Of a stretch of DNA of 64,000 nt, positions 1-64,000 are shown one piece after another; within the stretch, counting starts at the first letter, position 1, and every line of letters starts with the position of its first letter. A model generated the notes under the pieces. The model did no database searches. It was given only the letters and a program-made list of their open reading frames with translations, and was not told the origin of the DNA. Where the stretch lies: contig NZ_FUYF01000002.1 of assembly GCF_900167555.1 (NCBI RefSeq), positions 248,001-312,000 of the forward strand, in the 5' to 3' direction. Source of the DNA: Gemmiger formicilis (GTDB lineage Bacteria; Bacillota; Clostridia; Oscillospirales; Ruminococcaceae). The position numbers and the translations under genes were made by a program.

Positions 1-2
1 AT

Positions 3-1196
3 CTGCCCGTTGCACAGGCGCTGGGCAAGACGGTGGCGGGCGTCGGCCCCGTCGTCGTGCGGGAGGCCGTCTGCCGCGCACTGGGGGAAACGCCCGCGCT
101 GGCCTGCGACCTGACCGCCGAGGAGAAGGCCGGGCTGGCCGCGGCCATCGACGAATTGAAGGACGAGCACGCCCACGGCGGCACGCCCACCGCGGTGCGT
201 CTGCCCCAGCCGGACGGCGCACCGAAGCCCGTGGAGTTCAGCTTCTTTGTGCCGCAGCAGTACGGCAGCGCGGCGATTTTGACCCGGTATCCGTCCTACA
301 GCGAGATGCTCGAGGACTACTACGCCACGAAGGACCGCGCCGAGCGCCTGCGCCAGAAAAGCCGTGAGCTGTACAAGGCCGTCCACAATATGTATGACCG
401 CGCCGTCCGCAAGCAGGCCGCGCGGAAGGAGGAACTGAGCCAGTCCGCCAAGGCCGACACGCTGCGCCTGTACGGCGAGCTTTTGCAGGCGAACCTCTGG
501 GCCATCCACAAGGGTGACCCGCAGGTGACCGTGCAGAACTACTACACCGGCGAGGATGTGACCATACGCTTGGACCCGCGTCTGGGCGGCAACGAGAACG
601 CGCAGAAGTATTTCAGCGATTATAAAAAGAAGCAGACCGCTCACGCCATGCTGCAAAAGCTGCTGGTGGAGGGCGAGGCCGAGATCGAGTATCTGCGCAC
701 GGTGCTGTATGAGGTGGAGAGCGCCCCCGGCGAGATGGCACTGAACGAGATCCGCGCCGAGCTGAAAAGTCAGGGCTACTTAAAGTATTACAAGCAGCGG
801 GACCGCAAGCAAAAGCCTGCGGACTTCCTGCGGTATACCTCGAGCGACGGCTTTGAGATCCTGGTGGGGCGCAACAACCTGCAGAACGACAAGCTGACCC
901 TGCACACCGCCCGCGGCAAAGACCTGTGGTTCCACGTCCAGAAGGCACCCGGCAGCCACTGCGTCGTTATGAGCCGCGGAGAGGACATCCCCGACACGAC
1001 CAAACAGGAGGCCGCCGAGTTGGCCGTCCTGCATTCGAGCCAGAACGGCGGTGCAAAGGTCGCCGTGGACACCACCGAGGTCAAAAATATATGGAAGGCC
1101 AACGGGGCGAAACCGGGCATGGTGCTGTACGAGGTCTACACGACGGTCTACGTGACGCCGCGTGAAGGGCTGGAGGAGCAGCTGAAAAAACGGTAA
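3..1196 (+). CDS. rqcH: Rqc2/NFACT family protein RqcH, 5'-truncated by the window edge
   Basis: C-terminal about 397 codons of the ribosome quality control protein that binds stalled 50S subunits with peptidyl-tRNA and drives Ala-tailing (family knowledge). The reading frame is open from base 3, so the true start lies upstream; the GTG at 33 is internal. Visible parts are the end of the NFACT-N domain, a charged coiled-coil region (about codons 100-240 of the fragment), then the NFACT-R (DUF814) domain with the pattern GRNNLQND, the segment DLWFHVQKAPGSH and the C-terminal GAKPGMVLYEVYTTVYVTP. No terminator follows; the next 180 bases hold palindromic repeats. Assignment is firm, but the N-terminus is not visible. 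Confidence 0.93.
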   Translation: MPVAQALGKTVAGVGPVVVREAVCRALGETPALACDLTAEEKAGLAAAIDELKDEHAHGGTPTAVRLPQPDGAPKPVEFSFFVPQQYGSAAILTRYPSYSEMLEDYYATKDRAERLRQKSRELYKAVHNMYDRAVRKQAARKEELSQSAKADTLRLYGELLQANLWAIHKGDPQVTVQNYYTGEDVTIRLDPRLGGNENAQKYFSDYKKKQTAHAMLQKLLVEGEAEIEYLRTVLYEVESAPGEMALNEIRAELKSQGYLKYYKQRDRKQKPADFLRYTSSDGFEILVGRNNLQNDKLTLHTARGKDLWFHVQKAPGSHCVVMSRGEDIPDTTKQEAAELAVLHSSQNGGAKVAVDTTEVKNIWKANGAKPGMVLYEVYTTVYVTPREGLEEQLKKR

Positions 1197-1198
1197 AT

Positions 1199-1351
1199 GT
1201 AGGGGGCGGCGTCCCCGACGCCCCGCAGGCCGATGCGGACAGCGCCCCCTACAATCTGCCGCACGGTAGGGGCCGGGCATGCCCGGCCCGCGGCCTTCCC
1301 GCAGGAGGTCGTCTGCCATACAGCTGCGGGCCGCACATGTGCGGCCCCTAC
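1199..1351. repeat. GTAGGGGC-type palindromic repeats, two units
   Basis: Two consecutive imperfect palindromic elements, 1199-1252 and 1266-1351. Each opens with GTAGGGG and closes with the inverted CCCCTAC. The second has the core GGGCATGCCC on the left and GCACATGTGC on the right, separated by a short spacer beginning CGCGGCC. The same composite recurs at 46712-46797 and 57220-57305. Confidence 0.9.
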
Positions 1352-1379
1352 AAGGCAACTATAATATGAGGTACGCAAT

Positions 1380-2432
1380 ATGAAGAAAAATTTTCCGATT
1401 CTTGTATCTCTTGTTTTACTTACCGCCTGCGCCTCCGCCCCGGCGGACAGTGTGGCGGCTACCCCCGTGCCGACGGAAACGCCCGCACCTACGGCAGAGC
1501 CGACCCCGGAGCCGACGGCCACGCCGTCCCCGACGCCTGCGCCGACGATGGCGGTGTACGATGAGGTCTCCTTCGACGATTGGCGGGACGGTGCAGGCTG
1601 CACGATGCCGGACTACACGTTCAGCGCTCCGCATAAGCCGCAACCGCAGGAACAGGTCACATGGCCCACGGACGGCGTGACGCTCTGCTATAATGCAAAG
1701 ACGCTGGAAGAAGCAGCGGAGATTTTCCACACCACGGTGGAAAACTTAAAGGAGTTGAACCCGGACTGGCAGGACAAATACAGCCGCGCCATTGGGTGCT
1801 ACTGGGCCCTGAAAGTACAGGCCGACCCCTACACCCTGCCCATGAACAATGTGGTGACGGTCACAGTCAATGCACCGTGGGTGGAAGGCTACTATGACCG
1901 CACCGAAGTCTGCGATGTTCCCGCGTCGCTGGACAAGCAGGCCCGGGCGGTGCTGGCCTCGGCGTATTACTTCCAATATCACTGGTGGGGGATGCACGCG
2001 GGCTTTATGCCCTATGAGAAACTGGACGAGCCGGTTGGGTTTTTCAACTACCGCGCGGCGGACGGCGCGTTTTACACGAAGTTCTCGGAGTTCGGCAGCT
2101 TTCTGCACACGGTCTACTCCGATGCCTGGGTGGACGATATGCTGAGCATGGACCCCGCACCTTTTGCCGAGGGCGAAAATGACACTATCCTGACGCTGGA
2201 CGGTGACCGCGGCGGCAACATCGCCTACTGCGGGCATCTTTTCACCGAGCCGGAGCTGCAGCCCGACGGCAGCCTTGCATTCTGGCAGCTCTCGCTGACC
2301 TGCGAGAGCGACGATTTTAAAGGCTGGGCAGGGGAGGAGACGATTGTGCCCGATACAGCCACTGTGACGACGGTGCGGTTGGTGCCGACGGAGAATGGCT
2401 GGCGGGTGGATGTGCTGGAGCTGCCGAATTAA
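1380..2432 (+). CDS. Predicted lipoprotein with Pro/Thr linker and LysM-like segment
   Basis: 350 aa exported protein of unknown function. It has a lipoprotein signal peptide with lipobox LTAC (Cys17), then a low-complexity linker rich in Pro, Thr, Glu and Ala (residues 29-56), as found in cell-surface spacers. Residues about 99-147 resemble a LysM fold: a Thr-Leu start, then EEAAEIFHTTVENLKELNP, then a closing Leu-Lys-Val. This would suit peptidoglycan binding, but it is an inference from a short pattern. The remaining 200 residues are aromatic-rich and resemble no family I recognise. A TATAAT at 1360-1365 lies just behind the repeat, without a good -35. The gene stands alone; no terminator follows, only the short hairpin at 2441-2466. 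Confidence 0.75.
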   Translation: MKKNFPILVSLVLLTACASAPADSVAATPVPTETPAPTAEPTPEPTATPSPTPAPTMAVYDEVSFDDWRDGAGCTMPDYTFSAPHKPQPQEQVTWPTDGVTLCYNAKTLEEAAEIFHTTVENLKELNPDWQDKYSRAIGCYWALKVQADPYTLPMNNVVTVTVNAPWVEGYYDRTEVCDVPASLDKQARAVLASAYYFQYHWWGMHAGFMPYEKLDEPVGFFNYRAADGAFYTKFSEFGSFLHTVYSDAWVDDMLSMDPAPFAEGENDTILTLDGDRGGNIAYCGHLFTEPELQPDGSLAFWQLSLTCESDDFKGWAGEETIVPDTATVTTVRLVPTENGWRVDVLELPN

Positions 2433-2434
2433 CC

Positions 2435-2466
2435 CCCTTGGCCACCTCCCTCGCAGAGGGAGGCAA
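2435..2466. repeat. Short GGCCACCT-hairpin repeat (family B)
   Basis: A hairpin CCTCCCTC-GCA-GAGGGAGG preceded by GGCCA. The same module, with varying stem, recurs near 18908, 29292, 43976, 48609 and 59394. It lacks a T-run, so it is not a classical terminator. Confidence 0.7.
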
Positions 2467-2622
2467 GGAGCAGACAGTGACAATTTCCTTACAAATTGCC
2501 CACAAATCCAACAAACTTTCCCCAAAAACCATGCACTCTGTTGAAAACTCATACAACCTCCACTACTTTCGGCATAACGTAAAAATTTCTCAAAAAAATT
2601 TTATAAAAATGCCAAAAAACAC

Positions 2623-2651
2623 TTGCAACACCGGGAGACGTGTGCTATAAT
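2623..2651 (+). promoter_or_regulatory. Sigma-A promoter of the ribosomal super-operon
   Basis: TTGCAA at 2623-2628, 17-bp spacer, TATAAT at 2646-2651, with an extended -10 (TGC directly upstream). Transcription should begin near 2658, leaving a leader of about 340 nt before rpsJ. The preceding 2467-2622 is AT-rich with A/T tracts (possible UP-like region) and holds no gene. Confidence 0.88.
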
Positions 2652-2657
2652 ACATCT

Positions 2658-2995
2658 TGGCTGCGGAAGGCTTGTGCAGAATAAGCAAGCTGCGCAAGCC
2701 GCGATATGCGTTGATGCGGGAGGTTGCCGCCGTAAAGCCGAAGGGCTGGCGGGTTTTTCCGCGGAGTATGTCCGATCTTAGAACCGGGCGAAAGAATTAC
2801 GGAAACAAAGGGATATGTACGCCACTGCATTCTGCGGTGCGGACCAATGTTCACCTTACTTTGTGATGATTCTTTCCGGGAGAACTGTGCGAACACGGTT
2901 CACCGGATTTTGTCATGCGAAAAGGTTGAACACCCGGAAACGTGTGTGATTTATCGGCTCGCCTAAGGCGCAAAATTTTATAGGAGGCGAATGCA
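2658..2995 (+). promoter_or_regulatory. Long structured 5' leader of the S10 operon with attenuator-like hairpin
   Basis: About 340 nt without a convincing ORF. At 2727-2758 it holds a GC-rich stem: CCGCC and AGCC on the 5' side (4-nt bulge between them), GGCT-GGCGG on the 3' side, followed directly by GTTTTT. This has the form of an intrinsic terminator about 100 nt after the expected start of transcription. A second hairpin pairs CACTGCA with TGCGGTG near 2824-2840. The position fits autogenous or transcriptional control of the ribosomal operon; the ligand is unknown. Confidence 0.55.
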
Positions 2996-3307
2996 ATGGC
3001 AGTCAAAGAAAAAATCAGAATCCGTCTGAAGAGCTACGATGCATCCCTGATCGATGCTGCGGCACAGAAGATCGTGGAGACCGCTAAGCGCACTGGCGCT
3101 CGCGTTTCCGGCCCGATCCCTCTGCCCACCGACAAGGAGGTCGTCACGATCCTGCGCGCTGTCCACAAGTACAAGGACAGCCGTGAGCAGTTCGAGACCC
3201 GCACGCACAAGCGTCTGATCGACATTCTGAAGCCGTCCAACAAGACGGTCGAGGCTCTCATGAGCCTGCAGCTCCCCGCCGGCGTTGACATCGAGATCAA
3301 GCTGTAA
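2996..3307 (+). CDS. rpsJ: 30S ribosomal protein S10
   Basis: 103 aa, full length for the family, with the typical opening IRIRLKSYD and the ending [13 protein letters not shown]10 sits in the 30S head and in other bacteria also acts as NusE in antitermination. First gene of the super-operon, with a strong Shine-Dalgarno site (TAGGAGG) 9 nt upstream. A 166-nt gap to rplC follows, unusually long for this operon. Confidence 0.98.
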
Positions 3308-3473
3308 TCGAGTTTCTACATTATAATGGCCGATACGCGCGGCCGTGATCCGTGAACGGTCGGCGTGTAATGGAAAGACACGGTAAAGCACCATCTCGCT
3401 GCAATGCAAACAGCGGAGAGGTCATGTTGATGGGAAACCACCAACCAATAACCTTTACAGGAGGACAAACACA
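3308..3473 (+). promoter_or_regulatory. 166-nt untranslated gap between rpsJ and rplC
   Basis: A long spacer inside an otherwise tightly packed operon. It holds an imperfect stem (about 3335-3372, arms near GCGGCCGT and ACGGTCGG) and a TATAAT at 3322-3327 lacking a matching -35. It could be an internal regulatory RNA or processing site; no function is shown. Confidence 0.35.
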
Positions 3474-4106
3474 ATGCAAAAAGGTATCATCGGCAAGAAG
3501 CTGGGCATGACCCAGCTGTTCGACGCCAACGGCAAGGTCGTTCCGGTCACCATCATCGAGGCCGGCCCCTGCACCGTCGTGCAGAAGAAGACCGTTGAGT
3601 CTGACGGCTACCAGGCTGTTCAGATGGGCTACGGCGAAGTGAGCGCCAAGAAGGTCAACAAGGCCGCCAAGGGTCACTTCGACAAGGCTGACGTCGCTCC
3701 CAAGCGCACCCTGCGTGAGTTCCGTTTTGATGACATCGCTGCCGTCAACGTCGGCGACATCCTCAAGGCTGATGTCTTCGCAGAGGGCGACAAGGTTGAC
3801 GTTGTCGGCACCAGCAAGGGCAAGGGCTATCAGGGCGTTATCAAGCGCTTTGGCCAGCACCGCCTGCGTGAGAGCCACGGCACCGGCCCTGTTGCACGTC
3901 ATGCCGGTTCTAACGGTTCCACTTCCAGCCCGTCCCGCGTGTTCAAGGGCAAGCGTCTGCCCGGCCACATGGGTGCGGTCCGCGTGACCGTCCAGAACCT
4001 GAGCATCGTTAAAGTCGATGCTGAGAACAATCTGATCGCGATCAAGGGTGCGATCCCCGGCCCGAAGGGCTCGGTCGTGACCATCCACGACAGCGTGAAA
4101 GCGTAA
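3474..4106 (+). CDS. rplC: 50S ribosomal protein L3
   Basis: 210 aa, full length. Begins [16 protein letters not shown], the standard L3 opening, and carries the [12 protein letters not shown] and RHAGSNGS signatures that reach toward the peptidyl transferase centre in known structures. AGGAGG lies 9 nt upstream of the ATG. 14 nt before rplD. Confidence 0.98.
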
Positions 4107-4120
4107 AGGAGGAAAACACA

Positions 4121-4741
4121 ATGGCACAGTTTGATGTCGTCGATATGAACGGCAAGAAGGTTTCCACCGTTGAGCTTTCCGACGCCGTGTTCGGGATCAC
4201 CCCGAACGAGAAGGCTGTCCACGAGGCAGTCGTCAACTTCCTGGCCAACCAGCGCCAGGGCACCCAGAACACCAAGATCCGCAAGGAAGTCCGCGGCGGC
4301 GGCAAGAAGCCTTGGCGCCAGAAGGGCACCGGCCACGCTCGTCAGGGCTCTATCCGTGCTCCGCAGTGGACCCACGGCGGTGTTGCTCTGGGCCCCAAGC
4401 CCCGCAGCTACTACTACACCATCAACAAGAAGGTCAAGCGTCTGGCTCTGCTCAGCGCCCTGTCTGACAAGGCTGCCAACGGCAACATGATCCTGGTCGA
4501 CAAGATCGCCGCTGACGAGTACAAGACCAAGACCGTCGTTGCTTTCCTGGCCGCTGTCGGCGCAGGCAAGAAGAACCTGATCGTCAATGACACTCTGGAC
4601 GCCAAGTTCGTCAAGAGCGCCGCCAACATCCCCGGTGTCCAGACCGCCGCTACCGGCATCAACACCTACGATGTTGTCAACGCCGACAAGCTCATCCTGA
4701 GCGTTGACGCTGCCAAGAAACTTGAGGAGGTATATGCGTGA
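4121..4741 (+). CDS. rplD: 50S ribosomal protein L4
   Basis: 206 aa. The loop GGKKPWRQKGTGHARQGS, which lines the peptide exit tunnel in known structures, is intact (about residues 65-82). In gamma-proteobacteria L4 represses its own operon through the S10 leader; whether it does so here cannot be read from the sequence. The stop codon overlaps the rplW start by one base (TGATG), implying translational coupling. Confidence 0.98.
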   Translation: MAQFDVVDMNGKKVSTVELSDAVFGITPNEKAVHEAVVNFLANQRQGTQNTKIRKEVRGGGKKPWRQKGTGHARQGSIRAPQWTHGGVALGPKPRSYYYTINKKVKRLALLSALSDKAANGNMILVDKIAADEYKTKTVVAFLAAVGAGKKNLIVNDTLDAKFVKSAANIPGVQTAATGINTYDVVNADKLILSVDAAKKLEEVYA

Positions 4742-5034
4742 TGAAATTCGCACAGGACATCGTTCTCGCCCCCGTCATCACCGAGAACTCCATGGCTGGC
4801 ATCGCTGACAAGAAGTACACCTTCAAGGTCGCTACCGACGCCACCAAGATCGACATCGCCAACGCTGTTGAAGAGCTGTTCGGCGTGAAGGTCGCCAAGG
4901 TCAACACCATCTCCGTCCGTGGTCGTTATCGCCGCCAGGGCATGCACGCCGGCTACACTGCCAAGAGCAAGAAGGCCATCGTCACCCTGACTGCCGACTC
5001 CAAGGAGATCGAGTTCTTCAACTCCATGGTTTGA
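4741..5034 (+). CDS. rplW: 50S ribosomal protein L23
   Basis: 97 aa, full length. L23 sits at the exit of the ribosomal tunnel and docks trigger factor and SRP. I chose the ATG at 4741, which shares one base with the rplD stop; a GTG at 4738 would add one residue. The Shine-Dalgarno GAGG is inside the end of rplD. A 103-nt spacer with two small hairpins (near 5041-5060 and 5064-5080) separates it from rplB. Confidence 0.97.
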   Translation: MKFAQDIVLAPVITENSMAGIADKKYTFKVATDATKIDIANAVEELFGVKVAKVNTISVRGRYRRQGMHAGYTAKSKKAIVTLTADSKEIEFFNSMV

Positions 5035-5137
5035 TGACCGGATGGCCGCAAGGCCGTCTTGAGGACCCCGCCGAGGGGTTCGGTTATGGGGATATGACCC
5101 CGATAAAAATTCATAAGATAACAACAAGGAGATCAAC

Positions 5138-5968
5138 ATGGCTATCAAGAAGTACAAGCCGACTACCCCCGGTCGCCGTGGCATGACTGTTACTGACTAC
5201 AGCGTGCTGTCCAAGGTCGATCCGGAGCGCAGCCTGCTCGAGTCCAAGAAGAAGCATGCCGGCCGCAACAACACCGGCAAGATCACCGTCCGCCATCACG
5301 GCGGCGGCAACCGCGTCAAGTACCGTGTCATCGACTTCAAGCGCAACAAGTTTGATGTCCCCGCCACCGTCAAGACGCTGGAGTATGACCCGAACCGTTC
5401 CGCCTTCATCGCACTCGTTGAGTACGAGGACGGCGCCAAGAGCTACATCCTGGCTCCCGATGGTCTGAAGGTTGGCGACACCATCATGGCTGGCCCCAAC
5501 GCTGACATCAAGCCCGGCAACGCTCTGCCCTTCGAGAACATCCCCGTTGGTACCATGATCCACAACATCGAGCTGTATCCCGGCAAGGGCGGCCAGCTGG
5601 TCCGTTCCGCTGGCGTTATGGCGCAGCTGATGGCTAAGGAGAATGGTTACGCTCTGGTCCGTCTGCCCTCCGGTGAGATGCGCAACGTTCGTCTGAACTG
5701 CATCGCCACCATCGGCGTTGTTTCCAACCTCGACCACGAGAACGTCAACCTCGGCAAGGCCGGCCGCAAGCGCCACATGGGCGTCCGCCCCGGCAGCCGT
5801 GGTTCCGTCATGAACCCCTGCGACCATCCTCATGGTGGTGGCGAGGGCCGCGCTCCGGTTGGCCATTCCAGCCCGCGTACTCCGTGGGGCAAGCCCGCTC
5901 TGGGCCTGAAGACCCGCAAACACAAGGCTCGCAGCGACAAGTTCATTGTCAAGCGCGCCAACGGCTAA
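5138..5968 (+). CDS. rplB: 50S ribosomal protein L2
   Basis: 276 aa, full length. Contains the highly conserved [10 protein letters not shown] stretch with the His implicated in peptidyl transferase support and subunit association, followed by [18 protein letters not shown] lies upstream of the ATG. 16 nt before rpsS. Confidence 0.98.
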
Positions 5969-5984
5969 GGGAGGTTTTTGAACA

Positions 5985-6260
5985 ATGTCTAGAAGCACTA
6001 AGAAGGGCCCTTACGTTCTGCCTTCCCTGTACAAGAAGGTTGAGGCTCTGAACGAGGCTGGCAAGAAGAGCGTCGTGAAGACCTGGAGCCGCTCCTCCAC
6101 CATCTTCCCCGAGTTCGTCGGTCACACCTTCGCCGTCCATGACGGCCGCAAGCATGTGCCCGTGTACGTTACCGAGGACATGGTTGGCCACAAGCTGGGC
6201 GAGTTTGCACCTACCCGCAAGTTCACCGGCCACGTCGGCGCTAAGACCGCCGGCAAATAA
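5985..6260 (+). CDS. rpsS: 30S ribosomal protein S19
   Basis: 91 aa. Starts [11 protein letters not shown] and contains [14 protein letters not shown] and the [12 protein letters not shown] motif; forms a complex with S13 in the 30S head. Preceded by GGGAGG. Confidence 0.98.
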
Positions 6261-6277
6261 GAGAGGAGGAACATCGA

Positions 6278-6613
6278 ATGGAAGCACGGGCTATTCTCCG
6301 TTACGCCCGCATTAGTCCCCGCAAGGTTTCGATCGTGATGGACCTCATCCGTAACAAACCCCTGGACGAAGCGCTGGCTATCCTGCAGTACACCCCGAAG
6401 GCCGCCTGCGAGCCCCTTCTCAAGCTGGTGAATTCTGCTGCCGCTAATGCGGAAAACAACTTCAACATGGATCGCAACAATCTCTACGTCGCAGAATGCT
6501 ACGTCTGCCCCGGCCCCACGCTCAAGCGCATCATGCCTCGCGCACAGGGCCGTGCATACCGCATCCTGAAGCGCACCAGCCACATGACTGTTGTGCTGAA
6601 AGAGAAACAGTAA
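6278..6613 (+). CDS. rplV: 50S ribosomal protein L22
   Basis: 111 aa, typical length. [20 protein letters not shown] near the N-terminus and the extended hairpin loop [10 protein letters not shown] near the C-terminus, which reaches the exit tunnel and is the site where macrolide-resistance changes are known; the loop looks intact. 12 nt before rpsC. Confidence 0.98.
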
Positions 6614-6625
6614 GGAGGTAAACAA

Positions 6626-7330
6626 ATGGGCCAGAAAGTCAATCCCCACGGCATGCGCGTGGGTGTTATCAAAGATTGGGACAGCCGCTGGTTTACCTCT
6701 AAGCAGGCATTCGGCGACACCCTGGTCGAGGATTACAAGATCCGTAAGACCCTGAAGAAGCAGCTGTACGCTGCCGGCGTTCCCAAGATCGAGATCGAGC
6801 GTACCGTCGACTCCCAGACCGGTGCCCCCCGCGTGAAGGTCAATGTCTTCTGCGCAAAGCCGGGCATCGTTATCGGCAAGGGCGGTGCTGAGAGCGCCAA
6901 GATCGAGAAGCAGCTGGCAAAGCTGACCGGCAAGGCCGTCAACCTCAACATCATTGAGGTCAAGGGCACCACCACCAATGCACAGCTCGTTGCTGAGGAC
7001 GTTGCTTCCCAGCTGGAGCGCCGCATCGCTTTCCGCCGCGCTATGAAGCAGGCCATCCGCAATGCCATGCAGCCCCGTGACCGCAGCGCCACGCCTGCCA
7101 AGGGTATCAAGGTCACCTGCTCCGGCCGTCTGGCCGGCGCGGACATCGCCCGCGTTGAGAGCTACCATGAGGGCACCATCCCCCTGCAGACTCTGCGCGC
7201 TGACATCGACTACGGCTTCGCTGAGGCCAACACCACCTACGGTAAGGTCGGCGTCAAGGTTTGGATCTACAAAGGCGAGATCCTGAAGGGCGCCAAAGCC
7301 CCCGCCAAGAAGGAAGGAGGCAAACAGTAA
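6626..7330 (+). CDS. rpsC: 30S ribosomal protein S3
   Basis: 234 aa. Starts [15 protein letters not shown]-type RNA-binding segment around [11 protein letters not shown] and the C-terminal domain [10 protein letters not shown]...[10 protein letters not shown]. Part of the mRNA entry site. The last base of its TAA is the first base of the rplP ATG. Confidence 0.98.
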
Positions 7331-7770
7331 TGTTACTGCCGAAGCGTGTTAAGTATCGCCGCGTCCAGCGCGGCCGCATGACCGGTAAGGCCATGCGCGG
7401 CAACAAGGTCAACCAGGGCGATTACGGCCTGGTCGCTCTCGAGCCGGCTTGGATCACCTCCAACCAGATCGAGGCAGCCCGTGTTGCCATGACCCGTTAT
7501 ATCAAGCGTGGCGGCAAGGTCTGGATCAAGATCTTCCCCGACAAGCCCGTTACCGAGAAGCCGGCCGGCACCCGAATGGGTTCCGGTAAGGGCAGCCCCG
7601 AGTACTGGGTCGCCGTCGTCAAGCCGGGCCGCGTGCTCTTCGAGCTGGCTGATGTCAACGAGGAGACCGCTCGCGAGGCCCTGCGTCTGGCCAGCCACAA
7701 GCTGCCGATTCGCTGCAAATTCGTCAAGCGCGAGGAGCTTGACACTGTAAAGGAGGGTGACGCTGAATGA
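7330..7770 (+). CDS. rplP: 50S ribosomal protein L16
   Basis: 146 aa starting [11 protein letters not shown], the canonical L16 N-terminus. I use the ATG at 7330, which overlaps the rpsC stop by one base; a reading that starts at 7261 would only read the end of rpsC in another frame. Contains the conserved [18 protein letters not shown] segment. L16 contacts the A-site tRNA elbow. Overlaps rpmC by 4 nt (ATGA). Confidence 0.97.
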
Positions 7771-7964
7771 AAGCCACTGAACTGCGCGAAATGACCGATG
7801 TCGAGCTGAACAAGCAGCTCAAGGACCTGAAGGCCGAACTCTTCAACCTGCGCTTTCAGCACGCCATCAACCAGTTGGACAACCCCATTCGCATCGAGGC
7901 CGTTAAGAAGGACATCGCCCGCGTGATGACCGTCCTGGCTGAGAAGAATGCCAAGAACGCTTAA
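7767..7964 (+). CDS. rpmC: 50S ribosomal protein L29
   Basis: 65 aa two-helix protein, typical size, with [20 protein letters not shown]. Neighbours L23 at the tunnel exit. Start coupled to the rplP stop (ATGA), with GGAGGG inside the end of rplP. Confidence 0.97.
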
Positions 7965-7979
7965 GAGGGAGGGTAAAGC

Positions 7980-8234
7980 ATGGAACGTAATCTGAGAAAG
8001 ACCCGTGTGGGCGTCGTTGTCTCCGACAAGATGGACAAGACCATCGTTGTCGCTGTTAAGGACAGCGTCCAGCACCCTCTGTACAAGAAGATCTTGAAGC
8101 GCACCAAGAAGTTCAAGGCCCATGACGAGAACAACGAAGCCGGCATCGGCGACCGCGTCGAGATCATGGAGACCCGCAAGATCTCCAAGGACGTCAACTG
8201 GCGTCTCGTGAAGATCATCGAGAAGGCAAAATAA
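7980..8234 (+). CDS. rpsQ: 30S ribosomal protein S17
   Basis: 84 aa OB-fold primary 16S rRNA binder. Begins [20 protein letters not shown] and ends in a basic segment. 15 nt after rpmC; the 33 nt before rplN carry its AGGAGG. Confidence 0.97.
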
Positions 8235-8267
8235 TCAGCCTGGTACTTTGAAAGGAGGACCTGAAAG

Positions 8268-8636
8268 ATGGTTCAGATGCAAACTTATCTCAAAGTGGCC
8301 GACAATACCGGTGCTAAGGAGTTAATGTGCTTCCGTGTACTGGGCGGTACCCGCAAGAGATACGCAAACATCGGTGACATCGTGGTTTGCAGCGTCAAGA
8401 AGGCTGCTCCCGGTGGTACCGTGAAGAAGGGCGACGTGGTCAAGGCCGTCATCGTCCGTAGCAAGCACGGCCTGCGCCGTGACGACGGCTCCTACATCCG
8501 CTTTGATGAGAACGCCGCCGTTATCGTCATGGCCGACAAGAGCCCCAAGGGCACTCGTATCTTTGGACCCGTCGCTCGCGAGCTGCGCGACGCCGGCTTC
8601 ACCAAGATCCTGAGCCTGGCTCCGGAATCGCTGTAA
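8268..8636 (+). CDS. rplN: 50S ribosomal protein L14
   Basis: 122 aa, exact family length. Starts [20 protein letters not shown] and ends [13 protein letters not shown]. Located at the subunit interface; the binding partner of the silencing factor RsfS in known systems. First gene of the classical spc block. Confidence 0.98.
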
Positions 8637-8651
8637 GGAGGTTTTAATTAA

Positions 8652-8966
8652 ATGAACAATCTTCATGTTAAAACCGGCGACAACGTCATGGTCATCTCCG
8701 GCAAGGACAAGGGCAAGACCGGCAAGGTCCTGCAGACCTCCCCGAAAGAGGGCAAGGTCATTGTCGAGGGCCTGAACATGGTCACGAAGCACGTCAAGCC
8801 TCGCCGTCAGGGTGAGCAGGGCGGCATCGTCAAGGCCGAGGGCGCTATCTACGCCTGCAAGGTCATGCCCGTCTGCCCCAAGTGTGGCAAGGCCACCCGC
8901 GTGGGCCATTCTGTCAAGGACGGCAAGACCGTCCGCGTTTGCCGCAAGTGCGGCGCTGAACTGTAA
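8652..8966 (+). CDS. rplX: 50S ribosomal protein L24, zinc-ribbon form
   Basis: 104 aa. KOW segment [18 protein letters not shown] at the N-terminus. The C-terminus has two Cys pairs ([12 protein letters not shown] and CRKCG), suggesting a zinc-binding tail. An initiator of 50S assembly. 14 nt before rplE. Confidence 0.97.
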
Positions 8967-8980
8967 GGGAGGAGTACACA

Positions 8981-9520
8981 ATGGCACGTTTGAAAGAACA
9001 GTATGTCAACGAGATCGCTCCGGCCCTGAACAAGAAGTTCGGCTACAAGAGCGTTATGCAGATCCCCAAGCTGGATAAGGTCATCATCAACGTTGCCGCT
9101 GGTGAGGCCAAGGAGAACGCCAAGGTCATCGACGCCATCGTCGCCGACCTGGGCCAGATCACCGGCCAGAAGGCTATCGTCTGCAAGGCCCGCAAGAGCG
9201 TTGCAAACTTCAAGCTGCGCGAGGGCATGCCCATCGGCGCAAAGGTCACCCTGCGTGGTGAGCGTATGTACGAGTTCGTTGACCGCCTCTTCAATGTCGC
9301 GCTGCCCCGCGTTCGCGACTTCCGCGGCATCAACGGCAACTCCTTCGATGGCCGCGGCAACTACGCCTTCGGCCTGAAGGAGCAGATCATCTTCCCCGAG
9401 ATCGACTTCGACAAGGTTGATGCGATCCGCGGCATGGACATCTGCTTCGTCACCACCGCTAAGACCGACGAGGAGGCCAAGGAGCTGCTGAAGGCTCTGG
9501 GCGCTCCGTTCGCTAACTAA
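8981..9520 (+). CDS. rplE: 50S ribosomal protein L5
   Basis: 179 aa, full length, binds 5S rRNA with L18. Contains [23 protein letters not shown] near the C-terminus, typical of L5. GGGAGG upstream of the ATG. Confidence 0.98.
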
Positions 9521-9534
9521 GGGAGGGAACTCAC

Positions 9535-9720
9535 ATGGCAAAAACTTCTATGAAGCTCAAGCAGCAGCGTCCCGCCAAGTTCTCGACCCGCGCTTACAAC
9601 CGCTGCAAGATCTGCGGTCGTCCCCACGCTTACCTGCGCAAGTACGGTGTCTGCCGTATCTGCTTCCGTGAGCTGGCTTACAAGGGCGAGATCCCCGGCG
9701 TCAAGAAGGCTTCCTGGTAA
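9535..9720 (+). CDS. rpsN: 30S ribosomal protein S14, zinc (type Z) form
   Basis: 61 aa, the short zinc-binding form. The four Cys are in [20 protein letters not shown]. No zinc-free paralogue is visible in this window. A 67-nt gap with its own AGGAGG precedes rpsH. Confidence 0.98.
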
Positions 9721-9787
9721 GCCCTTGATTGCTTCTGTCTGAACGAATTAACAACACTCTTAAACACAACCTAAGGAGGTTAGTGGC

Positions 9788-10186
9788 ATGCAAATCACCG
9801 ATCCTATCGCGGACCTGCTGACCCGCATCCGCAATGCTAGCACTGCCAAACACCCTTCCGTGGATATCCCCGCATCTAACCTGAAGAAGGCGATCTGCCA
9901 GATTCTGGTTGACGAGGGCTACATCAAGGGTATGAAAGTGACCGAGGACAATAAGCAGGGGACCATCACCCTGACCCTGAAGTACCAGGAGAACGGTACT
10001 CCGGTCATCGCCGGCCTGAAGCGCGTTTCTAAGCCGGGCCTGCGTATTTACACCAACTGCGAGGATATGCCCAAGGTCATGAAGGGCCTGGGCACCGCAA
10101 TCATCTCCACCTCTAAAGGCGTCATGACCGACAAGGCAGCCCGCGCTGCTCACGTCGGCGGTGAAGTTCTCGCCTTTGTGTGGTAA
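9788..10186 (+). CDS. rpsH: 30S ribosomal protein S8
   Basis: 132 aa, family length. Starts [18 protein letters not shown]-terminal GGEVLAFVW. In Escherichia coli S8 represses the spc operon by binding mRNA; no comparable site was identified by eye here. Confidence 0.98.
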
Positions 10187-10202
10187 GAAAGGGGTATAGA
10201 CA

Positions 10203-10751
10203 ATGTCGAGAATTGGAAGAAAACCCATCGTCATTCCCGCCGGTGTGGAAGTGAAGGTCGATGCGGCCGAGCACGCTATCACCGTTAAGGGCCCCAAGGG
10301 TACCCTGCATTCCAAGTTTCATCCTCTGATGACTGTTGCTGTCGAGGGCAATGAGATTTTGGTTACCCGCCCCAATGACGAGAAGGAGGCACGCAGCCTC
10401 CATGGCCTGACCCGCACCCTGATCCATAACATGGTCGTCGGTGTTACCGAGGGCTTCCGTAAGGATCTGGAAATTCAGGGCGTCGGCTATCGTGCCGCCA
10501 AGCAGGGCAGCAAGCTGACCCTGACCCTGGGCTTCTCTCATCCCGTTGAGTTTGAGGACACCGATACCATCAAGATCGAGCTGAAGGATGCTCTGCATTT
10601 CAGCATCACCGGTATCGACAAGCAGGAGGTCGGCCAGTTCGCTGCCGAGGTCCGCGGTGTCCGCCCGCCCGAGCCGTACAAGGGCAAGGGCATCCGCTAT
10701 GTTGGCGAGTATGTCATCCGCAAGGAAGGCAAAGCCGGCAAGGGTAAATAA
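10203..10751 (+). CDS. rplF: 50S ribosomal protein L6
   Basis: 182 aa. Starts MSRIGRKPIVIPAGVEV and has the signature PEPYKGKGIRY near the C-terminus; two tandem L6 folds. Near the sarcin-ricin loop and GTPase centre. Confidence 0.98.
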   Translation: MSRIGRKPIVIPAGVEVKVDAAEHAITVKGPKGTLHSKFHPLMTVAVEGNEILVTRPNDEKEARSLHGLTRTLIHNMVVGVTEGFRKDLEIQGVGYRAAKQGSKLTLTLGFSHPVEFEDTDTIKIELKDALHFSITGIDKQEVGQFAAEVRGVRPPEPYKGKGIRYVGEYVIRKEGKAGKGK

Positions 10752-10769
10752 TAGGAGAGGAGAAACATT

Positions 10770-11129
10770 ATGGTCAACAAGGCTGATAAGAACGTTGCTC
10801 GTCTGCGCCGCCACCGTCGTGTCCGCGGCAAGATCAGCGGCACTGCTGCTCGTCCCCGTCTGGATGTTTTCCGCTCTGCCAAGCACATCTACGCTCAGGT
10901 CATCGATGATGAGCAGGGCGTGACCCTGGCCAGCGCTTCCAGCATGGACAAAGATTTCAACGCTTACGGCGGCAACGTCGAAGCTGCTAAGAAGGTTGGC
11001 GAGAACATCGCCAAGAAGTGCCTCGAGAAGGGCATCACTGAGGTCGTCTACGATCGTGGCGGCTTCGTTTACCACGGCCGTGTGCAGGCTCTCGCTGAGG
11101 GTGCCCGCGAGGCCGGTCTGAAGCTGTAA
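10770..11129 (+). CDS. rplR: 50S ribosomal protein L18
   Basis: 119 aa 5S rRNA binder. Basic N-terminus with [20 protein letters not shown], then [20 protein letters not shown] at the C-terminus. GGAGAGG upstream. Confidence 0.98.
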
Positions 11130-11145
11130 GGAGGGAGAAGATACA

Positions 11146-11649
11146 ATGGCCATGCAGAGAAGACAAGAAGATGACGGCATGATCACCAAGGTCGTCTCCA
11201 TCAACCGCGTTTCCAAGACTGTCAAGGGCGGCCGCGTTATGAAGTTCGCTGCTCTGATCGTTGTGGGCGACGGCAAGGGCAACATCGGCTACGGCGTCGG
11301 CAAGTCCGGCGAGGTTCCCGAGGCTATCCGCAAGGGTGAGGGCGCTGCCAAGAAGAACATGCGCAAGGTCTGCCTGAAGGGCACCACCATTCCTCACGAG
11401 ATCGTCGGCGAGTACGGCGCAGGCCGCGTCCTGATGCGTCCCGCTGCCCCCGGTACCGGCGTTCTGGCCGGCGGCCCCGTCCGTGCCGTGCTCGAGTGCG
11501 CCGGCATCAAGGACATCCGCGCCAAGAGCCTGCGTTCCAACAACCCCATCAACGTCACTGCTGCTACCTTCGCAGGCCTGTGCGGCCTGACCGACGCCGA
11601 GAGCGTCGCTGCTAAGCGCGGCAAGACCGTTGCCGAGATCTTGGGCTAA
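11146..11649 (+). CDS. rpsE: 30S ribosomal protein S5
   Basis: 167 aa. Double-stranded RNA-binding fold with VNRVSKTV-like segment [19 protein letters not shown] and the decoding-accuracy loop near [14 protein letters not shown]. Involved in mRNA unwinding and fidelity. Confidence 0.98.
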
Positions 11650-11662
11650 GGAGGGTACCACA

Positions 11663-11842
11663 ATGGAGAAAGTTACCATTCGTCTCGCCAAGAGCCTGAT
11701 CGGCCGCGGCAAAGAGCAGATCGCCGTTGCGCACTCCCTGGGCCTGAACCGCCCCGGTGAGGTTACCGAGCAGCCCGACAACGCGGCTACCCAGGGCAAG
11801 ATCGCCAAGATCGCTCACCTGGTCGTCGTGACCAAGGGCTAA
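11663..11842 (+). CDS. rpmD: 50S ribosomal protein L30
   Basis: 59 aa, typical size. The ATG at 11663 follows GGAGGG by 8 nt; a longer reading from 11630 would overlap rpsE and lacks a site. Contains [10 protein letters not shown] and LGLNRPGEV. Confidence 0.97.
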
Positions 11843-11859
11843 TGCAAGGAGGTGCAAGC

Positions 11860-12297
11860 ATGAAACTTCACGAACTGAAAGCTTCCGCCGGCGCCCGTAA
11901 GGCCGTGACCCGCAAGGGCCGCGGTGCTGGTTCCGGCAACGGCAAGACCGCTGGCTTCGGCCACAAGGGCCAGAAGGCCCGCAGCGGCGTCAAGAAGGCT
12001 GGCTTCGAAGGCGGCCAGATGCCTCTGCAGCGTCGTCTGCCGAAGCGCGGTTTCAACAACATTTTCGCAACCAAGTATGTTACCATCAAGGTGTCTGACC
12101 TCGAGAAGTTCGAGGCCGGTGCTACCGTTGATACCGAGGCACTGCTGAAGGCCGGCATCATCTCCAAGACGCTGGACGGCGTCAAGGTGCTGGGCAATGG
12201 CGAGCTGACCAAGGCTCTGAATGTCAAGGTCGCTGCTTATACAGCCTCCGCCAAGGAAAAAATCGAGAAAGCAGGCGGGAAGGCTGAGGTGATGTAA
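11860..12297 (+). CDS. rplO: 50S ribosomal protein L15
   Basis: 145 aa starting [20 protein letters not shown]. Start chosen at 11860 because AAGGAGG lies 7 nt upstream and family members begin at this residue. Glycine- and basic-rich N-terminal extension followed by a globular part. One base separates it from secY. Confidence 0.97.
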
Positions 12298-12298
12298 G

Positions 12299-13603
12299 GT
12301 GCTGGAAACCTTCCGTAACGCATGGAAGATTGAAGATCTGCGCAAGCGTCTTCTGTTCACCCTTCTGATCCTCGTTCTGTTCCGTCTCGGCTGTGCGCTC
12401 CCTGTGCCGTACATCAGCGCAGGCGCACTTACCTCGATGTTCGCCGGCGGCAACGGCGATATGCTGGAGTACCTGAACATGATGAGCGGCGGCGCTCTGA
12501 GCGAATGCACGTTGTTCGCCCTGGGTGTGCAGCCCGCCATCAATGCCTCCATCATTATGCAGCTGCTGGCGGTAGCCATTCCGTATCTGGAAAACCTCGC
12601 CAAGGAAGGTGAGGAGGGCCAGCGCAAGATGCGCCGCATCACCAACTATGTTGGCGCGGGCATCGGTCTGATGCTGTCCATCGGCTACTACTTCATCATC
12701 CGCAATATGGGCGCTCTGTCCTACACGGAGGGCTTTGCGGGCATCTTCAGCGCAGTCGTTATCGTGCTGTCCTTCACGGCGGGCTCTCAGCTCTGCACCT
12801 GGATGGGCAACCAGATCGACTCCAAGGGTATCGGCAACGGTCTCTCGCTGATGATCTTCGCAGGCATCGTGGCCCGCTGGTCCAGCATCTACACTGCTAC
12901 GACCAACATTCTGGCCCGCGCCCAGAACGGTGAGCCGTTCTTCTACATCATGCTGCCCCTGCTGGTCGTCCTGGCCCTGGTCGCCGTGCTCTTCGTCGTC
13001 ATCCTGACGAACGCGGAGCGCCGCATTCCGGTCCAGTATGCCAAGCGCGTTATGGGCCGCAAGATGTACGGCGGTCAGGCCAGCTACATCCCCATCAAGG
13101 TCAATATGACCGGCGTTATGCCCATCATCTTTGCCTCGACGCTGTGCAGCCTGCCCGGTCTGATCTTCCGGTTCATCAATCTGGATGCTTCCTCGCATCC
13201 GGCGCTGTACGCTTTCTTCAGCGTGTTCAATTACAACAGCGCTCTTTACCTCATCGTTTACGTGCTGCTGATCGTTGCGTTCAACTACTTCTACGTTGCG
13301 ATCCAGTACAACCCCGTGGACATTGCCAACCAGCTCCGCAAGAACAACGGCACCATCCCCGGCATCCGTCCGGGCAAGCCCACCAGCGATTTCATCACGA
13401 AGACTCTGTCCAAGATCACTCTGATCGGCGCGGTCTTCCTGGCCATCGTGGCAGGCTTCCCCATCATCCTCGGCAACATCACCGGCACCTCCATCCAGCT
13501 GGGTGGTACTACGCTGCTGATCGTCGTGGGTGTGGCGCTTGAGACCGGCCGTTCTCTGGAAGGCTATATGACCGCCCGTTACCACAAAGGGTTCTTGGAA
13601 TAA
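12299..13603 (+). CDS. secY: Preprotein translocase subunit SecY
   Basis: 434 aa channel subunit of the Sec translocon, about ten membrane segments. GTG start at 12299; the N-terminus LETFRNAWKIEDLRKRLLFT aligns with known SecY openings, so this is preferred. The plug/TM2 region SMFAGGNGDMLEYLNMMSGG and the cytoplasmic loop ERRIPVQYAKRVMGRKMYGG are present. It abuts rplO (1-nt gap), so translation is probably coupled. Followed by adk, as in other Firmicutes. Confidence 0.97.
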   Translation: MLETFRNAWKIEDLRKRLLFTLLILVLFRLGCALPVPYISAGALTSMFAGGNGDMLEYLNMMSGGALSECTLFALGVQPAINASIIMQLLAVAIPYLENLAKEGEEGQRKMRRITNYVGAGIGLMLSIGYYFIIRNMGALSYTEGFAGIFSAVVIVLSFTAGSQLCTWMGNQIDSKGIGNGLSLMIFAGIVARWSSIYTATTNILARAQNGEPFFYIMLPLLVVLALVAVLFVVILTNAERRIPVQYAKRVMGRKMYGGQASYIPIKVNMTGVMPIIFASTLCSLPGLIFRFINLDASSHPALYAFFSVFNYNSALYLIVYVLLIVAFNYFYVAIQYNPVDIANQLRKNNGTIPGIRPGKPTSDFITKTLSKITLIGAVFLAIVAGFPIILGNITGTSIQLGGTTLLIVVGVALETGRSLEGYMTARYHKGFLE

Positions 13604-13620
13604 GAGAAAGGGAATGTACG

Positions 13621-14253
13621 ATGAAACTGATCCTTTTGGGCGCCCCCGGCGCCGGCAAGGGTACTCAGGCAGAGATCCTCTGCGATAAGCTGGGCATCCC
13701 GACCATTTCCACCGGCAACATTCTGCGTGCCGCCGTCAAGGACGGCACCCCGATGGGCAAAAAGGCAAAAGGCTTTATGGACGCCGGTGCTCTGGTGCCT
13801 GACGACGTGATCGTCGGCATCGTGAAGGAGCGCCTGGCCGAGCCTGACTGCGCGAAGGGCTTTATCCTCGACGGTATGCCGCGCACGATTGCCCAGGGCG
13901 AGGCCCTGGAGCAGATGGGCGTGGAGATCGACAAGGTCGTGAACCTGATCGTTCCCGACGAGGCCATCACCCGCCGCATGTCCGGCCGCCGTGTTTGCGC
14001 AAAATGCGGCGCCAGCTACCACATCGTCAACAAACCCAGTGCCAAAGAGGGCGTTTGTGACCGCTGCGGCGGTGAGCTTGCCATCCGCAAGGATGATGAG
14101 CCTGCCACCGTACTGGATCGCCTGAAGGCTTACCATGAGCAGACCGAGCCGCTGGTCGAGTTCTATCGCCAGCGCGGCAAGCTTGTGGAGGTACCCGACC
14201 AGGGTTCCATCGAGGCCACGACTGCGTTCCTTCTCAAGCTTTTGGAGGCTTAA
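13621..14253 (+). CDS. adk: Adenylate kinase, zinc-lid form
   Basis: 210 aa; interconverts ATP + AMP and 2 ADP. P-loop GAPGAGKGTQ (residues 7-16). The lid carries four cysteines (C126, C129, C146, C149), the zinc-binding form common in Gram-positives. 17 nt after secY and 6 nt before map; all three are likely one transcript. Confidence 0.97.
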   Translation: MKLILLGAPGAGKGTQAEILCDKLGIPTISTGNILRAAVKDGTPMGKKAKGFMDAGALVPDDVIVGIVKERLAEPDCAKGFILDGMPRTIAQGEALEQMGVEIDKVVNLIVPDEAITRRMSGRRVCAKCGASYHIVNKPSAKEGVCDRCGGELAIRKDDEPATVLDRLKAYHEQTEPLVEFYRQRGKLVEVPDQGSIEATTAFLLKLLEA

Positions 14254-14259
14254 TCATCC

Positions 14260-15033
14260 ATGATCCAAATCAAAAACGCTGCCGAGCTGCAGAAAATGCG
14301 TAAGGCATGCGCGATCAGCGCTGCTGCCTTGAAGGCTGGCGGCGAAGCGATTGAACCCGGTATCACTACCGCAGAGATCGACAAAATCATCTATGACTTT
14401 ATCGTGCGCCACGGTGCAAGACCCAATTTCCTGCACCTGTACGGCTTCCCGGCCACGGCGTGCATCAGCGTGAATGACACGGTCATTCACGGCATCCCCA
14501 ACAAACAGCAGCAGATCCGCCCCGGCGATATCGTCTCGATCGACACCGGCTGCAAGATCGACGGCTTCAACGGCGATAATGCCTGCACCTATGCGTGCGG
14601 CAAGATCGACCTCGAGGCCCAGCGGTTGCTGGATGTTACCAAAGAAAGCCTGCATCGCGGCATTGAGATGGCGTGCGGCGGCAATCGGGTAGGGGATATC
14701 GGTCACGCTGTACAGTCCTATGTCGAGGAGAACGGCTTCTCCGTCGTGCGTACCTTCGTCGGCCACGGTGTCGGCAAGGAGCTGCACGAGGACCCGGAGG
14801 TCCCGAACTTCGGCAATGCCGGACGCGGTCCGCGTCTGGTGCCGGGCATGTGCATTGCCGTTGAGCCGATGGTATGCCAGTACAAGTACGCGGTAAAGAC
14901 GCTGAAGGACGGCTGGACGGTCAAGACGTGTGACGGCGGCCTGGCGGCTCACTTTGAGCACACCATGGCTATCACCACGGCTGGCGCCGAGGTCCTGACC
15001 CACGGCTGGGAGGAACCCGGATGGACTTTGTAA
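14260..15033 (+). CDS. map: Type I methionine aminopeptidase
   Basis: 257 aa; removes initiator Met from nascent proteins. The five metal ligands of the pita-bread fold are visible: D95, D106, H169, E202 and E233, plus substrate His77 in DTVIHGIP. No N-terminal zinc extension. It starts 6 nt after adk and shares its last 13 nt with the next gene in another frame. Confidence 0.97.
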   Translation: MIQIKNAAELQKMRKACAISAAALKAGGEAIEPGITTAEIDKIIYDFIVRHGARPNFLHLYGFPATACISVNDTVIHGIPNKQQQIRPGDIVSIDTGCKIDGFNGDNACTYACGKIDLEAQRLLDVTKESLHRGIEMACGGNRVGDIGHAVQSYVEENGFSVVRTFVGHGVGKELHEDPEVPNFGNAGRGPRLVPGMCIAVEPMVCQYKYAVKTLKDGWTVKTCDGGLAAHFEHTMAITTAGAEVLTHGWEEPGWTL

Positions 15034-15269
15034 AAGGCCAACTGGTCCGCTCGAAAGCCGGGCGGGATAAGACCCGCACACTGGCTGTTCTGGCTGTGGA
15101 AGAACAGATGCTTCTGCTCGCGGACGGGGACCTGCGCAAGCTGGACAACCCCAAGCGCAAAAAGAAGCAGCACGTTGCACCTACGACCACCGTTCTTGAG
15201 AACGAGCTTCTGAAAAGCGATCAACAACTCAGGGATGCGATCCGCGCCTATGACGCGGCGCAGAACTGA
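15021..15269 (+). CDS. KOW-domain RNA-binding protein (L14e/L27e-like)
   Basis: 82 aa. N-terminal KOW-like strand pattern [21 protein letters not shown], a basic stretch PKRKKKQH, then a helical tail. The family sits between map and infA in many Clostridia and is predicted to bind RNA; its role is not established. It overlaps the end of map by 13 nt, so translation is probably coupled. 26 nt before infA. Confidence 0.85.
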
Positions 15270-15295
15270 CGGAACCCTTCAAGGAGGCAATCAGC

Positions 15296-15532
15296 TTGTC
15301 TAAAGAAGATGTCATCGAAGTAGAAGGTATCGTTCGGGAGGCCATGCCCAACACTGTGTTCAAGGTTGAACTCCTCAACAAAGAGGGTAAGCCCAACGGC
15401 CATGTGGTTATGGCTCACATTTCCGGCAAGCTGCGGACCAACTTCATCCGCATCCTGCCCGGCGACAAGGTCACGATGGAAATGTCTCCCTACGACCTGA
15501 CCAAAGCCCGGATCACCTGGCGTTCCAAGTAA
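15296..15532 (+). CDS. infA: Translation initiation factor IF-1
   Basis: 78 aa OB-fold protein. TTG start at 15296, 8-9 nt after AAGGAGG; this gives the canonical length and the start [11 protein letters not shown] (Met from TTG). Ends ITWRSK. Blocks the A site during initiation. Confidence 0.96.
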
Positions 15533-15565
15533 GAAGCGCCTTGTGTTATAAAGGAGGTTAACATC

Positions 15566-15679
15566 ATGAAGGTAAAACCTTCCGTGAAACCCATTTGCGA
15601 GAAGTGCAAGGTCATCAAGCGCAAAGGCCGCGTGATGATCATCTGCGCCAATCCGAAGCATAAGCAGCGTCAGGGCTAA
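15566..15679 (+). CDS. rpmJ: 50S ribosomal protein L36
   Basis: 37 aa, easily missed because of its size. [20 protein letters not shown] then [15 protein letters not shown]: zinc ligands Cys11, Cys14, Cys27 and His32. AAGGAGG 7 nt upstream. Sits in its usual place between infA and rpsM. Confidence 0.96.
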
Positions 15680-15792
15680 AGGTCCGCGGAGCATTCCGCG
15701 GAAACCGTACCCAAAACGCTTGGGGGCCAAGTGCGTAGATTCCCGGCGCAGGCCCCGACCAGGACATGGGATGTTACTAATGGAGGTGCTTT
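15680..15792 (+). promoter_or_regulatory. Structured 113-nt leader before rpsM (alpha operon)
   Basis: Two consecutive stem-loops: TCCGCGGA-GCAT-TCCGCGGA (15683-15702) and ACGCTTGG-GGG-CCAAGTGCGT (15716-15736, one bulge). Neither is followed by a T-run. A structured spacer exactly where the alpha operon begins suggests RNA-level control or processing; no family match is claimed. Confidence 0.5.
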
Positions 15793-16164
15793 ATGGCACG
15801 TATTGCTGGTGTTGATCTGCCTCGCGAGAAGCGGATCGAGGTTGGTCTGACTTATGTTTACGGCATTGGCCAGTCCACTGCCGACGAGATTCTCGCCGGT
15901 ACCGGAATTAACCCTGATACCCGCGTCAAGGATCTGACCGCTGATGAAGAGGCCAAGATCCGTGACTACATCGACAAAAACAACATCATGGTGGAAGGCG
16001 ACCTGCGCCGTAACGTCGCGCTTGACATCAAGCGTCTGACCGAGATCCAGTGCTACCGTGGTGTGCGCCATCGCAAGGGTCTTCCCTGCCGCGGCCAGCG
16101 CACTAAGACCAATGCGCGTACCTGCAAAGGTCCCAAGCGCACTGTCGCTAACAAAAAGAAGTAA
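15793..16164 (+). CDS. rpsM: 30S ribosomal protein S13
   Basis: 123 aa. Starts [21 protein letters not shown]; the C-terminus has [18 protein letters not shown], contacting P-site tRNA and S19. GGAGG 8 nt upstream. Confidence 0.98.
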
Positions 16165-16178
16165 GGAGGAACTGAGAC

Positions 16179-16583
16179 ATGGCTGCTAACAAAGCTACTG
16201 CGGCAAAAACCCGCACTAAGAAAAAAGAGCGCAAGAATATCAGCGCCGGTGCTGCTCACATCCAGAGCACCTTTAACAATACCATCGTGACCATCACCGA
16301 CACCCAGGGCAACACCGTTTCCTGGTGCAGCACTGGTGCGCTGAACTTCCGTGGCTCCCGTAAGAGCACTCCTTACGCTGCGCAGAGCGCTGCTGAGGTC
16401 GCTGCCAAGGCCGCCATCGAGCATGGCATGAAGACCGTTGAGGTCTACGTTAAGGGCCCCGGTTCCGGCCGTGAGAGCGCCATCCGCGCCCTGCAGGCAA
16501 CCGGCCTGGAGGTCACCATGATCCGTGACGTGACCCCCATCCCCCACAATGGCTGCCGCCCGCCCAAACGCCGCCGCGTTTGA
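16179..16583 (+). CDS. rpsK: 30S ribosomal protein S11
   Basis: 134 aa. Core [18 protein letters not shown] and the end PPKRRRV are typical. Part of the 30S platform near the mRNA exit. Confidence 0.98.
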
Positions 16584-16603
16584 TTGAAAGGAGAACATGA
16601 GAT

Positions 16604-17206
16604 ATGGCTAAGAATACCCAACCTATCGCTAAGCGCTGCCGTGCTCTCGGCATTTCTCCTGCTGTTATGGGTTATGGCAAAAAGACCACCAATCGTAACC
16701 CCGGCGGCCAGATGAGAAAGAAGAAGAGCGAGTACGCCACCCAGCTGAACGAGAAGCAGAAGGTCAAGTTCGTCTATGGTATCCTGGAGAACCAGTTCCA
16801 TACCTACTACGAGAAGGCCTCCCGCATGCCCGGCCAGACTGGTGTCAACCTGCTGGTCCTCGTCGAGCGCCGTCTCGACAACGTCGTCTACCGTCTGGGC
16901 TTTGCCAAGACCCGCCGCGACGCCCGCCAGCTGGTTTCCCACAACCACTTCACTGTCAATGGCAAGCGTGTCAACATCCCCTCTTACCAGGTCAAGGCGG
17001 GCGATGTGATCGCAGTCATCGAGTCCAGCCGTTCCTCCGTCAAGTTCAGCAAGCTGCTGGGCGAGGAGGCTCCTGTCGTGCTGCTGCCCTCCTGGCTGGA
17101 GCGTGACAAGAACGCCCTGAAGGGCACTGTCACCAAGCTGCCCGTTCGTGAGGACATCGATGTGCCCATCGCAGAGCACCTCATCGTCGAGTTGTACTCC
17201 AAGTAA
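16604..17206 (+). CDS. rpsD: 30S ribosomal protein S4, zinc-free form
   Basis: 200 aa. S4 RNA-binding domain with RLDNVVYRLGFAKTRRDARQLVSH. The N-terminal zinc cysteines of C+ forms are absent (only one Cys near position 13). S4 is an assembly initiator and a known translational repressor in several bacteria, relevant to the hairpin just downstream. Confidence 0.97.
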   Translation: MAKNTQPIAKRCRALGISPAVMGYGKKTTNRNPGGQMRKKKSEYATQLNEKQKVKFVYGILENQFHTYYEKASRMPGQTGVNLLVLVERRLDNVVYRLGFAKTRRDARQLVSHNHFTVNGKRVNIPSYQVKAGDVIAVIESSRSSVKFSKLLGEEAPVVLLPSWLERDKNALKGTVTKLPVREDIDVPIAEHLIVELYSK

Positions 17207-17242
17207 TCCTCTTAACTGTTTTCTACGATTTTTCCAACCGAA

Positions 17243-17262
17243 CCGGTGCCTTCGGGCACCGG
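17243..17262 (+). promoter_or_regulatory. UUCG-tetraloop hairpin between rpsD and rpoA
   Basis: Perfect 8-bp stem CCGGTGCC / GGCACCGG closed by TTCG with a C-G closing pair, the extra-stable cUUCGg form. No T-run follows; the rpoA Shine-Dalgarno site GGAGG begins 8 nt after it. It may mark an RNA processing or stabilising site, or modulate rpoA initiation. Confidence 0.7.
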
Positions 17263-17281
17263 CTTAACAAGGAGGGTTTTT

Positions 17282-18241
17282 ATGATGGAGATCGAACGCC
17301 CCAAGATCGAAACGGCTGCCCTTTCCCCGGATGGCCGCTACGGTAAGTTCGTCGTCGAGCCCCTCGAGCGCGGCTTCGGCACGACCTTGGGCAACAGCTT
17401 GCGTCGTGTGCTTCTGTCCTCTCTGCCCGGTGTGGCTGTCACCAGCGTCAAGATCGACGGTGTGGTGCATGAGTTCACCACCATCGAGGGCGTGCGTGAG
17501 GATGTCACCGAAATCGTCCTGAACCTCAAAGGCATCGCTGCCAAGATCTACGGCGAAGCCCCCAAGACCGTCCGCGTGGAGGCCGTCGGCCCCTGCGAGG
17601 TCACTGCCGGCACCATCAAGGGCGGCGACGACCTCGAGATCCTGAACCCCGAGTGGCACATCGCCACCCTGGGCGAGGGCGCTAAGCTGGTCATGGAGCT
17701 GACCTTTGACAAGGGCCGCGGTTACGTTCCTGCTGAGAAGAACAAGCAGGCGCTGATCGAGAAGAACGACATCAGCACCCTGCCTGTGGACAGCATCTAC
17801 ACCCCCGTCCTCAAGGTCAACTACACGGTGGATCGTACCCGTGTGGGCCAGATCACCGACTTCGATAAGCTGATTATGGAAGTCTGGACCGACGGCACCT
17901 GCAATGCGCAGGAGGCCCTGAGCCTGGCGGCGCGCGTGCTGACCGAGCACCTGAACCTGTTCGTGAACCTCTGCGATGAGACCGGCGAGACCGAGATCAT
18001 GGTGGACAACGACGACCAGGGCCGTGAGAAGGCACTGGAGATGACGATTGAGGAGCTGGACCTGAGCGTCCGTTCCTTCAACTGCCTCAAGCGTGCCGGC
18101 ATCAACACGGTTGGTGACCTCATCGGCAAGAGCGAGGACGAGATGATGAAGGTCCGCAATCTGGGCCGCAAGTCTCTCGAAGAGGTCATGGCAAAGCTGG
18201 ACAGCCTTGGTTTCTCTCTGACCAAGGAAGACGAAAACTAA
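17282..18241 (+). CDS. rpoA: DNA-directed RNA polymerase subunit alpha
   Basis: 319 aa. N-terminal assembly domain with [20 protein letters not shown] and C-terminal domain (about 250-319) with two helix-hairpin-helix motifs around [13 protein letters not shown] and LGRKSLEEV that contact UP elements and activators. I chose the ATG at 17282 with GGAGG 6 nt upstream; a second ATG follows at 17285. A longer reading from 17246 would include the hairpin and is rejected. Confidence 0.97.
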
Positions 18242-18284
18242 CCCCCCGCGACACGCGGATTCTATTGATAAGGAGTGAATCGAA

Positions 18285-18626
18285 ATGCCCGGTACCCGTA
18301 AACTCGGTCGTGCCACCGACAGCCGCAACGCTATGCTGCGCGCTATGGTGACCTACCTGTTTGAGAACGGCAAGATCGAGACCACCGTTACCCGCGCCAA
18401 GGAAGTTCGTTCCATGGCCGAGAAGATGGTCACCCTCGGTAAGCAGGACGATCTGCACGCAAAGCGTCAGGTCTTCTCCTACATCACCAAGGAGGACATT
18501 GCCAAGAAGGTCATTGATGAGATCGGCCCCAAGTACGCTGACCGCAATGGCGGCTACACCCGCATCTACAAGACCGGCCCTCGTCGCGGCGACGCCGCCG
18601 AGATGGCTATCATCGAGCTGGTCTGA
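18285..18626 (+). CDS. rplQ: 50S ribosomal protein L17
   Basis: 113 aa, the short bacterial form. Opening [20 protein letters not shown] and closing [20 protein letters not shown]. Last gene of the super-operon; AAGGAG upstream and a terminator 25 nt downstream. Confidence 0.98.
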
Positions 18627-18650
18627 TTAGTCAGATAACTTGATAAAAAG

Positions 18651-18690
18651 ACACCGCTTGCCCGCAAGGGCAGGCGGTGTTTTTGTTTTG
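18651..18690 (+). terminator. Intrinsic terminator of the ribosomal super-operon
   Basis: 13-bp stem (one G-T pair) from ACACCGC through GCCC, GCAA loop, back to GCGGTGT at 18680, followed by TTTTTGTTTT. Ideal position after rplQ. Confidence 0.95.
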
Positions 18691-18707
18691 ATGAACTGCA
18701 GGACTAT

Positions 18708-18856
18708 GTAGGGGCGAGCATTGCTCGCCCGTGGAACCTCATTATTATTGCCTTTTCGCCCTATGCCCTCCGTAGGGGCGGATTCCATATCTGCCCGCCC
18801 CGGCAGCAACCCGACACCGGGCCATCGCCCGTAGGGGCCGGGCATGCCCGGCCCGC
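18708..18856. repeat. GTAGGGGC-type palindromic repeats, three units
   Basis: Units at 18708-18731 (core GAGCATTGCTC), 18772-18801 (diverged core) and 18831-18856 (core GGGCATGCCC). All face the same way, unlike the head-to-head pairs elsewhere. Confidence 0.88.
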
Positions 18857-18904
18857 AGCTTACCCGTAAGCGAGCGTGCTGCGGGAAACGGGCAAAGCCC
18901 CACC

Positions 18905-19040
18905 GGCCATCGCTGGCGCTCGGCCACCTCCCCACCGCGTGGGGAGGCTCTTTGCGCCCTGCGGGCGAAGCAACAACGAACAAGCGGGTGCGTACCATAC
19001 GCTTCTTTTGTTCCTTCTTTGCAAAGAAGGAACCGAAGAA
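18905..19040. repeat. Family-B hairpin module and a 22-bp palindrome
   Basis: CACCTCCCCAC-CGC-GTGGGGAGGCTCTTTG (about 18921-18952) is the same module as at 48609. At 19011-19032 lies the perfect palindrome TTCCTTCTTT-GC-AAAGAAGGAA, continuing as an imperfect stem. Together with the repeats upstream it fills the non-coding space before the next promoter. Confidence 0.65.
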
Positions 19041-19092
19041 ATTCCAAAATTAGATAAAAACACGTTTTTACACAAATTTGACGGCGTACCCT

Positions 19093-19121
19093 TTGCGTTG
19101 CGTGCATATCTATGCTATAAT
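19093..19121 (+). promoter_or_regulatory. Sigma-A promoter of the CNNM/CorC gene
   Basis: TTGCGT (19093-19098), 17-bp spacer, TATAAT (19116-19121) with TGC extended -10. About 58 nt before the start codon. Confidence 0.82.
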
Positions 19122-19179
19122 AAATAAAATGTGTATTTGTACACATAAATAACATACAGAAAGAGTTGATAGTTCCCCA

Positions 19180-20451
19180 ATGGACGATGGCAGTATATTT
19201 ATGATCGTCGCACTGATAATCCTGATCGGTTTGTCTGCATTTTTCTCGGCGGCAGAAACAGCGTATAACTCGCTGAATGAGATCCGCCTGCGGAGCAAGG
19301 CGGAGGACGGCGACGCCAAAGCAGCGCACACGCTGGCGCTGGTTGAGCGCTACGACAGCCTGCTCAGCACCATTCTGATCGGCAATAACATTGTCAATAT
19401 CGGTGCGTCCTCTCTTGCCACCGTGCTGTTTACCCGCCTTGTCGGCGGCGTTTACGGCCCTACCGTCTCGACAATCGTCATGACCCTGCTGGTCTTGGCC
19501 TTTGGCGAAATCACCCCCAAGAGCATGGCCAAGGAAATGCCCGAAACAATGGCCATGGCCTTTGCCCCCGTGCTCAGTGCGCTGGTCACGATTTTCACAC
19601 CGCTGAACGCCCTGTTCGGTGCGTGGAAAAAGTTCCTTGCCAAACGGTTTGATACCGGAGAAAAGGACACCATCACCGAGGGTGAGCTGGTGACCATGGT
19701 CAGCGAGGCCGAGAAGGACGGCGAGCTGACGAACCGCGAGAGTGAGCTGATCCGCAGCGCCATCGAGTTTGACGACGTCGAGGCCCAGGATGTGCTGACC
19801 CCCCGCGTGGATGTTGTGGCCGTGGCCGACGACACCCCGATGGACGAGGTCACCGAGCGCTTTGCCGAGAGCGGCTATTCCCGTCTGCCGGTTTACCACG
19901 ATACGATTGACAATATCATCGGTGTCGTACATGAGAAGGACTGTTTTGCGGCCCTGCAGAAGCATGACAAAAATGTCAAGCTGGAGGACCTGATCGGCCC
20001 GACACTCTACACGACGAGCGTGACCCAGATTTCCGCGCTGCTGCGCACCCTGCGCGAGAGCAAGCACCACATGGCCGTCGTCGTCGACGAGTACGGCGGC
20101 ACGGCGGGCATCATCACGCTGGAGGATATTCTCGAGGAGCTGGTCGGTGAGATTTGGGACGAACACGACGACGTGGTCGAGGACGTCCGCCAGCAGTCCG
20201 ACGGCAGCTGGCTGATCTCCGGCAGCGCCAGTGTTGACGACACCGCCGACGAGCTGGGCATCAAGGAGGACGACGACATTGACGCCGTCGCCATCGGCGG
20301 CCTGGTCCAGGAGAAACTGAGCCGTCTGCCCAAGGTGGGCGATAAGTTCATCTGGGGCGACTTTGACGGCACCGTCACCCGCGCCACGAACCGCCGCGTC
20401 CAGGAGGTCCGCCTGACCCCCCGCAAGGTCCAGGACGAGAACGAGAAGTAA
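19180..20451 (+). CDS. CNNM/CorC-family transmembrane protein (hemolysin family, CBS domains)
   Basis: 423 aa. N-terminal CNNM (DUF21) domain with three to four membrane segments (residues 1 to about 150), two CBS domains (about 205-325, with the [26 protein letters not shown] signature split over the second one), and a C-terminal CorC_HlyC domain. Family members are linked to magnesium and cobalt efflux; the older name hemolysin does not imply a toxin. The Shine-Dalgarno site is weak. Single gene between its own promoter and terminator. Confidence 0.9.
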
Positions 20452-20469
20452 ATACCCATAAACCGCACT

Positions 20470-20506
20470 GCGCCCGCCGAGGGAAACCCGGCGGGCGCGT
20501 TTTTTG
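20470..20506 (+). terminator. Intrinsic terminator after the CNNM/CorC gene
   Basis: 10-bp stem GCGCCCGCCG / CGGCGGGCGC (20470-20479, 20489-20498), then GTTTTTT. Confidence 0.95.
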
Positions 20507-20578
20507 TGTAAAATTTTTGGGTCTATCAGCAAATGGACACTCTCTGTCTAAGGCAAAGGCTATACTGAAAGAAACCCT

Positions 20579-20610
20579 GTAGGGGCCAATGCTCGTCATC
20601 GGCCCGCGGG
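20579..20610. repeat. GTAGGGGC-type palindromic repeat, degenerate
   Basis: One unit reading GTAGGGGCC then an imperfect core around ATGCTCGTCAT and GGCCCGC; it abuts the stop codon of the XRE gene. Confidence 0.75.
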
Positions 20611-20967
20611 TCATTTCTCGGCCTCATCCAGCAAGCAACAAACCTGCTCAATCAGCTCCGCTACATGGGCGGCCTGTGCGGGGGAGAGCCGCCGCATACG
20701 GTCGGTCACATGCTGGATAGCCGCAGCACTGTCGAGGTCTGTGTTCGGTTCAGTCAACAAGAGTTCGGTCAGTGTAATGCCCAGCCCATCGCAGATGCGT
20801 TGCAATGTGTTCAGTGTGGGGCTGCGCATCCCGCGCTCCACATGGCCGAGAAACGCAGGGTTCATATCGCAGGAGAGCGCAAGCGATTCTTGGCTTAGGC
20901 CTTGCTTGAGACGCAGATATTTGATTTTTGCGCCAACCTCGCGCGCAAGCCGTGTGTTGTCAGTCAT
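20611..20967 (-). CDS. XRE-family transcriptional regulator
   Basis: 118 aa. HTH_3/Cro-C1 domain at about residues 13-67, with recognition-helix region SQESLALSCDMNPAFLGHVERG. The C-terminal about 45 residues form a helical segment rich in Ala and Gln, with a CCLLDEAEK end. Transcribed divergently from the three-gene AT-rich cassette. GGGAG precedes its ATG, and operator-like inverted repeats overlap both promoters, so it is the probable repressor of itself and of the cassette (inference). Confidence 0.9.
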   Translation of the reverse strand: MTDNTRLAREVGAKIKYLRLKQGLSQESLALSCDMNPAFLGHVERGMRSPTLNTLQRICDGLGITLTELLLTEPNTDLDSAAAIQHVTDRMRRLSPAQAAHVAELIEQVCCLLDEAEK

Positions 20968-20981
20968 GAGATGCTCTCCCT

Positions 20982-20996
20982 ACTTTATGATAGCAT
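20982..20996. promoter_or_regulatory. Operator-like half of a 15-bp inverted repeat (left)
   Basis: ACTTTATGATAGCAT, the exact reverse complement of 21055-21069. It lies 15 bp upstream of the XRE start codon and contains a possible -10 (TATCAT on the minus strand). A 10-bp palindrome AAGTATACTT lies at 21001-21010 beside it. Confidence 0.8.
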
Positions 20997-21035
20997 ATAC
21001 AAGTATACTTTAATGGGATTTAGTAGGAATAACAA

Positions 21036-21069
21036 TTTACAAAAGATAGTGAACATGCTATCATAAAGT
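21036..21069 (+). promoter_or_regulatory. Promoter with overlapping operator (right inverted-repeat half)
   Basis: TTTACA (21036-21041), 17-bp spacer, TATCAT (21059-21064). The -10 sits inside ATGCTATCATAAAGT (21055-21069), the inverted copy of 20982-20996. Binding of the XRE protein here would block transcription of the cassette. A possible second promoter lies downstream: a perfect 14-bp palindrome CAATTTGCAAATTG (21126-21139) overlaps a TTGAGA at 21137. Confidence 0.75.
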
Positions 21070-21209
21070 ATAGAAGTGAATCGTATGTGAAAAATTATAA
21101 CAAAAAAATAGAGAGGATTATTGTGCAATTTGCAAATTGAGATTTATTTCGGGGGGGTATGATAATTTATATGGACGGAAAGTAAAAGTAAGTTGAAAGG
21201 AGTTTATAA

Positions 21210-22058
21210 ATGTTTAACAATTCACTGAAAAAAGAAGCCCTGTCGATTCATGAGAAAGCGTTGAAAGAATATAATCAATCTTATCAAAGGATGACGGATT
21301 GGGCAGAAACACTTTATACACATCGTGTAGAAGCGGAAAACCAAATAAAGAAGATTGAACTCGTCGTCAACAGCATTGCCAATACTCCAAAAGAGTATGA
21401 CACAAAGATGGGGAATGTCCGTCAACAGCTTATAAATTTTCGTAAAACGCGGGAATATGCACAAGAAGCCTATGACGCGGCAGTAAAGGCAGGAACGAAC
21501 ATTGCTGGCGGTGCAGCGGCCGGATTGGGTGTGGCGGCTGTGGCACCAACGGCACTGATGGGGATTGCAACGACATTCGGCACAGCGGCTACCGGAACGG
21601 CAATCAGTGCGTTGTCTGGCGCGGCGGCACAAAAAGCGGCTGTAGCATGGTTGGGACGCACTTTTGCGAGCTTTGCAGTTACAGGCGGAACCGCGGGAAT
21701 GGCAGCGGGAAATGCTTTCCTTGCGCTTGCGGGGCCAGTTGGATGGGGAATTACAGCGGCAAGTACAGGAGTTTCGCTGATTACCATGACGAACAAGAAC
21801 AAGGAAATTGCAGATAAAGCAGTCAGCGAAGCAAAAGAAATCATAAAAGCAAGAGGCTCACTTGATGAAAGCGCAACTAAAATTTTACATCTTTCTATGA
21901 GAACAACTGCAATCGCAAAGCAGTTGCCAATGGAAAGAATAGAGAGCTTTATGAATGCAGATTACAAAAATCTGAGCGGTGAGGACCAGTACTTTCTGGG
22001 ACAAACGGTTGACCTTGTTGAAACACTTTCGGTTTTGTTGAATGAAACAGTCAGCTGA
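21210..22058 (+). CDS. Unknown protein with coiled-coil N-terminus and Gly/Ala-rich hydrophobic core
   Basis: 282 aa, no family recognised. Residues 1-90 are helical and charged (coiled-coil-like). About 95-200 are strongly hydrophobic and rich in small residues, with GxxxG-like spacing (for example AGGAAAGLGVAA and TAGMAAGNAFLALAGPVGWG), a pattern of glycine-zipper membrane insertion. The remainder is helical and polar. First gene of a three-gene cassette after an XRE-controlled promoter, with AAAGGAG before the ATG. Base composition is far lower in GC than the flanks (20 of 60 bases G/C in 21241-21300), suggesting transfer. A pore or membrane-anchored role is only an inference. Confidence 0.75.
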   Translation: MFNNSLKKEALSIHEKALKEYNQSYQRMTDWAETLYTHRVEAENQIKKIELVVNSIANTPKEYDTKMGNVRQQLINFRKTREYAQEAYDAAVKAGTNIAGGAAAGLGVAAVAPTALMGIATTFGTAATGTAISALSGAAAQKAAVAWLGRTFASFAVTGGTAGMAAGNAFLALAGPVGWGITAASTGVSLITMTNKNKEIADKAVSEAKEIIKARGSLDESATKILHLSMRTTAIAKQLPMERIESFMNADYKNLSGEDQYFLGQTVDLVETLSVLLNETVS

Positions 22059-22071
22059 TAAGGAGAAAGCG

Positions 22072-23523
22072 ATGGATGCTGATGCAAAAGAGAGAATTGC
22101 GAAAAGTACGCAAGAACAGGCGGTGGCGGCTTGGACGCATTGGCTGAATGAGGAAGTACAGAAAAAAGTCGATGCAATGCTGGCAGAAGAGGACGGAAAC
22201 TTGGAAAAAGCGCTTGCAGAAATGCAGGAACTAAAAAAGTTTGTGTCTAACCCTGAACATATTTTGGGTGCTGTGCAGACGAAACACGGAGAGGTCGCCG
22301 AGCATGTTCAGGTAAATGTTTCAAATGCTAGAAATTATATGAAAGGGCTGGCGGCAGAATATACATTTGAGGGTGTCGGAAGAACGGCACCGGAAGATTA
22401 TTTGAAAAACGGTGCACAGATACAGTCGAAATTTTACAACGGTGCAAAGCACACGATGGAGGCAGTAAAAGGGCATCTTGATAAGTACCCTGATTTTGTA
22501 AAAAATGGCGGAAGCTATGACATTCCGCAGGATCAGTATAATGCAATCGTTCGGGTGCTGAATTTGCAGAAGGAAAGCCCATCATCTCTCAGTAAAGAAC
22601 AATGGAGACTGGCAGAAGCGGCAAAGCAATTCCAACAGGATACAGGGCTGAACTTTGGAAGAGATGTTTCGCCGGCGATTGCGGATTATTCGGATGTACA
22701 ACTGGGGAAAATTGATGATACCATCCGAAAAGAAGAACAGTCTCTGCACAAAACAGACCAAGAAAAGCGTGCGGAAATTTATGAGCAGGGAAAACCGAAC
22801 TTCAAGCAGGGCGCACAAGCGGCAGGTGTCGGTGCGGTGTTGGAGGGCGGAATGGCCTTCTGCCTTGAAATTGCGAGAAAGTGTAAGGAGGGTAAGAAAC
22901 TTCAAAATTTTACAGAGGAAGATTGGTGCGAAATCGGTAAAAAGACCGGCTATGGAACCGTTAAGGGCGGCATTCGAGGCGCGGCGGTCTACCTGCTGTC
23001 CAACTTTACCGTTACGCCCGAAAATGTGGCGTCTGCTTATGTGACTGCCGTTTTTGGCGTTGGGGAGCAGCTGAACGCGTACCGTACAGGGAAAATCACA
23101 CAAGAAGATTTCCTGATTAACAGTGAGACGCTCTGCCTAGATGTTACGGTAAGTGCGATTGCGTCTATCGTGGGCCAGACGGTTATTCCGGTGCCTATAT
23201 TGGGGGCACTGGTTGGTAATGTGGCAGGCGAGTATGTATATGAGATTTGCAAACAATACAACGCAGAAAAAGAACAGAAACTTGTCAGCACATATAGATT
23301 GCAGATGGCAGAACTTGGAACGGAGATAAACCTGCGGTGCATTGCGTTTGCCAACGAAACCATGAAAAAGACGAAAGAGTTCGAATCGCTGGTGGACATA
23401 GCTTTTGATGAAGATGTGAATATCGCGTTTGAAGGCGCGATAAAGCTTGCTCGAAGTGCAGGTGTAAAAGAAGAAAAAATTCTGAAAACAAAGGCAGATA
23501 TTGACGCATATTTCTTGAATTGA
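22072..23523 (+). CDS. Unknown large helical protein with hydrophobic glycine-rich middle
   Basis: 483 aa, no family recognised. I start at 22072 (MDADAKERIAKS) because AAGGAG lies 8 nt upstream; an ATG at 22042 would overlap the previous gene and lacks a site. Residues 1-240 are polar, mostly helical and Lys/Glu/Gln-rich. About 250-375 alternate hydrophobic and Gly-rich segments (AAGVGAVLEGGMAFCLEIA, then a stretch ending VPILGALVGNVAGEYVYEI) that could enter or lie on a membrane. The C-terminal 110 residues are helical. No P-loop, nuclease or protease motif was found. Spaced 13 nt from both neighbours, so one transcript is likely. Confidence 0.75.
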   Translation: MDADAKERIAKSTQEQAVAAWTHWLNEEVQKKVDAMLAEEDGNLEKALAEMQELKKFVSNPEHILGAVQTKHGEVAEHVQVNVSNARNYMKGLAAEYTFEGVGRTAPEDYLKNGAQIQSKFYNGAKHTMEAVKGHLDKYPDFVKNGGSYDIPQDQYNAIVRVLNLQKESPSSLSKEQWRLAEAAKQFQQDTGLNFGRDVSPAIADYSDVQLGKIDDTIRKEEQSLHKTDQEKRAEIYEQGKPNFKQGAQAAGVGAVLEGGMAFCLEIARKCKEGKKLQNFTEEDWCEIGKKTGYGTVKGGIRGAAVYLLSNFTVTPENVASAYVTAVFGVGEQLNAYRTGKITQEDFLINSETLCLDVTVSAIASIVGQTVIPVPILGALVGNVAGEYVYEICKQYNAEKEQKLVSTYRLQMAELGTEINLRCIAFANETMKKTKEFESLVDIAFDEDVNIAFEGAIKLARSAGVKEEKILKTKADIDAYFLN

Positions 23524-23536
23524 AAGGAAAACAATC

Positions 23537-24034
23537 ATGGATTTGAATAAGGAATTAAGAGAACTGGAACTGACAGAACTGAACGAAAAGGCAGAAAATG
23601 CTGTGGCGGTTGCTGTAGCATCTACGGCAGTAACGGGCTTTGTGCCTATCCCGTTTGCCGATGCCCCGCTTTTGATTGCCCAGCAGGTAGGACTGATGGC
23701 GTCGATTTGCGCCATTTATAAAATTGACATTGAAAAAGACGGCCTGAAAATGTTGGCAACTGCCGCCATCGGTGCAGGCGGGGCTGTGGTTGTGGGCAAG
23801 ACACTGGCAACGAATCTGCTGAAAATGATTCCGGGCATTGGCACTGCGGCGGGAGGAGTAGTTTCCGGCGGTACAGCTGGTGTGGTGACGCTGGCAATGG
23901 GAAAAGCATTTATTGAAGTGTGCAAGATGGTTAAGGTCGGAAAATTGAGCGAGGCGGATTTGACATCTTCCAAGGGTACGGAAATTATGAAACAACAATT
24001 CCGTGAACAACTGACGAAAGCAAAGAAAAAGTAA
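23537..24034 (+). CDS. Stand-alone DUF697 (YcjF-type) membrane protein
   Basis: 165 aa. The DUF697 pattern covers residues about 18-132: FVPIPFADAPLLIAQQVGLM, then IYKIDIEK, then NLLKMIPGIGTAAGGVVSGG and MGKAFIEV. In most known proteins this domain is fused to an Era-like GTPase; here no GTPase domain is present and none is encoded in the cassette. The string GAVVVGKT (82-89) matches a Walker A pattern by spacing but lies in the hydrophobic segment, so I do not treat it as a nucleotide site. Last gene of the XRE-controlled cassette. Confidence 0.85.
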   Translation: MDLNKELRELELTELNEKAENAVAVAVASTAVTGFVPIPFADAPLLIAQQVGLMASICAIYKIDIEKDGLKMLATAAIGAGGAVVVGKTLATNLLKMIPGIGTAAGGVVSGGTAGVVTLAMGKAFIEVCKMVKVGKLSEADLTSSKGTEIMKQQFREQLTKAKKK

Positions 24035-24039
24035 ACGGA

Positions 24040-24067
24040 AAGCGGCATCGGTCAGGTGCCGCTTTTT
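24040..24067 (+). terminator. Terminator of the XRE-controlled cassette
   Basis: AAGCGGCA / TGCCGCTT stem (24040-24047, 24057-24064) running into TTTTT, 6 nt after the DUF697 stop codon. Confidence 0.9.
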
Positions 24068-24329
24068 ATGTGGTGAGAATATTAGAAAGTGTTATGGAAT
24101 ACTGTGAAGATCATAGTTTGCAAATTTTTTGTAAAATCCGCCAGAATTTTTTGCTACTTGCGTGGCTTACAATGTTTAAACCGCGGAAAATGTCGAAAAT
24201 GCAGAAATTCTTGCCTTGCAGGGCTGATTTTATGCCGCCGCTGTGCTACAATACTAGTAAATGGGGCATTGCGGCACGCCGCGCCCCTGTGGTATTGACA
24301 ACACAAGATGGAAGTAAGGAGTACCTGTA
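24068..24329 (+). promoter_or_regulatory. Intergenic region with the promoter of the PRPP synthetase gene
   Basis: AT-rich region with no convincing gene. An extended -10, TGTGC-TACAAT (TACAAT at 24247-24252), fits the recurrent promoter type of this genome, but the -35 (CTGATT at 24224) is poor. The 78-nt leader has no obvious structure. Confidence 0.6.
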
Positions 24330-25502
24330 ATGGCTGAACAGAATCTTGGCCCGCGTGATTTCTTTGCCAAAGAGGACGCAATCGCCGATCTCGGTCTGAT
24401 TGCCTGTCCCGGCGCAGAGGAGCTTTGCAAACTCGTTGACAGTCACCTCGTCCGCTGGGCGCGCGAGGTCGGCAACACGGATGTCGACAGCTTCATCATC
24501 CCGTCCGACTGCCCGCGTTTCCAGTCCGGCGACGCAAAGGGTCTCGTCAAGGCGTCCACCCGCGGCGACGACCTGTATATCTTCGTCGATCCGGGCAACT
24601 ACAGCGTTACCTATCAGTTGTTCGGGTATGAGAACCATCTCTCCCCGGACGATCACTTCCAGAACCTGATGCGTCTGATCCAGGCCGTTGCAGGCCGCGC
24701 CCACCGCATCAGCGTCATCATGCCCAGCCTGTACGGCGGCCGCCAGCATCGCCGCGTCAGCCGTGAGAGCCTGGACTGCGCCTTTGCGCTGCAGCAGCTG
24801 CGCGACGTCGGTGTCAAGAACATCATCACCTTTGACGCCCATGACCCCCGCGTTATGAACGCCGTGCCCACCATGAGCTTCGACAACGTCATGCCCACCT
24901 ATCAGGTGCTCAAGTGCCTGCTGCATCATGTGCCGGACGTTTCCTTCCACAAGGATAACTTCATGATCGTCTCTCCCGACGAGGGCGCCATGAACCGCAA
25001 CATGTATTATTCCAGCGTGCTGGGCTGCAACCTGGGCATGTTCTACAAGCGCCGCGACTACAGCCGCATCGTCAACGGCCGCAACCCCATCGTCGCCCAT
25101 GAGTATCTGGGCGAGAGCGTTGAGGGCAAGGACGTCTTTATCGCCGACGACATCATCGCCTCCGGCGAGTCCATGCTGGACATCGCCTACGAGCTGAAGA
25201 TGCGCGGCGCCCGCAACATCTTCACCTGCTGCACCTTCCCGCTGTTCACCGCCGGTCTGGAGAAGTTCGACAAGGCCTACAACGACGGCATCATCAAGGC
25301 CGTTCTGGGCACGAACCTGACCTACCGCAAGCCGGAACTGCTGGAGCGCGAGTGGTACTACGACGTCGACGTCTCGAAGTATACCGCCTACTTCATCGCG
25401 GCCATCAACCACGACAAGAGCGTTTCCTCCATCATTGACCCGATGACCAAGATCCGCACACTGCTGGACAAGCACGGCATCCCCATGGGCGGCGAGCAGT
25501 AA
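24330..25502 (+). CDS. prs: Ribose-phosphate pyrophosphokinase (long form)
   Basis: 390 aa. Makes PRPP from ribose 5-phosphate and ATP, feeding purine, pyrimidine, His, Trp and NAD synthesis. Longer than the common 310-320 aa form. The ATP-binding segment YGGRQHRR (135-142), the TFDAHDPRV region (167-175) and the PRPP-binding loop VFIADDIIASGESML (269-283) are visible; the loop has ASGES where the short form has DTGGT, as in the long clostridial subfamily. AAGGAG precedes the ATG. Terminator 16 nt downstream. Confidence 0.93.
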   Translation: MAEQNLGPRDFFAKEDAIADLGLIACPGAEELCKLVDSHLVRWAREVGNTDVDSFIIPSDCPRFQSGDAKGLVKASTRGDDLYIFVDPGNYSVTYQLFGYENHLSPDDHFQNLMRLIQAVAGRAHRISVIMPSLYGGRQHRRVSRESLDCAFALQQLRDVGVKNIITFDAHDPRVMNAVPTMSFDNVMPTYQVLKCLLHHVPDVSFHKDNFMIVSPDEGAMNRNMYYSSVLGCNLGMFYKRRDYSRIVNGRNPIVAHEYLGESVEGKDVFIADDIIASGESMLDIAYELKMRGARNIFTCCTFPLFTAGLEKFDKAYNDGIIKAVLGTNLTYRKPELLEREWYYDVDVSKYTAYFIAAINHDKSVSSIIDPMTKIRTLLDKHGIPMGGEQ

Positions 25503-25517
25503 TCATGATTTTCCTTC

Positions 25518-25544
25518 GGTCCGCCTTGGCGGGCCGAATTTTGT
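25518..25544 (+). terminator. Terminator after prs
   Basis: CGGTCCGCC / GGCGGGCCG stem (25518-25537, one G-T pair) followed by AATTTTG. It lies directly before the murD -35 element. Confidence 0.75.
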
Positions 25545-25573
25545 TGCAGAAATACGGCATTTTGTATATAATA
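25545..25573 (+). promoter_or_regulatory. Sigma-A promoter of murD
   Basis: TTGCAG (25545-25550), 17-bp spacer, TATAAT (25568-25573). Confidence 0.85.
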
Positions 25574-25605
25574 GAAGTAGAAACTACGCCAGAGGAGAGA
25601 TATTT

Positions 25606-27003
25606 ATGCTGCCGATCCAACAGCTGCAAGAGCTTATTCAGGGCAAAAAGGTTGCCTTTATCGGTGCGGGCGTCAGCCACAAGCGCTGCATTGAGCAGTT
25701 TGTCGAGCTGGGCGCGCAGGTCACGCTCTGCGACCAGAAAAAGAGCCTGGACGACTTCGGCGACTACGCCGACACGCTGCGCCGCCTGAAGGTGAATTTG
25801 AGTCTGGGCGAGCATTATACCGACGGCTTCGCCGGCCAGGACATCATCATGCGCACGCCGGGCTATGAGTACTACAAGCCCGCACTGCAGGCCGCGCTGA
25901 AAGCCGGTGCAATGGTCACGAGCGAGGTGGAGCTTTTCTTTGAGTTTTGCCCCTGCGAGATCGTGGCCGTGACCGGCTCCGATGGCAAGACCACGACGAC
26001 GACGCTGATCTCCAAGATGTTCGAGGCTGCGGGCCGCAAGGTCTTTTTGGGCGGCAACATCGGTGCGGCGCTGCTGCCCCAGCTGGCCGACGTGACCTCC
26101 GACGCCGTGGCCGTCGTCGAGCTGTCCAGCTTCCAGCTCATCAGCATGCGCCGCAGCCCGAAGGTGGCCGTCGTCACGAACGTGACCCCCAACCACCTCG
26201 ACCACCACAAGGATATGCAGGAGTACATCGACGCCAAGCGCAACATTCTGCTGTGGCAGACCCCGCCCTGCCGTGCCGTGCTGGGCTTTGAGAACGACAT
26301 CACCCGCGGCATGGAGAAGGACTGCAAGGGTGAGCAGGTCTGGTTCACCCGCCTGCACGAGACCGACAGGGGCGCGTTCCTGCGCGAGAGCGACGACACG
26401 CTCTGCTATGCCGAGAACGGGGTTGTGACGCCGATCCTGCCCCGCAAGGAGATTCAACTGCGCGGCCTCCACAATGTGGAAAACCTGCTGGCCGCCTGCG
26501 CTGCCGTCTGGGGCCGCGTGCCCATCGAGGCCATGCGTCAGGTCGGCTCGACCTTCACCGGCGTCGAGCACCGCATTGAGCCGGTCCGCACGCTGGACGG
26601 CGTGACCTACTACAATGACTCCATCGCGTCCAGCCCCACGCGCACGATTGCGGGTCTGCGCAGTTTTGACCAGAAGATCATCCTGATCGCGGGCGGCTAC
26701 GACAAAAAGATCCCCTATGAGCCGCTGGCCCCGGAGGTTCTCGCCCACGTCAAGACGCTGGTGCTGATGGGCGCTACCGGCCCCCGCATCGAGAAGGCCG
26801 TCCGCGAGTGCGATGGCTTTGCCGAGAGCGGCCTGACCATCCTGCACGCCGACAGTATGCAGCACGCCGTCGAGCTGGCGCGCGGTGCCGCCAAACCGGG
26901 CGATGTCGTCAGTCTCTCGCCCGCCTCCGCGTCGTTTGACTTGTACCCGAATTTTGAGGTCAGAGGACGGGATTATAAGAATATCGTGAAGAATTTGAAG
27001 TAA
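25606..27003 (+). CDS. murD: UDP-N-acetylmuramoylalanine--D-glutamate ligase
   Basis: 465 aa Mur ligase; adds D-Glu to UDP-MurNAc-L-Ala in peptidoglycan synthesis in the cytoplasm. N-terminal Rossmann-like domain (VAFIGAGVSHKRC), central ATPase with P-loop GSDGKTTTT (124-132), the NHLDHHKDMQEY motif, and C-terminal domain with YNDSIASSPTRTIAGL. RBS AGAGGAGAG before the ATG. It stands apart from other mur genes. Confidence 0.95.
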   Translation: MLPIQQLQELIQGKKVAFIGAGVSHKRCIEQFVELGAQVTLCDQKKSLDDFGDYADTLRRLKVNLSLGEHYTDGFAGQDIIMRTPGYEYYKPALQAALKAGAMVTSEVELFFEFCPCEIVAVTGSDGKTTTTTLISKMFEAAGRKVFLGGNIGAALLPQLADVTSDAVAVVELSSFQLISMRRSPKVAVVTNVTPNHLDHHKDMQEYIDAKRNILLWQTPPCRAVLGFENDITRGMEKDCKGEQVWFTRLHETDRGAFLRESDDTLCYAENGVVTPILPRKEIQLRGLHNVENLLAACAAVWGRVPIEAMRQVGSTFTGVEHRIEPVRTLDGVTYYNDSIASSPTRTIAGLRSFDQKIILIAGGYDKKIPYEPLAPEVLAHVKTLVLMGATGPRIEKAVRECDGFAESGLTILHADSMQHAVELARGAAKPGDVVSLSPASASFDLYPNFEVRGRDYKNIVKNLK

Positions 27004-27063
27004 GCGGCTGAAGGGCTCTGCCGCCTGCCCGCCACCCGCAACTTGACCCGAAAAAGGACCCCT

Positions 27064-27849
27064 ATGATTCAATCCGCTTCCACCTCCGAGCTTCAAACCG
27101 AATTTCTCCGCCGTATCGCCCACAAGCCCTACTTTGAAGCCACCCTCGGCACGCACCTGCACCTGTTCGGCAGCCACCCTGCCAGCGGGTGGGCGTTCTA
27201 CCTGCTGCCCGGCTCCGCGGTGCTGGAGCTGCGCGGCGGGTCGGCGGTGCTCTGCGGTGCGCTGCCCGGCGGGGAAGCGGGGGAGGACGCCCGGGAGGAA
27301 TTGACGGGCTTTCTCCGCTTTCTGCACGCCGACACCCTGCGAACCGAGCACCCGCTGACCCTGCCCGGCTGGCAGCCCGCCGCGCCGCTGACGCTGTGGG
27401 AGCTGCCAAAGGGCCGTGCCCTGCCGCTGCCGCCCGCGCCCCCGGCGGAGCTTGTCCCGGACAAAGCGCCGTCGATGCTGCCGGTCAGCCGCCTTGTCTT
27501 TGCCGAGAGCGACGCCGAGGCCGACGAGTTCTACTCCGCGGCCTGCACGGCGCTGGCCCACGGGGTGGGCACCTGCCGCGCGCTGCTGCACAACGGCAGA
27601 CCCGTCTGCACGGTGGGCTGCTACGAGCAGAGCGATACCGAGAGCTACATGGCCGCGGGCGTGACCGACCCCGCGTGGCAGGGCAGGGGGCTGGCGCGGT
27701 ATTTGATTGTCGGGCTGGCGAATGAGCTGACCGCCGAACGCGCGGTGCGGTTCGCCTGTTTCCCGGCGCTGTGCGGCTTTTATGCACAGCTTGGATTTTT
27801 ACAAATCGGCAAAATTCAACATTATACTACAGATTGGAATACTACATGA
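27064..27849 (+). CDS. GNAT-family N-acetyltransferase
   Basis: 261 aa. The C-terminal 100 residues carry a GNAT fold: VGCYEQSDTESYMAAGVTDP then the acetyl-CoA loop QGRGLARYL, then FPALCGFYAQLGF. The N-terminal about 140 residues are Pro/Leu-rich without an identifiable domain. ATG at 27064 chosen because AAGGA lies just upstream. Substrate unknown. Its stop overlaps the next start (ATGA). Confidence 0.85.
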   Translation: MIQSASTSELQTEFLRRIAHKPYFEATLGTHLHLFGSHPASGWAFYLLPGSAVLELRGGSAVLCGALPGGEAGEDAREELTGFLRFLHADTLRTEHPLTLPGWQPAAPLTLWELPKGRALPLPPAPPAELVPDKAPSMLPVSRLVFAESDAEADEFYSAACTALAHGVGTCRALLHNGRPVCTVGCYEQSDTESYMAAGVTDPAWQGRGLARYLIVGLANELTAERAVRFACFPALCGFYAQLGFLQIGKIQHYTTDWNTT

Positions 27850-29108
27850 TCGAACAATTTTACGACCTGCGCCCCGAAGTGCTGGCGCTGGACCGCAAGG
27901 CCCTCGACCTCTGCCGTGCGCAGTTTGCCCATGTGGAGGAGATCCGCGACTACAACCAGCTCAAAATGCTGCGTGCCTTCACCGACTGCGGCGTCGAGGC
28001 ACGGCATTTCTGGGGGTCCAGCGGCTACGGCGTCTGGGACGACAGCCGCAACAAGCTGGAGGAGGTCTTTGCCCGCTGCATGGGGGCCGAGGCCGCACTG
28101 GTGCGCCCGCAATTCATGAGCGGCACCCACACGCTGACCGTCGCGCTGTTCGGTCTGCTGCGCACCGGCGACACCTTGCTGGCCGCCACGGGCCGCCCTT
28201 ATGACACGCTGGAAGGCGTCATCGGCATCGGAGACGCGGGCAAGGGCTGCGGCACGCTGCGGGAGTTTGGCGTGAACTACGACGAGTGCCCGCTGCTGCC
28301 GGACTTCACCCCCGACTATGACCTGATTGCCGAGAAGGCCAGGACCGCCACGGTGGTACACATCCAGCGCAGCCGCGGCTACACCCAGCGCAATGCGTTT
28401 GACCTTGCCACGATTCAAAAGGTCGCGGACACCGCCCGCAAAGCCAACCCGAACGCGGTGATTTTCGTGGACAACTGCTACGGCGAGTTCACCCAGACCG
28501 CCGAGCCCGTTACTTTCGGCGCGGACATCATGGCGGGCAGCTTCATCAAGAATCCCGGCGGCGGCATCACCCCTACGGGCGGCTACATTGCGGGCCGTAA
28601 GGACCTTGTCGAAAAGTGCAGCCACCGCTTCACTGCGCCCGGCATCGGCGGGGACCTGGGCTGCACGCAGGACAGCCTGCGGGATACCTTCCTCGGCTTC
28701 TACTACGCGCCGGGCGTCGTCTGCGAGGCGCTGAAAACCGCCATCTATGCCCAGTGTCTGCTGGAGCTGGCGGGCGTCAATCCCGTGCCGCGCTACACCG
28801 CCGACCACAACGACATTGTGACCTGCTTTGACTCGGGCAGTGCCGCCGCGCTGACGGGCTTCTGCGCGGGCATCCAGCACAACAGCCCTGTGGACAGCTT
28901 TGCCAGCCCCGAGCCTGCCGATGAGCCGGGTTACACCGACAAGGTCGTCATGGCGTCCGGCAGCTTTACCGAGGGCAGCACGATTGAAATTTCCTGCGAC
29001 GGCCCGCTGCGCGCGCCCTACACCTGCTATCTGCAGGGCGGCGTGAACTTTACCGCAGGCCGTGCCGCCGTGCTGAACGCCGTGCAGAATGCGTTTTTTG
29101 CAGAGTAA
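27846..29108 (+). CDS. Methionine gamma-lyase family protein (PLP enzyme, aluminium-resistance type)
   Basis: 420 aa fold-type I PLP enzyme of the family named methionine gamma-lyase/aluminium resistance protein. Visible features: HFWGSSGYGVWDDSRNKLEE early on, then FVDNCYGEF with the PLP-contacting Asp, and the lysine in GSFIKNPGGGI as probable Schiff base. Activity of the family is poorly characterised. I start at 27846 (MIEQFYDL), which overlaps the GNAT gene by 4 nt; a longer start at 27771 would lie within it. Coupled translation suggests related functions. Confidence 0.88.
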   Translation: MIEQFYDLRPEVLALDRKALDLCRAQFAHVEEIRDYNQLKMLRAFTDCGVEARHFWGSSGYGVWDDSRNKLEEVFARCMGAEAALVRPQFMSGTHTLTVALFGLLRTGDTLLAATGRPYDTLEGVIGIGDAGKGCGTLREFGVNYDECPLLPDFTPDYDLIAEKARTATVVHIQRSRGYTQRNAFDLATIQKVADTARKANPNAVIFVDNCYGEFTQTAEPVTFGADIMAGSFIKNPGGGITPTGGYIAGRKDLVEKCSHRFTAPGIGGDLGCTQDSLRDTFLGFYYAPGVVCEALKTAIYAQCLLELAGVNPVPRYTADHNDIVTCFDSGSAAALTGFCAGIQHNSPVDSFASPEPADEPGYTDKVVMASGSFTEGSTIEISCDGPLRAPYTCYLQGGVNFTAGRAAVLNAVQNAFFAE

Positions 29109-29117
29109 ACAACAGAC

Positions 29118-29326
29118 TCGGCCCCCTCGCAGAGGGGGCAAGGGTGAGCGCACCTTTTTCGACAGTCTGAGGCTTCCCCCTCGGGGGAAGCTGTCAGCGG
29201 CCCCGCCCGCTGACTGATGAGGGGCAGGTTTGCCATTATAGCTCATAAACGGGAAGCCGCGGCAAACTCGCCCCTCATCCGGCCCTGCGGGGCCACCTTC
29301 ACCCCCCCTGGGGGGAAGGCTTTGAA
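29118..29326. repeat. Family-B composite palindromic element, about 210 bp
   Basis: Contains several nested hairpins: CCCCCTCGCAGAGGGGG, TTCCCCCTCGGGGGAA, a distal pair TGATGAGGGGC / GCCCCTCATCC, and GGCAAAC paired with GGTTTGCC. It ends with a GGCCACCT module and AGGCTTT. Its layout matches 59270-59420 and, less closely, 43868-44002. No ORF. Confidence 0.75.
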
Positions 29327-29328
29327 GT

Positions 29329-29373
29329 AAAAAAATCTCCCGCGTATCCTAACCGATACGCGGGAGATTTTTT
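29329..29373. terminator. Bidirectional intrinsic terminator
   Basis: 15-bp perfect stem AATCTCCCGCGTATC / GATACGCGGGAGATT (29334-29348, 29355-29369) flanked by an A-run and a T-run, serving the PLP enzyme gene on the plus strand and ireB on the minus strand. Confidence 0.95.
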
Positions 29374-29386
29374 ACATTCTACTGTT

Positions 29387-29638
29387 TTAGTGCTTCACAA
29401 AATCACGGACCAGCGCTTGCAGCAGGTCGTCGCGGTCAATGCGGCGGATGATGGCGCGGGCGTTCTTGTAGGTCGTGATGTAGGTCGGGTCCTCCGACAG
29501 GATGTAGCCGACGAGCTGATTGATGGGGTTGTAGCCCTTCTCCTCCAGCGCACGGTACACCTGCAGCACCGCCTGCTTGATCTCCATATCACGGTCATCA
29601 CGGATGGAAAAAACGGCGGTAGGTTCAGAGATCGGCAT
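29387..29638 (-). CDS. ireB: IreB-family regulatory phosphoprotein (DUF965)
   Basis: 83 aa. Carries the family core VYRALEEKGYNPINQLVGY, then DPTYITTYKNARAIIRRIDRDDLL. IreB is a substrate of the PASTA Ser/Thr kinase IreK in Enterococcus faecalis, where N-terminal threonines are phosphorylated; a Thr is present at position 7 here. Start at 29638 chosen for length and for GGGGAG 9 nt upstream. Usually found with alaS and ruvX; here it stands alone, divergent from a peptidase gene. Confidence 0.9.
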   Translation of the reverse strand: MPISEPTAVFSIRDDRDMEIKQAVLQVYRALEEKGYNPINQLVGYILSEDPTYITTYKNARAIIRRIDRDDLLQALVRDFVKH

Positions 29639-29674
29639 TTCAATTCTCCCCTTCATTATGATATTACTAGCCCT

Positions 29675-29703
29675 ATTATACTCAACATGCGCCAAATTTG
29701 CAA
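29675..29703 (-). promoter_or_regulatory. Sigma-A promoter of ireB
   Basis: On the minus strand: TTGCAA (29698-29703), 17-bp spacer, TATAAT (29675-29680). Confidence 0.85.
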
Positions 29704-29748
29704 GATGAAAACGCAGGATTTTTATACAGAAATGCAAATTCCGCTTCT

Positions 29749-29777
29749 TTGCTTTTTGCCCGCCGCTGTGCTATAAT
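29749..29777 (+). promoter_or_regulatory. Sigma-A promoter of the oligoendopeptidase gene
   Basis: TTGCTT (29749-29754), 17-bp spacer, TATAAT (29772-29777), with TGTGC before the -10. Divergent from the ireB promoter, with 45 bp between the two -35 elements. Confidence 0.87.
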
Positions 29778-29809
29778 ACAGACAAAACTGTCCGTAAAGG
29801 AGCTACACT

Positions 29810-31513
29810 ATGAAATTTTCGGAAATGCCCTATGCACGCCCCGACCTGGACGCCGTCAAGCAGCAGTTTGCTGACCTGCTGGCCCGCTTCAAGGCGGCTG
29901 CCACCTACGCCGAGGCCCACGCCGTTTTTCTGGAGGAGGAAAAGCTCAACAAGCATGTGGACACGCTCGCCCAGCTGGCCAGCGTGCGCAATACGATTGA
30001 CACCCGCGACAAATTCTACGATGAGGAGATGAACTTCTGGAACGAGGCCACTCCCCAGCTGCAGGAGTGCCAGAACGCCTGGAGCCGCGCGATGCTCGAT
30101 TCGCCGTTCCGCGCTGACTTCACCGCCGAGTACGGCGACCTGATGTTCGTCAACGCCGAGATCGCGGACAAGGCGTTCTCGCCCGACATTCTCGACGAGA
30201 TGGCACAGGAAAATAAGCTGACCACCGAGTACGGCAAGCTGATCGCGTCGGCGCAGATCCCGTTTGAGGGCGGCGTCTACACGCTGAGCCAGCTGTCCCC
30301 GTTCAAGAACGACCCCGACGATGCCCGCCGTCTGGCCGCCTGGAAGGCCGAGGGCGCATGGTACAAAGAGCACGGGGCCGAGTTTGACGGCCTCTACGAC
30401 CAGCTCGTCCACCTGCGCGACACCATGGGCAAAAAGCTCGGCTATGAGGGCTACACCACGCTGGGCTACTACCGCATGGGCCGCAACTGCTACACGAAGG
30501 CCGATGTGGAAAAGTTCCGCGCCGCCGTCGTCAAGTACATCGTGCCGCTGGCCGACAGCATCTACCGCGAGCAGGCCGGGCGGCTGGGCAAGCAGTACCC
30601 GATGAACGCAGCCGACAACGCCCTGATGTTCCGCAGCGGCAACCCCCGCCCGGCGGGCGACGCCGACGCTATCCTCAAGCAGGGCAAAAAGTTCTATGAG
30701 GAGCTTTCCCCCGAGACCGGCGTGTTCTTCAACAAAATGCTGGACGACCAGCTCATGGACGTGCTGTCCACCCCCGGCAAGGCGGGCGGTGGCTACTGCA
30801 CGGGCCTGGGTGATTACGAAATGCCGTTTATTTTTGCCAACTTCAACGGCACCCAGCACGACGTCGAGGTCGTGACCCACGAGGCCGGCCACGCCTTTGC
30901 CGCCTACATGAACCGTGACCGCATCCCGTACTCCTACGTCTGGCCCAGCATGGAGGCCTGCGAGGTCCACTCGATGTCGATGGAGTTCTTCGCCTGGCCG
31001 TGGGCCGATGGCTTCTTCGGCGCGGATGCCCGCAAGTTCCGCTACAGCCATCTGGCGGGTGCGCTGACCTTCATCCCCTACGGCACAATGGTGGACCATT
31101 TCCAGCACATCGTCTACGAGCATCCCGAGCTGACCCCGGCCCAGCGCCACGAGGAATGGAAAAAGCTGGCTGCCATCTATCAGCCCTGGATGCGTCTGGA
31201 CGGCGAGATCCCGTTCTACGGCGCGGGTGAGTACTGGCAGCGCCAGATGCACATTTATCAGAGCCCGTTCTACTACATCGACTACTGTCTGGCCCAGACC
31301 GTCAGCCTGCAGTTCTGGGCGATGCTGCAAAAGGACCGGGCCGATGCGTGGAGCCACTACATGGCCTACACGAAGCAGGGCGGCAGCCGCACCTTCACCG
31401 AACTGCTGAAAAACGCCGGCCTGACCACGCCGTTTGAGGAAAGCTGTCTGCGCGGTGTCAGCGAGGCGGCCAAGGCGTGGCTGGACAGTTACGACCTGAC
31501 GGGGATCGTCTGA
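29810..31513 (+). CDS. M3-family oligoendopeptidase
   Basis: 567 aa cytoplasmic zinc metallopeptidase of the PepF/M3 type. The zinc site HEAGH is at 357-361, with the downstream Glu in MEACEVHSMSMEFF about 25 residues later. Family members cut short peptides of about 5-20 residues, which fits the opp importer a few kb away, although that link is inferred. AAGGAG 6-7 nt before the ATG. Its TGA overlaps the next ATG by one base. Confidence 0.93.
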   Translation: MKFSEMPYARPDLDAVKQQFADLLARFKAAATYAEAHAVFLEEEKLNKHVDTLAQLASVRNTIDTRDKFYDEEMNFWNEATPQLQECQNAWSRAMLDSPFRADFTAEYGDLMFVNAEIADKAFSPDILDEMAQENKLTTEYGKLIASAQIPFEGGVYTLSQLSPFKNDPDDARRLAAWKAEGAWYKEHGAEFDGLYDQLVHLRDTMGKKLGYEGYTTLGYYRMGRNCYTKADVEKFRAAVVKYIVPLADSIYREQAGRLGKQYPMNAADNALMFRSGNPRPAGDADAILKQGKKFYEELSPETGVFFNKMLDDQLMDVLSTPGKAGGGYCTGLGDYEMPFIFANFNGTQHDVEVVTHEAGHAFAAYMNRDRIPYSYVWPSMEACEVHSMSMEFFAWPWADGFFGADARKFRYSHLAGALTFIPYGTMVDHFQHIVYEHPELTPAQRHEEWKKLAAIYQPWMRLDGEIPFYGAGEYWQRQMHIYQSPFYYIDYCLAQTVSLQFWAMLQKDRADAWSHYMAYTKQGGSRTFTELLKNAGLTTPFEESCLRGVSEAAKAWLDSYDLTGIV

Positions 31514-32055
31514 TGGCGGACCGCGAGCGCGAGAAGAAAAAGAAGCGCGCCTATCTCGACGACTTTGAAAAGGATCTGAACGGCAATTATCAGTATCGCG
31601 GCGCGCATTACCGCTATGCGGGTGAGCCCCCTCACAGCAGGATGCTGGCTTTGCTGTGGCTGTTTTGCGGCGGCGGGGCTGCGCTGACCGTCGGCGCGGG
31701 CGCACTGCCCGGGGCCACGGCCCACGCACCTGTGTACCTGCTGCTGCCCTACATGGCGGCACTGGTGCTGGCGCTGTATGCGGTGGTGCTGCTGGTGCGG
31801 CTGACCCGGGGCGGCGCGCGCGTGCGGGCTTATATCCACGAACAGACCGCACAAAAATTGCCCTCTTTGTGCAGGGCGACAGCGGTACTCTGCGCTGCTG
31901 CCTGCGCGGGGCAGGGGGTGGCTGTGTTTGCAGCGGACGCACAGCTGCTTTGGGGAATGCAAGGTGTTTTTATACTTTTTGAACTGCTCTCCTGCGCTGC
32001 TTTTGCCGCTGCTGCGCGGCTCCTCAAGCGGATGCCGTGGGAAAAAGAAGAATAA
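31513..32055 (+). CDS. Small integral membrane protein, unknown
   Basis: 180 aa. Charged N-terminus (about 45 residues with a Lys/Arg-rich start), then four hydrophobic segments, roughly at 47-65, 75-95, 116-135 and 140-160, and a short basic end. No family recognised. Start at 31513 shares one base with the peptidase stop (TGATG), so it is probably translationally coupled and partners the peptidase at the membrane (inference). Confidence 0.75.
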   Translation: MADREREKKKKRAYLDDFEKDLNGNYQYRGAHYRYAGEPPHSRMLALLWLFCGGGAALTVGAGALPGATAHAPVYLLLPYMAALVLALYAVVLLVRLTRGGARVRAYIHEQTAQKLPSLCRATAVLCAAACAGQGVAVFAADAQLLWGMQGVFILFELLSCAAFAAAARLLKRMPWEKEE

Positions 32056-32074
32056 TTATACAGTATTATAATAG

Positions 32075-32113
32075 AGCGTGCTCCGCAGAAAAAACGCAGG
32101 GCACGCTTTTTTT
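32075..32113 (+). terminator. Terminator after the peptidase operon
   Basis: AGCGTGC / GCACGCT stem with an inner CGC/GCG pair, followed by TTTTTTT. Confidence 0.88.
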
Positions 32114-32191
32114 GGGGTTAGACAGGATAAGGCTTGCCCCGAAGGGGAAGATTAGACTGTTGAAAAATCGCATTCTTGCCTTATTGCGTGT

Positions 32192-32385
32192 GTAGGGGCG
32201 ACCATTGGTCGCCCGTCAACTTACCGCAGCAACGCATTTTCTGGAACGGTTTGTAGGGAACGGTCTTGACCGTTCCGTGCTGCCTTGCCAAAAGCACAAC
32301 GCGACGGGAAAACCGCGCACCATTCGGCGCGATTTTATGCGCTGCGCGCGGCCAGATGTGCGGATGGGTCAAGACCCATCCCTAC
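32192..32385. repeat. GTAGGG-type palindromic repeats, three units
   Basis: Units at 32192-32215 (core CGACCATTGGTCG), 32253-32279 (core AACGGTCTTGACCGTT) and 32361-32385, inverted (GGATGGGTCAAGACCCATCCCTAC). Units two and three show the GGTCNNGACC core variant. The rest of 32114-32509 shows no gene. Confidence 0.88.
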
Positions 32386-32509
32386 AAACATCCCGGAAAC
32401 AGGCTTTTTCGACACGCTGCACCCCCCGGGGAAGGCTTTAGGTCCTTCCAAAATTTTTCTCTCAAATTTGGTAAAAGGTACAAAAAACAGCAAAAGTGTG
32501 ATTTTATGG

Positions 32510-32538
32510 TTGACTTTTTGTCAATTTTAAGGTATCTT
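32510..32538 (+). promoter_or_regulatory. Sigma-A promoter of the opp operon
   Basis: TTGACT (32510-32515), 17-bp spacer, TATCTT (32533-32538). The upstream 60 bases are A/T-rich. Confidence 0.75.
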
Positions 32539-32591
32539 ATAAACTAAGCCATTATCGACAAGTGTACGCTGTAAAGACACACAGGGTGCGG

Positions 32592-32638
32592 AAAGGGGGC
32601 GTCCCCCTTTCTCGTATTGCGCTCTTGGGGAGCGCAAT
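32592..32638 (+). promoter_or_regulatory. Two tandem hairpins in the oppA leader
   Basis: AAAGGGGG-CGT-CCCCCTTT (32592-32610) and ATTGCGCT-CTTGGGG-AGCGCAAT (32616-32638), lying 43 nt before the start codon of oppA. Neither has a T-run. They could stabilise the mRNA or respond to a factor. Confidence 0.6.
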
Positions 32639-32680
32639 AATGATTTGTGGGTGAGGGCAAATTATAGGAGGTTTTACCAC

Positions 32681-34978
32681 ATGAAAAACACCAAGCAAGC
32701 CATTGCACTGGCATCCGCTGCCGCTCTCAGCGTCGGCATGCTGGCAGGCTGCGGCGGTGCTGCTTCCTCCGCTGCGACTGCGTCCGGCGAGAGCACCAGC
32801 ACGGCCACGGCCGAGGCATCCACCACTGCCGCTTCCGACGGTACGCTCGTTTTGGCCGAGACCGGCTTTGAGAGCAAGTTCAGCCCCTTCTTTGCTGCTT
32901 CTGCCTCTGACCAGGATGTCATCGACCTGACCCAGATTGCCCTGCTGGGCGCTGACCGTAAGGGTGAGATGGTCCTGAACGGCATCGAGGGCGAGACCCG
33001 CGAGTACAACGGCACTGACTACACCTACCACGGTCCTGCCGACTGCGTTGTCACCGAGAACGCCGACGGCACCGTTACCTATGACATCAAGCTGCGCGAG
33101 GACCTGAAGTTCTCCGACGGCGAGCCTGTCACCATCGACGACGTCATCTTCTCGATGTATGTTTTCCTCGATCCTACGTATGACGGTTCTGTAACCATGT
33201 ACTCCACCCCCATCGTTGGTCTGGACGAGTACCGCAGCTCCATGACCACGCTGTCCAAGCTGATCGCTGAGGCCGGCGAGGACAACACCGACAACACGAA
33301 CTTCACTGCCGAGCAGCAGAAGGCTTTCTGGGACGCTGTCAACGACGGCGGTGTGAAGTTTGCCCAGGAGATCATCGACTACTGCGTTGAGAACGGCGCT
33401 GCCGCCGACGCTAACGATGCTGCCGGTGCCGCCTCCGCCTGGAACCTGGGCGAGCTGCCTGCAGGCGCAACCGCGAAGGATATGTTCGAGCTGATCGGCG
33501 CGAACTACGACTGGAATTTCTCTGCCATGGAGGCCGAGACTGCCGGTACCGCCCTGTCTGACCTGATCCCCGAGGACGTCTACGCCTACTCCACCACCGG
33601 TGTCAACGTCGGTGACGCCGTTGCTTCTGTGGCCGGTATCGTCAAGACCGGTGACTACAGCATGACGCTGACCACCACCGAGCTGTCCACCACCATGATC
33701 TACCAGTTGCAGATGCCCATCGCCCCGCTGCACTACTACGGTGATGAGAGCCTGTACGACTACGACAACAGCTCCTTCGGCTTTGCCAAGGGCGACCTGA
33801 GCAGCGTCCGCGCCAAGACCAGCGCTCCCATGGGTGCCGGTATGTTCACCTTCTCCAAGTACAGCGACGGCGTTGTCTATCTGGATGCCAACCCCTCCTA
33901 CTATGACGGCGCACCCAAGGTCGCCCACGTCAACATGAAGGAGACCCAGGAGGCCGATAAGATCACCGGCGTTCAGGCCGGCACCATCGACATCTCCGAT
34001 CCTTCCTACTCTCTGGAGGTTGCTGACCAGATCGCCGACATCAACGGCGTCGAGGGTGAGGACGGCCCCGTCATCACCACCCGCCTGAAGGACTACCGCG
34101 GCTACGGCTACATCGCCCTGAGCGCCAAGAACGTCAACGTCGGCGGCGACCCCTCCTCCCAGGCTTCCAAGGACCTGCGCAAGGCCATCATGACCGTCAT
34201 CGCCGCTTACCGCGATGAGGGCATCGACTCCTACTACGGCGACACCGCCACCGTCATCAACTACCCGATCTCCAACACCTCCTGGGCTGCCCCGTCCGTC
34301 ACCGACGACGGCTACCAGATCGCCTACTCCACCGACGTGGACGGCAACGAGATCTACACCTCCGACATGAAGAGCGAGGACAAGTACGCCGCCGCTCTGC
34401 AGGCTGCCCTGGGCTACTTCGAGGCTGCCGGTTACACCGTCGCGAACGGCCAGATCACTGCCGCTCCCGCCGGTGCCAAGATGGAGTATCAGATCAACAT
34501 CGGTGCTTCCGGCAACGGTGATCACCCCTCCTTCCAGACCCTGACCAACGCTGCCGCCGCTCTCAAGACCATCGGCTTCACCCTGACTGTCAACGATATG
34601 GCCAACGCTTCTGACCTGTTCGCTTCCTATCAGTCCGGCGCTGCCGAGGGTTGGGTCGCAGCCTGGCAGTCCACCAATGACCCCGATATGTACCAGCTGT
34701 ACCACAGCCAGGGCGCTACCAACTACTACACCATCAATGACACTGACCTGGACGAGCTGATCATGGCTGCCCGCGCGACCACCGACCAGGAGGCCCGCAA
34801 GGCCATGTACAAAGAGGCCATGGAGATCATCCTGGATTGGGGTGTCGAGCTGCCCGTCTACCAGCGCAGCGAGGCTACGATCTTCTCCACCGAGCGTGTC
34901 AACATCGACACCATCGCGAAGGATCAGACCCCGTACTGGACCTACAAGTCTGAGCTGAACAACCTCGAGCTGAACTAA
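32681..34978 (+). CDS. oppA: Peptide ABC transporter substrate-binding lipoprotein (OppA/DppA type)
   Basis: 765 aa. Lipobox LAGC with Cys24, then a low-complexity Ser/Thr/Ala linker to about residue 55. SBP_bac_5 fold: the segment [20 protein letters not shown] is the family signature, and the C-terminus [17 protein letters not shown] fits peptide-binding members. Longer than typical OppA (about 540-600 aa), with inserted acidic stretches. AGGAGG upstream. First and probably most highly expressed gene of the opp operon. Confidence 0.93.
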
Positions 34979-35297
34979 GTTCAACTTACCGTTGTGAAAG
35001 CAGGTGACCGCCCGCCAAGGGCGGTTGCTTGCTGTATTGGACGAACCGAGGAAAGGGGGAGCGGGCAGCCTGTGCGGGCGCATATAGAATGCGCCCCTAC
35101 GAATGCGCTGCCCTGTAGGGGCCGGGCATGCCCGGCCCTCTGCCCGGCGGTAATCGCCATTCTTCCCCTATACCACTAATATGGTCGTCCCACTCCCACG
35201 CAGGGCGTCGTCCCTGCGTGGGATGGGGATGCCCACATTACGGCATTTCCCTGCAAAATAAACGCGGTTTAACCGTGCAAGGAAGGAACGAAAACTC
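34979..35297. repeat. Spacer between oppA and oppB with hairpins and repeats
   Basis: 319 bases without a gene. ACCGCCC-GCCAA-GGGCGGT (35008-35026) could protect the oppA mRNA. Two GTAGGGG-type units follow (35074-35100 inverted, 35115-35138 direct), then a strong stem CCCACGCAGGG / CCCTGCGTGGG (35195-35222). Such structures may allow the binding protein to be made in excess over the permease (inference). Confidence 0.75.
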
Positions 35298-36284
35298 TTG
35301 CGAAACTACATCATCAAGCGTGTCGCGCAGTCGGTACTGATCCTGTTCTGTGTCATGTTCATTATCTATGCGCTGATCCGCAGCCTGCCCAGCTCCTTTG
35401 CAGAGACAATGGCAATGCAGCTGGCTCAGGCCCCCGGCGCCAAGCCCTATGAGGAATGGCTTGCCCAGCTCAACGCTTCCTACGGCCTTGACCTGGACAT
35501 CGTCCCCGGCTTCTTCACCTGGCTGAGCAAAGCCGTTGTCGGCAACTTCGGCGACAGCTGGAAGTGGAACGTGCCTGCCACCCAGAAATTCACCGAGGTC
35601 ATCGGCCTGTCTGTCATCATGGGCGGCATCTCCTTTGTGCTGTCCCTCGTGATCGCCGTGCCCCTCGGCGTGCTGGCTGCTACCAAGCAGTACAGCCGCG
35701 CGGACTATGTCATCACCTCTGTGGCGCTGGTCGGTATTTCGCTGCCCACCTTCTTCTTTGCCACGCTGCTCAAGCTGTTCTTCTCGGTCAAGCTCGGCTG
35801 GTTCGACCTGTACGGCCTCGTCGGACGCGATTACGCCCAGCTGGATTCGATGGGCCAGTTCCTGGACAAGGCCAACCATCTGGTCCTGCCCATCGTCACG
35901 CTGGTCATTGTCTCCATCGGCGGTTACATGCGCTATACCCGCACGAACATGCTCGAGGTCCTGAACGCCGACTACATCCGCACGGCCCGCGCCAAGGGCC
36001 TGTCGGAGCGCACGGTCATCTATAAGCACGCCTTCCGCAACACGCTGATCCCGCTGGTCACGATCATCGGCGGCAGCCTGCCCGGCCTGTTCAGCGGCGC
36101 CCTCATCACCGAGACACTGTTCTCCATCCCGGGCATCGGCTACATCTCTTACCAGTCCATGGTCGCGGGCGACATCCCGTTCACGATGTTCTACCTGTCC
36201 TTCATGGCGGTGCTGACGCTGGCCAGCAACCTGCTGACCGATATTCTGTACGGCGTGGTCGACCCGCGCGTGCGCATTTCTTAA
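35298..36284 (+). CDS. oppB: Oligopeptide ABC transporter permease OppB
   Basis: 328 aa with six membrane segments. TTG start at 35298 giving MRNYIIKRVAQSVLIL, the usual OppB opening. The EAA loop lies near YIRTARAKGLSERTVIYKHAFRNTLIPL. AAGGAA lies upstream. Forms the channel with OppC. 19 nt before oppC. Confidence 0.94.
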   Translation: MRNYIIKRVAQSVLILFCVMFIIYALIRSLPSSFAETMAMQLAQAPGAKPYEEWLAQLNASYGLDLDIVPGFFTWLSKAVVGNFGDSWKWNVPATQKFTEVIGLSVIMGGISFVLSLVIAVPLGVLAATKQYSRADYVITSVALVGISLPTFFFATLLKLFFSVKLGWFDLYGLVGRDYAQLDSMGQFLDKANHLVLPIVTLVIVSIGGYMRYTRTNMLEVLNADYIRTARAKGLSERTVIYKHAFRNTLIPLVTIIGGSLPGLFSGALITETLFSIPGIGYISYQSMVAGDIPFTMFYLSFMAVLTLASNLLTDILYGVVDPRVRIS

Positions 36285-36303
36285 GAAAGGAGACTGCACA
36301 CCC

Positions 36304-37845
36304 ATGAGCGAAAATACGCAGAACCAGAACCCGAAGCAGGAGCAGTACTCCCTAAACGATGACCGCCGCGTCAAGGTTTTGTCCCCGGGCGCACTCGTCG
36401 CCAAGCGGTTCTTCCGCAACCGTCTGGCTGTCGTCGGCCTGTCCATTCTGGTGGCCATGTTCCTGTTCTCCTTCGTCGGCGGCCTTGTCAGCCCCTACGG
36501 CCAGGATGAGCAGTTCTTCACCTACACCCAGATGTCCAAGGAGTTTGTCGGCGTTACCCGCAACGATACGATGCGCTTTGTTGTGGCCGATGGGCAGAAC
36601 TTCGGCTCCATCGCCCAGAGCAAGGCACTGGAGGCCGTCAAGAAGGGCAATACGGAATTCAACTATAAGGATGTTGACTACACCGTCGACATCCAGAGCG
36701 ACGACTTTTACGTTGTCTACCAGGGCAGGGACATCATGGGCTACGCCAGCCGCGACCTTGTGAACGAGGCCGACGGTGCGCCGAAGTTCAGCTTTGACGT
36801 CAAGCTGGCTGCCCTGACCGCCATGACGGCAGGGGAGAAGGAGTTCACTGCCGACGGCGTGGACTACACCCTCGACGCGGACGGCAATATCCTCGCAGGC
36901 GGTGAGGAGCTGGGCTACGTCAGCCGCTTCGTCGTCTCCGCCGCCGATTCCAGCGTCGTCGTCACCCGTGACTTCAAGGACCGCCTCGAGGAGGCCATCG
37001 ACGACAACGCCGCCAAGTTCAATTACACCGACGCCGAGGGCAGCGAGGCCGAGTATGACATCGTCTACGACGCCTCCGCCAAGGTCTGGAGCGTCAAGCA
37101 GATGACCGAGACCTACGTTTATGACCGCTACGCCGCCCCCAGCAAAGAGCACTGGCTCGGCACCGACACGAACGGTATGGACATGCTGACCCGCCTGATG
37201 TACGGCGGACGTGTCTCGCTGATCATCGGCTTCATCGTTGTTGTCATTGAAGCGTCCCTCGGCATCCTGATGGGCGGCATCTCCGGCTACTTCGGCGGCT
37301 GGATCGACAACATTATTATGCGTATCGTCGATGTTTTCTACTGCATCCCCTCGATGCCCGTCATCATCATCATCGGTGCGGCCATGGACGCGATGCGCGT
37401 CGATTCCTGGAAGCGCATGATGTACCTGATGCTGATCCTGGGCTTCCTCGGCTGGCCGAGCATTGCCCGTCTGGTCCGCGGCCAGATCCTGTCCCTGCGC
37501 GAGCAGGAGTTCATGCTGGCCACCGAGGCCTGCGGCATCAAGGTCTGGCACCGCATCTTCCGCCATCTGATCCCCAACGTCATCCCGCAGCTGATCGTCA
37601 CCTGCACGATGGGCCTCGGCTCCACCATCCTGACCGAAGCCACGCTGTCCTTCCTGGGTCTGGGCGTCAAGTACCCGTTTGCCTCCTGGGGCAACATCAT
37701 CAACGACGTCAACAACGCCTACGTCATGACGAACTACCTGTTCATCTGGATCCCTGCCGGTGTCTGCCTGCTGCTCACCGTTCTGGGCTTCAACTTTGTG
37801 GGCGACGGTCTGCGCGATGCGTTTGACCCCAAGATGAAACGCTGA
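36304..37845 (+). CDS. oppC: Oligopeptide ABC transporter permease OppC with large extracellular insertion
   Basis: 513 aa, against about 300 for usual OppC. TM1 is at 41-62. The normal core resumes at HWLGTDTNGMDMLTRLMYGG (283-302) with the remaining segments and the EAA loop EFMLATEACGIKVWHRIFRHLIPN. Residues about 80-270 are an insertion that must face outside. It is built of a repeated unit: 107-166, 167-224 and a partial copy 225-267, sharing the pattern F-x(3)-D/G-VDYT-x-D, then GYxSRxxV-x(2)-AD. It could interact with OppA or the cell wall (inference). Confidence 0.92.
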   Translation: MSENTQNQNPKQEQYSLNDDRRVKVLSPGALVAKRFFRNRLAVVGLSILVAMFLFSFVGGLVSPYGQDEQFFTYTQMSKEFVGVTRNDTMRFVVADGQNFGSIAQSKALEAVKKGNTEFNYKDVDYTVDIQSDDFYVVYQGRDIMGYASRDLVNEADGAPKFSFDVKLAALTAMTAGEKEFTADGVDYTLDADGNILAGGEELGYVSRFVVSAADSSVVVTRDFKDRLEEAIDDNAAKFNYTDAEGSEAEYDIVYDASAKVWSVKQMTETYVYDRYAAPSKEHWLGTDTNGMDMLTRLMYGGRVSLIIGFIVVVIEASLGILMGGISGYFGGWIDNIIMRIVDVFYCIPSMPVIIIIGAAMDAMRVDSWKRMMYLMLILGFLGWPSIARLVRGQILSLREQEFMLATEACGIKVWHRIFRHLIPNVIPQLIVTCTMGLGSTILTEATLSFLGLGVKYPFASWGNIINDVNNAYVMTNYLFIWIPAGVCLLLTVLGFNFVGDGLRDAFDPKMKR

Positions 37846-37864
37846 TTGGAAGGAGAAACACACG

Positions 37865-39019
37865 ATGGCTAAAAATCAGGACGGATACCTTTCCGCCAAA
37901 GAGTCGCGGCGTATCTCCAAGGAAAACCGCCGCATCACGGACCAGTACGAAAAGCGCCGCAAGCGCCGCAACGTGCCCGAGTCCGAGTACACCACCCAGA
38001 TGAAGGACCCCGCCAACGCGGTGGAGTTCGATAACCTGCACACCTACTTCTTCACCGACACCGGCGTCGTCAAGAGCGTCGACGGCGTCTCGTTTGAAGT
38101 GCCCATCGGCAAGACCGTCGGCGTCGTCGGCGAGTCCGGCTGCGGCAAGTCTGTCACCAGCCTGTCCCTGATGCAGCTTTTGCAGCGCCCCCAGGGCCAG
38201 ATCGTCGAGGGTGCCATCCGGCTGAACCTCGGCAATGACAAGGCCTACGACATTGCCAAGACCCCGGCGGACAAGATGCAGGGCCTGCGCGGCAACTATA
38301 TCTCGATGATCTTCCAGGAGCCTATGACGAGCCTGAACCCGGTGTTCCGCATCGGTGCCCAGATCGACGAGGTCATCGCCCTGCACGAGGGTGAGGGCAA
38401 GACGAAGGAGGACATCAAGAAGCGCACCATCGAGATGCTCGAGATGGTCGGCATCGCCAACAGCGAGGGCGTCTACGCGATGTACCCCCACGAGCTGTCC
38501 GGCGGTATGCGCCAGCGCGTCATGATCGCCATGGCGCTGGCCTGCAACCCGAAGATCATCATTGCCGACGAGCCGACCACCGCGCTGGACGTGACGATCC
38601 AGGCACAGATCCTCGACCTGCTGCGCAGCCTGAAGGACCGCATCAATTCGTCCATCATGCTCATCACGCATGACCTGGGCGTCATTGCCGAGATGGCCGA
38701 CTATGTCGTCGTCATGTACGCGGGCCGTGTCGTCGAGAAGGGCACTGTCGAGGAGATCTTTGCCCACCCGAGCCACCCCTACACCATCGGCCTGATGGCG
38801 TCCAAGCCCGTTGTCGGCAAAAAAGTGGACCGCCTGTACTCCATCCCCGGCAAGGTCCCCAACCCCGTTGATATGCCGAACTACTGCTACTTCAAGGACC
38901 GCTGCGAGCTGCAGCTGCCCTGCTGCAGCGGCGAGTACCCCTGCGAGATCAGCCTGTCCCCGACGCACAAGGTCAGCTGCTACCGCTACTATGAAGAAAA
39001 CAGAAAGGCGGGTGAGTGA
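37865..39019 (+). CDS. oppD: Oligopeptide ABC transporter ATP-binding protein OppD
   Basis: 384 aa. Walker A GESGCGKS, signature LSGGMRQRV, Walker B IIIADEP, and the C-terminal oligopeptide/dipeptide domain with Cys residues (YFKDRCELQLPCC) typical of the family's Fe-S or Cys cluster. A basic 50-residue N-terminal extension (RRISKENRRITDQYEKRRKR) precedes the ATPase; this is longer than usual. Confidence 0.95.
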   Translation: MAKNQDGYLSAKESRRISKENRRITDQYEKRRKRRNVPESEYTTQMKDPANAVEFDNLHTYFFTDTGVVKSVDGVSFEVPIGKTVGVVGESGCGKSVTSLSLMQLLQRPQGQIVEGAIRLNLGNDKAYDIAKTPADKMQGLRGNYISMIFQEPMTSLNPVFRIGAQIDEVIALHEGEGKTKEDIKKRTIEMLEMVGIANSEGVYAMYPHELSGGMRQRVMIAMALACNPKIIIADEPTTALDVTIQAQILDLLRSLKDRINSSIMLITHDLGVIAEMADYVVVMYAGRVVEKGTVEEIFAHPSHPYTIGLMASKPVVGKKVDRLYSIPGKVPNPVDMPNYCYFKDRCELQLPCCSGEYPCEISLSPTHKVSCYRYYEENRKAGE

Positions 39020-39022
39020 CGC

Positions 39023-40051
39023 ATGGCAAACAAGGGTAAGAACCTGATCGAAAACGATTACACCCCCGTCACCTATGACCCTCAGTATATCCTGATGGTC
39101 AACCACCTCAAGAAATATTTCCCCATCAAGGGCGGCCTGCTGTCCCAGACCGTGGGCCACGTCAAGGCCGTGGACGGCGTGACGTTCAACCTGCGCCGCG
39201 GCTGCACGATGGGCCTTGTCGGCGAGTCCGGCTGCGGCAAGTCCACCACGGGCCGCACGATCCTGCGCTTGGGCGGCGAAAAGACCGGCGGCCAGGTGCT
39301 GTTCAACGGCAAGGAGGTCTACGACATGACCCCCGCCGAGATGCGTGAGCTGCGCACCAAGATGCAGATCATCTTCCAGGACCCGTTCTCCAGCCTGTCC
39401 CCGCGTCTGCCCGTCGGCGAGATCATCGGCGAGGCCGTGCGCGAGCACAACCTTGTGCCGAAGAACGAGTTCAACGACTATATTGACCAGGTCATGGACG
39501 ACTGCGGCCTGCAGCCCTACCACAAGACCCGCTACCCGCACGAGTTCTCCGGCGGCCAGCGCCAGCGTATCTGCATTGCCCGTGCGCTGGCCCTGAACCC
39601 AGAGTTCGTCGTCTGCGATGAGCCGGTCTCCGCGCTGGACGTCTCCATTCAGGCGCAGATCATCAACCTGCTGAAATCCTTGCAGGAAAAGCGCAACCTG
39701 ACGTATCTTTTCATCTCCCACGATCTGTCCGTCGTCGAGCATATCTCCGACACTGTCGGCGTTATGTACCTGGGCAATCTGGTGGAGTACGGCGAGACCG
39801 ACGACATTTTTGCCCACCCGCTGCACCCCTACACCAAGGCGCTGTTCTCGGCCATTCCCATCCCGGACCCGACTGTCAAGCGCGAGCGCGTGGTGCTGCA
39901 GGGCTCCATCCCGTCCCCGGCCAACCCGCCGTCCGGCTGCAAGTTCCACACCCGCTGCCCCTATGCCACGGAGCGCTGCAAGACCGAAGCGCCGAAGCAG
40001 CGTGAGGTCGAGCCGGGCCATTACGTGGTCTGCCACCTGTACGAAAAATGA
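39023..40051 (+). CDS. oppF: Oligopeptide ABC transporter ATP-binding protein OppF
   Basis: 342 aa. Walker [18 protein letters not shown], signature [15 protein letters not shown], Walker B FVVCDEP, and C-terminal [19 protein letters not shown]. Pairs with OppD as the heterodimeric ATPase. Spaced 3 nt from oppD; the stop overlaps the next start by 4 nt. Confidence 0.95.
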
Positions 40052-40323
40052 GGAAACGCGACGACTTCGAGGACGATGGCCGCACCATCGCCGATATGAG
40101 CGGCATCGGCCCTGCGCCGACGCTGCGCCCCCACCGCCGCAAGGCGGACGCCCTGCCCCCGGAGCCGGCGAATGACCGTCCCTGGGAGCAGGCCCCCGAC
40201 TGGACGCCCAAAGAAAAATTTTGGGCCGTCATGGGTGTGCTGAAGGCCACCCTGGCCATTGCCGGGGTGTATCTGGTGGGTTTAGGTGTGCTGCTGGCCG
40301 TGCTGTTCCTGCTGTGGAAATGA
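40048..40323 (+). CDS. Small membrane protein coupled to oppF
   Basis: 91 aa. Acidic and basic soluble N-terminus (about 60 residues, Pro-rich) followed by one hydrophobic segment LAIAGVYLVGLGVLLAVLFLL ending in WK. Starts by ATGA overlap with oppF and precedes the operon terminator, so it belongs to the opp transcript. No family recognised. Confidence 0.8.
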   Translation: MRKRDDFEDDGRTIADMSGIGPAPTLRPHRRKADALPPEPANDRPWEQAPDWTPKEKFWAVMGVLKATLAIAGVYLVGLGVLLAVLFLLWK

Positions 40324-40337
40324 ATACAAAATAAAAA

Positions 40338-40374
40338 GGCATGTACGATTGGATAAGTCGTACATGCCTTTTTT
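40338..40374. terminator. Terminator of the opp operon
   Basis: 11-bp stem GGCATGTACGA / TCGTACATGCC, loop of 9, followed by TTTTTT; AAAAA on the other side allows both directions. Confidence 0.95.
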
Positions 40375-40410
40375 GCGGGCAGAGATATTCAAAAAAACCA
40401 TTGCTGCCAT

Positions 40411-40477
40411 GTAGGGGCCGCACATGTGCGGCCCGCGGCCTGCCCGTAAGCAGCCGCCCGCCATGCCCGGCCCCTAC
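40411..40477. repeat. GTAGGGGC-type palindromic repeat pair
   Basis: Head-to-head pair with core GCACATGTGC on the left and an eroded ATGCCCGGCCCCTAC on the right. Confidence 0.88.
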
Positions 40478-40490
40478 GCCCGCAGCAACG

Positions 40491-40525
40491 CAAAAACCGG
40501 TTGAAACCTTGCGGTTTCAACCGGT
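40491..40525 (-). terminator. Terminator of tRNA-Lys (minus strand)
   Basis: Read on the minus strand: 13-bp stem ACCGGTTGAAACC / GGTTTCAACCGGT with a GCAA loop, then TTTTG. Confidence 0.93.
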
Positions 40526-40527
40526 CT

Positions 40528-40603
40528 TGGTGCGCCTGCAGGAACTCGAATCCTGGGCCCTCTGATTAAAAGTCAGATGCTCTACCAACTGAGCTACAGG
40601 CAC
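40528..40603 (-). tRNA. tRNA-Lys (anticodon TTT), CCA encoded
   Basis: 76 nt with encoded CCA. Acceptor arm GTGCCTG / CAGGCGC (one G-T), D-arm GCTCAGTTGGTAGAGC, anticodon loop CTTTTAA giving TTT, T-arm with GTTCGAG-like ATTCGAGTCCTG. The promoter and terminator are both visible, so it is transcribed alone, divergent from aspS. Confidence 0.97.
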
Positions 40604-40632
40604 GTATACACTGTGGTGCTCACAGCTTTACT

Positions 40633-40661
40633 ATTATAACAGGCAAAAAGAAAATTGTCAA
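40633..40661 (-). promoter_or_regulatory. Promoter of tRNA-Lys
   Basis: On the minus strand: TTGACA (40656-40661), 17-bp spacer, TATAAT (40633-40638), full consensus, as expected for a stable-RNA gene. Confidence 0.93.
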
Positions 40662-40726
40662 TACGCTTTGCAAAACAAATTAGCCGGAAATCCGGCAAAA
40701 TCCGCACGTGTTTGCCCGCCGCCCTC

Positions 40727-40755
40727 TTGCCAAATGCACAGCGGCGCGTTATAAT
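40727..40755 (+). promoter_or_regulatory. Sigma-A promoter of aspS
   Basis: TTGCCA (40727-40732), 17-bp spacer, TATAAT (40750-40755). The short 36-nt leader rules out a T-box. Confidence 0.85.
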
Positions 40756-40797
40756 AATATTTTAGTAAAAGATAAAACCGTAAAGGGGACAGGAAAT

Positions 40798-42579
40798 ATG
40801 GAAACTTTGGGCAGTCTGCGCCGCACGAACTATTGCGGCGAAGTCACGCTTGCCATGGCCGGTCAGGAAATGACCGTCTGCGGCTCCATCGCCCGCGCCC
40901 GCGACAAGGGCGGCATCATCTTTGCCGACCTGCGCGATACCACCGGCATTTTGCAGCTGGTGTTCGATGAGGATACGCCGAAGGACGTTTTCGCCAAGGC
41001 CGAGAGCCTGAAAAGCGAGTACGTTGTTATCTGCCGCGGCAAGCTGCGTGAGCGCGCCGCCAAGACCGATAAGATCGCAACCGGCGATGTAGAGCTCTAC
41101 GTCAGCGAGCTGCGCATCCTGAGTGAGGCCCAGACCACGCCGTTTGAGCTGCGCGACGAGATCAACGTCAACGACGACCTGCGCCTGCGCTACCGCTATC
41201 TGGACCTGCGCCGTCCGTCCATGCATGAGCCCATCGTGCTGCGCAGCAAGATCATGCAGATCATCCGCAACTATTTCTGCGAGAACCATTTCACCGAGAT
41301 CGAGACACCCACCCTCATCAAGTCCACGCCCGAGGGCGCGCGCGACTATCTCGTTCCCAGCCGCGTGCAGCCGGGGCATTTTTACGCCCTGCCCCAGAGC
41401 CCGCAGCTCTACAAGCAGATTTTGATGCTGTCCGGCTTTGACCGCTACTTCCAGCTGGCCCACTGCTACCGCGACGAGGATCTGCGCGCAGATCGCCAGC
41501 CCGAGTTCACCCAGGTGGACGAGGAGATGAGCTTTGTCTCCGAGGACGACATCATGACCCTGAACGAGGGCCTCATCAAGCGCCTGTGGAAGGAAATGCT
41601 GAACGTCGACGTCGAGACCCCGTTCTACCGTATGCCGTGGGACGAGGCCATGGGCCGTTTCGGCTCCGACAAGCCCGACACCCGCTTTGGCCTTGAGATT
41701 CAGGACGTGACCGAGGTGTTCAAGGGCACCGAGTTCAAGCCCTTCGCCGCTGTGCTGGAGGCCGGCGGCACGATCCGCGCCATCAACGCCAAGGGTCTGG
41801 CCGACAAGCTCTCCCGCAAGAACATCGACAAGCTCGGCGAGGTCGCCAAGACCTACGGCGCCAAGGGTCTGGCTTACAGCCGCCTGACCGCCGACGGCAC
41901 GTCCTCCAGCTTTGAAAAGTTCCTGACAGACGCCGAGAAGGCCGCCCTGTACGCCGCGCTGAACGCCGAGACCGGCGACGTGCTGCTGTTGGTCAGCGAC
42001 ACCGACTGGGTCAAGGCATGCACCGCGCTGGGTCAGGTCCGTCTGGACATCGCCCGCAAGCATGGCCTGATCGACCCCGACAAGTTCAACTTCCTGTGGG
42101 TGGTGGACTTCCCGCTGTTTGAGTACAGCGAGCAGGAGGGCCGCTGGATGGCCATGCACCACCCGTTCACCCTGCCCAAGGCCGAGGACCTGGACAAGGT
42201 CGAGAGCGACCCGGGTGCCTGCCATGCCGTGGCCTACGACATCGTACTGAACGGTGTCGAGATGGGCGGCGGCTCGATGCGTATCAATGATCCCGCATTG
42301 CAGGACCGCATGTTCCACGCCCTCGGCTTTACCGAGGAGAAGGCCCGCGAGAGCTTCGGCTTCCTGATGGACGCCTACAAGTTCGGTGCGCCGCCGCACG
42401 GCGGTATGGCCTACGGCCTGGACCGCATGGTCATGCTGATGCTCAAGAAGGACTCCATCCGCGACGTCATCGCCTTCCCGAAAGTGCAGAACGCCGGTGA
42501 GCCGATGAGCGGTGCCCCCGACGTCGTCGATGAGCAGCAGCTCAAGGATCTGAGCATCGCGCTGACGCTGAAGGACTAA
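40798..42579 (+). CDS. aspS: Aspartyl-tRNA synthetase
   Basis: 593 aa class II synthetase. OB-fold anticodon-binding domain (1-105), motif 2 around HCYRDEDLRADRQPEFTQVDEEM, the bacterial GAD insertion in the middle, and motif 3 GLDRMVML near the end. Start at 40798 chosen because AGGGGACAGG lies just upstream and the family opening MxxLGSLRRTNYCGE follows. Whether it is Asp-specific or also charges tRNA-Asn was not decided. Confidence 0.96.
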   Translation: METLGSLRRTNYCGEVTLAMAGQEMTVCGSIARARDKGGIIFADLRDTTGILQLVFDEDTPKDVFAKAESLKSEYVVICRGKLRERAAKTDKIATGDVELYVSELRILSEAQTTPFELRDEINVNDDLRLRYRYLDLRRPSMHEPIVLRSKIMQIIRNYFCENHFTEIETPTLIKSTPEGARDYLVPSRVQPGHFYALPQSPQLYKQILMLSGFDRYFQLAHCYRDEDLRADRQPEFTQVDEEMSFVSEDDIMTLNEGLIKRLWKEMLNVDVETPFYRMPWDEAMGRFGSDKPDTRFGLEIQDVTEVFKGTEFKPFAAVLEAGGTIRAINAKGLADKLSRKNIDKLGEVAKTYGAKGLAYSRLTADGTSSSFEKFLTDAEKAALYAALNAETGDVLLLVSDTDWVKACTALGQVRLDIARKHGLIDPDKFNFLWVVDFPLFEYSEQEGRWMAMHHPFTLPKAEDLDKVESDPGACHAVAYDIVLNGVEMGGGSMRINDPALQDRMFHALGFTEEKARESFGFLMDAYKFGAPPHGGMAYGLDRMVMLMLKKDSIRDVIAFPKVQNAGEPMSGAPDVVDEQQLKDLSIALTLKD

Positions 42580-42615
42580 GGCTTTCCCGTTATCATGCAG
42601 CCACCGTAAGGCAGC

Positions 42616-42809
42616 CGGAGCGGTCAAGACCGCTCCCTACAAACTGCCGTATACGGATGCTATGTAGGGAGGGGTCTTGACCCCTCCGTGAACTGAAGGA
42701 CTCAGTCAGAAGTAATAGCGCTGTAGGGGCCGGACATGTCCGGCCCGCAACCTGCCCGCAGGATTCCCTTTTGCGGGTAGGTGCAGGGCGAGGCATGCCT
42801 CGCCCCTAT
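42616..42809. repeat. GTAGGG-type palindromic repeats, four units
   Basis: 42616-42640 inverted (GCGGTCAAGACCGC core), 42664-42690 direct (GGGGTCTTGACCCC core), then a head-to-head pair 42723-42809 with cores GGACATGTCC and AGGCATGCCT. Fills the space between aspS and its terminator. Confidence 0.88.
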
Positions 42810-42823
42810 CGCACATAAAGATA

Positions 42824-42864
42824 AAAACCTGCCCAACCGCATATCACGCGGCTGGGCAGGTTTT
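42824..42864. terminator. Bidirectional terminator between aspS and the DUF4349 gene
   Basis: Stem CCTGCCCAACCGC / GCGGCTGGGCAGG (42828-42840, 42848-42860, one mismatch) flanked by AAAA and TTTT. Confidence 0.9.
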
Positions 42865-42874
42865 GTGTTTTCTG

Positions 42875-43834
42875 TCAATATTTCGGCTTCGGCTCGTCGC
42901 CCGGCTTCACCGGGTACTCGGCGGGCGGGGGCGTCTGCGCGGGCTTGGGCAGCTTTTCCTTCTTGGGCCGCTTTTTCCAGACCTTGCGCACGATGAACAC
43001 CACGACCACTGCAATCAGCAGCACCGGCCACAGGTAGACCAGCGCGATGACCAGCCCCTGCAGGAACCCGACAAAGGCATCCCAGCCGCCGCCGAAGGCG
43101 TCGGCGATCCGCTCACCGAAGGTCACGCCGGTGGGGGTCAGGGTGGAGACCTCCCGCAGGTAGATGTCCACGGTGGAGTAGCTGACCTGCTGGTCCATGT
43201 TGCGCAGCTGGCGGGTGTAGTTTTCCAGCTGGTACTGCACGTCGGAAAGCTGGCTCTCGATTTCCAGTAGGTCAGCGGTCGTCTCGGCCTCGTCGGCCAA
43301 CTCGTTCAGGCGGTCCCGCTGGGCCTCCAGCGCGGACAGCCGCGCCTGCACGTCTATGTAGCTGCTCGTGATGTTCTCGGCGCTCTCGCTGATGTTGAGC
43401 ACGCTGCCCGCGTCGCCCACGGCGGCCAGAAACGCGCGGTAGCTGCCCACCGGCACCCGCACGGTGTAGTCGGCGGTACGGTCATGGTCCTTCTCGGTGC
43501 CGTACAGGCTTGTGGATTCCAGCCATGCGCCGTTGGCCTCGACGGCGGTCATCAGGGCCTCGCGGGTCGTGTCAAAGTCGGTGGACTCCATCGAAAGACT
43601 GGCGTTGTAGATGATCTTCTGTGCGGTCTCGTCGGTGGCGGCCTCGGCGGCGTTCTCCGGCACAAGGCCGCTGTCCGTCCCGCCTGCGGCGCTGTCGTAA
43701 TTGGCGTAGCTCTCCTGCGCGGCGGCTTCGGTGGCGTAGTACCCGCCGTCTTTGCTGCTGATGCTGCTCCCGCAGCCCGCCAGCAGTGCGGTGGCGCACA
43801 GGGCAGCGGTGATACGGACGATGCGTTTTTTCAT
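42875..43834 (-). CDS. DUF4349 domain-containing lipoprotein
   Basis: 319 aa. Lipobox LAGC with Cys21, a linker, then the DUF4349 domain (about 85-270) with the opening KIIYNASLSMESTDFDTT and a central coiled coil (LSALEAQRDRLNELADEAETTADLLEIESQL). One transmembrane segment follows (about 262-286) and a Lys/Pro-rich cytoplasmic tail. A protein with both a lipid anchor and a TM helix spans the cell-envelope face twice. Start at 43834 has AAGGAG upstream; longer readings enter repeat DNA. Function unknown. Confidence 0.88.
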   Translation of the reverse strand: MKKRIVRITAALCATALLAGCGSSISSKDGGYYATEAAAQESYANYDSAAGGTDSGLVPENAAEAATDETAQKIIYNASLSMESTDFDTTREALMTAVEANGAWLESTSLYGTEKDHDRTADYTVRVPVGSYRAFLAAVGDAGSVLNISESAENITSSYIDVQARLSALEAQRDRLNELADEAETTADLLEIESQLSDVQYQLENYTRQLRNMDQQVSYSTVDIYLREVSTLTPTGVTFGERIADAFGGGWDAFVGFLQGLVIALVYLWPVLLIAVVVVFIVRKVWKKRPKKEKLPKPAQTPPPAEYPVKPGDEPKPKY

Positions 43835-43867
43835 GGTTGGCTCCTTTCTATAGAGGCGGTGCGCTCT

Positions 43868-44002
43868 TGGCCCCTTCTGCGAGGGGGCTCCGCCCGCAGG
43901 CGGTGGAGGAGAGAACCTTGCGGCTATCCGAAACGCTTCGGGCAATGATGAGGTTCTCTCCCTCCGGCCCTGCGGGCCACCTCCCTCGCAGAGGGAGGTT
44001 TT
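43868..44002. repeat. Family-B composite palindromic element, about 135 bp
   Basis: Nested structure: GAGAGAACCT (43909-43918) paired with AGGTTCTCTC (43951-43960), an inner CCGAA-ACGC-TTCGG, and the terminal hairpin CCTCCCTC-GCA-GAGGGAGG. Same module end as 29118-29326. Confidence 0.75.
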
Positions 44003-44067
44003 ATTTTCAATTTCCCTTTTCACCCATATAACACGGAAAACGCGCCCTGTGTGTTACAAAGCAAATA

Positions 44068-44100
44068 CAAAAAAGTGTGATGTACCGTACTTTCGGCACA
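44068..44100 (-). terminator. Possible terminator of hisS
   Basis: On the minus strand: TGTGCCG / CGGTACA stem (one G-T) then TCACAC and TTTTTT. The T-run is displaced by 6 nt, so it is weak. Confidence 0.4.
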
Positions 44101-44120
44101 TCCCACAAATTTTACGTCAA

Positions 44121-45368
44121 TTATTCGGCCTTCTGCTCAAGCAGCTTCACGTCGTCGTTGTCTGCAAAGGCAACGGCGTTGTAGCCCGCGGCCTCCAGCG
44201 TGCCGAACTGCTTGCCCAGCTTCTTCGCCTGGGGCAGCACGGTCACGTCGTAGTCGGCGCGTAAGGATTCGGCCTTGGCCAGCACGGCGGCAAAGTCGGC
44301 GTCCTTCAGGTAGAGCAGCGCCATCTTCGGCTTCGCGCCGGGGATCTGGTAGCCCTGCTCCAGCAAAATGCCACAGACGCGCTCGAACCCGATGGAGAAG
44401 CCCACGGCGGGCACCTGCTGGCCGATGAACTTGCCGACCATGTTGTCGTAGCGTCCGCCGCCGGCCACGGCCCCGCTGAACTGCGGGCAGGTGACCTCAA
44501 ACACCATGCCGGTGTAGTAACCCTGTCCGCGCACGAGGCTGGGGGCATAGGCAATGCCGTAGCGCCCGCCCGCGACCTTCTCGCTGGCGGCGATGACATA
44601 GCGCAGGTCGGCGGTCAGCGCCTCGTCGTCGACCCTGGCGGCGACGGTGTCCAGGCTGAAATCGCCCGCGCGCAGGAAGTCGTCCAGCGCCTGCACGGCC
44701 TCGGCGGCAAAGCCCTTCTCGGTCAGCTCGGCCTTAACGCCGTCCGCACCGATCTTGTCCATCTTGTCAAAGCTGATGCAGACGGAGTCCAGCTGGTCAG
44801 CGGCAAAGCCCATCTTCTCGAGCATCGCGCGCAGGATGCGGCGGTCATTGATGTTGACGGTGAAGCCGGTGAAGCCGATCTTCAGCAGGGCGCGGGCGGT
44901 CACGTCGATCAACTCGACCTCGGCGTTGGGGGAGGAGTCGCCCAGAATGTCGATGTCGCACTGGACGAACTCGCGCAGACGGCCCTTCTGCGGGCGCTCG
45001 GCGCGGTAGACGCGGTCCGTCTGGATGACCTTGAACGGGCTGGGCAGCTCGTTGCGGTTGGCCGCGTAGTAGCGGGACAGCGGCAGGGTCAGGTCATAGC
45101 GCAGACCCATGTCGGACAGCTGCTTCTCGTCGCCGCTTGCCAGCGCATGCTCGAGCTTGTCGCCGCGCTTGAGGACCTTGAAGATCAGGTTCAGGTTGTC
45201 GCCGCCGTCGCTCTTGTCCAGATTCTCCATGTCCTCCAGAATGGGGGTGGAGATGCGCTGGAAACCGGCGGCGCGGTAGGTGGCCAAAATCTGGCCCTGG
45301 ATATAGTCACGCAGCGCCTGCTCCCGCGGGAGCAGATCGCGCATACCTTTTAAAGGCTGAGTTTTCAT
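44121..45368 (-). CDS. hisS: Histidyl-tRNA synthetase
   Basis: 415 aa class II synthetase. Starts MKTQPLKGMRDLLPRE; motif 2 near QTDRVYRAERPQKGRLREF; the histidine-specific motifs LVRGQGYYTGMVFEV and GGGRYDNMVGKFIG are present; C-terminal anticodon-binding domain. The start at 45368 has AAGGAGAA upstream; longer readings run through the promoter. It may charge histidine; the length excludes the shorter HisZ paralogue. Confidence 0.94.
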   Translation of the reverse strand: MKTQPLKGMRDLLPREQALRDYIQGQILATYRAAGFQRISTPILEDMENLDKSDGGDNLNLIFKVLKRGDKLEHALASGDEKQLSDMGLRYDLTLPLSRYYAANRNELPSPFKVIQTDRVYRAERPQKGRLREFVQCDIDILGDSSPNAEVELIDVTARALLKIGFTGFTVNINDRRILRAMLEKMGFAADQLDSVCISFDKMDKIGADGVKAELTEKGFAAEAVQALDDFLRAGDFSLDTVAARVDDEALTADLRYVIAASEKVAGGRYGIAYAPSLVRGQGYYTGMVFEVTCPQFSGAVAGGGRYDNMVGKFIGQQVPAVGFSIGFERVCGILLEQGYQIPGAKPKMALLYLKDADFAAVLAKAESLRADYDVTVLPQAKKLGKQFGTLEAAGYNAVAFADNDDVKLLEQKAE

Positions 45369-45402
45369 GGTATTCTCCTTATACTGTATAATGGCTTCCC
45401 CT

Positions 45403-45420
45403 GAGGGGGAGGGCTCTTTG
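45403..45420. repeat. Short family-B hairpin in the hisS leader
   Basis: GCTTCCCCTGAGGGGGAGGGC, a small hairpin similar to the modules above, lying between the hisS promoter and its start. Confidence 0.5.
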
Positions 45421-45437
45421 CTTTTATATACTTTATA

Positions 45438-45466
45438 ATGATACCTTTTGCGCTGCATTTTGTCAA
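45438..45466 (-). promoter_or_regulatory. Sigma-A promoter of hisS
   Basis: On the minus strand: TTGACA (45461-45466), 17-bp spacer, TATCAT (45438-45443). Leader of about 60 nt, too short for a T-box. Confidence 0.8.
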
Positions 45467-45508
45467 TCCAAACCGGGCATACTAACCCGAAAAGGGGAGG
45501 GGATACGT

Positions 45509-46666
45509 GTGCCAAAACAAAATCGCGGGCCGTACATTCTGGCGGCAGGGGCGGCGGCGCAGCTGCTCACCGGAATCCCGGCGGCGTGGGGCGTGTTCCA
45601 GCAGCCTGTTATGCAGGGGTACGGGTTTTCCCGCGGGCAGGCCATGCTGGCGTTCGCGGTGCTTGTTGCGGCCTACGGTGTCGGCTGCGCAGTGGGTGGG
45701 CTTTTGCAGGACGCCCGCGGCCCGCGGTTTGCCGGGCTGTGGGGCACGGCGCTGCTGGCGGGCGGGTTCTTTGCGGCGGCGCTCGTGCCGCCCGCGAACG
45801 CCGCGCTGTTTCTCGTCGTCTACAGCGTGCCCGCGGGGCTGGGCAGCGCGTTTTTAGCCCCGGCGGTGCTGGCGTGTGCGCAGAAGTGGTATCAGGACAA
45901 AAAGGGCTGGGCCACCGGCGTGGCGGGCGTCGCCATGGGGCTGTCCGGCGCGTTTTTTACGGTGTTCGTCAGGGGTGTCGGCGGGGCGTGGGGCATCCGG
46001 GTCTGCTTTGCCGCGTTAGGGGCGGTCATGCTCGTCGTCTGCGGCGCGGGGGCGCTGATTTTGCAGGACCCGCCGCCCAAAGCGCAGAGCGGCCCGCCGC
46101 AGCCGGGACTTGATTACAAACAGATGCTCCGCACGCCGCAGTATAAGCTGTGCGCGGCGGCGGTGGCGCTGTCGGCCCCGGCGGTGCTGCTGTTCAGCCC
46201 GGAAATTTTCAAGATCGCAGCCGAGCGCGGTCTGCCGGAGTCCGCCGCGCCGTACAGCATCGTGCTGGGGTCGGCGGCCAGCGCGGCGGGGCGGATGCTG
46301 CTGCCTGCTGTCAGTGACAGGCTGGGCCGCAAGCCGGTGCTGTACGCGGTGTATCTCGGTCTGGCCGCGGGCAGTGCGTGGTTTGCGTTTGCGGGGCAGT
46401 GGTGGGTGCTGGCGGCCTACGCGGTGCTCACGTTTTTCTACTCGGGCGGCGCGGCGGTACAGCCGTCCTTCAACACCGACCTGTTCGGCCTGCCCCACGC
46501 CGGGGTGAACTACGGTTTTATTGCTTTGGGCATGAGCGGCGGCAGCATTTTGAGCTATATCGGTGCGCAGGCCCTGCCCCTGGCCGCCCGGCACTGGCTG
46601 GCCGGGATCTGTGCCGCAGCGGGGCTGATTTGTGTCAGTCTTGTAAAACCTGTGGAGAATGGTTGA
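45509..46666 (+). CDS. MFS transporter (OFA-like)
   Basis: 385 aa with about twelve membrane segments. GTG start at 45509 with GGGAGGGGA upstream. Segments such as GIPAAWGVFQQPVMQGYGFSR and RMLLPAVSDRLGRKPVLY (the loop 8-9 type DRLGRK motif) fit the oxalate/formate antiporter-like MFS group. Substrate unknown. Divergent from hisS. Confidence 0.88.
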   Translation: MPKQNRGPYILAAGAAAQLLTGIPAAWGVFQQPVMQGYGFSRGQAMLAFAVLVAAYGVGCAVGGLLQDARGPRFAGLWGTALLAGGFFAAALVPPANAALFLVVYSVPAGLGSAFLAPAVLACAQKWYQDKKGWATGVAGVAMGLSGAFFTVFVRGVGGAWGIRVCFAALGAVMLVVCGAGALILQDPPPKAQSGPPQPGLDYKQMLRTPQYKLCAAAVALSAPAVLLFSPEIFKIAAERGLPESAAPYSIVLGSAASAAGRMLLPAVSDRLGRKPVLYAVYLGLAAGSAWFAFAGQWWVLAAYAVLTFFYSGGAAVQPSFNTDLFGLPHAGVNYGFIALGMSGGSILSYIGAQALPLAARHWLAGICAAAGLICVSLVKPVENG

Positions 46667-46711
46667 AATTTTGCGTGGCACGGGGTAAAATATGGTGTTG
46701 CCGGGAGACAT

Positions 46712-46797
46712 GTAGGGGCCGGGCATGCCCGGCCCGCGGCCTTCCTGCAGATGGGCGTTTTCCGTTAGGCGGCGGGCCGCACATGTGCGGCCCCTAC
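46712..46797. repeat. GTAGGGGC-type palindromic repeat pair
   Basis: Head-to-head composite: core GGGCATGCCC, spacer starting CGCGGCCTTCCTGCAG, core GCACATGTGC, end CCCCTAC. Nearly the same composite as 1266-1351 and 57220-57305. Confidence 0.92.
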
Positions 46798-46840
46798 ATA
46801 GCGGCTCCGATAACAAAGTATGTATTTCAAGAGGCTTTCT

Positions 46841-48508
46841 ATGACCCAATCCCAACAACTGCGCAAGCTGGCCGCGCGCTCGGCCACGGCGTTTCTGCTG
46901 GCCGCGCTCTGCGTGTTCCCGCTGTATATCGATAAATTCTCCAACCTCGGCGTTGTCAAATTCACCGGCATCTGCACCCTGAGCTGGGCGTTCGCGCTCT
47001 GGCTCGGCGCGCTGGCCTGTGTCGGCGCAAGGCCGGATCCGGGCCGTCTGCCGTGGAAAGCCGACCCCGCGCTTTGGGCGCTGGGTGCGGTCACGGCGTC
47101 GGGCGTGGTGTCCACCGTGCTCTCCCTCTCGCCGGGGGCCTCGTTCTGGGGGCTTGGCGGCTACTACGGCGGCTGCATGATGGTGCTGTTCACGGCGGCG
47201 GGGTATCTGGCTGTCCGCGCGTTTGCGCCGCAGAAAATTCTGAACGGGCTGACGTTCTGCGTCGGCGTCACGACGGCGCTGGTCACGGTGCTGTATGTGC
47301 TCAACATCTTTAATATCGACCTCATCGGCACGTATGCGGACACGGCAGTTGTCGAGCGCGCGCAGTTTTTCTCGACGCTGGGACAGAAAAACTTCTGCTC
47401 CGGGTTCATGGCGTTTGCACTGCCGCTTGTGTTCTATGCGTTCCTCGTTGCGCGCGGGCCGCGGCACACGGTATTTTACGGTATTCCGGCGTTTTTCGGC
47501 GGGCTGGCGCTGGCCGTGGTGGATGCCGAGGGGCTGATGCTCGGCGTCGGCGTGGCGGCGCTCGTGCTAATCTGCCAGAAAAATTTTACGACCCGCACGC
47601 TGCGGCGGCTGGCGGTCATCGGGGCGTTCTTCTTCTTCCACGCCGGATGGATGCAGTATATGCGCACCCACGTCTACACCCAGGGCGGCAAGCCGATGCT
47701 GGCGGCGCTGGGCCATGTGGCGCAGCGCGGGTTTGTGGTCTGCCTTGTGGTCTGGGCCGCGCTGTATTTTGGCCTGCGCGGGCAGGAGCTGCCGCTGTAC
47801 AGGCCGGGCCGCGTGCTGGCGGGGGGCATCGTCGCCGGTGCGGCGGTGCTGACGCTGCTGGCCAATTGCGTGCCGGGCTTCCCGAGTCTGGGCCGCCTGG
47901 ACGATGTGCTGATCTTCAACGACAATTGGGGCACCTACCGCGGCACGGCCTGGCGCATCACGGTGGAAAGCTGGCTGGCGCAGCCCGTTTGGCGCAAGCT
48001 GCTGGGCGTCGGCCCCGGCATGATGCACACGGCGGTGGCCGATTGGGCGGGCGCGGGCATCACGGACCGGATGAAAACGTTTTATGCCGCCCACAACGAA
48101 TATCTGGAGCTGCTGCTGACCACCGGCGCTGCCGGGCTGGCGGCGTGGCTGTGGTTTGTCATTGCGCACCTGCGCAGGGCCGCGCAGAACTGGCTGCGCC
48201 CCGGCGTAGCGCCCGTCACGCTGGCGCTGGTCAGCTACCTGGCCCATGCGGTCATTTCGATTCGCGTGTCGATGATCTTCCCGGAAATCATGCTGCTTTT
48301 CGCGCTCTTGCAGGTGTTCTGCCTGCCGGAGAAAGGGGATGCCGCGGCAGAAAAGACCCCGGCAAAGCATGGCAAAAAGGCGAAGCCCGACGTCCCGGCG
48401 GATCACCCCGGTCTGGCCCGGCAATGGCTGCCGCCCATTCTTGCCGCCGTTGTGATGATGGCAGCTTGCGGCGCAGCGTCGCGGGTGATTTTTGGTTTTT
48501 TGTACTGA
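46841..48508 (+). CDS. O-antigen ligase-like membrane protein (Wzy_C type)
   Basis: 555 aa with about twelve membrane segments and a long periplasm-side loop after the middle. The loop has GTYRGTAWRITVESW and VGPGMM, then AHNEYLELLLTTGAAGL, the characteristic H-NE-Y motif of the O-antigen ligase/polymerase family. Likely joins or polymerises surface glycans, but no glycan genes are nearby. I start at 46841 (GAGG 6 nt upstream); an ATG at 46820 would add seven residues. Confidence 0.82.
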   Translation: MTQSQQLRKLAARSATAFLLAALCVFPLYIDKFSNLGVVKFTGICTLSWAFALWLGALACVGARPDPGRLPWKADPALWALGAVTASGVVSTVLSLSPGASFWGLGGYYGGCMMVLFTAAGYLAVRAFAPQKILNGLTFCVGVTTALVTVLYVLNIFNIDLIGTYADTAVVERAQFFSTLGQKNFCSGFMAFALPLVFYAFLVARGPRHTVFYGIPAFFGGLALAVVDAEGLMLGVGVAALVLICQKNFTTRTLRRLAVIGAFFFFHAGWMQYMRTHVYTQGGKPMLAALGHVAQRGFVVCLVVWAALYFGLRGQELPLYRPGRVLAGGIVAGAAVLTLLANCVPGFPSLGRLDDVLIFNDNWGTYRGTAWRITVESWLAQPVWRKLLGVGPGMMHTAVADWAGAGITDRMKTFYAAHNEYLELLLTTGAAGLAAWLWFVIAHLRRAAQNWLRPGVAPVTLALVSYLAHAVISIRVSMIFPEIMLLFALLQVFCLPEKGDAAAEKTPAKHGKKAKPDVPADHPGLARQWLPPILAAVVMMAACGAASRVIFGFLY

Positions 48509-48524
48509 ACGGTTTTGAATAGGG

Positions 48525-48560
48525 AAGCGCCGCTCTTGGGGAAAAGGGCGGCGCTTTTTT
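48525..48560 (+). terminator. Terminator after the ligase-like gene
   Basis: AAGCGCCGC / GCGGCGCTT stem (48525-48533, 48548-48556), loop with GGGGAAAAGG, then TTTTTT. Confidence 0.92.
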
Positions 48561-48585
48561 GTGTGGCGAGGCAACGGCAAGGCGG

Positions 48586-48784
48586 CAAAGCCCCTCAGGC
48601 CTCGCAGGCTCGGCCAGCTCCCCACATTGTGGGGAGCCTTTTTGCGCGGGCTGTGCCCGCGAGAAAGCCTCCTCGCACAGCGGGGAGGTGGCCGAGTGAA
48701 ACGAGGCCGGAGGGGCTTTTGCCGCTTTATCACGACCGGGCACATTCCCGTATGCCGCGGGCCGATGCGAGCATCGGCCCCTAC
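48586..48784. repeat. Family-B composite and one inverted GTAGGGGC unit
   Basis: Inverted repeats CTCCCCAC-ATT-GTGGGGAG and CCTCCTCGCACAGCGGGGAGG, framed by CCCCTCAGGCCTCG and CGAGGCCGGAGGGG. Then GGGCCGATGCGAGCATCGGCCCCTAC (48759-48784), an inverted unit of the first family. No gene in 48561-48889. Confidence 0.75.
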
Positions 48785-48868
48785 ACTCCGCACGCCTCTC
48801 TCCCAACTGCGCCATGCGGTTTCGCCGCCCGCTATGCCGCCCGGGGGCTCAAAATGCGAAAAAACAAA

Positions 48869-48918
48869 AGGTTAGCATAAACTAACATCTTGAAAAACAG
48901 GATTCGACCCTTTATAAT
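48869..48918 (+). promoter_or_regulatory. Promoter with upstream inverted repeat, NifU-like/GGGtGRT operon
   Basis: TTGAAA (48890-48895), 17-bp spacer, TATAAT (48913-48918). Immediately upstream lies GGTTAG-CATAAA-CTAAC (48870-48886), a small inverted repeat ending just before the -35, placed like an operator or activator site. Confidence 0.78.
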
Positions 48919-48964
48919 AAAGATAGCTGTGAAAAGCCTAACAATATGCAAAGGAGAGAAAATT

Positions 48965-49669
48965 ATGATCGAATACTCCGCACAGGTCAACGCAATGTGC
49001 CCGATCACAAAAGGACCCAAGCACGGTCCCGCGCCCATCCCCGAAGAGGGCCAGTGGGTCAAGGCGTATAAAATTGAGGATATCAGCGGCTACACCCATG
49101 GTGTGGGCTGGTGTGCTCCCCAGCAGGGTACCTGCAAGCTGAGCCTGAACATCAAGAACGGCATCATCGAGGAGGCCCTCGTTGAGACCATCGGCTGCTC
49201 CGGTATGACCCACTCTGCCGCTATGGCAGGCGAGATCCTGCCCGGCAAGACCATTCTGGAGGCTCTGAACACCGACCTCGTCTGCGACGCTATCAACGTT
49301 GCTATGCGTGAGCTGTTCCTGCAGATCGTCTACGGCCGCAGCCAGACCGCCTTCTCCGAGAACGGCCTGCCTGTCGGCGCTGGTCTGGACGACCTGGGCA
49401 AGGGCCTGCGTTCCATGACCGGTACCATTTTCTCCACCAAGGCCAAGGGCGTCCGCTATCTGGAGCTGACCGAGGGCTACATCCTCAAGACCGCTCTGGA
49501 CAAGGACAACCAGGTCATCGGCTATCAGTTCGTCCGTCTGGGCAAGATGATGGAGGACATCCGTCACGGCAAGGACCCGAAGGAAGCCTACGAGAAGAAC
49601 ATCGGCACCTACGGCCGCTTCTCTGCCGAGCAGGGCGCTGTCAAGTACATCGACCCGCGTGAAGAATAA
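48965..49669 (+). CDS. NifU/IscU-like iron-sulfur scaffold-type protein
   Basis: 234 aa. The NifU_N-like region includes SLNIKNGIIEEALVETIGCSGMTHSAAMAGE and then TDLVCDAINVAMRELFL, with cysteines in WCAPQQGTC, IGCSG and LVCDA as candidate ligands. NCBI-type annotation for this family is iron-sulfur cluster assembly scaffold. Always or often found beside the GGGtGRT gene, as here (20-nt gap). Biological role not established. ATG at 48965 with AAAGGAGAG upstream. Confidence 0.82.
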   Translation: MIEYSAQVNAMCPITKGPKHGPAPIPEEGQWVKAYKIEDISGYTHGVGWCAPQQGTCKLSLNIKNGIIEEALVETIGCSGMTHSAAMAGEILPGKTILEALNTDLVCDAINVAMRELFLQIVYGRSQTAFSENGLPVGAGLDDLGKGLRSMTGTIFSTKAKGVRYLELTEGYILKTALDKDNQVIGYQFVRLGKMMEDIRHGKDPKEAYEKNIGTYGRFSAEQGAVKYIDPREE

Positions 49670-49689
49670 GAGAGGGAGGAACATAGATT

Positions 49690-50688
49690 ATGGCAACTTT
49701 TGAATCCCAGAATCGCCGTATGCCCAAGATCGAGGCCTGCCTGAAGGCCAACGGCCTTGAGAGCCTCGACGCCTGCAACGAGATGCTGCTGGCCAAGGGC
49801 ATCGACTGCGATAAGATCATCCGCGGCATCCAGCCCATCTGCTTCGACAATGCTGTCTGGGCATACACCCTGGGCACCGCCATTGCCGTTAAGCGCGGCC
49901 TGAAGAGCGCTGCCGACTGTGCAGCTGCCATCGGCGAGGGCCTCGAGGCCTTCACCATCCCCGGCTCTGTCGCTGAGCAGCGCAAGGTCGGTCTGGGCCA
50001 CGGCAACCTGGGTGCCATGCTGCTGCATGAGGACACCCATTGCTTCGCCTTCCTGGCCGGCCACGAGTCCTTCGCCGCCGCTGAGGGCGCTATCGGCATT
50101 GCCCGTACCGCCAACAAGGTCCGCAAGGAGCCCCTGCGCGTCATCCTGAACGGCCTGGGCAAGGACGCTGCCCAGATCATCAGCCGTATCAACGGCTTCA
50201 CCTACGTCAAGACCGACTATGACTTCGCCACCGGCGAGCTCAAGGTCGTCGAGACCATCCCCTACTCCGACGGCGAGCGCGCTGCTGTCAAGTGCTACGG
50301 CGCCAACGACGTTCTGGAGGGCGTTGCCATCATGAAGGCTGAGGGCGTTGAGGTTTCCATCACCGGTAACTCCACCAACCCCACCCGCTTCCAGCATCTG
50401 GTCGCCGGTACCTACAAGAAGTGGGCTATCGAGAACGGCAAGAAGTACTTCTCCGTCGCTTCCGGCGGCGGCACGGGCCGTACCCTGCATCCCGACAACG
50501 TCGCTGCCGGCCCTGCCTCCTACGGCCTGACCGACTCCATGGGCCGTATGCACGGTGATGCCCAGTTCGCTGGCTCCTCCTCCGTCCCGGCTCACGTCGA
50601 GATGATGGGTCTGATCGGCGCCGGCAACAACCCGATGGTCGGTATGACCGTCGCCTGCGCTGTTGCTGCTTCCCAGGCCAACGCTTGA
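49690..50688 (+). CDS. GGGtGRT-family protein
   Basis: 332 aa, named for the motif SVASGGGTGRTLHPDN (about residues 255-270). Other conserved-looking parts: LGHGNLGAMLLHEDTHCFAFLAGHESFAAAEG and SITGNSTNPTRFQHL. A soluble protein without signal or TM. Known only as the partner of the NifU-like gene in Clostridia and some archaea; the function is not known to me. GGGAGG upstream. Confidence 0.85.
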   Translation: MATFESQNRRMPKIEACLKANGLESLDACNEMLLAKGIDCDKIIRGIQPICFDNAVWAYTLGTAIAVKRGLKSAADCAAAIGEGLEAFTIPGSVAEQRKVGLGHGNLGAMLLHEDTHCFAFLAGHESFAAAEGAIGIARTANKVRKEPLRVILNGLGKDAAQIISRINGFTYVKTDYDFATGELKVVETIPYSDGERAAVKCYGANDVLEGVAIMKAEGVEVSITGNSTNPTRFQHLVAGTYKKWAIENGKKYFSVASGGGTGRTLHPDNVAAGPASYGLTDSMGRMHGDAQFAGSSSVPAHVEMMGLIGAGNNPMVGMTVACAVAASQANA

Positions 50689-50714
50689 TTTGAACTGAAT
50701 CATTAGGCTTTTCG

Positions 50715-50748
50715 CCGCCCGCTCCGCCATGGAGCGGGCGGTTTTTTT
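50715..50748 (+). terminator. Terminator of the NifU-like/GGGtGRT operon
   Basis: Perfect 11-bp stem CCGCCCGCTCC / GGAGCGGGCGG, 5-nt loop, then TTTTTTT. Confidence 0.96.
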
Positions 50749-50784
50749 GTGTGCGGCAAAGCAGCGCCTTTTTTGCCTTTTCCC

Positions 50785-50813
50785 TTGCTTTACGTCACAT
50801 CTTGCTCTATAAT
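50785..50813 (+). promoter_or_regulatory. Sigma-A promoter of the DivIVA-like/FHA cluster
   Basis: TTGCTT (50785-50790), 17-bp spacer, TATAAT (50808-50813). 42 nt before the first start codon. Confidence 0.85.
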
Positions 50814-50854
50814 AAAATGGTGTATATGTAAATTTTAGTTGGGAGTAGTTACCA

Positions 50855-52210
50855 ATGCCCAAAATCGACATCGACAATTACATAGAGCAGAGCGGCATGC
50901 GCAAGGCGCGCTTTGGCGGCTATGAGCCGGAGGACGTGCATCAGGCCATGGAGGACCTCTGCGCCGATTATGAGCAGCACCTGACCGCCATGACGTCGGA
51001 GCTGCGCACACTCCGGCAGGAGAACGACGCCCTGCGCCGCCACGCCCAGGGACTGGTCATGCAGAACCAGACCCTCTCGACCCAGAACGCCACGCTGGCC
51101 GGGCAGGTGGATAAGCTGCAAAGCTACCGCGCCAATCTCGAAACGCAGTTCTCCACCGTGAAGGAGCGCAGCCATTCGCTGACGAACCAGGTCGATATGC
51201 TGCGCCTGAAAAACAGCGACCTGACGCGGGAAAATAAGGAGCTGACCGAGCGCTGCGAGGAGGCAAACTCCGCGCTGCGCGTCAAGGGCCGCGCCCATGA
51301 CCAGGCCCGCCAGCAGGTCATCGCGGACCGTGATAAAGTCATTGCCGACGCCGAGGCCGAGGCTGCGCGCATCCGCCAGCAGGCCCGGGACGATGCGGAC
51401 CAGATTTTGAAGGACACGAACCTCAAGGCCGAGGCCATCGACCAGCTTGCGCGTGAGCAGGCTGTTGCCCAGGCCCGCAAGATGGTGCAGTCCGCCACCG
51501 ATGAAACGCGCGAGATCCAGAACGCCCACCGTCTGCGGCTGCAGGATCTAAAGAGCCGCATCTCGGAGATGGAAAAGACCCGCGGCGAGATGATGGACTA
51601 TCTGGCAAAAATGATCGAGGAACTGCAAAAAACGCAGGAGTACGCCAGCCAGAACGCCCCGCTGGTCCCCCATAAGGAGGAGCTGGCCGAGGCGGATGCC
51701 GAACCGCGGCTGGATCTGTCGGCCAACAAGGTCGATGCAGCGGCATCTGCGCTGCGCGGCAGCGAGGAAGCCCCCGCGGAGGAGCCGCCTGCCCCGGACG
51801 CGAACCGCGTTGTAGCGCCCGGCCTGGACGACGAGGAGCCGCGGACGAACACGGTCGTCACGCCGTCGCCGGATTATTTTGACACCACCCCGACCCCCCA
51901 GCCCGGCGACGCCCATGAGGAAGTGGAGATTCCCGGCGCGATCTTCTCCTACCCGATCCTGCGCCAGCAGGGAGAGCCGATTCTGGACGAGGGCACGCCG
52001 CCCCCGCCCACCCCGCACCGCCCCCTGATGCCCAGCATCACGCTGGCCGATGAGGACGACGAGGAGAGCGGCAGTGTGGTCCCCGCGCCGATGACCCGCC
52101 CGACGGCCCCGGCGGCCCCCGCCCCGCAAAAAACCGCAAAGGCCCAAACGAAGCGCCGCCGCAAGGCCATCACGGCGCTGCGCGCCCTGCACAGAAAAAT
52201 CGGTGATTGA
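50855..52210 (+). CDS. DivIVA-like coiled-coil protein with acidic/Pro-rich tail
   Basis: 451 aa. N-terminus with RKARFGGYEPEDVHQAMEDL, resembling the DivIVA membrane-targeting segment, then a long coiled coil (about 25-260) with heptads and Gln/Glu/Lys-rich stretches. Residues 265-430 are acidic and proline-rich, and the last 25 are strongly basic. DivIVA proteins mark curved membrane and recruit division or wall factors; the exact role here is unknown. First gene of the cluster; 20 nt before the VWA-FHA gene. AAGGAG-like GGGAG upstream. Confidence 0.8.
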   Translation: MPKIDIDNYIEQSGMRKARFGGYEPEDVHQAMEDLCADYEQHLTAMTSELRTLRQENDALRRHAQGLVMQNQTLSTQNATLAGQVDKLQSYRANLETQFSTVKERSHSLTNQVDMLRLKNSDLTRENKELTERCEEANSALRVKGRAHDQARQQVIADRDKVIADAEAEAARIRQQARDDADQILKDTNLKAEAIDQLAREQAVAQARKMVQSATDETREIQNAHRLRLQDLKSRISEMEKTRGEMMDYLAKMIEELQKTQEYASQNAPLVPHKEELAEADAEPRLDLSANKVDAAASALRGSEEAPAEEPPAPDANRVVAPGLDDEEPRTNTVVTPSPDYFDTTPTPQPGDAHEEVEIPGAIFSYPILRQQGEPILDEGTPPPPTPHRPLMPSITLADEDDEESGSVVPAPMTRPTAPAAPAPQKTAKAQTKRRRKAITALRALHRKIGD

Positions 52211-52230
52211 CCACACGAGGGGAGGACCCC

Positions 52231-53952
52231 ATGAGACAGCATAAACTCTGGCTCTGCACGCTGCTGGTGCTGCTGCTGGCAGCGCTGGGCGCGTTCGGCG
52301 CGGCGGCGGAAACCACCGTAGGCATGTCGGGCGCGGGCAGCTTCAAGATGGAGCAGGTCTATGTCAATGTGCCGGAGCTGGACGTCTACTTTTACGCATT
52401 GGACGGGAACGGCAACTCCTACTCACCCATCAAGGTGCAGGCGGCAGGCCCGGAGCTGACGCTCGGGGACCGCAGGCTGGAGGTCCGCTCTGTGGCAGCG
52501 GCCAGCGACCCGATCTGCTACATTCTGGCGCTGGACAACAGCAAAAGCATCGCACCATCGGAGTTTTATACGATGCTTGGCGGGGTGCGCAAGCTCATCA
52601 ACGCGATGGGCGACGATGACCAGCTGATGCTGTACACGACGGCAGGCAGTACCGAGTGCGTGCTGCCGGCAACGTCGGACAAGAACCTGATGTATAAGAC
52701 GCTGGGCAGCATCAAGCAGGTCGAGGGCAGCATGGACACGGCCCGGCTGATTTCGGCGGTCTACAGTGAGCTGCAGAGCGACTATCAGGCGCTGGCCCCC
52801 CGCAAGGCGGCCATGATCGTGACCGACGCCGGGCAGGTGCTGACGAATATGGCCCTGTTTGCAACGCTGGCCAGCGACGTGAGCGACCAGATCGGTATGG
52901 CGGCGTACATCTACCTGATGACCGACAGGCCGGGCGCGTTTGAGACGCTGGAGAGCGCCGCCGACGGCAGGCTGGTTTTGTGCGAAGCCTCGACACTGGG
53001 CGACGAGCTGAAGAAAAAGCAGGAATACTTCGCCACAGCGCTGGAAATCAAGACCGAGGTGCCCGAAAGCCTCTACGGTGAGCGCCTTGAGACACTGACG
53101 CTGGCCATGCCGCAGCTGGGCAGCGCCATCAGGAGCAGCCAGACCGTCTACATGGGCTACCGTCTGGCCAAGCCCCAGGTGACGAAGGTCGAAACACTGC
53201 GCCGCGACAAGCTGCGCCTGACCTTCAACCAGCCCATCAACGAGAACGCGAACAAACCGCAGCTTTACGAGGTGCGGAGCAAAGATATATGGAACTGGCG
53301 CGTGCAGGTCAAATCCGTGACGATCAGCGAGGATGCCCGCACGGCGGATCTGGAAATCGAGCCGCTCTACAAAGGCGACTACACGGTAGCGCTGAACCGG
53401 GTGTCCGGCAAGATGAGCGCGGCCAACGTCAGCAGCAGCCGCGACACGGCCACGTTCAAGGTGGTCGTCTGGCCGCGGGACAGAGCCTTTTATTTTGCCC
53501 GGTTCCGGGGGCCGCTGCTGATTGCGGCGGTGCTGCTGCTGGTGCTGCTGGGCAGCTGGTGGGGCGTGCGACGCCGGGACCGCGCCGCCGAGCAGGAGGC
53601 CGAGGCCGAGCATCTGCTGGCCGGTGCGGGGGAACCGGACGCCTTGCCCCGCCGCTGGGTCACGCTGTTCTGGAGCCAGCGCTCCTCGATTGCCGAGAGC
53701 CGCTGGGCCGGCATGGTGGAAAGCAGCTTGATTATCGGCAGCGACGCCGCGCAGTGTGACCTCTGTCTGCCGGACCGCAAGGTCTCCCCGCAGCATTGTG
53801 TGTTGGCCGCGCAGGGGGACGCGCTGCTCGTGCAGCCGCTCTCTGACCGGGCCAAGGTCTACGTCAACGGTGAGCGCATCGACGGCGAGCACCGTTTGCA
53901 GAACAATGATACGCTGCGGATCGGCAAGACTACGGTCAGGCTGGTGCTGTGA
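52231..53952 (+). CDS. VWA domain / C-terminal FHA-like membrane protein
   Basis: 573 aa. Signal/TM at 7-27, VWA-type region from about 93 with MIDAS-like D102-x-S104-x-S106 (ALDNSKS), a single TM at about 425-446, then a cytoplasmic FHA-like domain (493-570). The FHA motif is degenerate: GS for GR, VSPQH for VSRxH, and no SxNG (AKVYVNG instead), so phosphothreonine binding is doubtful. The extracellular part could sense or bind while the FHA part docks inside. ATG at 52231 has GGGGAGG upstream. Confidence 0.85.
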   Translation: MRQHKLWLCTLLVLLLAALGAFGAAAETTVGMSGAGSFKMEQVYVNVPELDVYFYALDGNGNSYSPIKVQAAGPELTLGDRRLEVRSVAAASDPICYILALDNSKSIAPSEFYTMLGGVRKLINAMGDDDQLMLYTTAGSTECVLPATSDKNLMYKTLGSIKQVEGSMDTARLISAVYSELQSDYQALAPRKAAMIVTDAGQVLTNMALFATLASDVSDQIGMAAYIYLMTDRPGAFETLESAADGRLVLCEASTLGDELKKKQEYFATALEIKTEVPESLYGERLETLTLAMPQLGSAIRSSQTVYMGYRLAKPQVTKVETLRRDKLRLTFNQPINENANKPQLYEVRSKDIWNWRVQVKSVTISEDARTADLEIEPLYKGDYTVALNRVSGKMSAANVSSSRDTATFKVVVWPRDRAFYFARFRGPLLIAAVLLLVLLGSWWGVRRRDRAAEQEAEAEHLLAGAGEPDALPRRWVTLFWSQRSSIAESRWAGMVESSLIIGSDAAQCDLCLPDRKVSPQHCVLAAQGDALLVQPLSDRAKVYVNGERIDGEHRLQNNDTLRIGKTTVRLVL

Positions 53953-53967
53953 GAGGAACGGCAGCCT

Positions 53968-54183
53968 CCCGGGAACTCCTACTTTCTTTTGTGACCAAAA
54001 GAAAGTAGCAAAGAAAAGTCCCGCTGTTGCGGATGCAGCGGACCCCGCCTTAGGGGCTGCACGCCCCTAAGAACCCCAAAGAGGAAGTCGGAAGGGGCGG
54101 GGGCTAAACGAAAGCAGTATTACTTTTCGTTCTTAACGCCCCCGCCCCTTCCTCCACCTTAAACTCGGGAGTTCCCCCGAACC
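53968..54183. mobile_element. MITE-like element with imperfect terminal repeats
   Basis: About 215 bp without coding capacity. Ends GGGAACTCC and GGAGTTCCC are inverted. Inside lies a palindrome CTACTTTCTTTTG-TGAC-CAAAAGAAAGTAG (53979-54008) and a second long inverted repeat GGAAGGGGCGGGGGC / GCCCCCGCCCCTTCC (54093-54157) with TTTTCG pieces. The structure suggests a non-autonomous element; no target duplication was confirmed. Confidence 0.6.
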
Positions 54184-54206
54184 CCCGCTGCCGGAAACAG
54201 CAGTCC

Positions 54207-54292
54207 GTAGGGGCCGGGCATGCCCGGCCCGCCACTTACCGCCATATCCCTTTTATGGCTCATTCCGTAGGAAGGGGTCTTGACCCCTCCGC
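54207..54292. repeat. GTAGGGGC-type palindromic repeats, two units
   Basis: 54207-54232 (core GGGCATGCCC) and 54267-54292 (core AAGGGGTCTTGACCCCT variant). Followed by a GCCACCTCCC fragment of family B. Confidence 0.88.
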
Positions 54293-54372
54293 CACCTCCC
54301 GGCCGACTGCCGCCAACGTGCCGCCTCACACCAACCAACCGTTCACCCCCCTCCCAAAGGAGCCACTTCACC

Positions 54373-54858
54373 ATGAAACTGACAAAATGCGAAAACGGTC
54401 ACTTCTACGACAGTGACAAATACCCGGAATGCCCCTACTGCAACACCGACCTGCTCAGGGATCGTTCCATCGTCCGCACGGGCGAGGCCGAGCAGCCCGC
54501 TGCGGTGGAGACAACGGCCCCGGCAGGGCCGGTTACGGGGTGGCTCGTTGTGCTGGACGGCCCGGCGAAGGGGCGCGATCTGCGTCTGGGTGTGGGCCGC
54601 AGCTTCCTGGGACTGGATGCCGACGGCACGCCTGTGACCCTGAGCGCCGACGCCCCGCTGAGCGCCCGCCGGGCGGTGCTGGTCTACGATGAGGAAAAGT
54701 CTGCCTTCACCCTGCTGCCCGGCTCGTCGCAGGAGCTGTGCTATCTGGGCGGGGACGCGGTGCTCACGCCCCAGCCGCTCACCGGCGGCGAGACGCTGCG
54801 CATGGGCGGTGCAGCGATGAAATTTGTGCCGTTCTGCGGCGCGGAGTTCCACTGGTAA
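54373..54858 (+). CDS. Zinc-ribbon / FHA-like phosphopeptide-binding protein
   Basis: 161 aa. N-terminal half-ribbon C6-x-NGH-FYD...C20-PYC23 (a common lead-in of clostridial FHA proteins), then an FHA-like beta-rich domain with DGPAKGRDLRLGVGRSF and later LTGGETLRMGGAAMKFVPF. The usual S-x2-H and NG residues are not evident. ATG at 54373 with AAAGGAG upstream. 11 nt before the FHA-ABC gene, so probably one transcript. Confidence 0.78.
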   Translation: MKLTKCENGHFYDSDKYPECPYCNTDLLRDRSIVRTGEAEQPAAVETTAPAGPVTGWLVVLDGPAKGRDLRLGVGRSFLGLDADGTPVTLSADAPLSARRAVLVYDEEKSAFTLLPGSSQELCYLGGDAVLTPQPLTGGETLRMGGAAMKFVPFCGAEFHW

Positions 54859-54869
54859 GGGGGCGCGCC

Positions 54870-56387
54870 ATGACGAGTGAGATCGTAATTTTGATCACCG
54901 AGCTGCGCAATAAGCAGCGCATCACGCTGCCCGCGGGCAGCTACCGCTTTGGGCGCAGCGCCCAGTGCGAGTACGTGCTGCGCCGCAACAACGTCGGCGA
55001 CCACCAGTTCACCGTCAGCTTTGCGAACGGTCAGTGGGGCGTCACCGACGGCGGCAGCGACTACCGCACCTGGTACAACAACCGCTATCTTGAGCCCGGC
55101 GAGACGAGTATTTTGCAGAGCGGCGACGTCGTCGGCTTGAACACCGACGGCGACGCGGACACGCAGGAGATCACCTTCCGCGTCGAGGAGATCACCAGCG
55201 TGCAGGGCGACGGCATGGCCCCGAAAAAGGAGCAGACCACCGACGCCGTCCTGCGCGAGACAGACATCCGCCGCAAGCGCCGCGTACTCATCGGGCGCGG
55301 CGACGACTGCGACATCAAGCTCGTCAATGACCGCGTCTCCCGCCATCACTGCGAGATTTTGTACAAGGACGGCCACTACGAGCTGCATGACCTCGGCTCG
55401 ACGAACGGCACCTATGTGGACGGCGTCCGCGTGACCCGCACGGTGCTGCGCAACGGCGCGGTCATCAACGTGCCTGCGCAGGTTTTTGCCTTCACGGGCG
55501 GGATGCTCCACTATCATGCCCACCAGAGCGGCATAAGCATACAGCTTGTAAATGTATACAAAACGGTTAAAAATGCCAACACCGGCAAGCCGCTGAACAT
55601 CGTGGACGGCACAAGCCTGCAGGTCGAGCCCAACAGCTTTGTCGTGCTGGTGGGCGGCTCCGGCACGGGCAAGTCGAGCCTGCTGACCTGCATCACGGGC
55701 ACGGCCCCCTGCACGGCAGGCAGCGTGAAGTTTGACGGGCTGGACACCCGCTCCAACCGAAACGCCTTCGAGGCCGCGCTTGGTTACGTGCCGCAGAAGG
55801 ACATCATGCACGACAACCTGACCGTGGAGCAGAGCCTGACCTACACGGCCAAGCTGCGCATTGCCCACGATGCGACCCGCGCCGAGATCGCAGCCGCCGT
55901 GGCCCACGCCATTGAGGCTGTCGATCTGCAGGGGCGTGAAAAGACGTTCATCTCCAAGCTGTCCGGCGGCCAGAAAAAGCGTGTTTCCATCGCCATGGAG
56001 CTGCTGGCGAACCCGCGTTTGCTGATCCTGGACGAGCCGACGAGCGGCCTTTCGCCCGATTTGGATCGCAGCATGATGGAGCTGTGCCGCCGCCTGAGCC
56101 ACCAGAACTGCACGGTGCTGATGGTCACCCACAACATGTCCAACATCAACCTCTGCGACAAAATCGCGTTTTTGGGCGTCGGCGGCGTGCTGTGCTATTA
56201 CGGTGCGCCCGAAAAGCTGAACGACTACTTTGACGTTGAGATGACGAGCGACATTTTTGAAAAGCTGCGCGACGCCGCGCAGATCGAGCACTACCGTGAA
56301 AAATACTTTACGACCCCCGAGTTCAACCGCCTGCTGGCGGTCTGCCCGGAGGCAGCGCAGGAGGCAGACAAGCGATGCAGCCAGTAA
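54870..56387 (+). CDS. FHA-FHA-ABC transporter ATPase
   Basis: 505 aa. First FHA-like domain (1-105) degenerate; second FHA domain (138-205) canonical: IGRGDDCDI, VSRHHCEI, DLGSTNGTYVDG, so phosphothreonine binding is plausible. ABC domain follows: Walker A GGSGTGKSS (262-270), signature LSGGQKKR (364-371), Walker B LLILDEP (384-390), of the ABCG/White type. The layout resembles the FHA-ABC fusion Rv1747 of Mycobacterium tuberculosis, with the permease in a separate gene here. Start at 54870 with AAGGGGG upstream; longer readings overlap the previous gene. Confidence 0.9.
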   Translation: MTSEIVILITELRNKQRITLPAGSYRFGRSAQCEYVLRRNNVGDHQFTVSFANGQWGVTDGGSDYRTWYNNRYLEPGETSILQSGDVVGLNTDGDADTQEITFRVEEITSVQGDGMAPKKEQTTDAVLRETDIRRKRRVLIGRGDDCDIKLVNDRVSRHHCEILYKDGHYELHDLGSTNGTYVDGVRVTRTVLRNGAVINVPAQVFAFTGGMLHYHAHQSGISIQLVNVYKTVKNANTGKPLNIVDGTSLQVEPNSFVVLVGGSGTGKSSLLTCITGTAPCTAGSVKFDGLDTRSNRNAFEAALGYVPQKDIMHDNLTVEQSLTYTAKLRIAHDATRAEIAAAVAHAIEAVDLQGREKTFISKLSGGQKKRVSIAMELLANPRLLILDEPTSGLSPDLDRSMMELCRRLSHQNCTVLMVTHNMSNINLCDKIAFLGVGGVLCYYGAPEKLNDYFDVEMTSDIFEKLRDAAQIEHYREKYFTTPEFNRLLAVCPEAAQEADKRCSQ

Positions 56388-57208
56388 AATTTTTGAAATT
56401 CCTGCGCCAGTTCGTGGTTCTGGTTGAACGCAATTTACAGCTGATCTGGAACGATAAGCTGCTGCTGGCCAGCCTGACGCTGCAGTCCCCGTTCATGGTG
56501 CTGGTCGTCAAGCTGACGGCGGACCCGAACTGCTTTACCTCGAACCTTGTCAACATCGGCAGCCGGACGGCGCTCTTTATTTTAGCCGCTATGGCGACGT
56601 TTATGGGCACGCTGAACTCCTACCGCGAGATCTGCAGGGAGCGCGAGATCATCCTGCGCGAGGCATCCGTCGGCGTCAGCCTGCCCGCAGTCGTGCTGAG
56701 CAAGGCGGCGGTGCTGCTGCTGGTCGAGGTTTTGCAGGCGGCTATCCTGGCCTTGGGCTTTGTTTCCATCGTGCATGTGCCGCAGAACCACCTGCTGCTG
56801 GAAACGGATATGGAAATCTTTATCACGGTTTTGCTGACGATGTTCTCGTCCAGCTGCATCGGCCTGCTGATCTCGGCGCTGTTCACCAGCGGCGAGAGCG
56901 CGATACTGGCCGTGCTGGTGCTTATGATCGGGCAGGTCGTTTTCAGCAACATCATGTTCACCGTGACGGGCGCGGCGGCGACGATCTCCAACATCATCGT
57001 CTGCCGCTGGGGTATGGGCGCGCTGGGCGCATCTACCGACCTGAACAGCCGTATGGCTTGGCTGCAGGCCGGTCTGGACGGCCCGATGTACGACGCCACG
57101 GTGGAAAACCTGACCCACTCCTGGCAGATGCTGGGGCTGATCTCGGTGGTCTGTCTCGTCGCGGCCTGGCTGGTGCTGCAGATCGCGTTTGATAAGAAGA
57201 AGGCGTGA
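56375..57208 (+). CDS. ABC-2 type transporter permease
   Basis: 277 aa with about six membrane segments and a conserved-looking cytoplasmic stretch NSYREICREREIILREASVGVSL, typical of ABCG-type permeases. Overlaps the ATPase gene by 13 nt, so the two form one transporter. Exported substrate unknown. Last gene of the cluster. Confidence 0.88.
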   Translation: MQPVKFLKFLRQFVVLVERNLQLIWNDKLLLASLTLQSPFMVLVVKLTADPNCFTSNLVNIGSRTALFILAAMATFMGTLNSYREICREREIILREASVGVSLPAVVLSKAAVLLLVEVLQAAILALGFVSIVHVPQNHLLLETDMEIFITVLLTMFSSSCIGLLISALFTSGESAILAVLVLMIGQVVFSNIMFTVTGAAATISNIIVCRWGMGALGASTDLNSRMAWLQAGLDGPMYDATVENLTHSWQMLGLISVVCLVAAWLVLQIAFDKKKA

Positions 57209-57219
57209 ATGGGTAGAGG

Positions 57220-57305
57220 GTAGGGGGCCGCACTTGTGCGGCCCGCGGCCTTCCTGCAAGCGCCCGTTAGCCTTACACGGCAGGGCCGGCATGCCCGGCC
57301 CCTAC
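57220..57305. repeat. GTAGGGGC-type palindromic repeat pair
   Basis: Head-to-head composite like 1266-1351 and 46712-46797, with core GCACTTGTGC on the left and GGCATGCC on the right. Confidence 0.9.
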
Positions 57306-57312
57306 TACATAC

Positions 57313-57355
57313 AAAACAGCCGCCCGGGTTTTCCACAAACCCGGGCGGCTTTGTT
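57313..57355. terminator. Bidirectional terminator between the permease and CmpB-type gene
   Basis: 14-bp stem AGCCGCCCGGGTTT / AAACCCGGGCGGCT (57318-57331, 57337-57350), with AAAA before and TTTGTT after. Confidence 0.9.
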
Positions 57356-57364
57356 GATAAAATA

Positions 57365-58276
57365 TTACGCCTTCTTGATTTTCTCCTTCGCGGCAGCAGC
57401 CAGCTCCCGCAGGCGGAGCATGGCGGTGCGGGTCGCGGCCAGCGTGTCCGCGTAGTTCAGGCTCTTCATGTCAGGGAAAGCGCGCAGCAGACGGCGGGTA
57501 CCAAGGTGGTCGTGCTCGGCGGCGGTCAGCTTCTCGCGCAGGGCAGCCGCACGGATCGTCAGCTCGGCACGCAGCACGTCGGCGTTCTCGCGGCCCTCCA
57601 GCTTGGCCAGGGCCAGCTGCAGCTTCTGCTCGTCCAGAATCGTGTCGGCGGTCATGGCGCCGGTGCCCAGCACGGTGGTCAGCTTGTCGCTGGTCACGCG
57701 CAGCTTGGCGCGCAGCTCGTCAATTTCGCGCAGGTACTTGTTCAGGCCAATGGCCGCGGCGGTGGAGGCCGCAACGTCCACAACAAACAAAACCAACAGC
57801 ACAACGTCCACGATCAGCATGATGTTGAACGGCATCGGGCTGGAGCCGCGGGCTAAGAGCGGGTGGACGACCTTGATCATCAGCACGCTGCCCAGACCCC
57901 ACAGCAGCGAGAACTGCGGGCAGATGTACCCGCCGAGGTTGAACTTCATATTGGAGTAGTCCCACCAGCGGATGTGGTAGATTTTAAACAGCGCCCAGCC
58001 GCCGACCAGCTCGATGGCGGTGGTCAGGATCATACCGATGAAAAAGATGGCAACCGCGCTCATGCTGCCGCTGTCCGGCATCGGGATCAGGCTGACGCTG
58101 TAGATCAGCCCCACCATGCCAAAGCCGTAGATCGGGCAGATCGGCCCGCAGAGAAACCCGCGGTTGACGAGCTTGTGCGTCTTGACGGCGGCATAGACGA
58201 CCTCGACGCCCCAGCCGATGAAGCCATACAGGAAGAACCAATACAGCGTTTTAACGGCAAATTCAGTCGGCGTCAT
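57365..58276 (-). CDS. CmpB-family putative ABC transporter permease (PF06541-type)
   Basis: 303 aa, minus strand. Four to five membrane segments in residues 10-185 with the family's GWGVEVVYAAVKTHKLVNRGFLCGP and YGFGM start, then a soluble C-terminal helical region (about 190-303). The name putative ABC permease is historical; function is unsettled. Start overlaps the end of trmB by 14 nt. Confidence 0.85.
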   Translation of the reverse strand: MTPTEFAVKTLYWFFLYGFIGWGVEVVYAAVKTHKLVNRGFLCGPICPIYGFGMVGLIYSVSLIPMPDSGSMSAVAIFFIGMILTTAIELVGGWALFKIYHIRWWDYSNMKFNLGGYICPQFSLLWGLGSVLMIKVVHPLLARGSSPMPFNIMLIVDVVLLVLFVVDVAASTAAAIGLNKYLREIDELRAKLRVTSDKLTTVLGTGAMTADTILDEQKLQLALAKLEGRENADVLRAELTIRAAALREKLTAAEHDHLGTRRLLRAFPDMKSLNYADTLAATRTAMLRLRELAAAAKEKIKKA

Positions 58277-58997
58277 CTTCGGCCTCCTGCTGTTTGGCCA
58301 GCGCCTTCGGCTCCACCCAGGTCACGGTGCTGTCGGGTCCCTTGCGGGCAATCAGCGCCTTGATGGGGATGCCCTGCTCGCTGAACATGCCCTCATGCTC
58401 GGTGCGCAGGTTCCAGTCCGGCTCGTTTTTGTGCAGGTCGAAGGTCTGCCAGGTGATCTCAAACCCGGCGGTGGGGAAGTAGGAAAGGCTGTCGCGGAAC
58501 AGGTCGTCGTCGTCGGTCTTGAACCAGATCTCCGCACCCTCGTCCATCAGTTGGCGGTACTGCAAAAGCTGGCACGGGTGGGTCAGGCGGTGCTTGTTGC
58601 TGCCCGCATTCTTGCTCCACGGGTTGCAGAAATTGATGTAGATGCGCGAAACACGGTCCTCCGGCGTGAAGGCATTGCCGAGGCGCTCAATGTCAAGGCT
58701 GGCAATTTTCACGTTGTCGGCGGGAATCCCGCGCGCAGCGTAGGCGGCCTCGACCTTGCGCTTGGCCAAAATCAGCACCTTGTCGGTGATGTCGATGCCT
58801 AAATAGTTGATGTCCGGGTGGGCCGGGGCGATCTGGGCCAGAAAGCCGCCCTTGCCGCAGCCAAGCTCAAGATGCCACGGCTGGTCGGGCCGGGCGTAAA
58901 GCTCATGCCAGTGGCCGCCGTGGGTCAGCGGCTCATGGACATGGAAATCGCAGGCCAGCAGCTCCGGCCGTGCGTAGGGTTTAAAACGCATGCGCAT
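58263..58997 (-). CDS. trmB: tRNA (guanine-N7-)-methyltransferase
   Basis: 244 aa. Makes m7G46 in tRNA. SAM-binding motif LELGCGKGGF (43-52); the later motif reads INFCNPWSKNAG where many homologues have NFSDPWPKxRH, so the usual Asp is Asn here. TFDLHKNEPDWNLRTEHEGMF matches the family C-terminus. Start at 58997 with AAGGAG upstream. Overlaps the CmpB-type gene by 14 nt. Confidence 0.92.
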   Translation of the reverse strand: MRMRFKPYARPELLACDFHVHEPLTHGGHWHELYARPDQPWHLELGCGKGGFLAQIAPAHPDINYLGIDITDKVLILAKRKVEAAYAARGIPADNVKIASLDIERLGNAFTPEDRVSRIYINFCNPWSKNAGSNKHRLTHPCQLLQYRQLMDEGAEIWFKTDDDDLFRDSLSYFPTAGFEITWQTFDLHKNEPDWNLRTEHEGMFSEQGIPIKALIARKGPDSTVTWVEPKALAKQQEAEDDAD

Positions 58998-59029
58998 AAT
59001 GAGGTCTCCTTGTGTGGTTGTAGAGTAAG

Positions 59030-59265
59030 GGCAATACCGCATAATTCTAAGTGCCGATACGGCGAGCGAGGTGCGGCAGCTGCTAAGTCAAAAGCGCAGA
59101 TAATACTTTGTGTATTATCGAGCATTTTGGCAACGCAGATGCCGTGCCGCACACCGAGCCGCAGCGAGGCGCTTCGGAGCGCAACCGCCGCTTGCGGCGG
59201 CTCTTGGCGCGGAGATCCGCCGGAGCGGTGCTTAAGCCGTAAGGCGGGAATTGTGCGGTGTTGCC
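59030..59265. mobile_element. MITE-like element, 236 bp, with 18-bp imperfect terminal inverted repeats
   Basis: Left end GGCAATACCGCATAATTC (59030-59047), right end GAATTGTGCGGTGTTGCC (59248-59265): 16 of 18 match as inverted repeats. Interior has palindromic stretches (GATAATACTTTGTGTATTATC at about 59098-59118 and CCGCCGCTTGCGGCGG near 59190) and no gene. No transposase nearby. Confidence 0.75.
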
Positions 59266-59269
59266 TAAG

Positions 59270-59420
59270 GGCTTCTCCCTTGGGGGAGAAGCTGTCCGCG
59301 AAGCGGACTGATGAGGGGAGAGTCTGCCATATTGCCCGCTGCCGGGCAGTCTCGAAAGCTCTGCCCTCATCCGGCCTCGGTCGGGGCCTCGGCCACCTTC
59401 TCCCGAAGGAGAAGGCTTTT
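59270..59420. repeat. Family-B composite element overlapping the end of the AlaX gene
   Basis: CTTCTCCCTTGGGGGAGAAG, then GTCCGCGAAGCGGAC, TGATGAGGGGAGAGTCTGCC, and the distal arm GGGCAG...CTCATCCGG, ending with CTTCTCCCGAAGGAGAAG. Same order of modules as 29118-29326. The last part encodes the C-terminus of the editing protein. Confidence 0.75.
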
Positions 59421-60560
59421 CAACAAAAACGCTTTGACTTGTTCAAAACTGCCTTCCGCCAAACTCCCCTGACAGAAGCCGGGCTTACCGCCGCCGCGGC
59501 CCTGATAGGCGGCGTTCAGCGCCTTGCAGGTTTCCCGCACATCGACGCCGGGGGCGGCGGCAAGCGCGTAGGCAAGGCCCTGTCCGCCCGGGCCCAGCGT
59601 GCAGCAGGGGGCGTTTGTTTTGGCGGTGATTGCCGTCGCCACGCGGCGCAGGCCGTCGCCGTCGGCACCGTCCACCCATAAGACGGCAGGGGTGCCGGGC
59701 GCAGCAGCCTCCGCGCAGGCGGCAGCCAGCGTGTTTTGCAGCGCGGCCAGCCGGGCCTTTAAGGCAGCCTCGCCGTTTTGCAGCCGTTCCAGAGCGGGCG
59801 TCAGCGAGCCCACAGGGCTGGACAGCAGCCGCCCGGCGGCCTCGGTGTCGGCCCAGATGCCCGCTACCGCGTCGTAAGCGCGCTGCCCGCAGGCCACGGC
59901 CAGCCGCATCCCGCTCTTGTAGTGGGCAAAGGAGATGATTTTGATCAGCCCGACCTCGCCGGTGCGGGTCAGGTGGGTGCCGCAGCAGGCGCAGCAGTCG
60001 CCGCCGGCCTCCACCAGCCGCACGTCGCCGGTCAGCTCCTTTTTGCTGCGGTAGTCGGTGCGGGCCAGCGTCTCCGGGTCAGGCACCCAACAGTGTACGG
60101 GCGTGTCCGCGCGCACGGCGGCGTTGGCCTCGGCCTCGGCCTGTGCCAGCTGTTCCTGCGTCAGCGGGATGCTTGTGTCCATCCGTACATACGGGCTGCC
60201 GATGTGGAACCCCACGTTCTCAGCCCCGAACAGCCGGTGCAGCGCGCCGCTCAGGATATGCTCGCCGGTGTGCTGCTGCATGGCATCCAGCCGCGCGGGC
60301 CAGTCAAGGCAGCCGTCCACGGTCTCGCCCGCGGTCAGCGGTGCGTCCGTCGTGTGGGTGATGGTCTCACCGTCGGTATGCACGGTCAGCACCCGCGCGC
60401 CGCCAAGCCGCCCGGTGTCACAGGGCTGGCCGCCGCCCTCGGGGAAGAAGGCCGTGCGGTCCAGCACCACCGCAAAGCCGCCGGGCACGGGGGTGCAGCT
60501 TACGACCTGCGCGGTGAAATTTTGCACATAGGAATCTACTTCGTATAATTTTTCTGTCAC
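59367..60560 (-). CDS. Alanyl-tRNA editing protein, AlaX-L type (DHHA1)
   Basis: 397 aa, minus strand. Hydrolyses mischarged Ser/Gly-tRNA-Ala in the family. Zinc site H97-x3-H101 (QQHTGEH) and C192-x3-H196 (CCGTH); the N-terminal part with FFPEGGGQPCDTG resembles the AlaRS editing region, and the C-terminal DHHA1 domain ends GRGGGKPGFCQGS. The last about 14 residues (LLREKVAEAPTEAG) are encoded by the repeat element at 59270-59420, so the tail is probably repeat-derived. Confidence 0.9.
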   Translation of the reverse strand: MTEKLYEVDSYVQNFTAQVVSCTPVPGGFAVVLDRTAFFPEGGGQPCDTGRLGGARVLTVHTDGETITHTTDAPLTAGETVDGCLDWPARLDAMQQHTGEHILSGALHRLFGAENVGFHIGSPYVRMDTSIPLTQEQLAQAEAEANAAVRADTPVHCWVPDPETLARTDYRSKKELTGDVRLVEAGGDCCACCGTHLTRTGEVGLIKIISFAHYKSGMRLAVACGQRAYDAVAGIWADTEAAGRLLSSPVGSLTPALERLQNGEAALKARLAALQNTLAAACAEAAAPGTPAVLWVDGADGDGLRRVATAITAKTNAPCCTLGPGGQGLAYALAAAPGVDVRETCKALNAAYQGRGGGKPGFCQGSLAEGSFEQVKAFLLKSLLLREKVAEAPTEAG

Positions 60561-60598
60561 AGAAAGAAACGCTCCCTTAAATTTTTGCGATTTTTCTT

Positions 60599-60655
60599 AT
60601 TATAACATAAAACAGGTGTAGAAAAAAACCATCTTATCCTATATAATAAAGGATA
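60599..60655. promoter_or_regulatory. Divergent promoter region, AlaX and solute-binding genes
   Basis: Minus-strand TATAAT at 60599-60604 for the AlaX gene (its -35 is only T-rich). Plus-strand TATAAT at 60642-60647 for the lipoprotein gene, embedded in the inverted repeat TATCCT / AGGATA (60635-60640, 60650-60655), a possible operator. Confidence 0.55.
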
Positions 60656-60695
60656 GACTGAATTTTTACAACCATTTGCGAGGGAAAACTGCTTC

Positions 60696-61919
60696 ATGCA
60701 AAAAATCAAATCTGCGGCGCTGGCTCTGCCCGCGCTGCTGCTGGCAGGCTGTGCTGCGGCGCTGCCCGCCGAGAACACCGCTACGATTGAAACCGCCGCC
60801 GCTGCCGCGCCCCAGACGTTGAAAGTTTACACTTCAGCCTCGCTGGCCCCGGCGGCACAGGCCTACGCGGAGGCGCAGGGCGTTACGCTGACGCTGACCG
60901 ACGAAGCCGCGTCGGCAGACCTGCTGCTGACCGACCACGCGCCGGGCGGCAGTCTGCTGGATGTGACGAGCGACACACTGCTGGCCGCCGCTGCCGCCCG
61001 CGCCGGTATTACCGAGAACGCCAATGCCCTGCCACTGGGCCGCAGCCTGTACGGCTACTGGGCGCGCGCCGATGTGCTGAACGCCCTGCTGGGCGACGGC
61101 GCTGCGGCGGCTCTGCAGACCGCAAACTGGGAGGAGTGGAGCGACTTTGTCGAGACGCTCTCCGCTTGGATGGCCGAGCCGAAGGCCGCCACGGTGACCC
61201 TGAGCGGCGCGGACTACACCCTGCCCGACGCACGCCCCGGCAGCCTTACGGCCACCGGTGTCTTTGCCGCGCCGCTGGACCGCGCGTCCGGCTACACGGC
61301 GGCACTGCTGGCCGCCGACGGCACCTACACGGCGGACGCGCTGACCGGCCCGCTGAACGGCGTCTACAGCGCCGTGACGCTGGAATGGGATCACATGGCC
61401 GCCGACGGCGGGGAGGGAATCTTCCGCCGCGCCAAGCTGACCGACCTGCTGGCCGAGTACGGCGCAGACACCTGCAACGGACTGGTGCTGGTACCGTTCA
61501 AGTGCCAGCTGGACGACAGCGACCTGACCGCCGAGGACTACAACGCCGAGGGGCTGCTGAACTACCCCGTTCTGGCCGATGTGGGCAGCATTGCCATCAA
61601 TGCCGGGACGAGCGCCGACGGCCTGAAGGCCGCCAAGAGCGCCGCGCTGTGGCTCTACTCCAACGGCGCGGGAGAGGACGCCCTGACCGAGACACTGGGC
61701 GTCGTAACGCCATGGAACACGGCTGCCGGCACGACGGCGGTCACGGCCATGCAGGTGCAGCAGGTCGGCACGGGCATCCTGCCCGGCGTGGCGCTGGACA
61801 CTGCAGCCGCCGATGCCCTGACTGCCAACGAACTGACCCTGCAGGACAGCGAAAAGCACACCAAGGCCGAGCGCACCGCCTTTGTGGATGGTGCATTGGC
61901 TGCGCTGGGGGCGGAGTAA
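60696..61919 (+). CDS. Extracellular solute-binding lipoprotein
   Basis: 407 aa. Lipobox LAGC with Cys19, then a Thr/Ala-rich stretch. The remainder fits an ABC-type substrate-binding fold (strand-helix alternation; WARADVLNALLGDGAAA; SIAINAGTSADGLKAAKSAALWLY), of the carbohydrate-binding type. No transporter genes follow; a 4-alpha-glucanotransferase does, which hints at a maltodextrin substrate, but this is only context. GAGGG upstream of the ATG. Confidence 0.78.
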   Translation: MQKIKSAALALPALLLAGCAAALPAENTATIETAAAAAPQTLKVYTSASLAPAAQAYAEAQGVTLTLTDEAASADLLLTDHAPGGSLLDVTSDTLLAAAAARAGITENANALPLGRSLYGYWARADVLNALLGDGAAAALQTANWEEWSDFVETLSAWMAEPKAATVTLSGADYTLPDARPGSLTATGVFAAPLDRASGYTAALLAADGTYTADALTGPLNGVYSAVTLEWDHMAADGGEGIFRRAKLTDLLAEYGADTCNGLVLVPFKCQLDDSDLTAEDYNAEGLLNYPVLADVGSIAINAGTSADGLKAAKSAALWLYSNGAGEDALTETLGVVTPWNTAAGTTAVTAMQVQQVGTGILPGVALDTAAADALTANELTLQDSEKHTKAERTAFVDGALAALGAE

Positions 61920-61949
61920 GACAAGGAAAGCCGCAGTTCCCGGGGACTT

Positions 61950-62003
61950 GTAGGGCGGCCTGCCCACAGGCCGCCGCGGCGGGGTGAGGGCACCCCGCCC
62001 TAC
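61950..62003. repeat. GTAGGGC-type palindromic repeat pair
   Basis: GTAGGGCGGCCTGCCCACAG (start) and the inverted CACCCCGCCCTAC end, a diverged head-to-head pair in the gap before malQ. No separate promoter for malQ is evident. Confidence 0.82.
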
Positions 62004-62077
62004 GCACAGCCCGCAAAGGGGCAGCAAGGCATGGTTGAACCTGAAAACGTACATATACAGAGAAGAGGAAAAACACT

Positions 62078-63595
62078 ATGGAATTCAAACGCTGCAGCGG
62101 CATTCTGATGCCGATCTCGAGTCTGCCCGGCGGGTATGGCATCGGCAGCATGGGCAAGCCGGCCCATGACTTTGTGGACTTTCTGGCCAAGGCCGGGCAG
62201 ACCATCTGGCAGATTTTGCCCGTCGGCCCCACCGGCTACGCCGACAGCCCGTACCAGAGCTGCTCCGCCTTCGCGGGCAACCCCTACTTTATTGATCTGG
62301 ACCTGCTGGCCGCCGACGGCCTGCTGACCAAAAAAGACTACGCTGCCATCAACTGGGGCGGCGACGCGGCTCATGTGGACTACGGCACCCTCTACGAAAA
62401 GCGCTTCGCTGTGCTGCGTAAAGCCTACGCGAACTTCCTGAAAAAGCGTCCCGTGCCCGGCTACGAGACGCCCTACCCCGACGACTGGTACCGCTTCCGG
62501 TTTTTGAGCAGCGACTGGCTGCCCGACTACTGCCTGTACATGGCCATCAAGGAGGCCAACGGCATGGTGGACTGGCAGCAGTGGCCCCGCGCCCTGCGCG
62601 TGCGTGAGCCGGAGGCGCTGGCTGAATTCAAGGCCGAACACGCCGGGGAGATCGAGTTCTGGGCGTTCCTGCAATATGAGTTTGACCGCCAGTGGCGCGC
62701 CCTGCACGCCTACGCCAAGAAGAAGGGCGTCGCCATCATGGGCGATATTCCCATTTATGTCGCCGCCGACTCCGCCGACGCCTGGGCAGGCCGTGAGCTG
62801 TTTGAGACCGACGCCGAGGGCAAGCCCCGCCGCGTTGCAGGCTGCCCGCCGGACTACTTTGCCGCCGACGGCCAGCTGTGGGGCAACCCGCTCTACGACT
62901 GGGACTACCACCGCCGCACCGGCTATGCGTGGTGGATCCTGCGCATCCGCCACGCGCTGTCCATCTATGACATCCTGCGCATCGACCACTTCCGCGGCTT
63001 TGACACCTACTGGGCCATCCCGGCAGGGGAGACGACGGCCCGCAACGGGCGCTGGGAGCAGGGCCCGCGCATGGAGCTGTTCCGCGCACTGCACAACGCC
63101 CTGGGCAGCCTGCCCATCGTGGCCGAGGATCTGGGCGAGATGTTCGACTCGGTCCGCGAGCTGCTGGCGGAGAGCGGATTCCCCGGCATGAAGGTGCTGC
63201 AGTTCGCCTTCACCGGTGAGGACAGCGTTGACCTGCCCCACAACTACCCGCGCAACTGCGTGGCCTACCCCGGCACCCACGACAACAACACCCTGACCGG
63301 CTGGTTTGCCGAGGAGCTGACCGCCGCCCAGCGCAAGCAGGTCGTGGACTACTTTGCCCTGACGAAGCAGGAGGGCACCCTGCGCGGTATGCTGCGCGGC
63401 GTGCTGGCCAGCACCGCGGCGCTGGCGATCATCCCGATGGCCGACTGGCTGGAGGAACCCGCCGCCGCCCGCATGAATACCCCGGGCCAGGCACAGGGCA
63501 ACTGGCAGTGGCGCGCCGATGCCAAAAAGCTGACCCCTGCGCTGGCCGCTGAAATCCGCGTCCTGACGGAGCGCTACTTCCGCGCAGCAAAGTAA
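62078..63595 (+). CDS. malQ: 4-alpha-glucanotransferase
   Basis: 505 aa GH77 enzyme; transfers glucan chains between maltodextrins. Opening RCSGILMPISSLPGGYGIG, the nucleophile region RIDHFRGFDTYWAIP, the acid/base region VAEDLG and the third Asp in GTHDNNT are all intact. Typical length for the bacterial form. AGAGG upstream. Confidence 0.95.
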   Translation: MEFKRCSGILMPISSLPGGYGIGSMGKPAHDFVDFLAKAGQTIWQILPVGPTGYADSPYQSCSAFAGNPYFIDLDLLAADGLLTKKDYAAINWGGDAAHVDYGTLYEKRFAVLRKAYANFLKKRPVPGYETPYPDDWYRFRFLSSDWLPDYCLYMAIKEANGMVDWQQWPRALRVREPEALAEFKAEHAGEIEFWAFLQYEFDRQWRALHAYAKKKGVAIMGDIPIYVAADSADAWAGRELFETDAEGKPRRVAGCPPDYFAADGQLWGNPLYDWDYHRRTGYAWWILRIRHALSIYDILRIDHFRGFDTYWAIPAGETTARNGRWEQGPRMELFRALHNALGSLPIVAEDLGEMFDSVRELLAESGFPGMKVLQFAFTGEDSVDLPHNYPRNCVAYPGTHDNNTLTGWFAEELTAAQRKQVVDYFALTKQEGTLRGMLRGVLASTAALAIIPMADWLEEPAAARMNTPGQAQGNWQWRADAKKLTPALAAEIRVLTERYFRAAK

Positions 63596-63655
63596 TTTGT
63601 GAAGTTCGCACGGTATTTCATCGGTTTGACGAAGAAAGTTTGTACAGTGGGAATC

Positions 63656-63684
63656 TTGGAAAATCTTTTTCACTGTGGTAAAAT
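63656..63684 (+). promoter_or_regulatory. Sigma-A promoter upstream of the last gene
   Basis: TTGGAA (63656-63661), 17-bp spacer, TAAAAT (63679-63684) with TGG extended -10. Confidence 0.75.
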
Positions 63685-63747
63685 AAAACAGTATTATGCA
63701 AAAGCCGAGATGTGCGATGCCGGGAAATCCGGCGGTTAGGAAGCAAC

Positions 63748-64000
63748 ATGAAACAGGACTACACCCTTGACGAGCTGCAGACAGAGATGACAGCTCTGGC
63801 GCAGCTGTTTGACAGCGTGACCCTCGCAGACCCCCGCATGGGGTTGCTGGACCCGGCTACTTTGCAGCCGCTGAATAAAGTGGCTGCGATGCCCGCGCTG
63901 GACGCCGCAGGCCGCGGGTTGAAGATCGAAAAGGCCGCGGACGGTCTGCGCACCGTCATTGCCCAGGGCATTACGGTGGCGGACACGCCCTGCGTGCTGC
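63748..64000 (+). CDS. Unknown protein, 3'-truncated by the window edge
   Basis: First 84 codons only, open to the end of the window. ATG at 63748 preceded by GGAAGC/TTAGGAAG. The opening MKQDYTLDELQTEMTALAQ is helical and charged; then DPRMGLLDPATLQPLN. It could be the N-terminal input region of a signalling protein, but no domain can be named from this stretch. Confidence 0.7.
   Translation, partial: MKQDYTLDELQTEMTALAQLFDSVTLADPRMGLLDPATLQPLNKVAAMPALDAAGRGLKIEKAADGLRTVIAQGITVADTPCVL

Follow-up and report, generated by a model that had tools for sequence, protein, structure and literature searches.

What is the function of a small cassette, made up of an XRE-family regulator gene and three genes referred to here as A, B and C, that lies between a corC-like gene and prs in the 64-kb stretch of DNA analysed (the window)? 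We suggest, with a probability of roughly one half, that it encodes a repressed, membrane-held nuclease complex of the candidate defence family PDC-M09, which would cut incoming phage DNA.

The cassette is an acquired module, as the earlier note on this DNA had proposed. The corC-prs gap is empty in two close relatives, similarity to the window ending at 20454 and restarting at 24117 in one (L102) and ending at 20455 and restarting at 24119 in the other (L103), and full-length B is found, with its own genome counted, in just 1 of 35 genomes of the genus, 4 of 295 of the order and 9 of 398 of the phylum. GC content is 0.467 in the cassette versus 0.610 in the remainder of the window, where the lowest value among 531 overlapping stretches of equal length is 0.569. 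The XRE gene itself has a GC content of 0.571; low GC, claimed previously for the cassette as a whole, is therefore confined to A-C. The remainder of the layout is as originally described: the XRE gene is divergent, and A, B and C lie on the same strand, separated by 13 bp at both junctions and followed by a terminator hairpin (Table 1), which is absent from the list returned by a simple scan.

Table 1. Coordinates of the cassette features within the window
Feature	Position	Strand	Basis
Acquired segment between corC and prs	20455-24117		Homology breaks against L102/L103; left edge uncertain, 20455 to ~20520
XRE-family (HTH_3) gene, probable autorepressor, divergent	20611-20967	-	Pfam HTH_3, E 1.2e-13; repression inferred
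Probable operator: inverted repeat (16 bp, perfect), left arm	20981-20996		Repeat search
Promoter of the A-B-C operon, sigma-70-like (TTTACA-17-TATCAT)	21036-21064	+	Consensus match only
Right arm of inverted repeat, overlapping -10 of + strand promoter	21055-21070		Repeat and promoter search
Gene A (PDC-M09A), 282 aa	21210-22058	+	PADLOC, E 4.6e-91; model; hydropathy
Gene B (PDC-M09B), 483 aa	22072-23523	+	PADLOC, E 4e-160; invariant residues; model; start set at 22072; a further ATG lies earlier in the open frame, at 22042
Gene C, stand-alone DUF697 membrane-type protein, 165 aa	23537-24034	+	Pfam DUF697, E 3.4e-12; alignment of 12 sequences
Intrinsic terminator of the A-B-C operon	24037-24067	+	Hairpin at 24033-24072, -20.1 kcal/mol, z -4.75

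The XRE protein probably represses the operon, as judged from the layout of its gene and of the inverted repeat, and to this extent the module can be called repressed, as had been claimed. The repeat is perfect over 16 bp (15 bp in the earlier note) or 90% matched over 21 bp, and a search for its arm with up to three mismatches gave three occurrences in the window, two of them perfect, against an expectation of 0.15. The -10 hexamer of the + strand promoter-like site falls within the right arm. The same hexamer is present on the - strand in the left arm, but no - strand site at that position passed the promoter scan, so the claim that the repeat covers both -10 regions is half shown and half a matter of symmetry. 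Apart from copies of the window itself, the 10-base core of the palindrome occurs at only 1 of 132 loci (L039, once, inside B), and the XRE-bearing relatives (L018, L023, L025 and L029) have different, weaker inverted repeats at that site. An operator conserved across the family was consequently rejected, and the palindrome appears to be peculiar to the window locus.

Proteins A and B, previously regarded as unrecognised, both match PADLOC profiles of PDC-M09 over their full length (Table 1). PADLOC-DB 2.0.0 lists this system as a phage-defence candidate in an entry without description, and membership here is based on the profile matches together with adjacency of A and B on the same strand. 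The window has both PDC-M09 proteins in the same order, and differs in its extra DUF697 gene and in an XRE regulator with a palindrome. Annotated copies of PDC-M09B that we examined are labelled hypothetical, a literature search returned no paper on PDC-M09, and the main text of the DefensePredictor study (PMC13092281) makes no mention of PDC, Tim17 or WYL. Newly recognised here are the nuclease-like core of B, the coiled-coil and Gly/Ala build of A, the synteny of A and B, the DUF697 add-on and an HNH-like replacement of the B core in some relatives. The case that the earlier note had named as speaking against a module, scattered and vertically inherited genes, was not borne out: in 77 of 80 relatives, drawn from four phyla, A lies directly ahead of B with a median gap of 2 nt, and C lies beside B in 12 of 80. 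The three exceptions for A are a locus at a contig edge (L027) and two without A at that place (L053 and L087). Homologues of PDC-M09B span five phyla, including Actinomycetota, and are also found on Klebsiella plasmids.

The order of elements in B is an N-terminal helix, a PD-(D/E)xK-like core (residues 68-168), further helices, a glycine-rich membrane region (241-396) and C-terminal helices. PD-(D/E)xK cores follow an alpha-beta-beta-beta-alpha-beta order. By eye, the B model fits this order with helix 68-90, a first strand of two residues only (97-98), strands 110-112 and 115-119, helix 125-138, strand 148-151 and helix 153-168, modelled at pLDDT 95-98 from residue 71 onwards and at 86 for residues 61-70. 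The residue pattern also fits, with an acidic E77 in the first helix, D109, and Q118-x-K120 in the following strand. These catalytic-type residues, and H135, are identical in all 84 B sequences; invariance of E77, along with that of H72, G73 and A76, is partly built in, as these four lie within the peptide pattern by which many of the sequences were retrieved, while D109, Q118, K120 and H135 fall outside it. Three distant relatives (L009, L011 and the second copy in L086) retain the G-x-x-A-E element, the D and the K, with Q replaced by S in two of the three. In two others (L002 and L010) the core is replaced by an HNH-like sequence, recognised by eye, and the membrane region still matches. 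Exchange of the nuclease type ahead of a single membrane module is suggestive of a general design.

Sequence searches and the whole-protein model of B matched no solved or curated nuclease, and no nuclease family stood out among the best 50 matches of each list in the structure search with the whole model, which does not amount to evidence against one. The B profile matched solved structures weakly, with a spider latroinsectotoxin chain at E 0.0098 and botulinum neurotoxin chains at E 0.03-0.04; the three best of these matches lie in the helical part, and the likeness was taken as chance. Pfam likewise gave only weak matches across the 84 proteins, among the 25 of 68 families listed, including DUF3482 in 12 (best E 0.0014) and DUF456 in 9. 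On its model and invariant residues, B carries a predicted PD-(D/E)xK nuclease core joined to a glycine-rich membrane region.

Placement of this predicted nuclease at the membrane is suggested by hydropathy and by the model, in which the membrane region has a pLDDT of ~50-82. A 19-residue segment with hydropathy of at least 1.6 is present in 84 of 84 B, 12 of 12 C and 72 of 81 A proteins. Membrane association, as claimed originally, thus agrees with hydropathy, while a purely membrane-acting function is not supported, given the predicted core in B. We infer that B could act as a PD-(D/E)xK-type nuclease anchored in the inner membrane through its own glycine-rich helical region, with A, its usual partner, most likely serving as a scaffold or trigger that inserts its Gly/Ala head and assembles with B at the membrane, and C as a lineage-specific additional membrane subunit. 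The putative A-B-C complex would wait at the membrane and cleave phage DNA as it enters or shortly afterwards, with location instead of sequence distinguishing foreign DNA from the cell's own, and the XRE protein would bind both operator arms over the promoter and keep the operon low. Such a membrane-tethered nuclease offers a concrete, testable mechanism, with two residues to change (D109 and K120), and would bring a further, unrelated family into the recently described group of membrane-bound nucleases that recognise phage DNA by its place of entry. SNIPE (Nature 2026, PMC13190303) is reported as a membrane-fixed nuclease with DUF4041 and GIY-YIG domains and with variable parts around a conserved nuclease, an arrangement to which the one predicted for B is alike. 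DUF4041 and GIY-YIG are not matched by B (Pfam, E up to 1), which in addition has at least one partner gene; the proposed system would therefore be SNIPE-like in logic and not in family.

Protein A consists of long coiled-coil helices around a charge-poor, Gly/Ala-rich head (residues ~94-195; model and hydropathy). Coiled coils with Gly/Ala-rich cores had earlier been ascribed to both A and B; B carries the nuclease-like core in addition to its glycine-rich region. The outline of A in the model, long helices with a hydrophobic head, resembles alpha-helical pore formers, and chains of ClyA and Ahl are in the Foldseek list for it at non-significant E-values (0.28-1.3). This can be interpreted as abortive infection, in which A, with C, would kill as a pore or leak former through a Gly/Ala hairpin and B would sense phage DNA or degrade the cell's own, so that infected cells would be lost before new phage is released. 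Regulators of the XRE or WYL type would be in keeping with a dangerous product; we regard abortive infection as a tentative reading, and on the unlikely side. Protein A also weakly matches part of LeoBC among the PADLOC profiles (E 1.6e-5). The Eleos system is composed of LeoA and LeoBC and is dynamin-like, whereas A, B and C lack a GTPase match.

The neighbourhoods of relatives bear on what the system might act against. E. coli ET896 carries a YafY-family regulator, of the WYL type, followed by A and B, and TrlF and BREX genes are present within ~8 kb; in E. coli PSJ-29 an HTH regulator, A, B and the gene of a SIR2 protein lie within ~4 kb; and on a Leptolyngbya plasmid A-B overlaps a convergent restriction endonuclease gene. 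Some relatives' loci are near BREX, McrBC-like or SIR2 genes, and PADLOC matches in the flanks include BrxA, GajB, AbiEi and ZorA (one-third of the flanking proteins scanned). A WYL domain is present in the upstream gene at 11 of 75 loci. Other neighbours are ordinary metabolic genes. Assignment to a defence-type module, as earlier suggested, hence agrees with the context of a number of relatives, and it is on context that it rests.

The same loci are often mobile. The B protein of Yersinia proxima as query returned 64 plasmid records, 30 of them typed as conjugative, and the window's B returned 60 plasmid records and one phage record, while the window's A and the Gly/Ala head of another A (L006; BLAST with the low-complexity filter on) returned nothing among plasmids. 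In E. coli the copies reside on islands that also carry integrase, AlpA-type or CbtA/YeeU toxin-antitoxin genes. It could be argued from this that plasmids or other mobile DNA are what the system restricts, or that it serves islands and plasmids as an addiction module, with phages not the main target; but several relatives' copies lie near dedicated phage-defence systems, defence systems commonly ride on plasmids and islands, and we consider this quite improbable. Chance acquisition of a gene set with a non-immune envelope or DNA-maintenance role would suit the housekeeping look of the window's own neighbours (corC-like and prs; by reading, without a PADLOC scan), but is made very improbable by the patchy spread of B given above and the defence context elsewhere.

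A more far-reaching version of the membrane-held nuclease reading comes from the structure matches, which include chains of TIM22, TIM23 and complex I entries, for a B membrane region modelled at the pLDDT given above. We take the matched chains to be Tim17/Tim22/Tim23 and the complex I subunit NDUFA11. On this basis B might represent an immune-nuclease family built on a Tim17/22/23-type, four-helix, glycine-rich membrane module, with A and, in one Bacillota branch, the DUF697 protein forming a gate-like assembly around or beside the point of phage DNA entry, and with interchangeable PD-(D/E)xK and HNH heads. We consider this doubtful. The PRAT motif, in the form printed in PMC5072337, is present in 0 of 84 B sequences. 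If the reading were true, a fold that one study (PMC5072337) proposed as exclusive to eukaryotes would be matched in bacteria by a counterpart serving antiviral immunity.

One Bacillota branch, as placed by a quick version of the tree, has added the DUF697 gene, which is not the centre of the system. The domain scores 46.8 bits in C against a Pfam cut-off of 27.7. Era-like GTPase-DUF697 proteins exist, and C has the same domain, but it stands alone and is the only DUF697 found in the genome. As noted earlier, the cassette is without a GTPase: Pfam, with E-values of up to 1 allowed, matched none in any of the three proteins. A GTPase partner in trans was rejected as well, given the lack of a second DUF697 and given that the genome's Dynamin_N matches are just 36 and 33 profile positions long. 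A literature search combining DUF697 with defence returned nothing relevant by title or start of abstract; the add-on offers this domain a testable role apart from GTPases.

Kinship among the three proteins was not found, with hhalign probabilities of 1.2% for A-B, 0.4% for A-C and 1.4% for B-C. In iterated searches A proteins hit the B profile (the L097 A at 64 bits), but with a B profile from a clean alignment no full-length A protein came up at an E-value of 1 or below, and the idea of A and B as duplicates was rejected as profile contamination. Two small proteins, of 173 aa (L037) and 248 aa (L049), weakly match both the clean A and the clean B profile.

We suggest that the cassette encodes a membrane-held nuclease assembly, repressed by its XRE protein and cutting incoming phage DNA, which is the reading with the most support; that it serves as an anti-mobile-element defence we put at a probability of roughly 0.85. 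In the proposed scheme, the XRE protein would hold operon expression low, B would be a nuclease anchored at the membrane through its own helices and would assemble with A (and C), and the membrane-anchored assembly would cut phage DNA as it comes in. B is probably a PD-(D/E)xK nuclease, and its predicted membrane location is equally credible. A single A-B complex is proposed as likely, if a little less firmly, and cutting at entry remains tentative, at slightly under even odds. By its logic, the nearest studied case is SNIPE, which differs in having another nuclease and another middle domain (PMC13190303).

The main rival is abortive killing via the head of A. This Gly/Ala-rich head (residues about 95-190) is modelled with pLDDT mostly <50, among long helices at 2-55, 61-93, 193-237 and 257-277, and a fold search with the A model returned no significant match. 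The longest charge-free stretch in the A family (n=81) has a median of 98 and a minimum of 36 residues. The DUF697 protein C is 165 residues long and contains several hydrophobic segments, and profile comparison detected no kinship among A, B and C.

The cassette is almost certainly an acquired module. Its GC content is 0.467 vs 0.610 outside, the lowest value among 531 overlapping stretches of the same length elsewhere in the window being 0.569 (rounded); the XRE gene alone has 0.571. A, B and C are separated by 13 bp each, a perfect 16-bp inverted repeat overlaps a promoter-like site, and a strong terminator lies downstream of C. The host genome comprises 3.24 Mb in 92 contigs. Around prs, 29 genus loci (L102-L130) were compared. 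In the closest two, L102 and L103, homology runs to the corC end and resumes beyond the cassette, the unmatched DNA in between measuring just 113 bp in L102 and 103 bp in L103. Homology from the prs side reaches the same resumption point in nine more loci (L104-L112), and less of the upstream region is matched in the remaining 18 of 29. The rplQ-prs gap itself is variable in the genus: it contains corC in the window, L102 and L103, and among the listed loci L104-L112 an apparent rplQ end lies directly before prs in L104, L105, L106, L109, L111 and L112.

The A-B gene pair is already catalogued as a PADLOC candidate, with A matching PDC-M09A (4.6e-91) and B matching PDC-M09B (4e-160). The PDC set has been described as guilt-by-embedding candidates for which validation is mostly absent (PMC12988326). 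Our literature search found no paper naming PDC-M09 and no description of the B nuclease assignment, an exchangeable nuclease half, the DUF697 subunit or XRE-operator control.

Of the 35 genomes in the genus, one carries full-length B, and G017 gives a weak match of 82 residues; A was detected in the genome of the window and, weakly, in G006. B was found in 4 of 295 genomes of the order (one weak), in 9 of 398 of the phylum by PADLOC profile (six weak) and in none of 14 control genomes. A scan of 84,980 species, each represented by one genome, used two peptide patterns followed by tblastn confirmation and identified 104 relatives. The best 80 of these fall in Bacillota, Pseudomonadota, Cyanobacteriota and Bacteroidota, and a B homologue on a Rhodococcus plasmid extends the range to Actinomycetota. 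Homologues of the Yersinia proxima B protein (L059) are present on 64 plasmid records, 46 of them Klebsiella. Among 5,426 E. coli genomes, 5 contain DNA similar to the L059 B gene over 80% or more of its length, and 6 others over a smaller part.

Among these best 80 of 104 relatives, A lies directly 5' of B in 77 (median gap 2 nt), the exceptions being one locus at a contig edge and two without A there. C follows B in 12 of the 80, two of which are near-copies (L025, L026), and may have been overlooked in three others, where little DNA is present 3' of B. On a quick tree, the 11 C-bearing rows (window counted) fall within one supported 14-row branch. Presence and absence of C require three changes, so that C may have been gained once and later lost in places, or gained repeatedly.

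A scan of flanking ORFs (129 of 424, from 83 loci) gave strong PADLOC matches to PbeA, GajB, BrxA, AbiEi, ZorA and RTasHel among the 25 of 113 families listed, each represented by one or two proteins; Pfam found metabolic genes as well. The gene upstream of A was defined as the longest ORF that ends no more than 700 nt away; at 11 of 75 loci it encodes a WYL domain and at two of 75 a colicin-DNase/WHH domain. Defence systems are known to include WYL regulators (PMC9122601, PMC9122588). In E. coli ET896 (73% of the query covered), TrlF lies ~4 kb and BREX genes ~7 kb from the operon; in PSJ-29 a SIR2 protein lies ~4 kb away, and in ET729 insertion sequences surround it. On a Leptolyngbya plasmid, a convergent restriction endonuclease gene overlaps the operon and is adjoined by an AAA ATPase, the neighbour being annotated McrBC-like in another strain. 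The operon lies near tellurium-resistance genes on a Klebsiella plasmid, and annotation names no defence system in the stretch examined there or in the Rhodococcus plasmid region.

Positions of the cassette, its surroundings and variant loci
Sequence	Positions	Feature
Window	20611-24034	Cassette: divergent XRE gene, then A, B, C on + strand
Window	20454-20455	corC end, upstream limit of homology
Window	24117-24119	Homology resumes
Window	18285-24330	Region of the variable rplQ-prs gap
Window	2703-2791	S10-Clostridia ribosomal protein leader RNA
L007	3904-4470	XRE-type protein with Gly/Ala-rich hydrophobic tail, directly 5' of A
L043	6054-6977	Colicin-DNase/WHH nuclease gene, directly 5' of A
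L014	37-1914	625-residue dynamin-like GTPase; C-terminal end weakly matches A profile (E 5e-4)
L018	6161-7048	A-like tandem extra copy; coil ends kept, Gly/Ala head replaced
L020	7300-7998	A-like; both coil ends kept, Gly/Ala head absent
L024	6542-7972	A with N-terminal extension, about 190 residues
L033	2320-3885	A with N-terminal extension, about 245 residues; abundant paired cysteines, zinc ribbon-like (by eye)
L052	9393-11912	Enterobacterial-type operon, third gene ~840 residues; weak match to B profile core and membrane parts; hydrophobic N-terminus and H-G-x-x-A-E element (by eye)
L057	9420-11942	As L052 in operon type, third-gene length and B profile match
L096	3471-5993	As L057
L138	13471-15993	Same operon type and third-gene length; third gene known from annotation only
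MT838879.1	3253-4509	B homologue, 35% identity over 83% of query, in a 4.8-kb unannotated phage record titled Bacteriophage sp.
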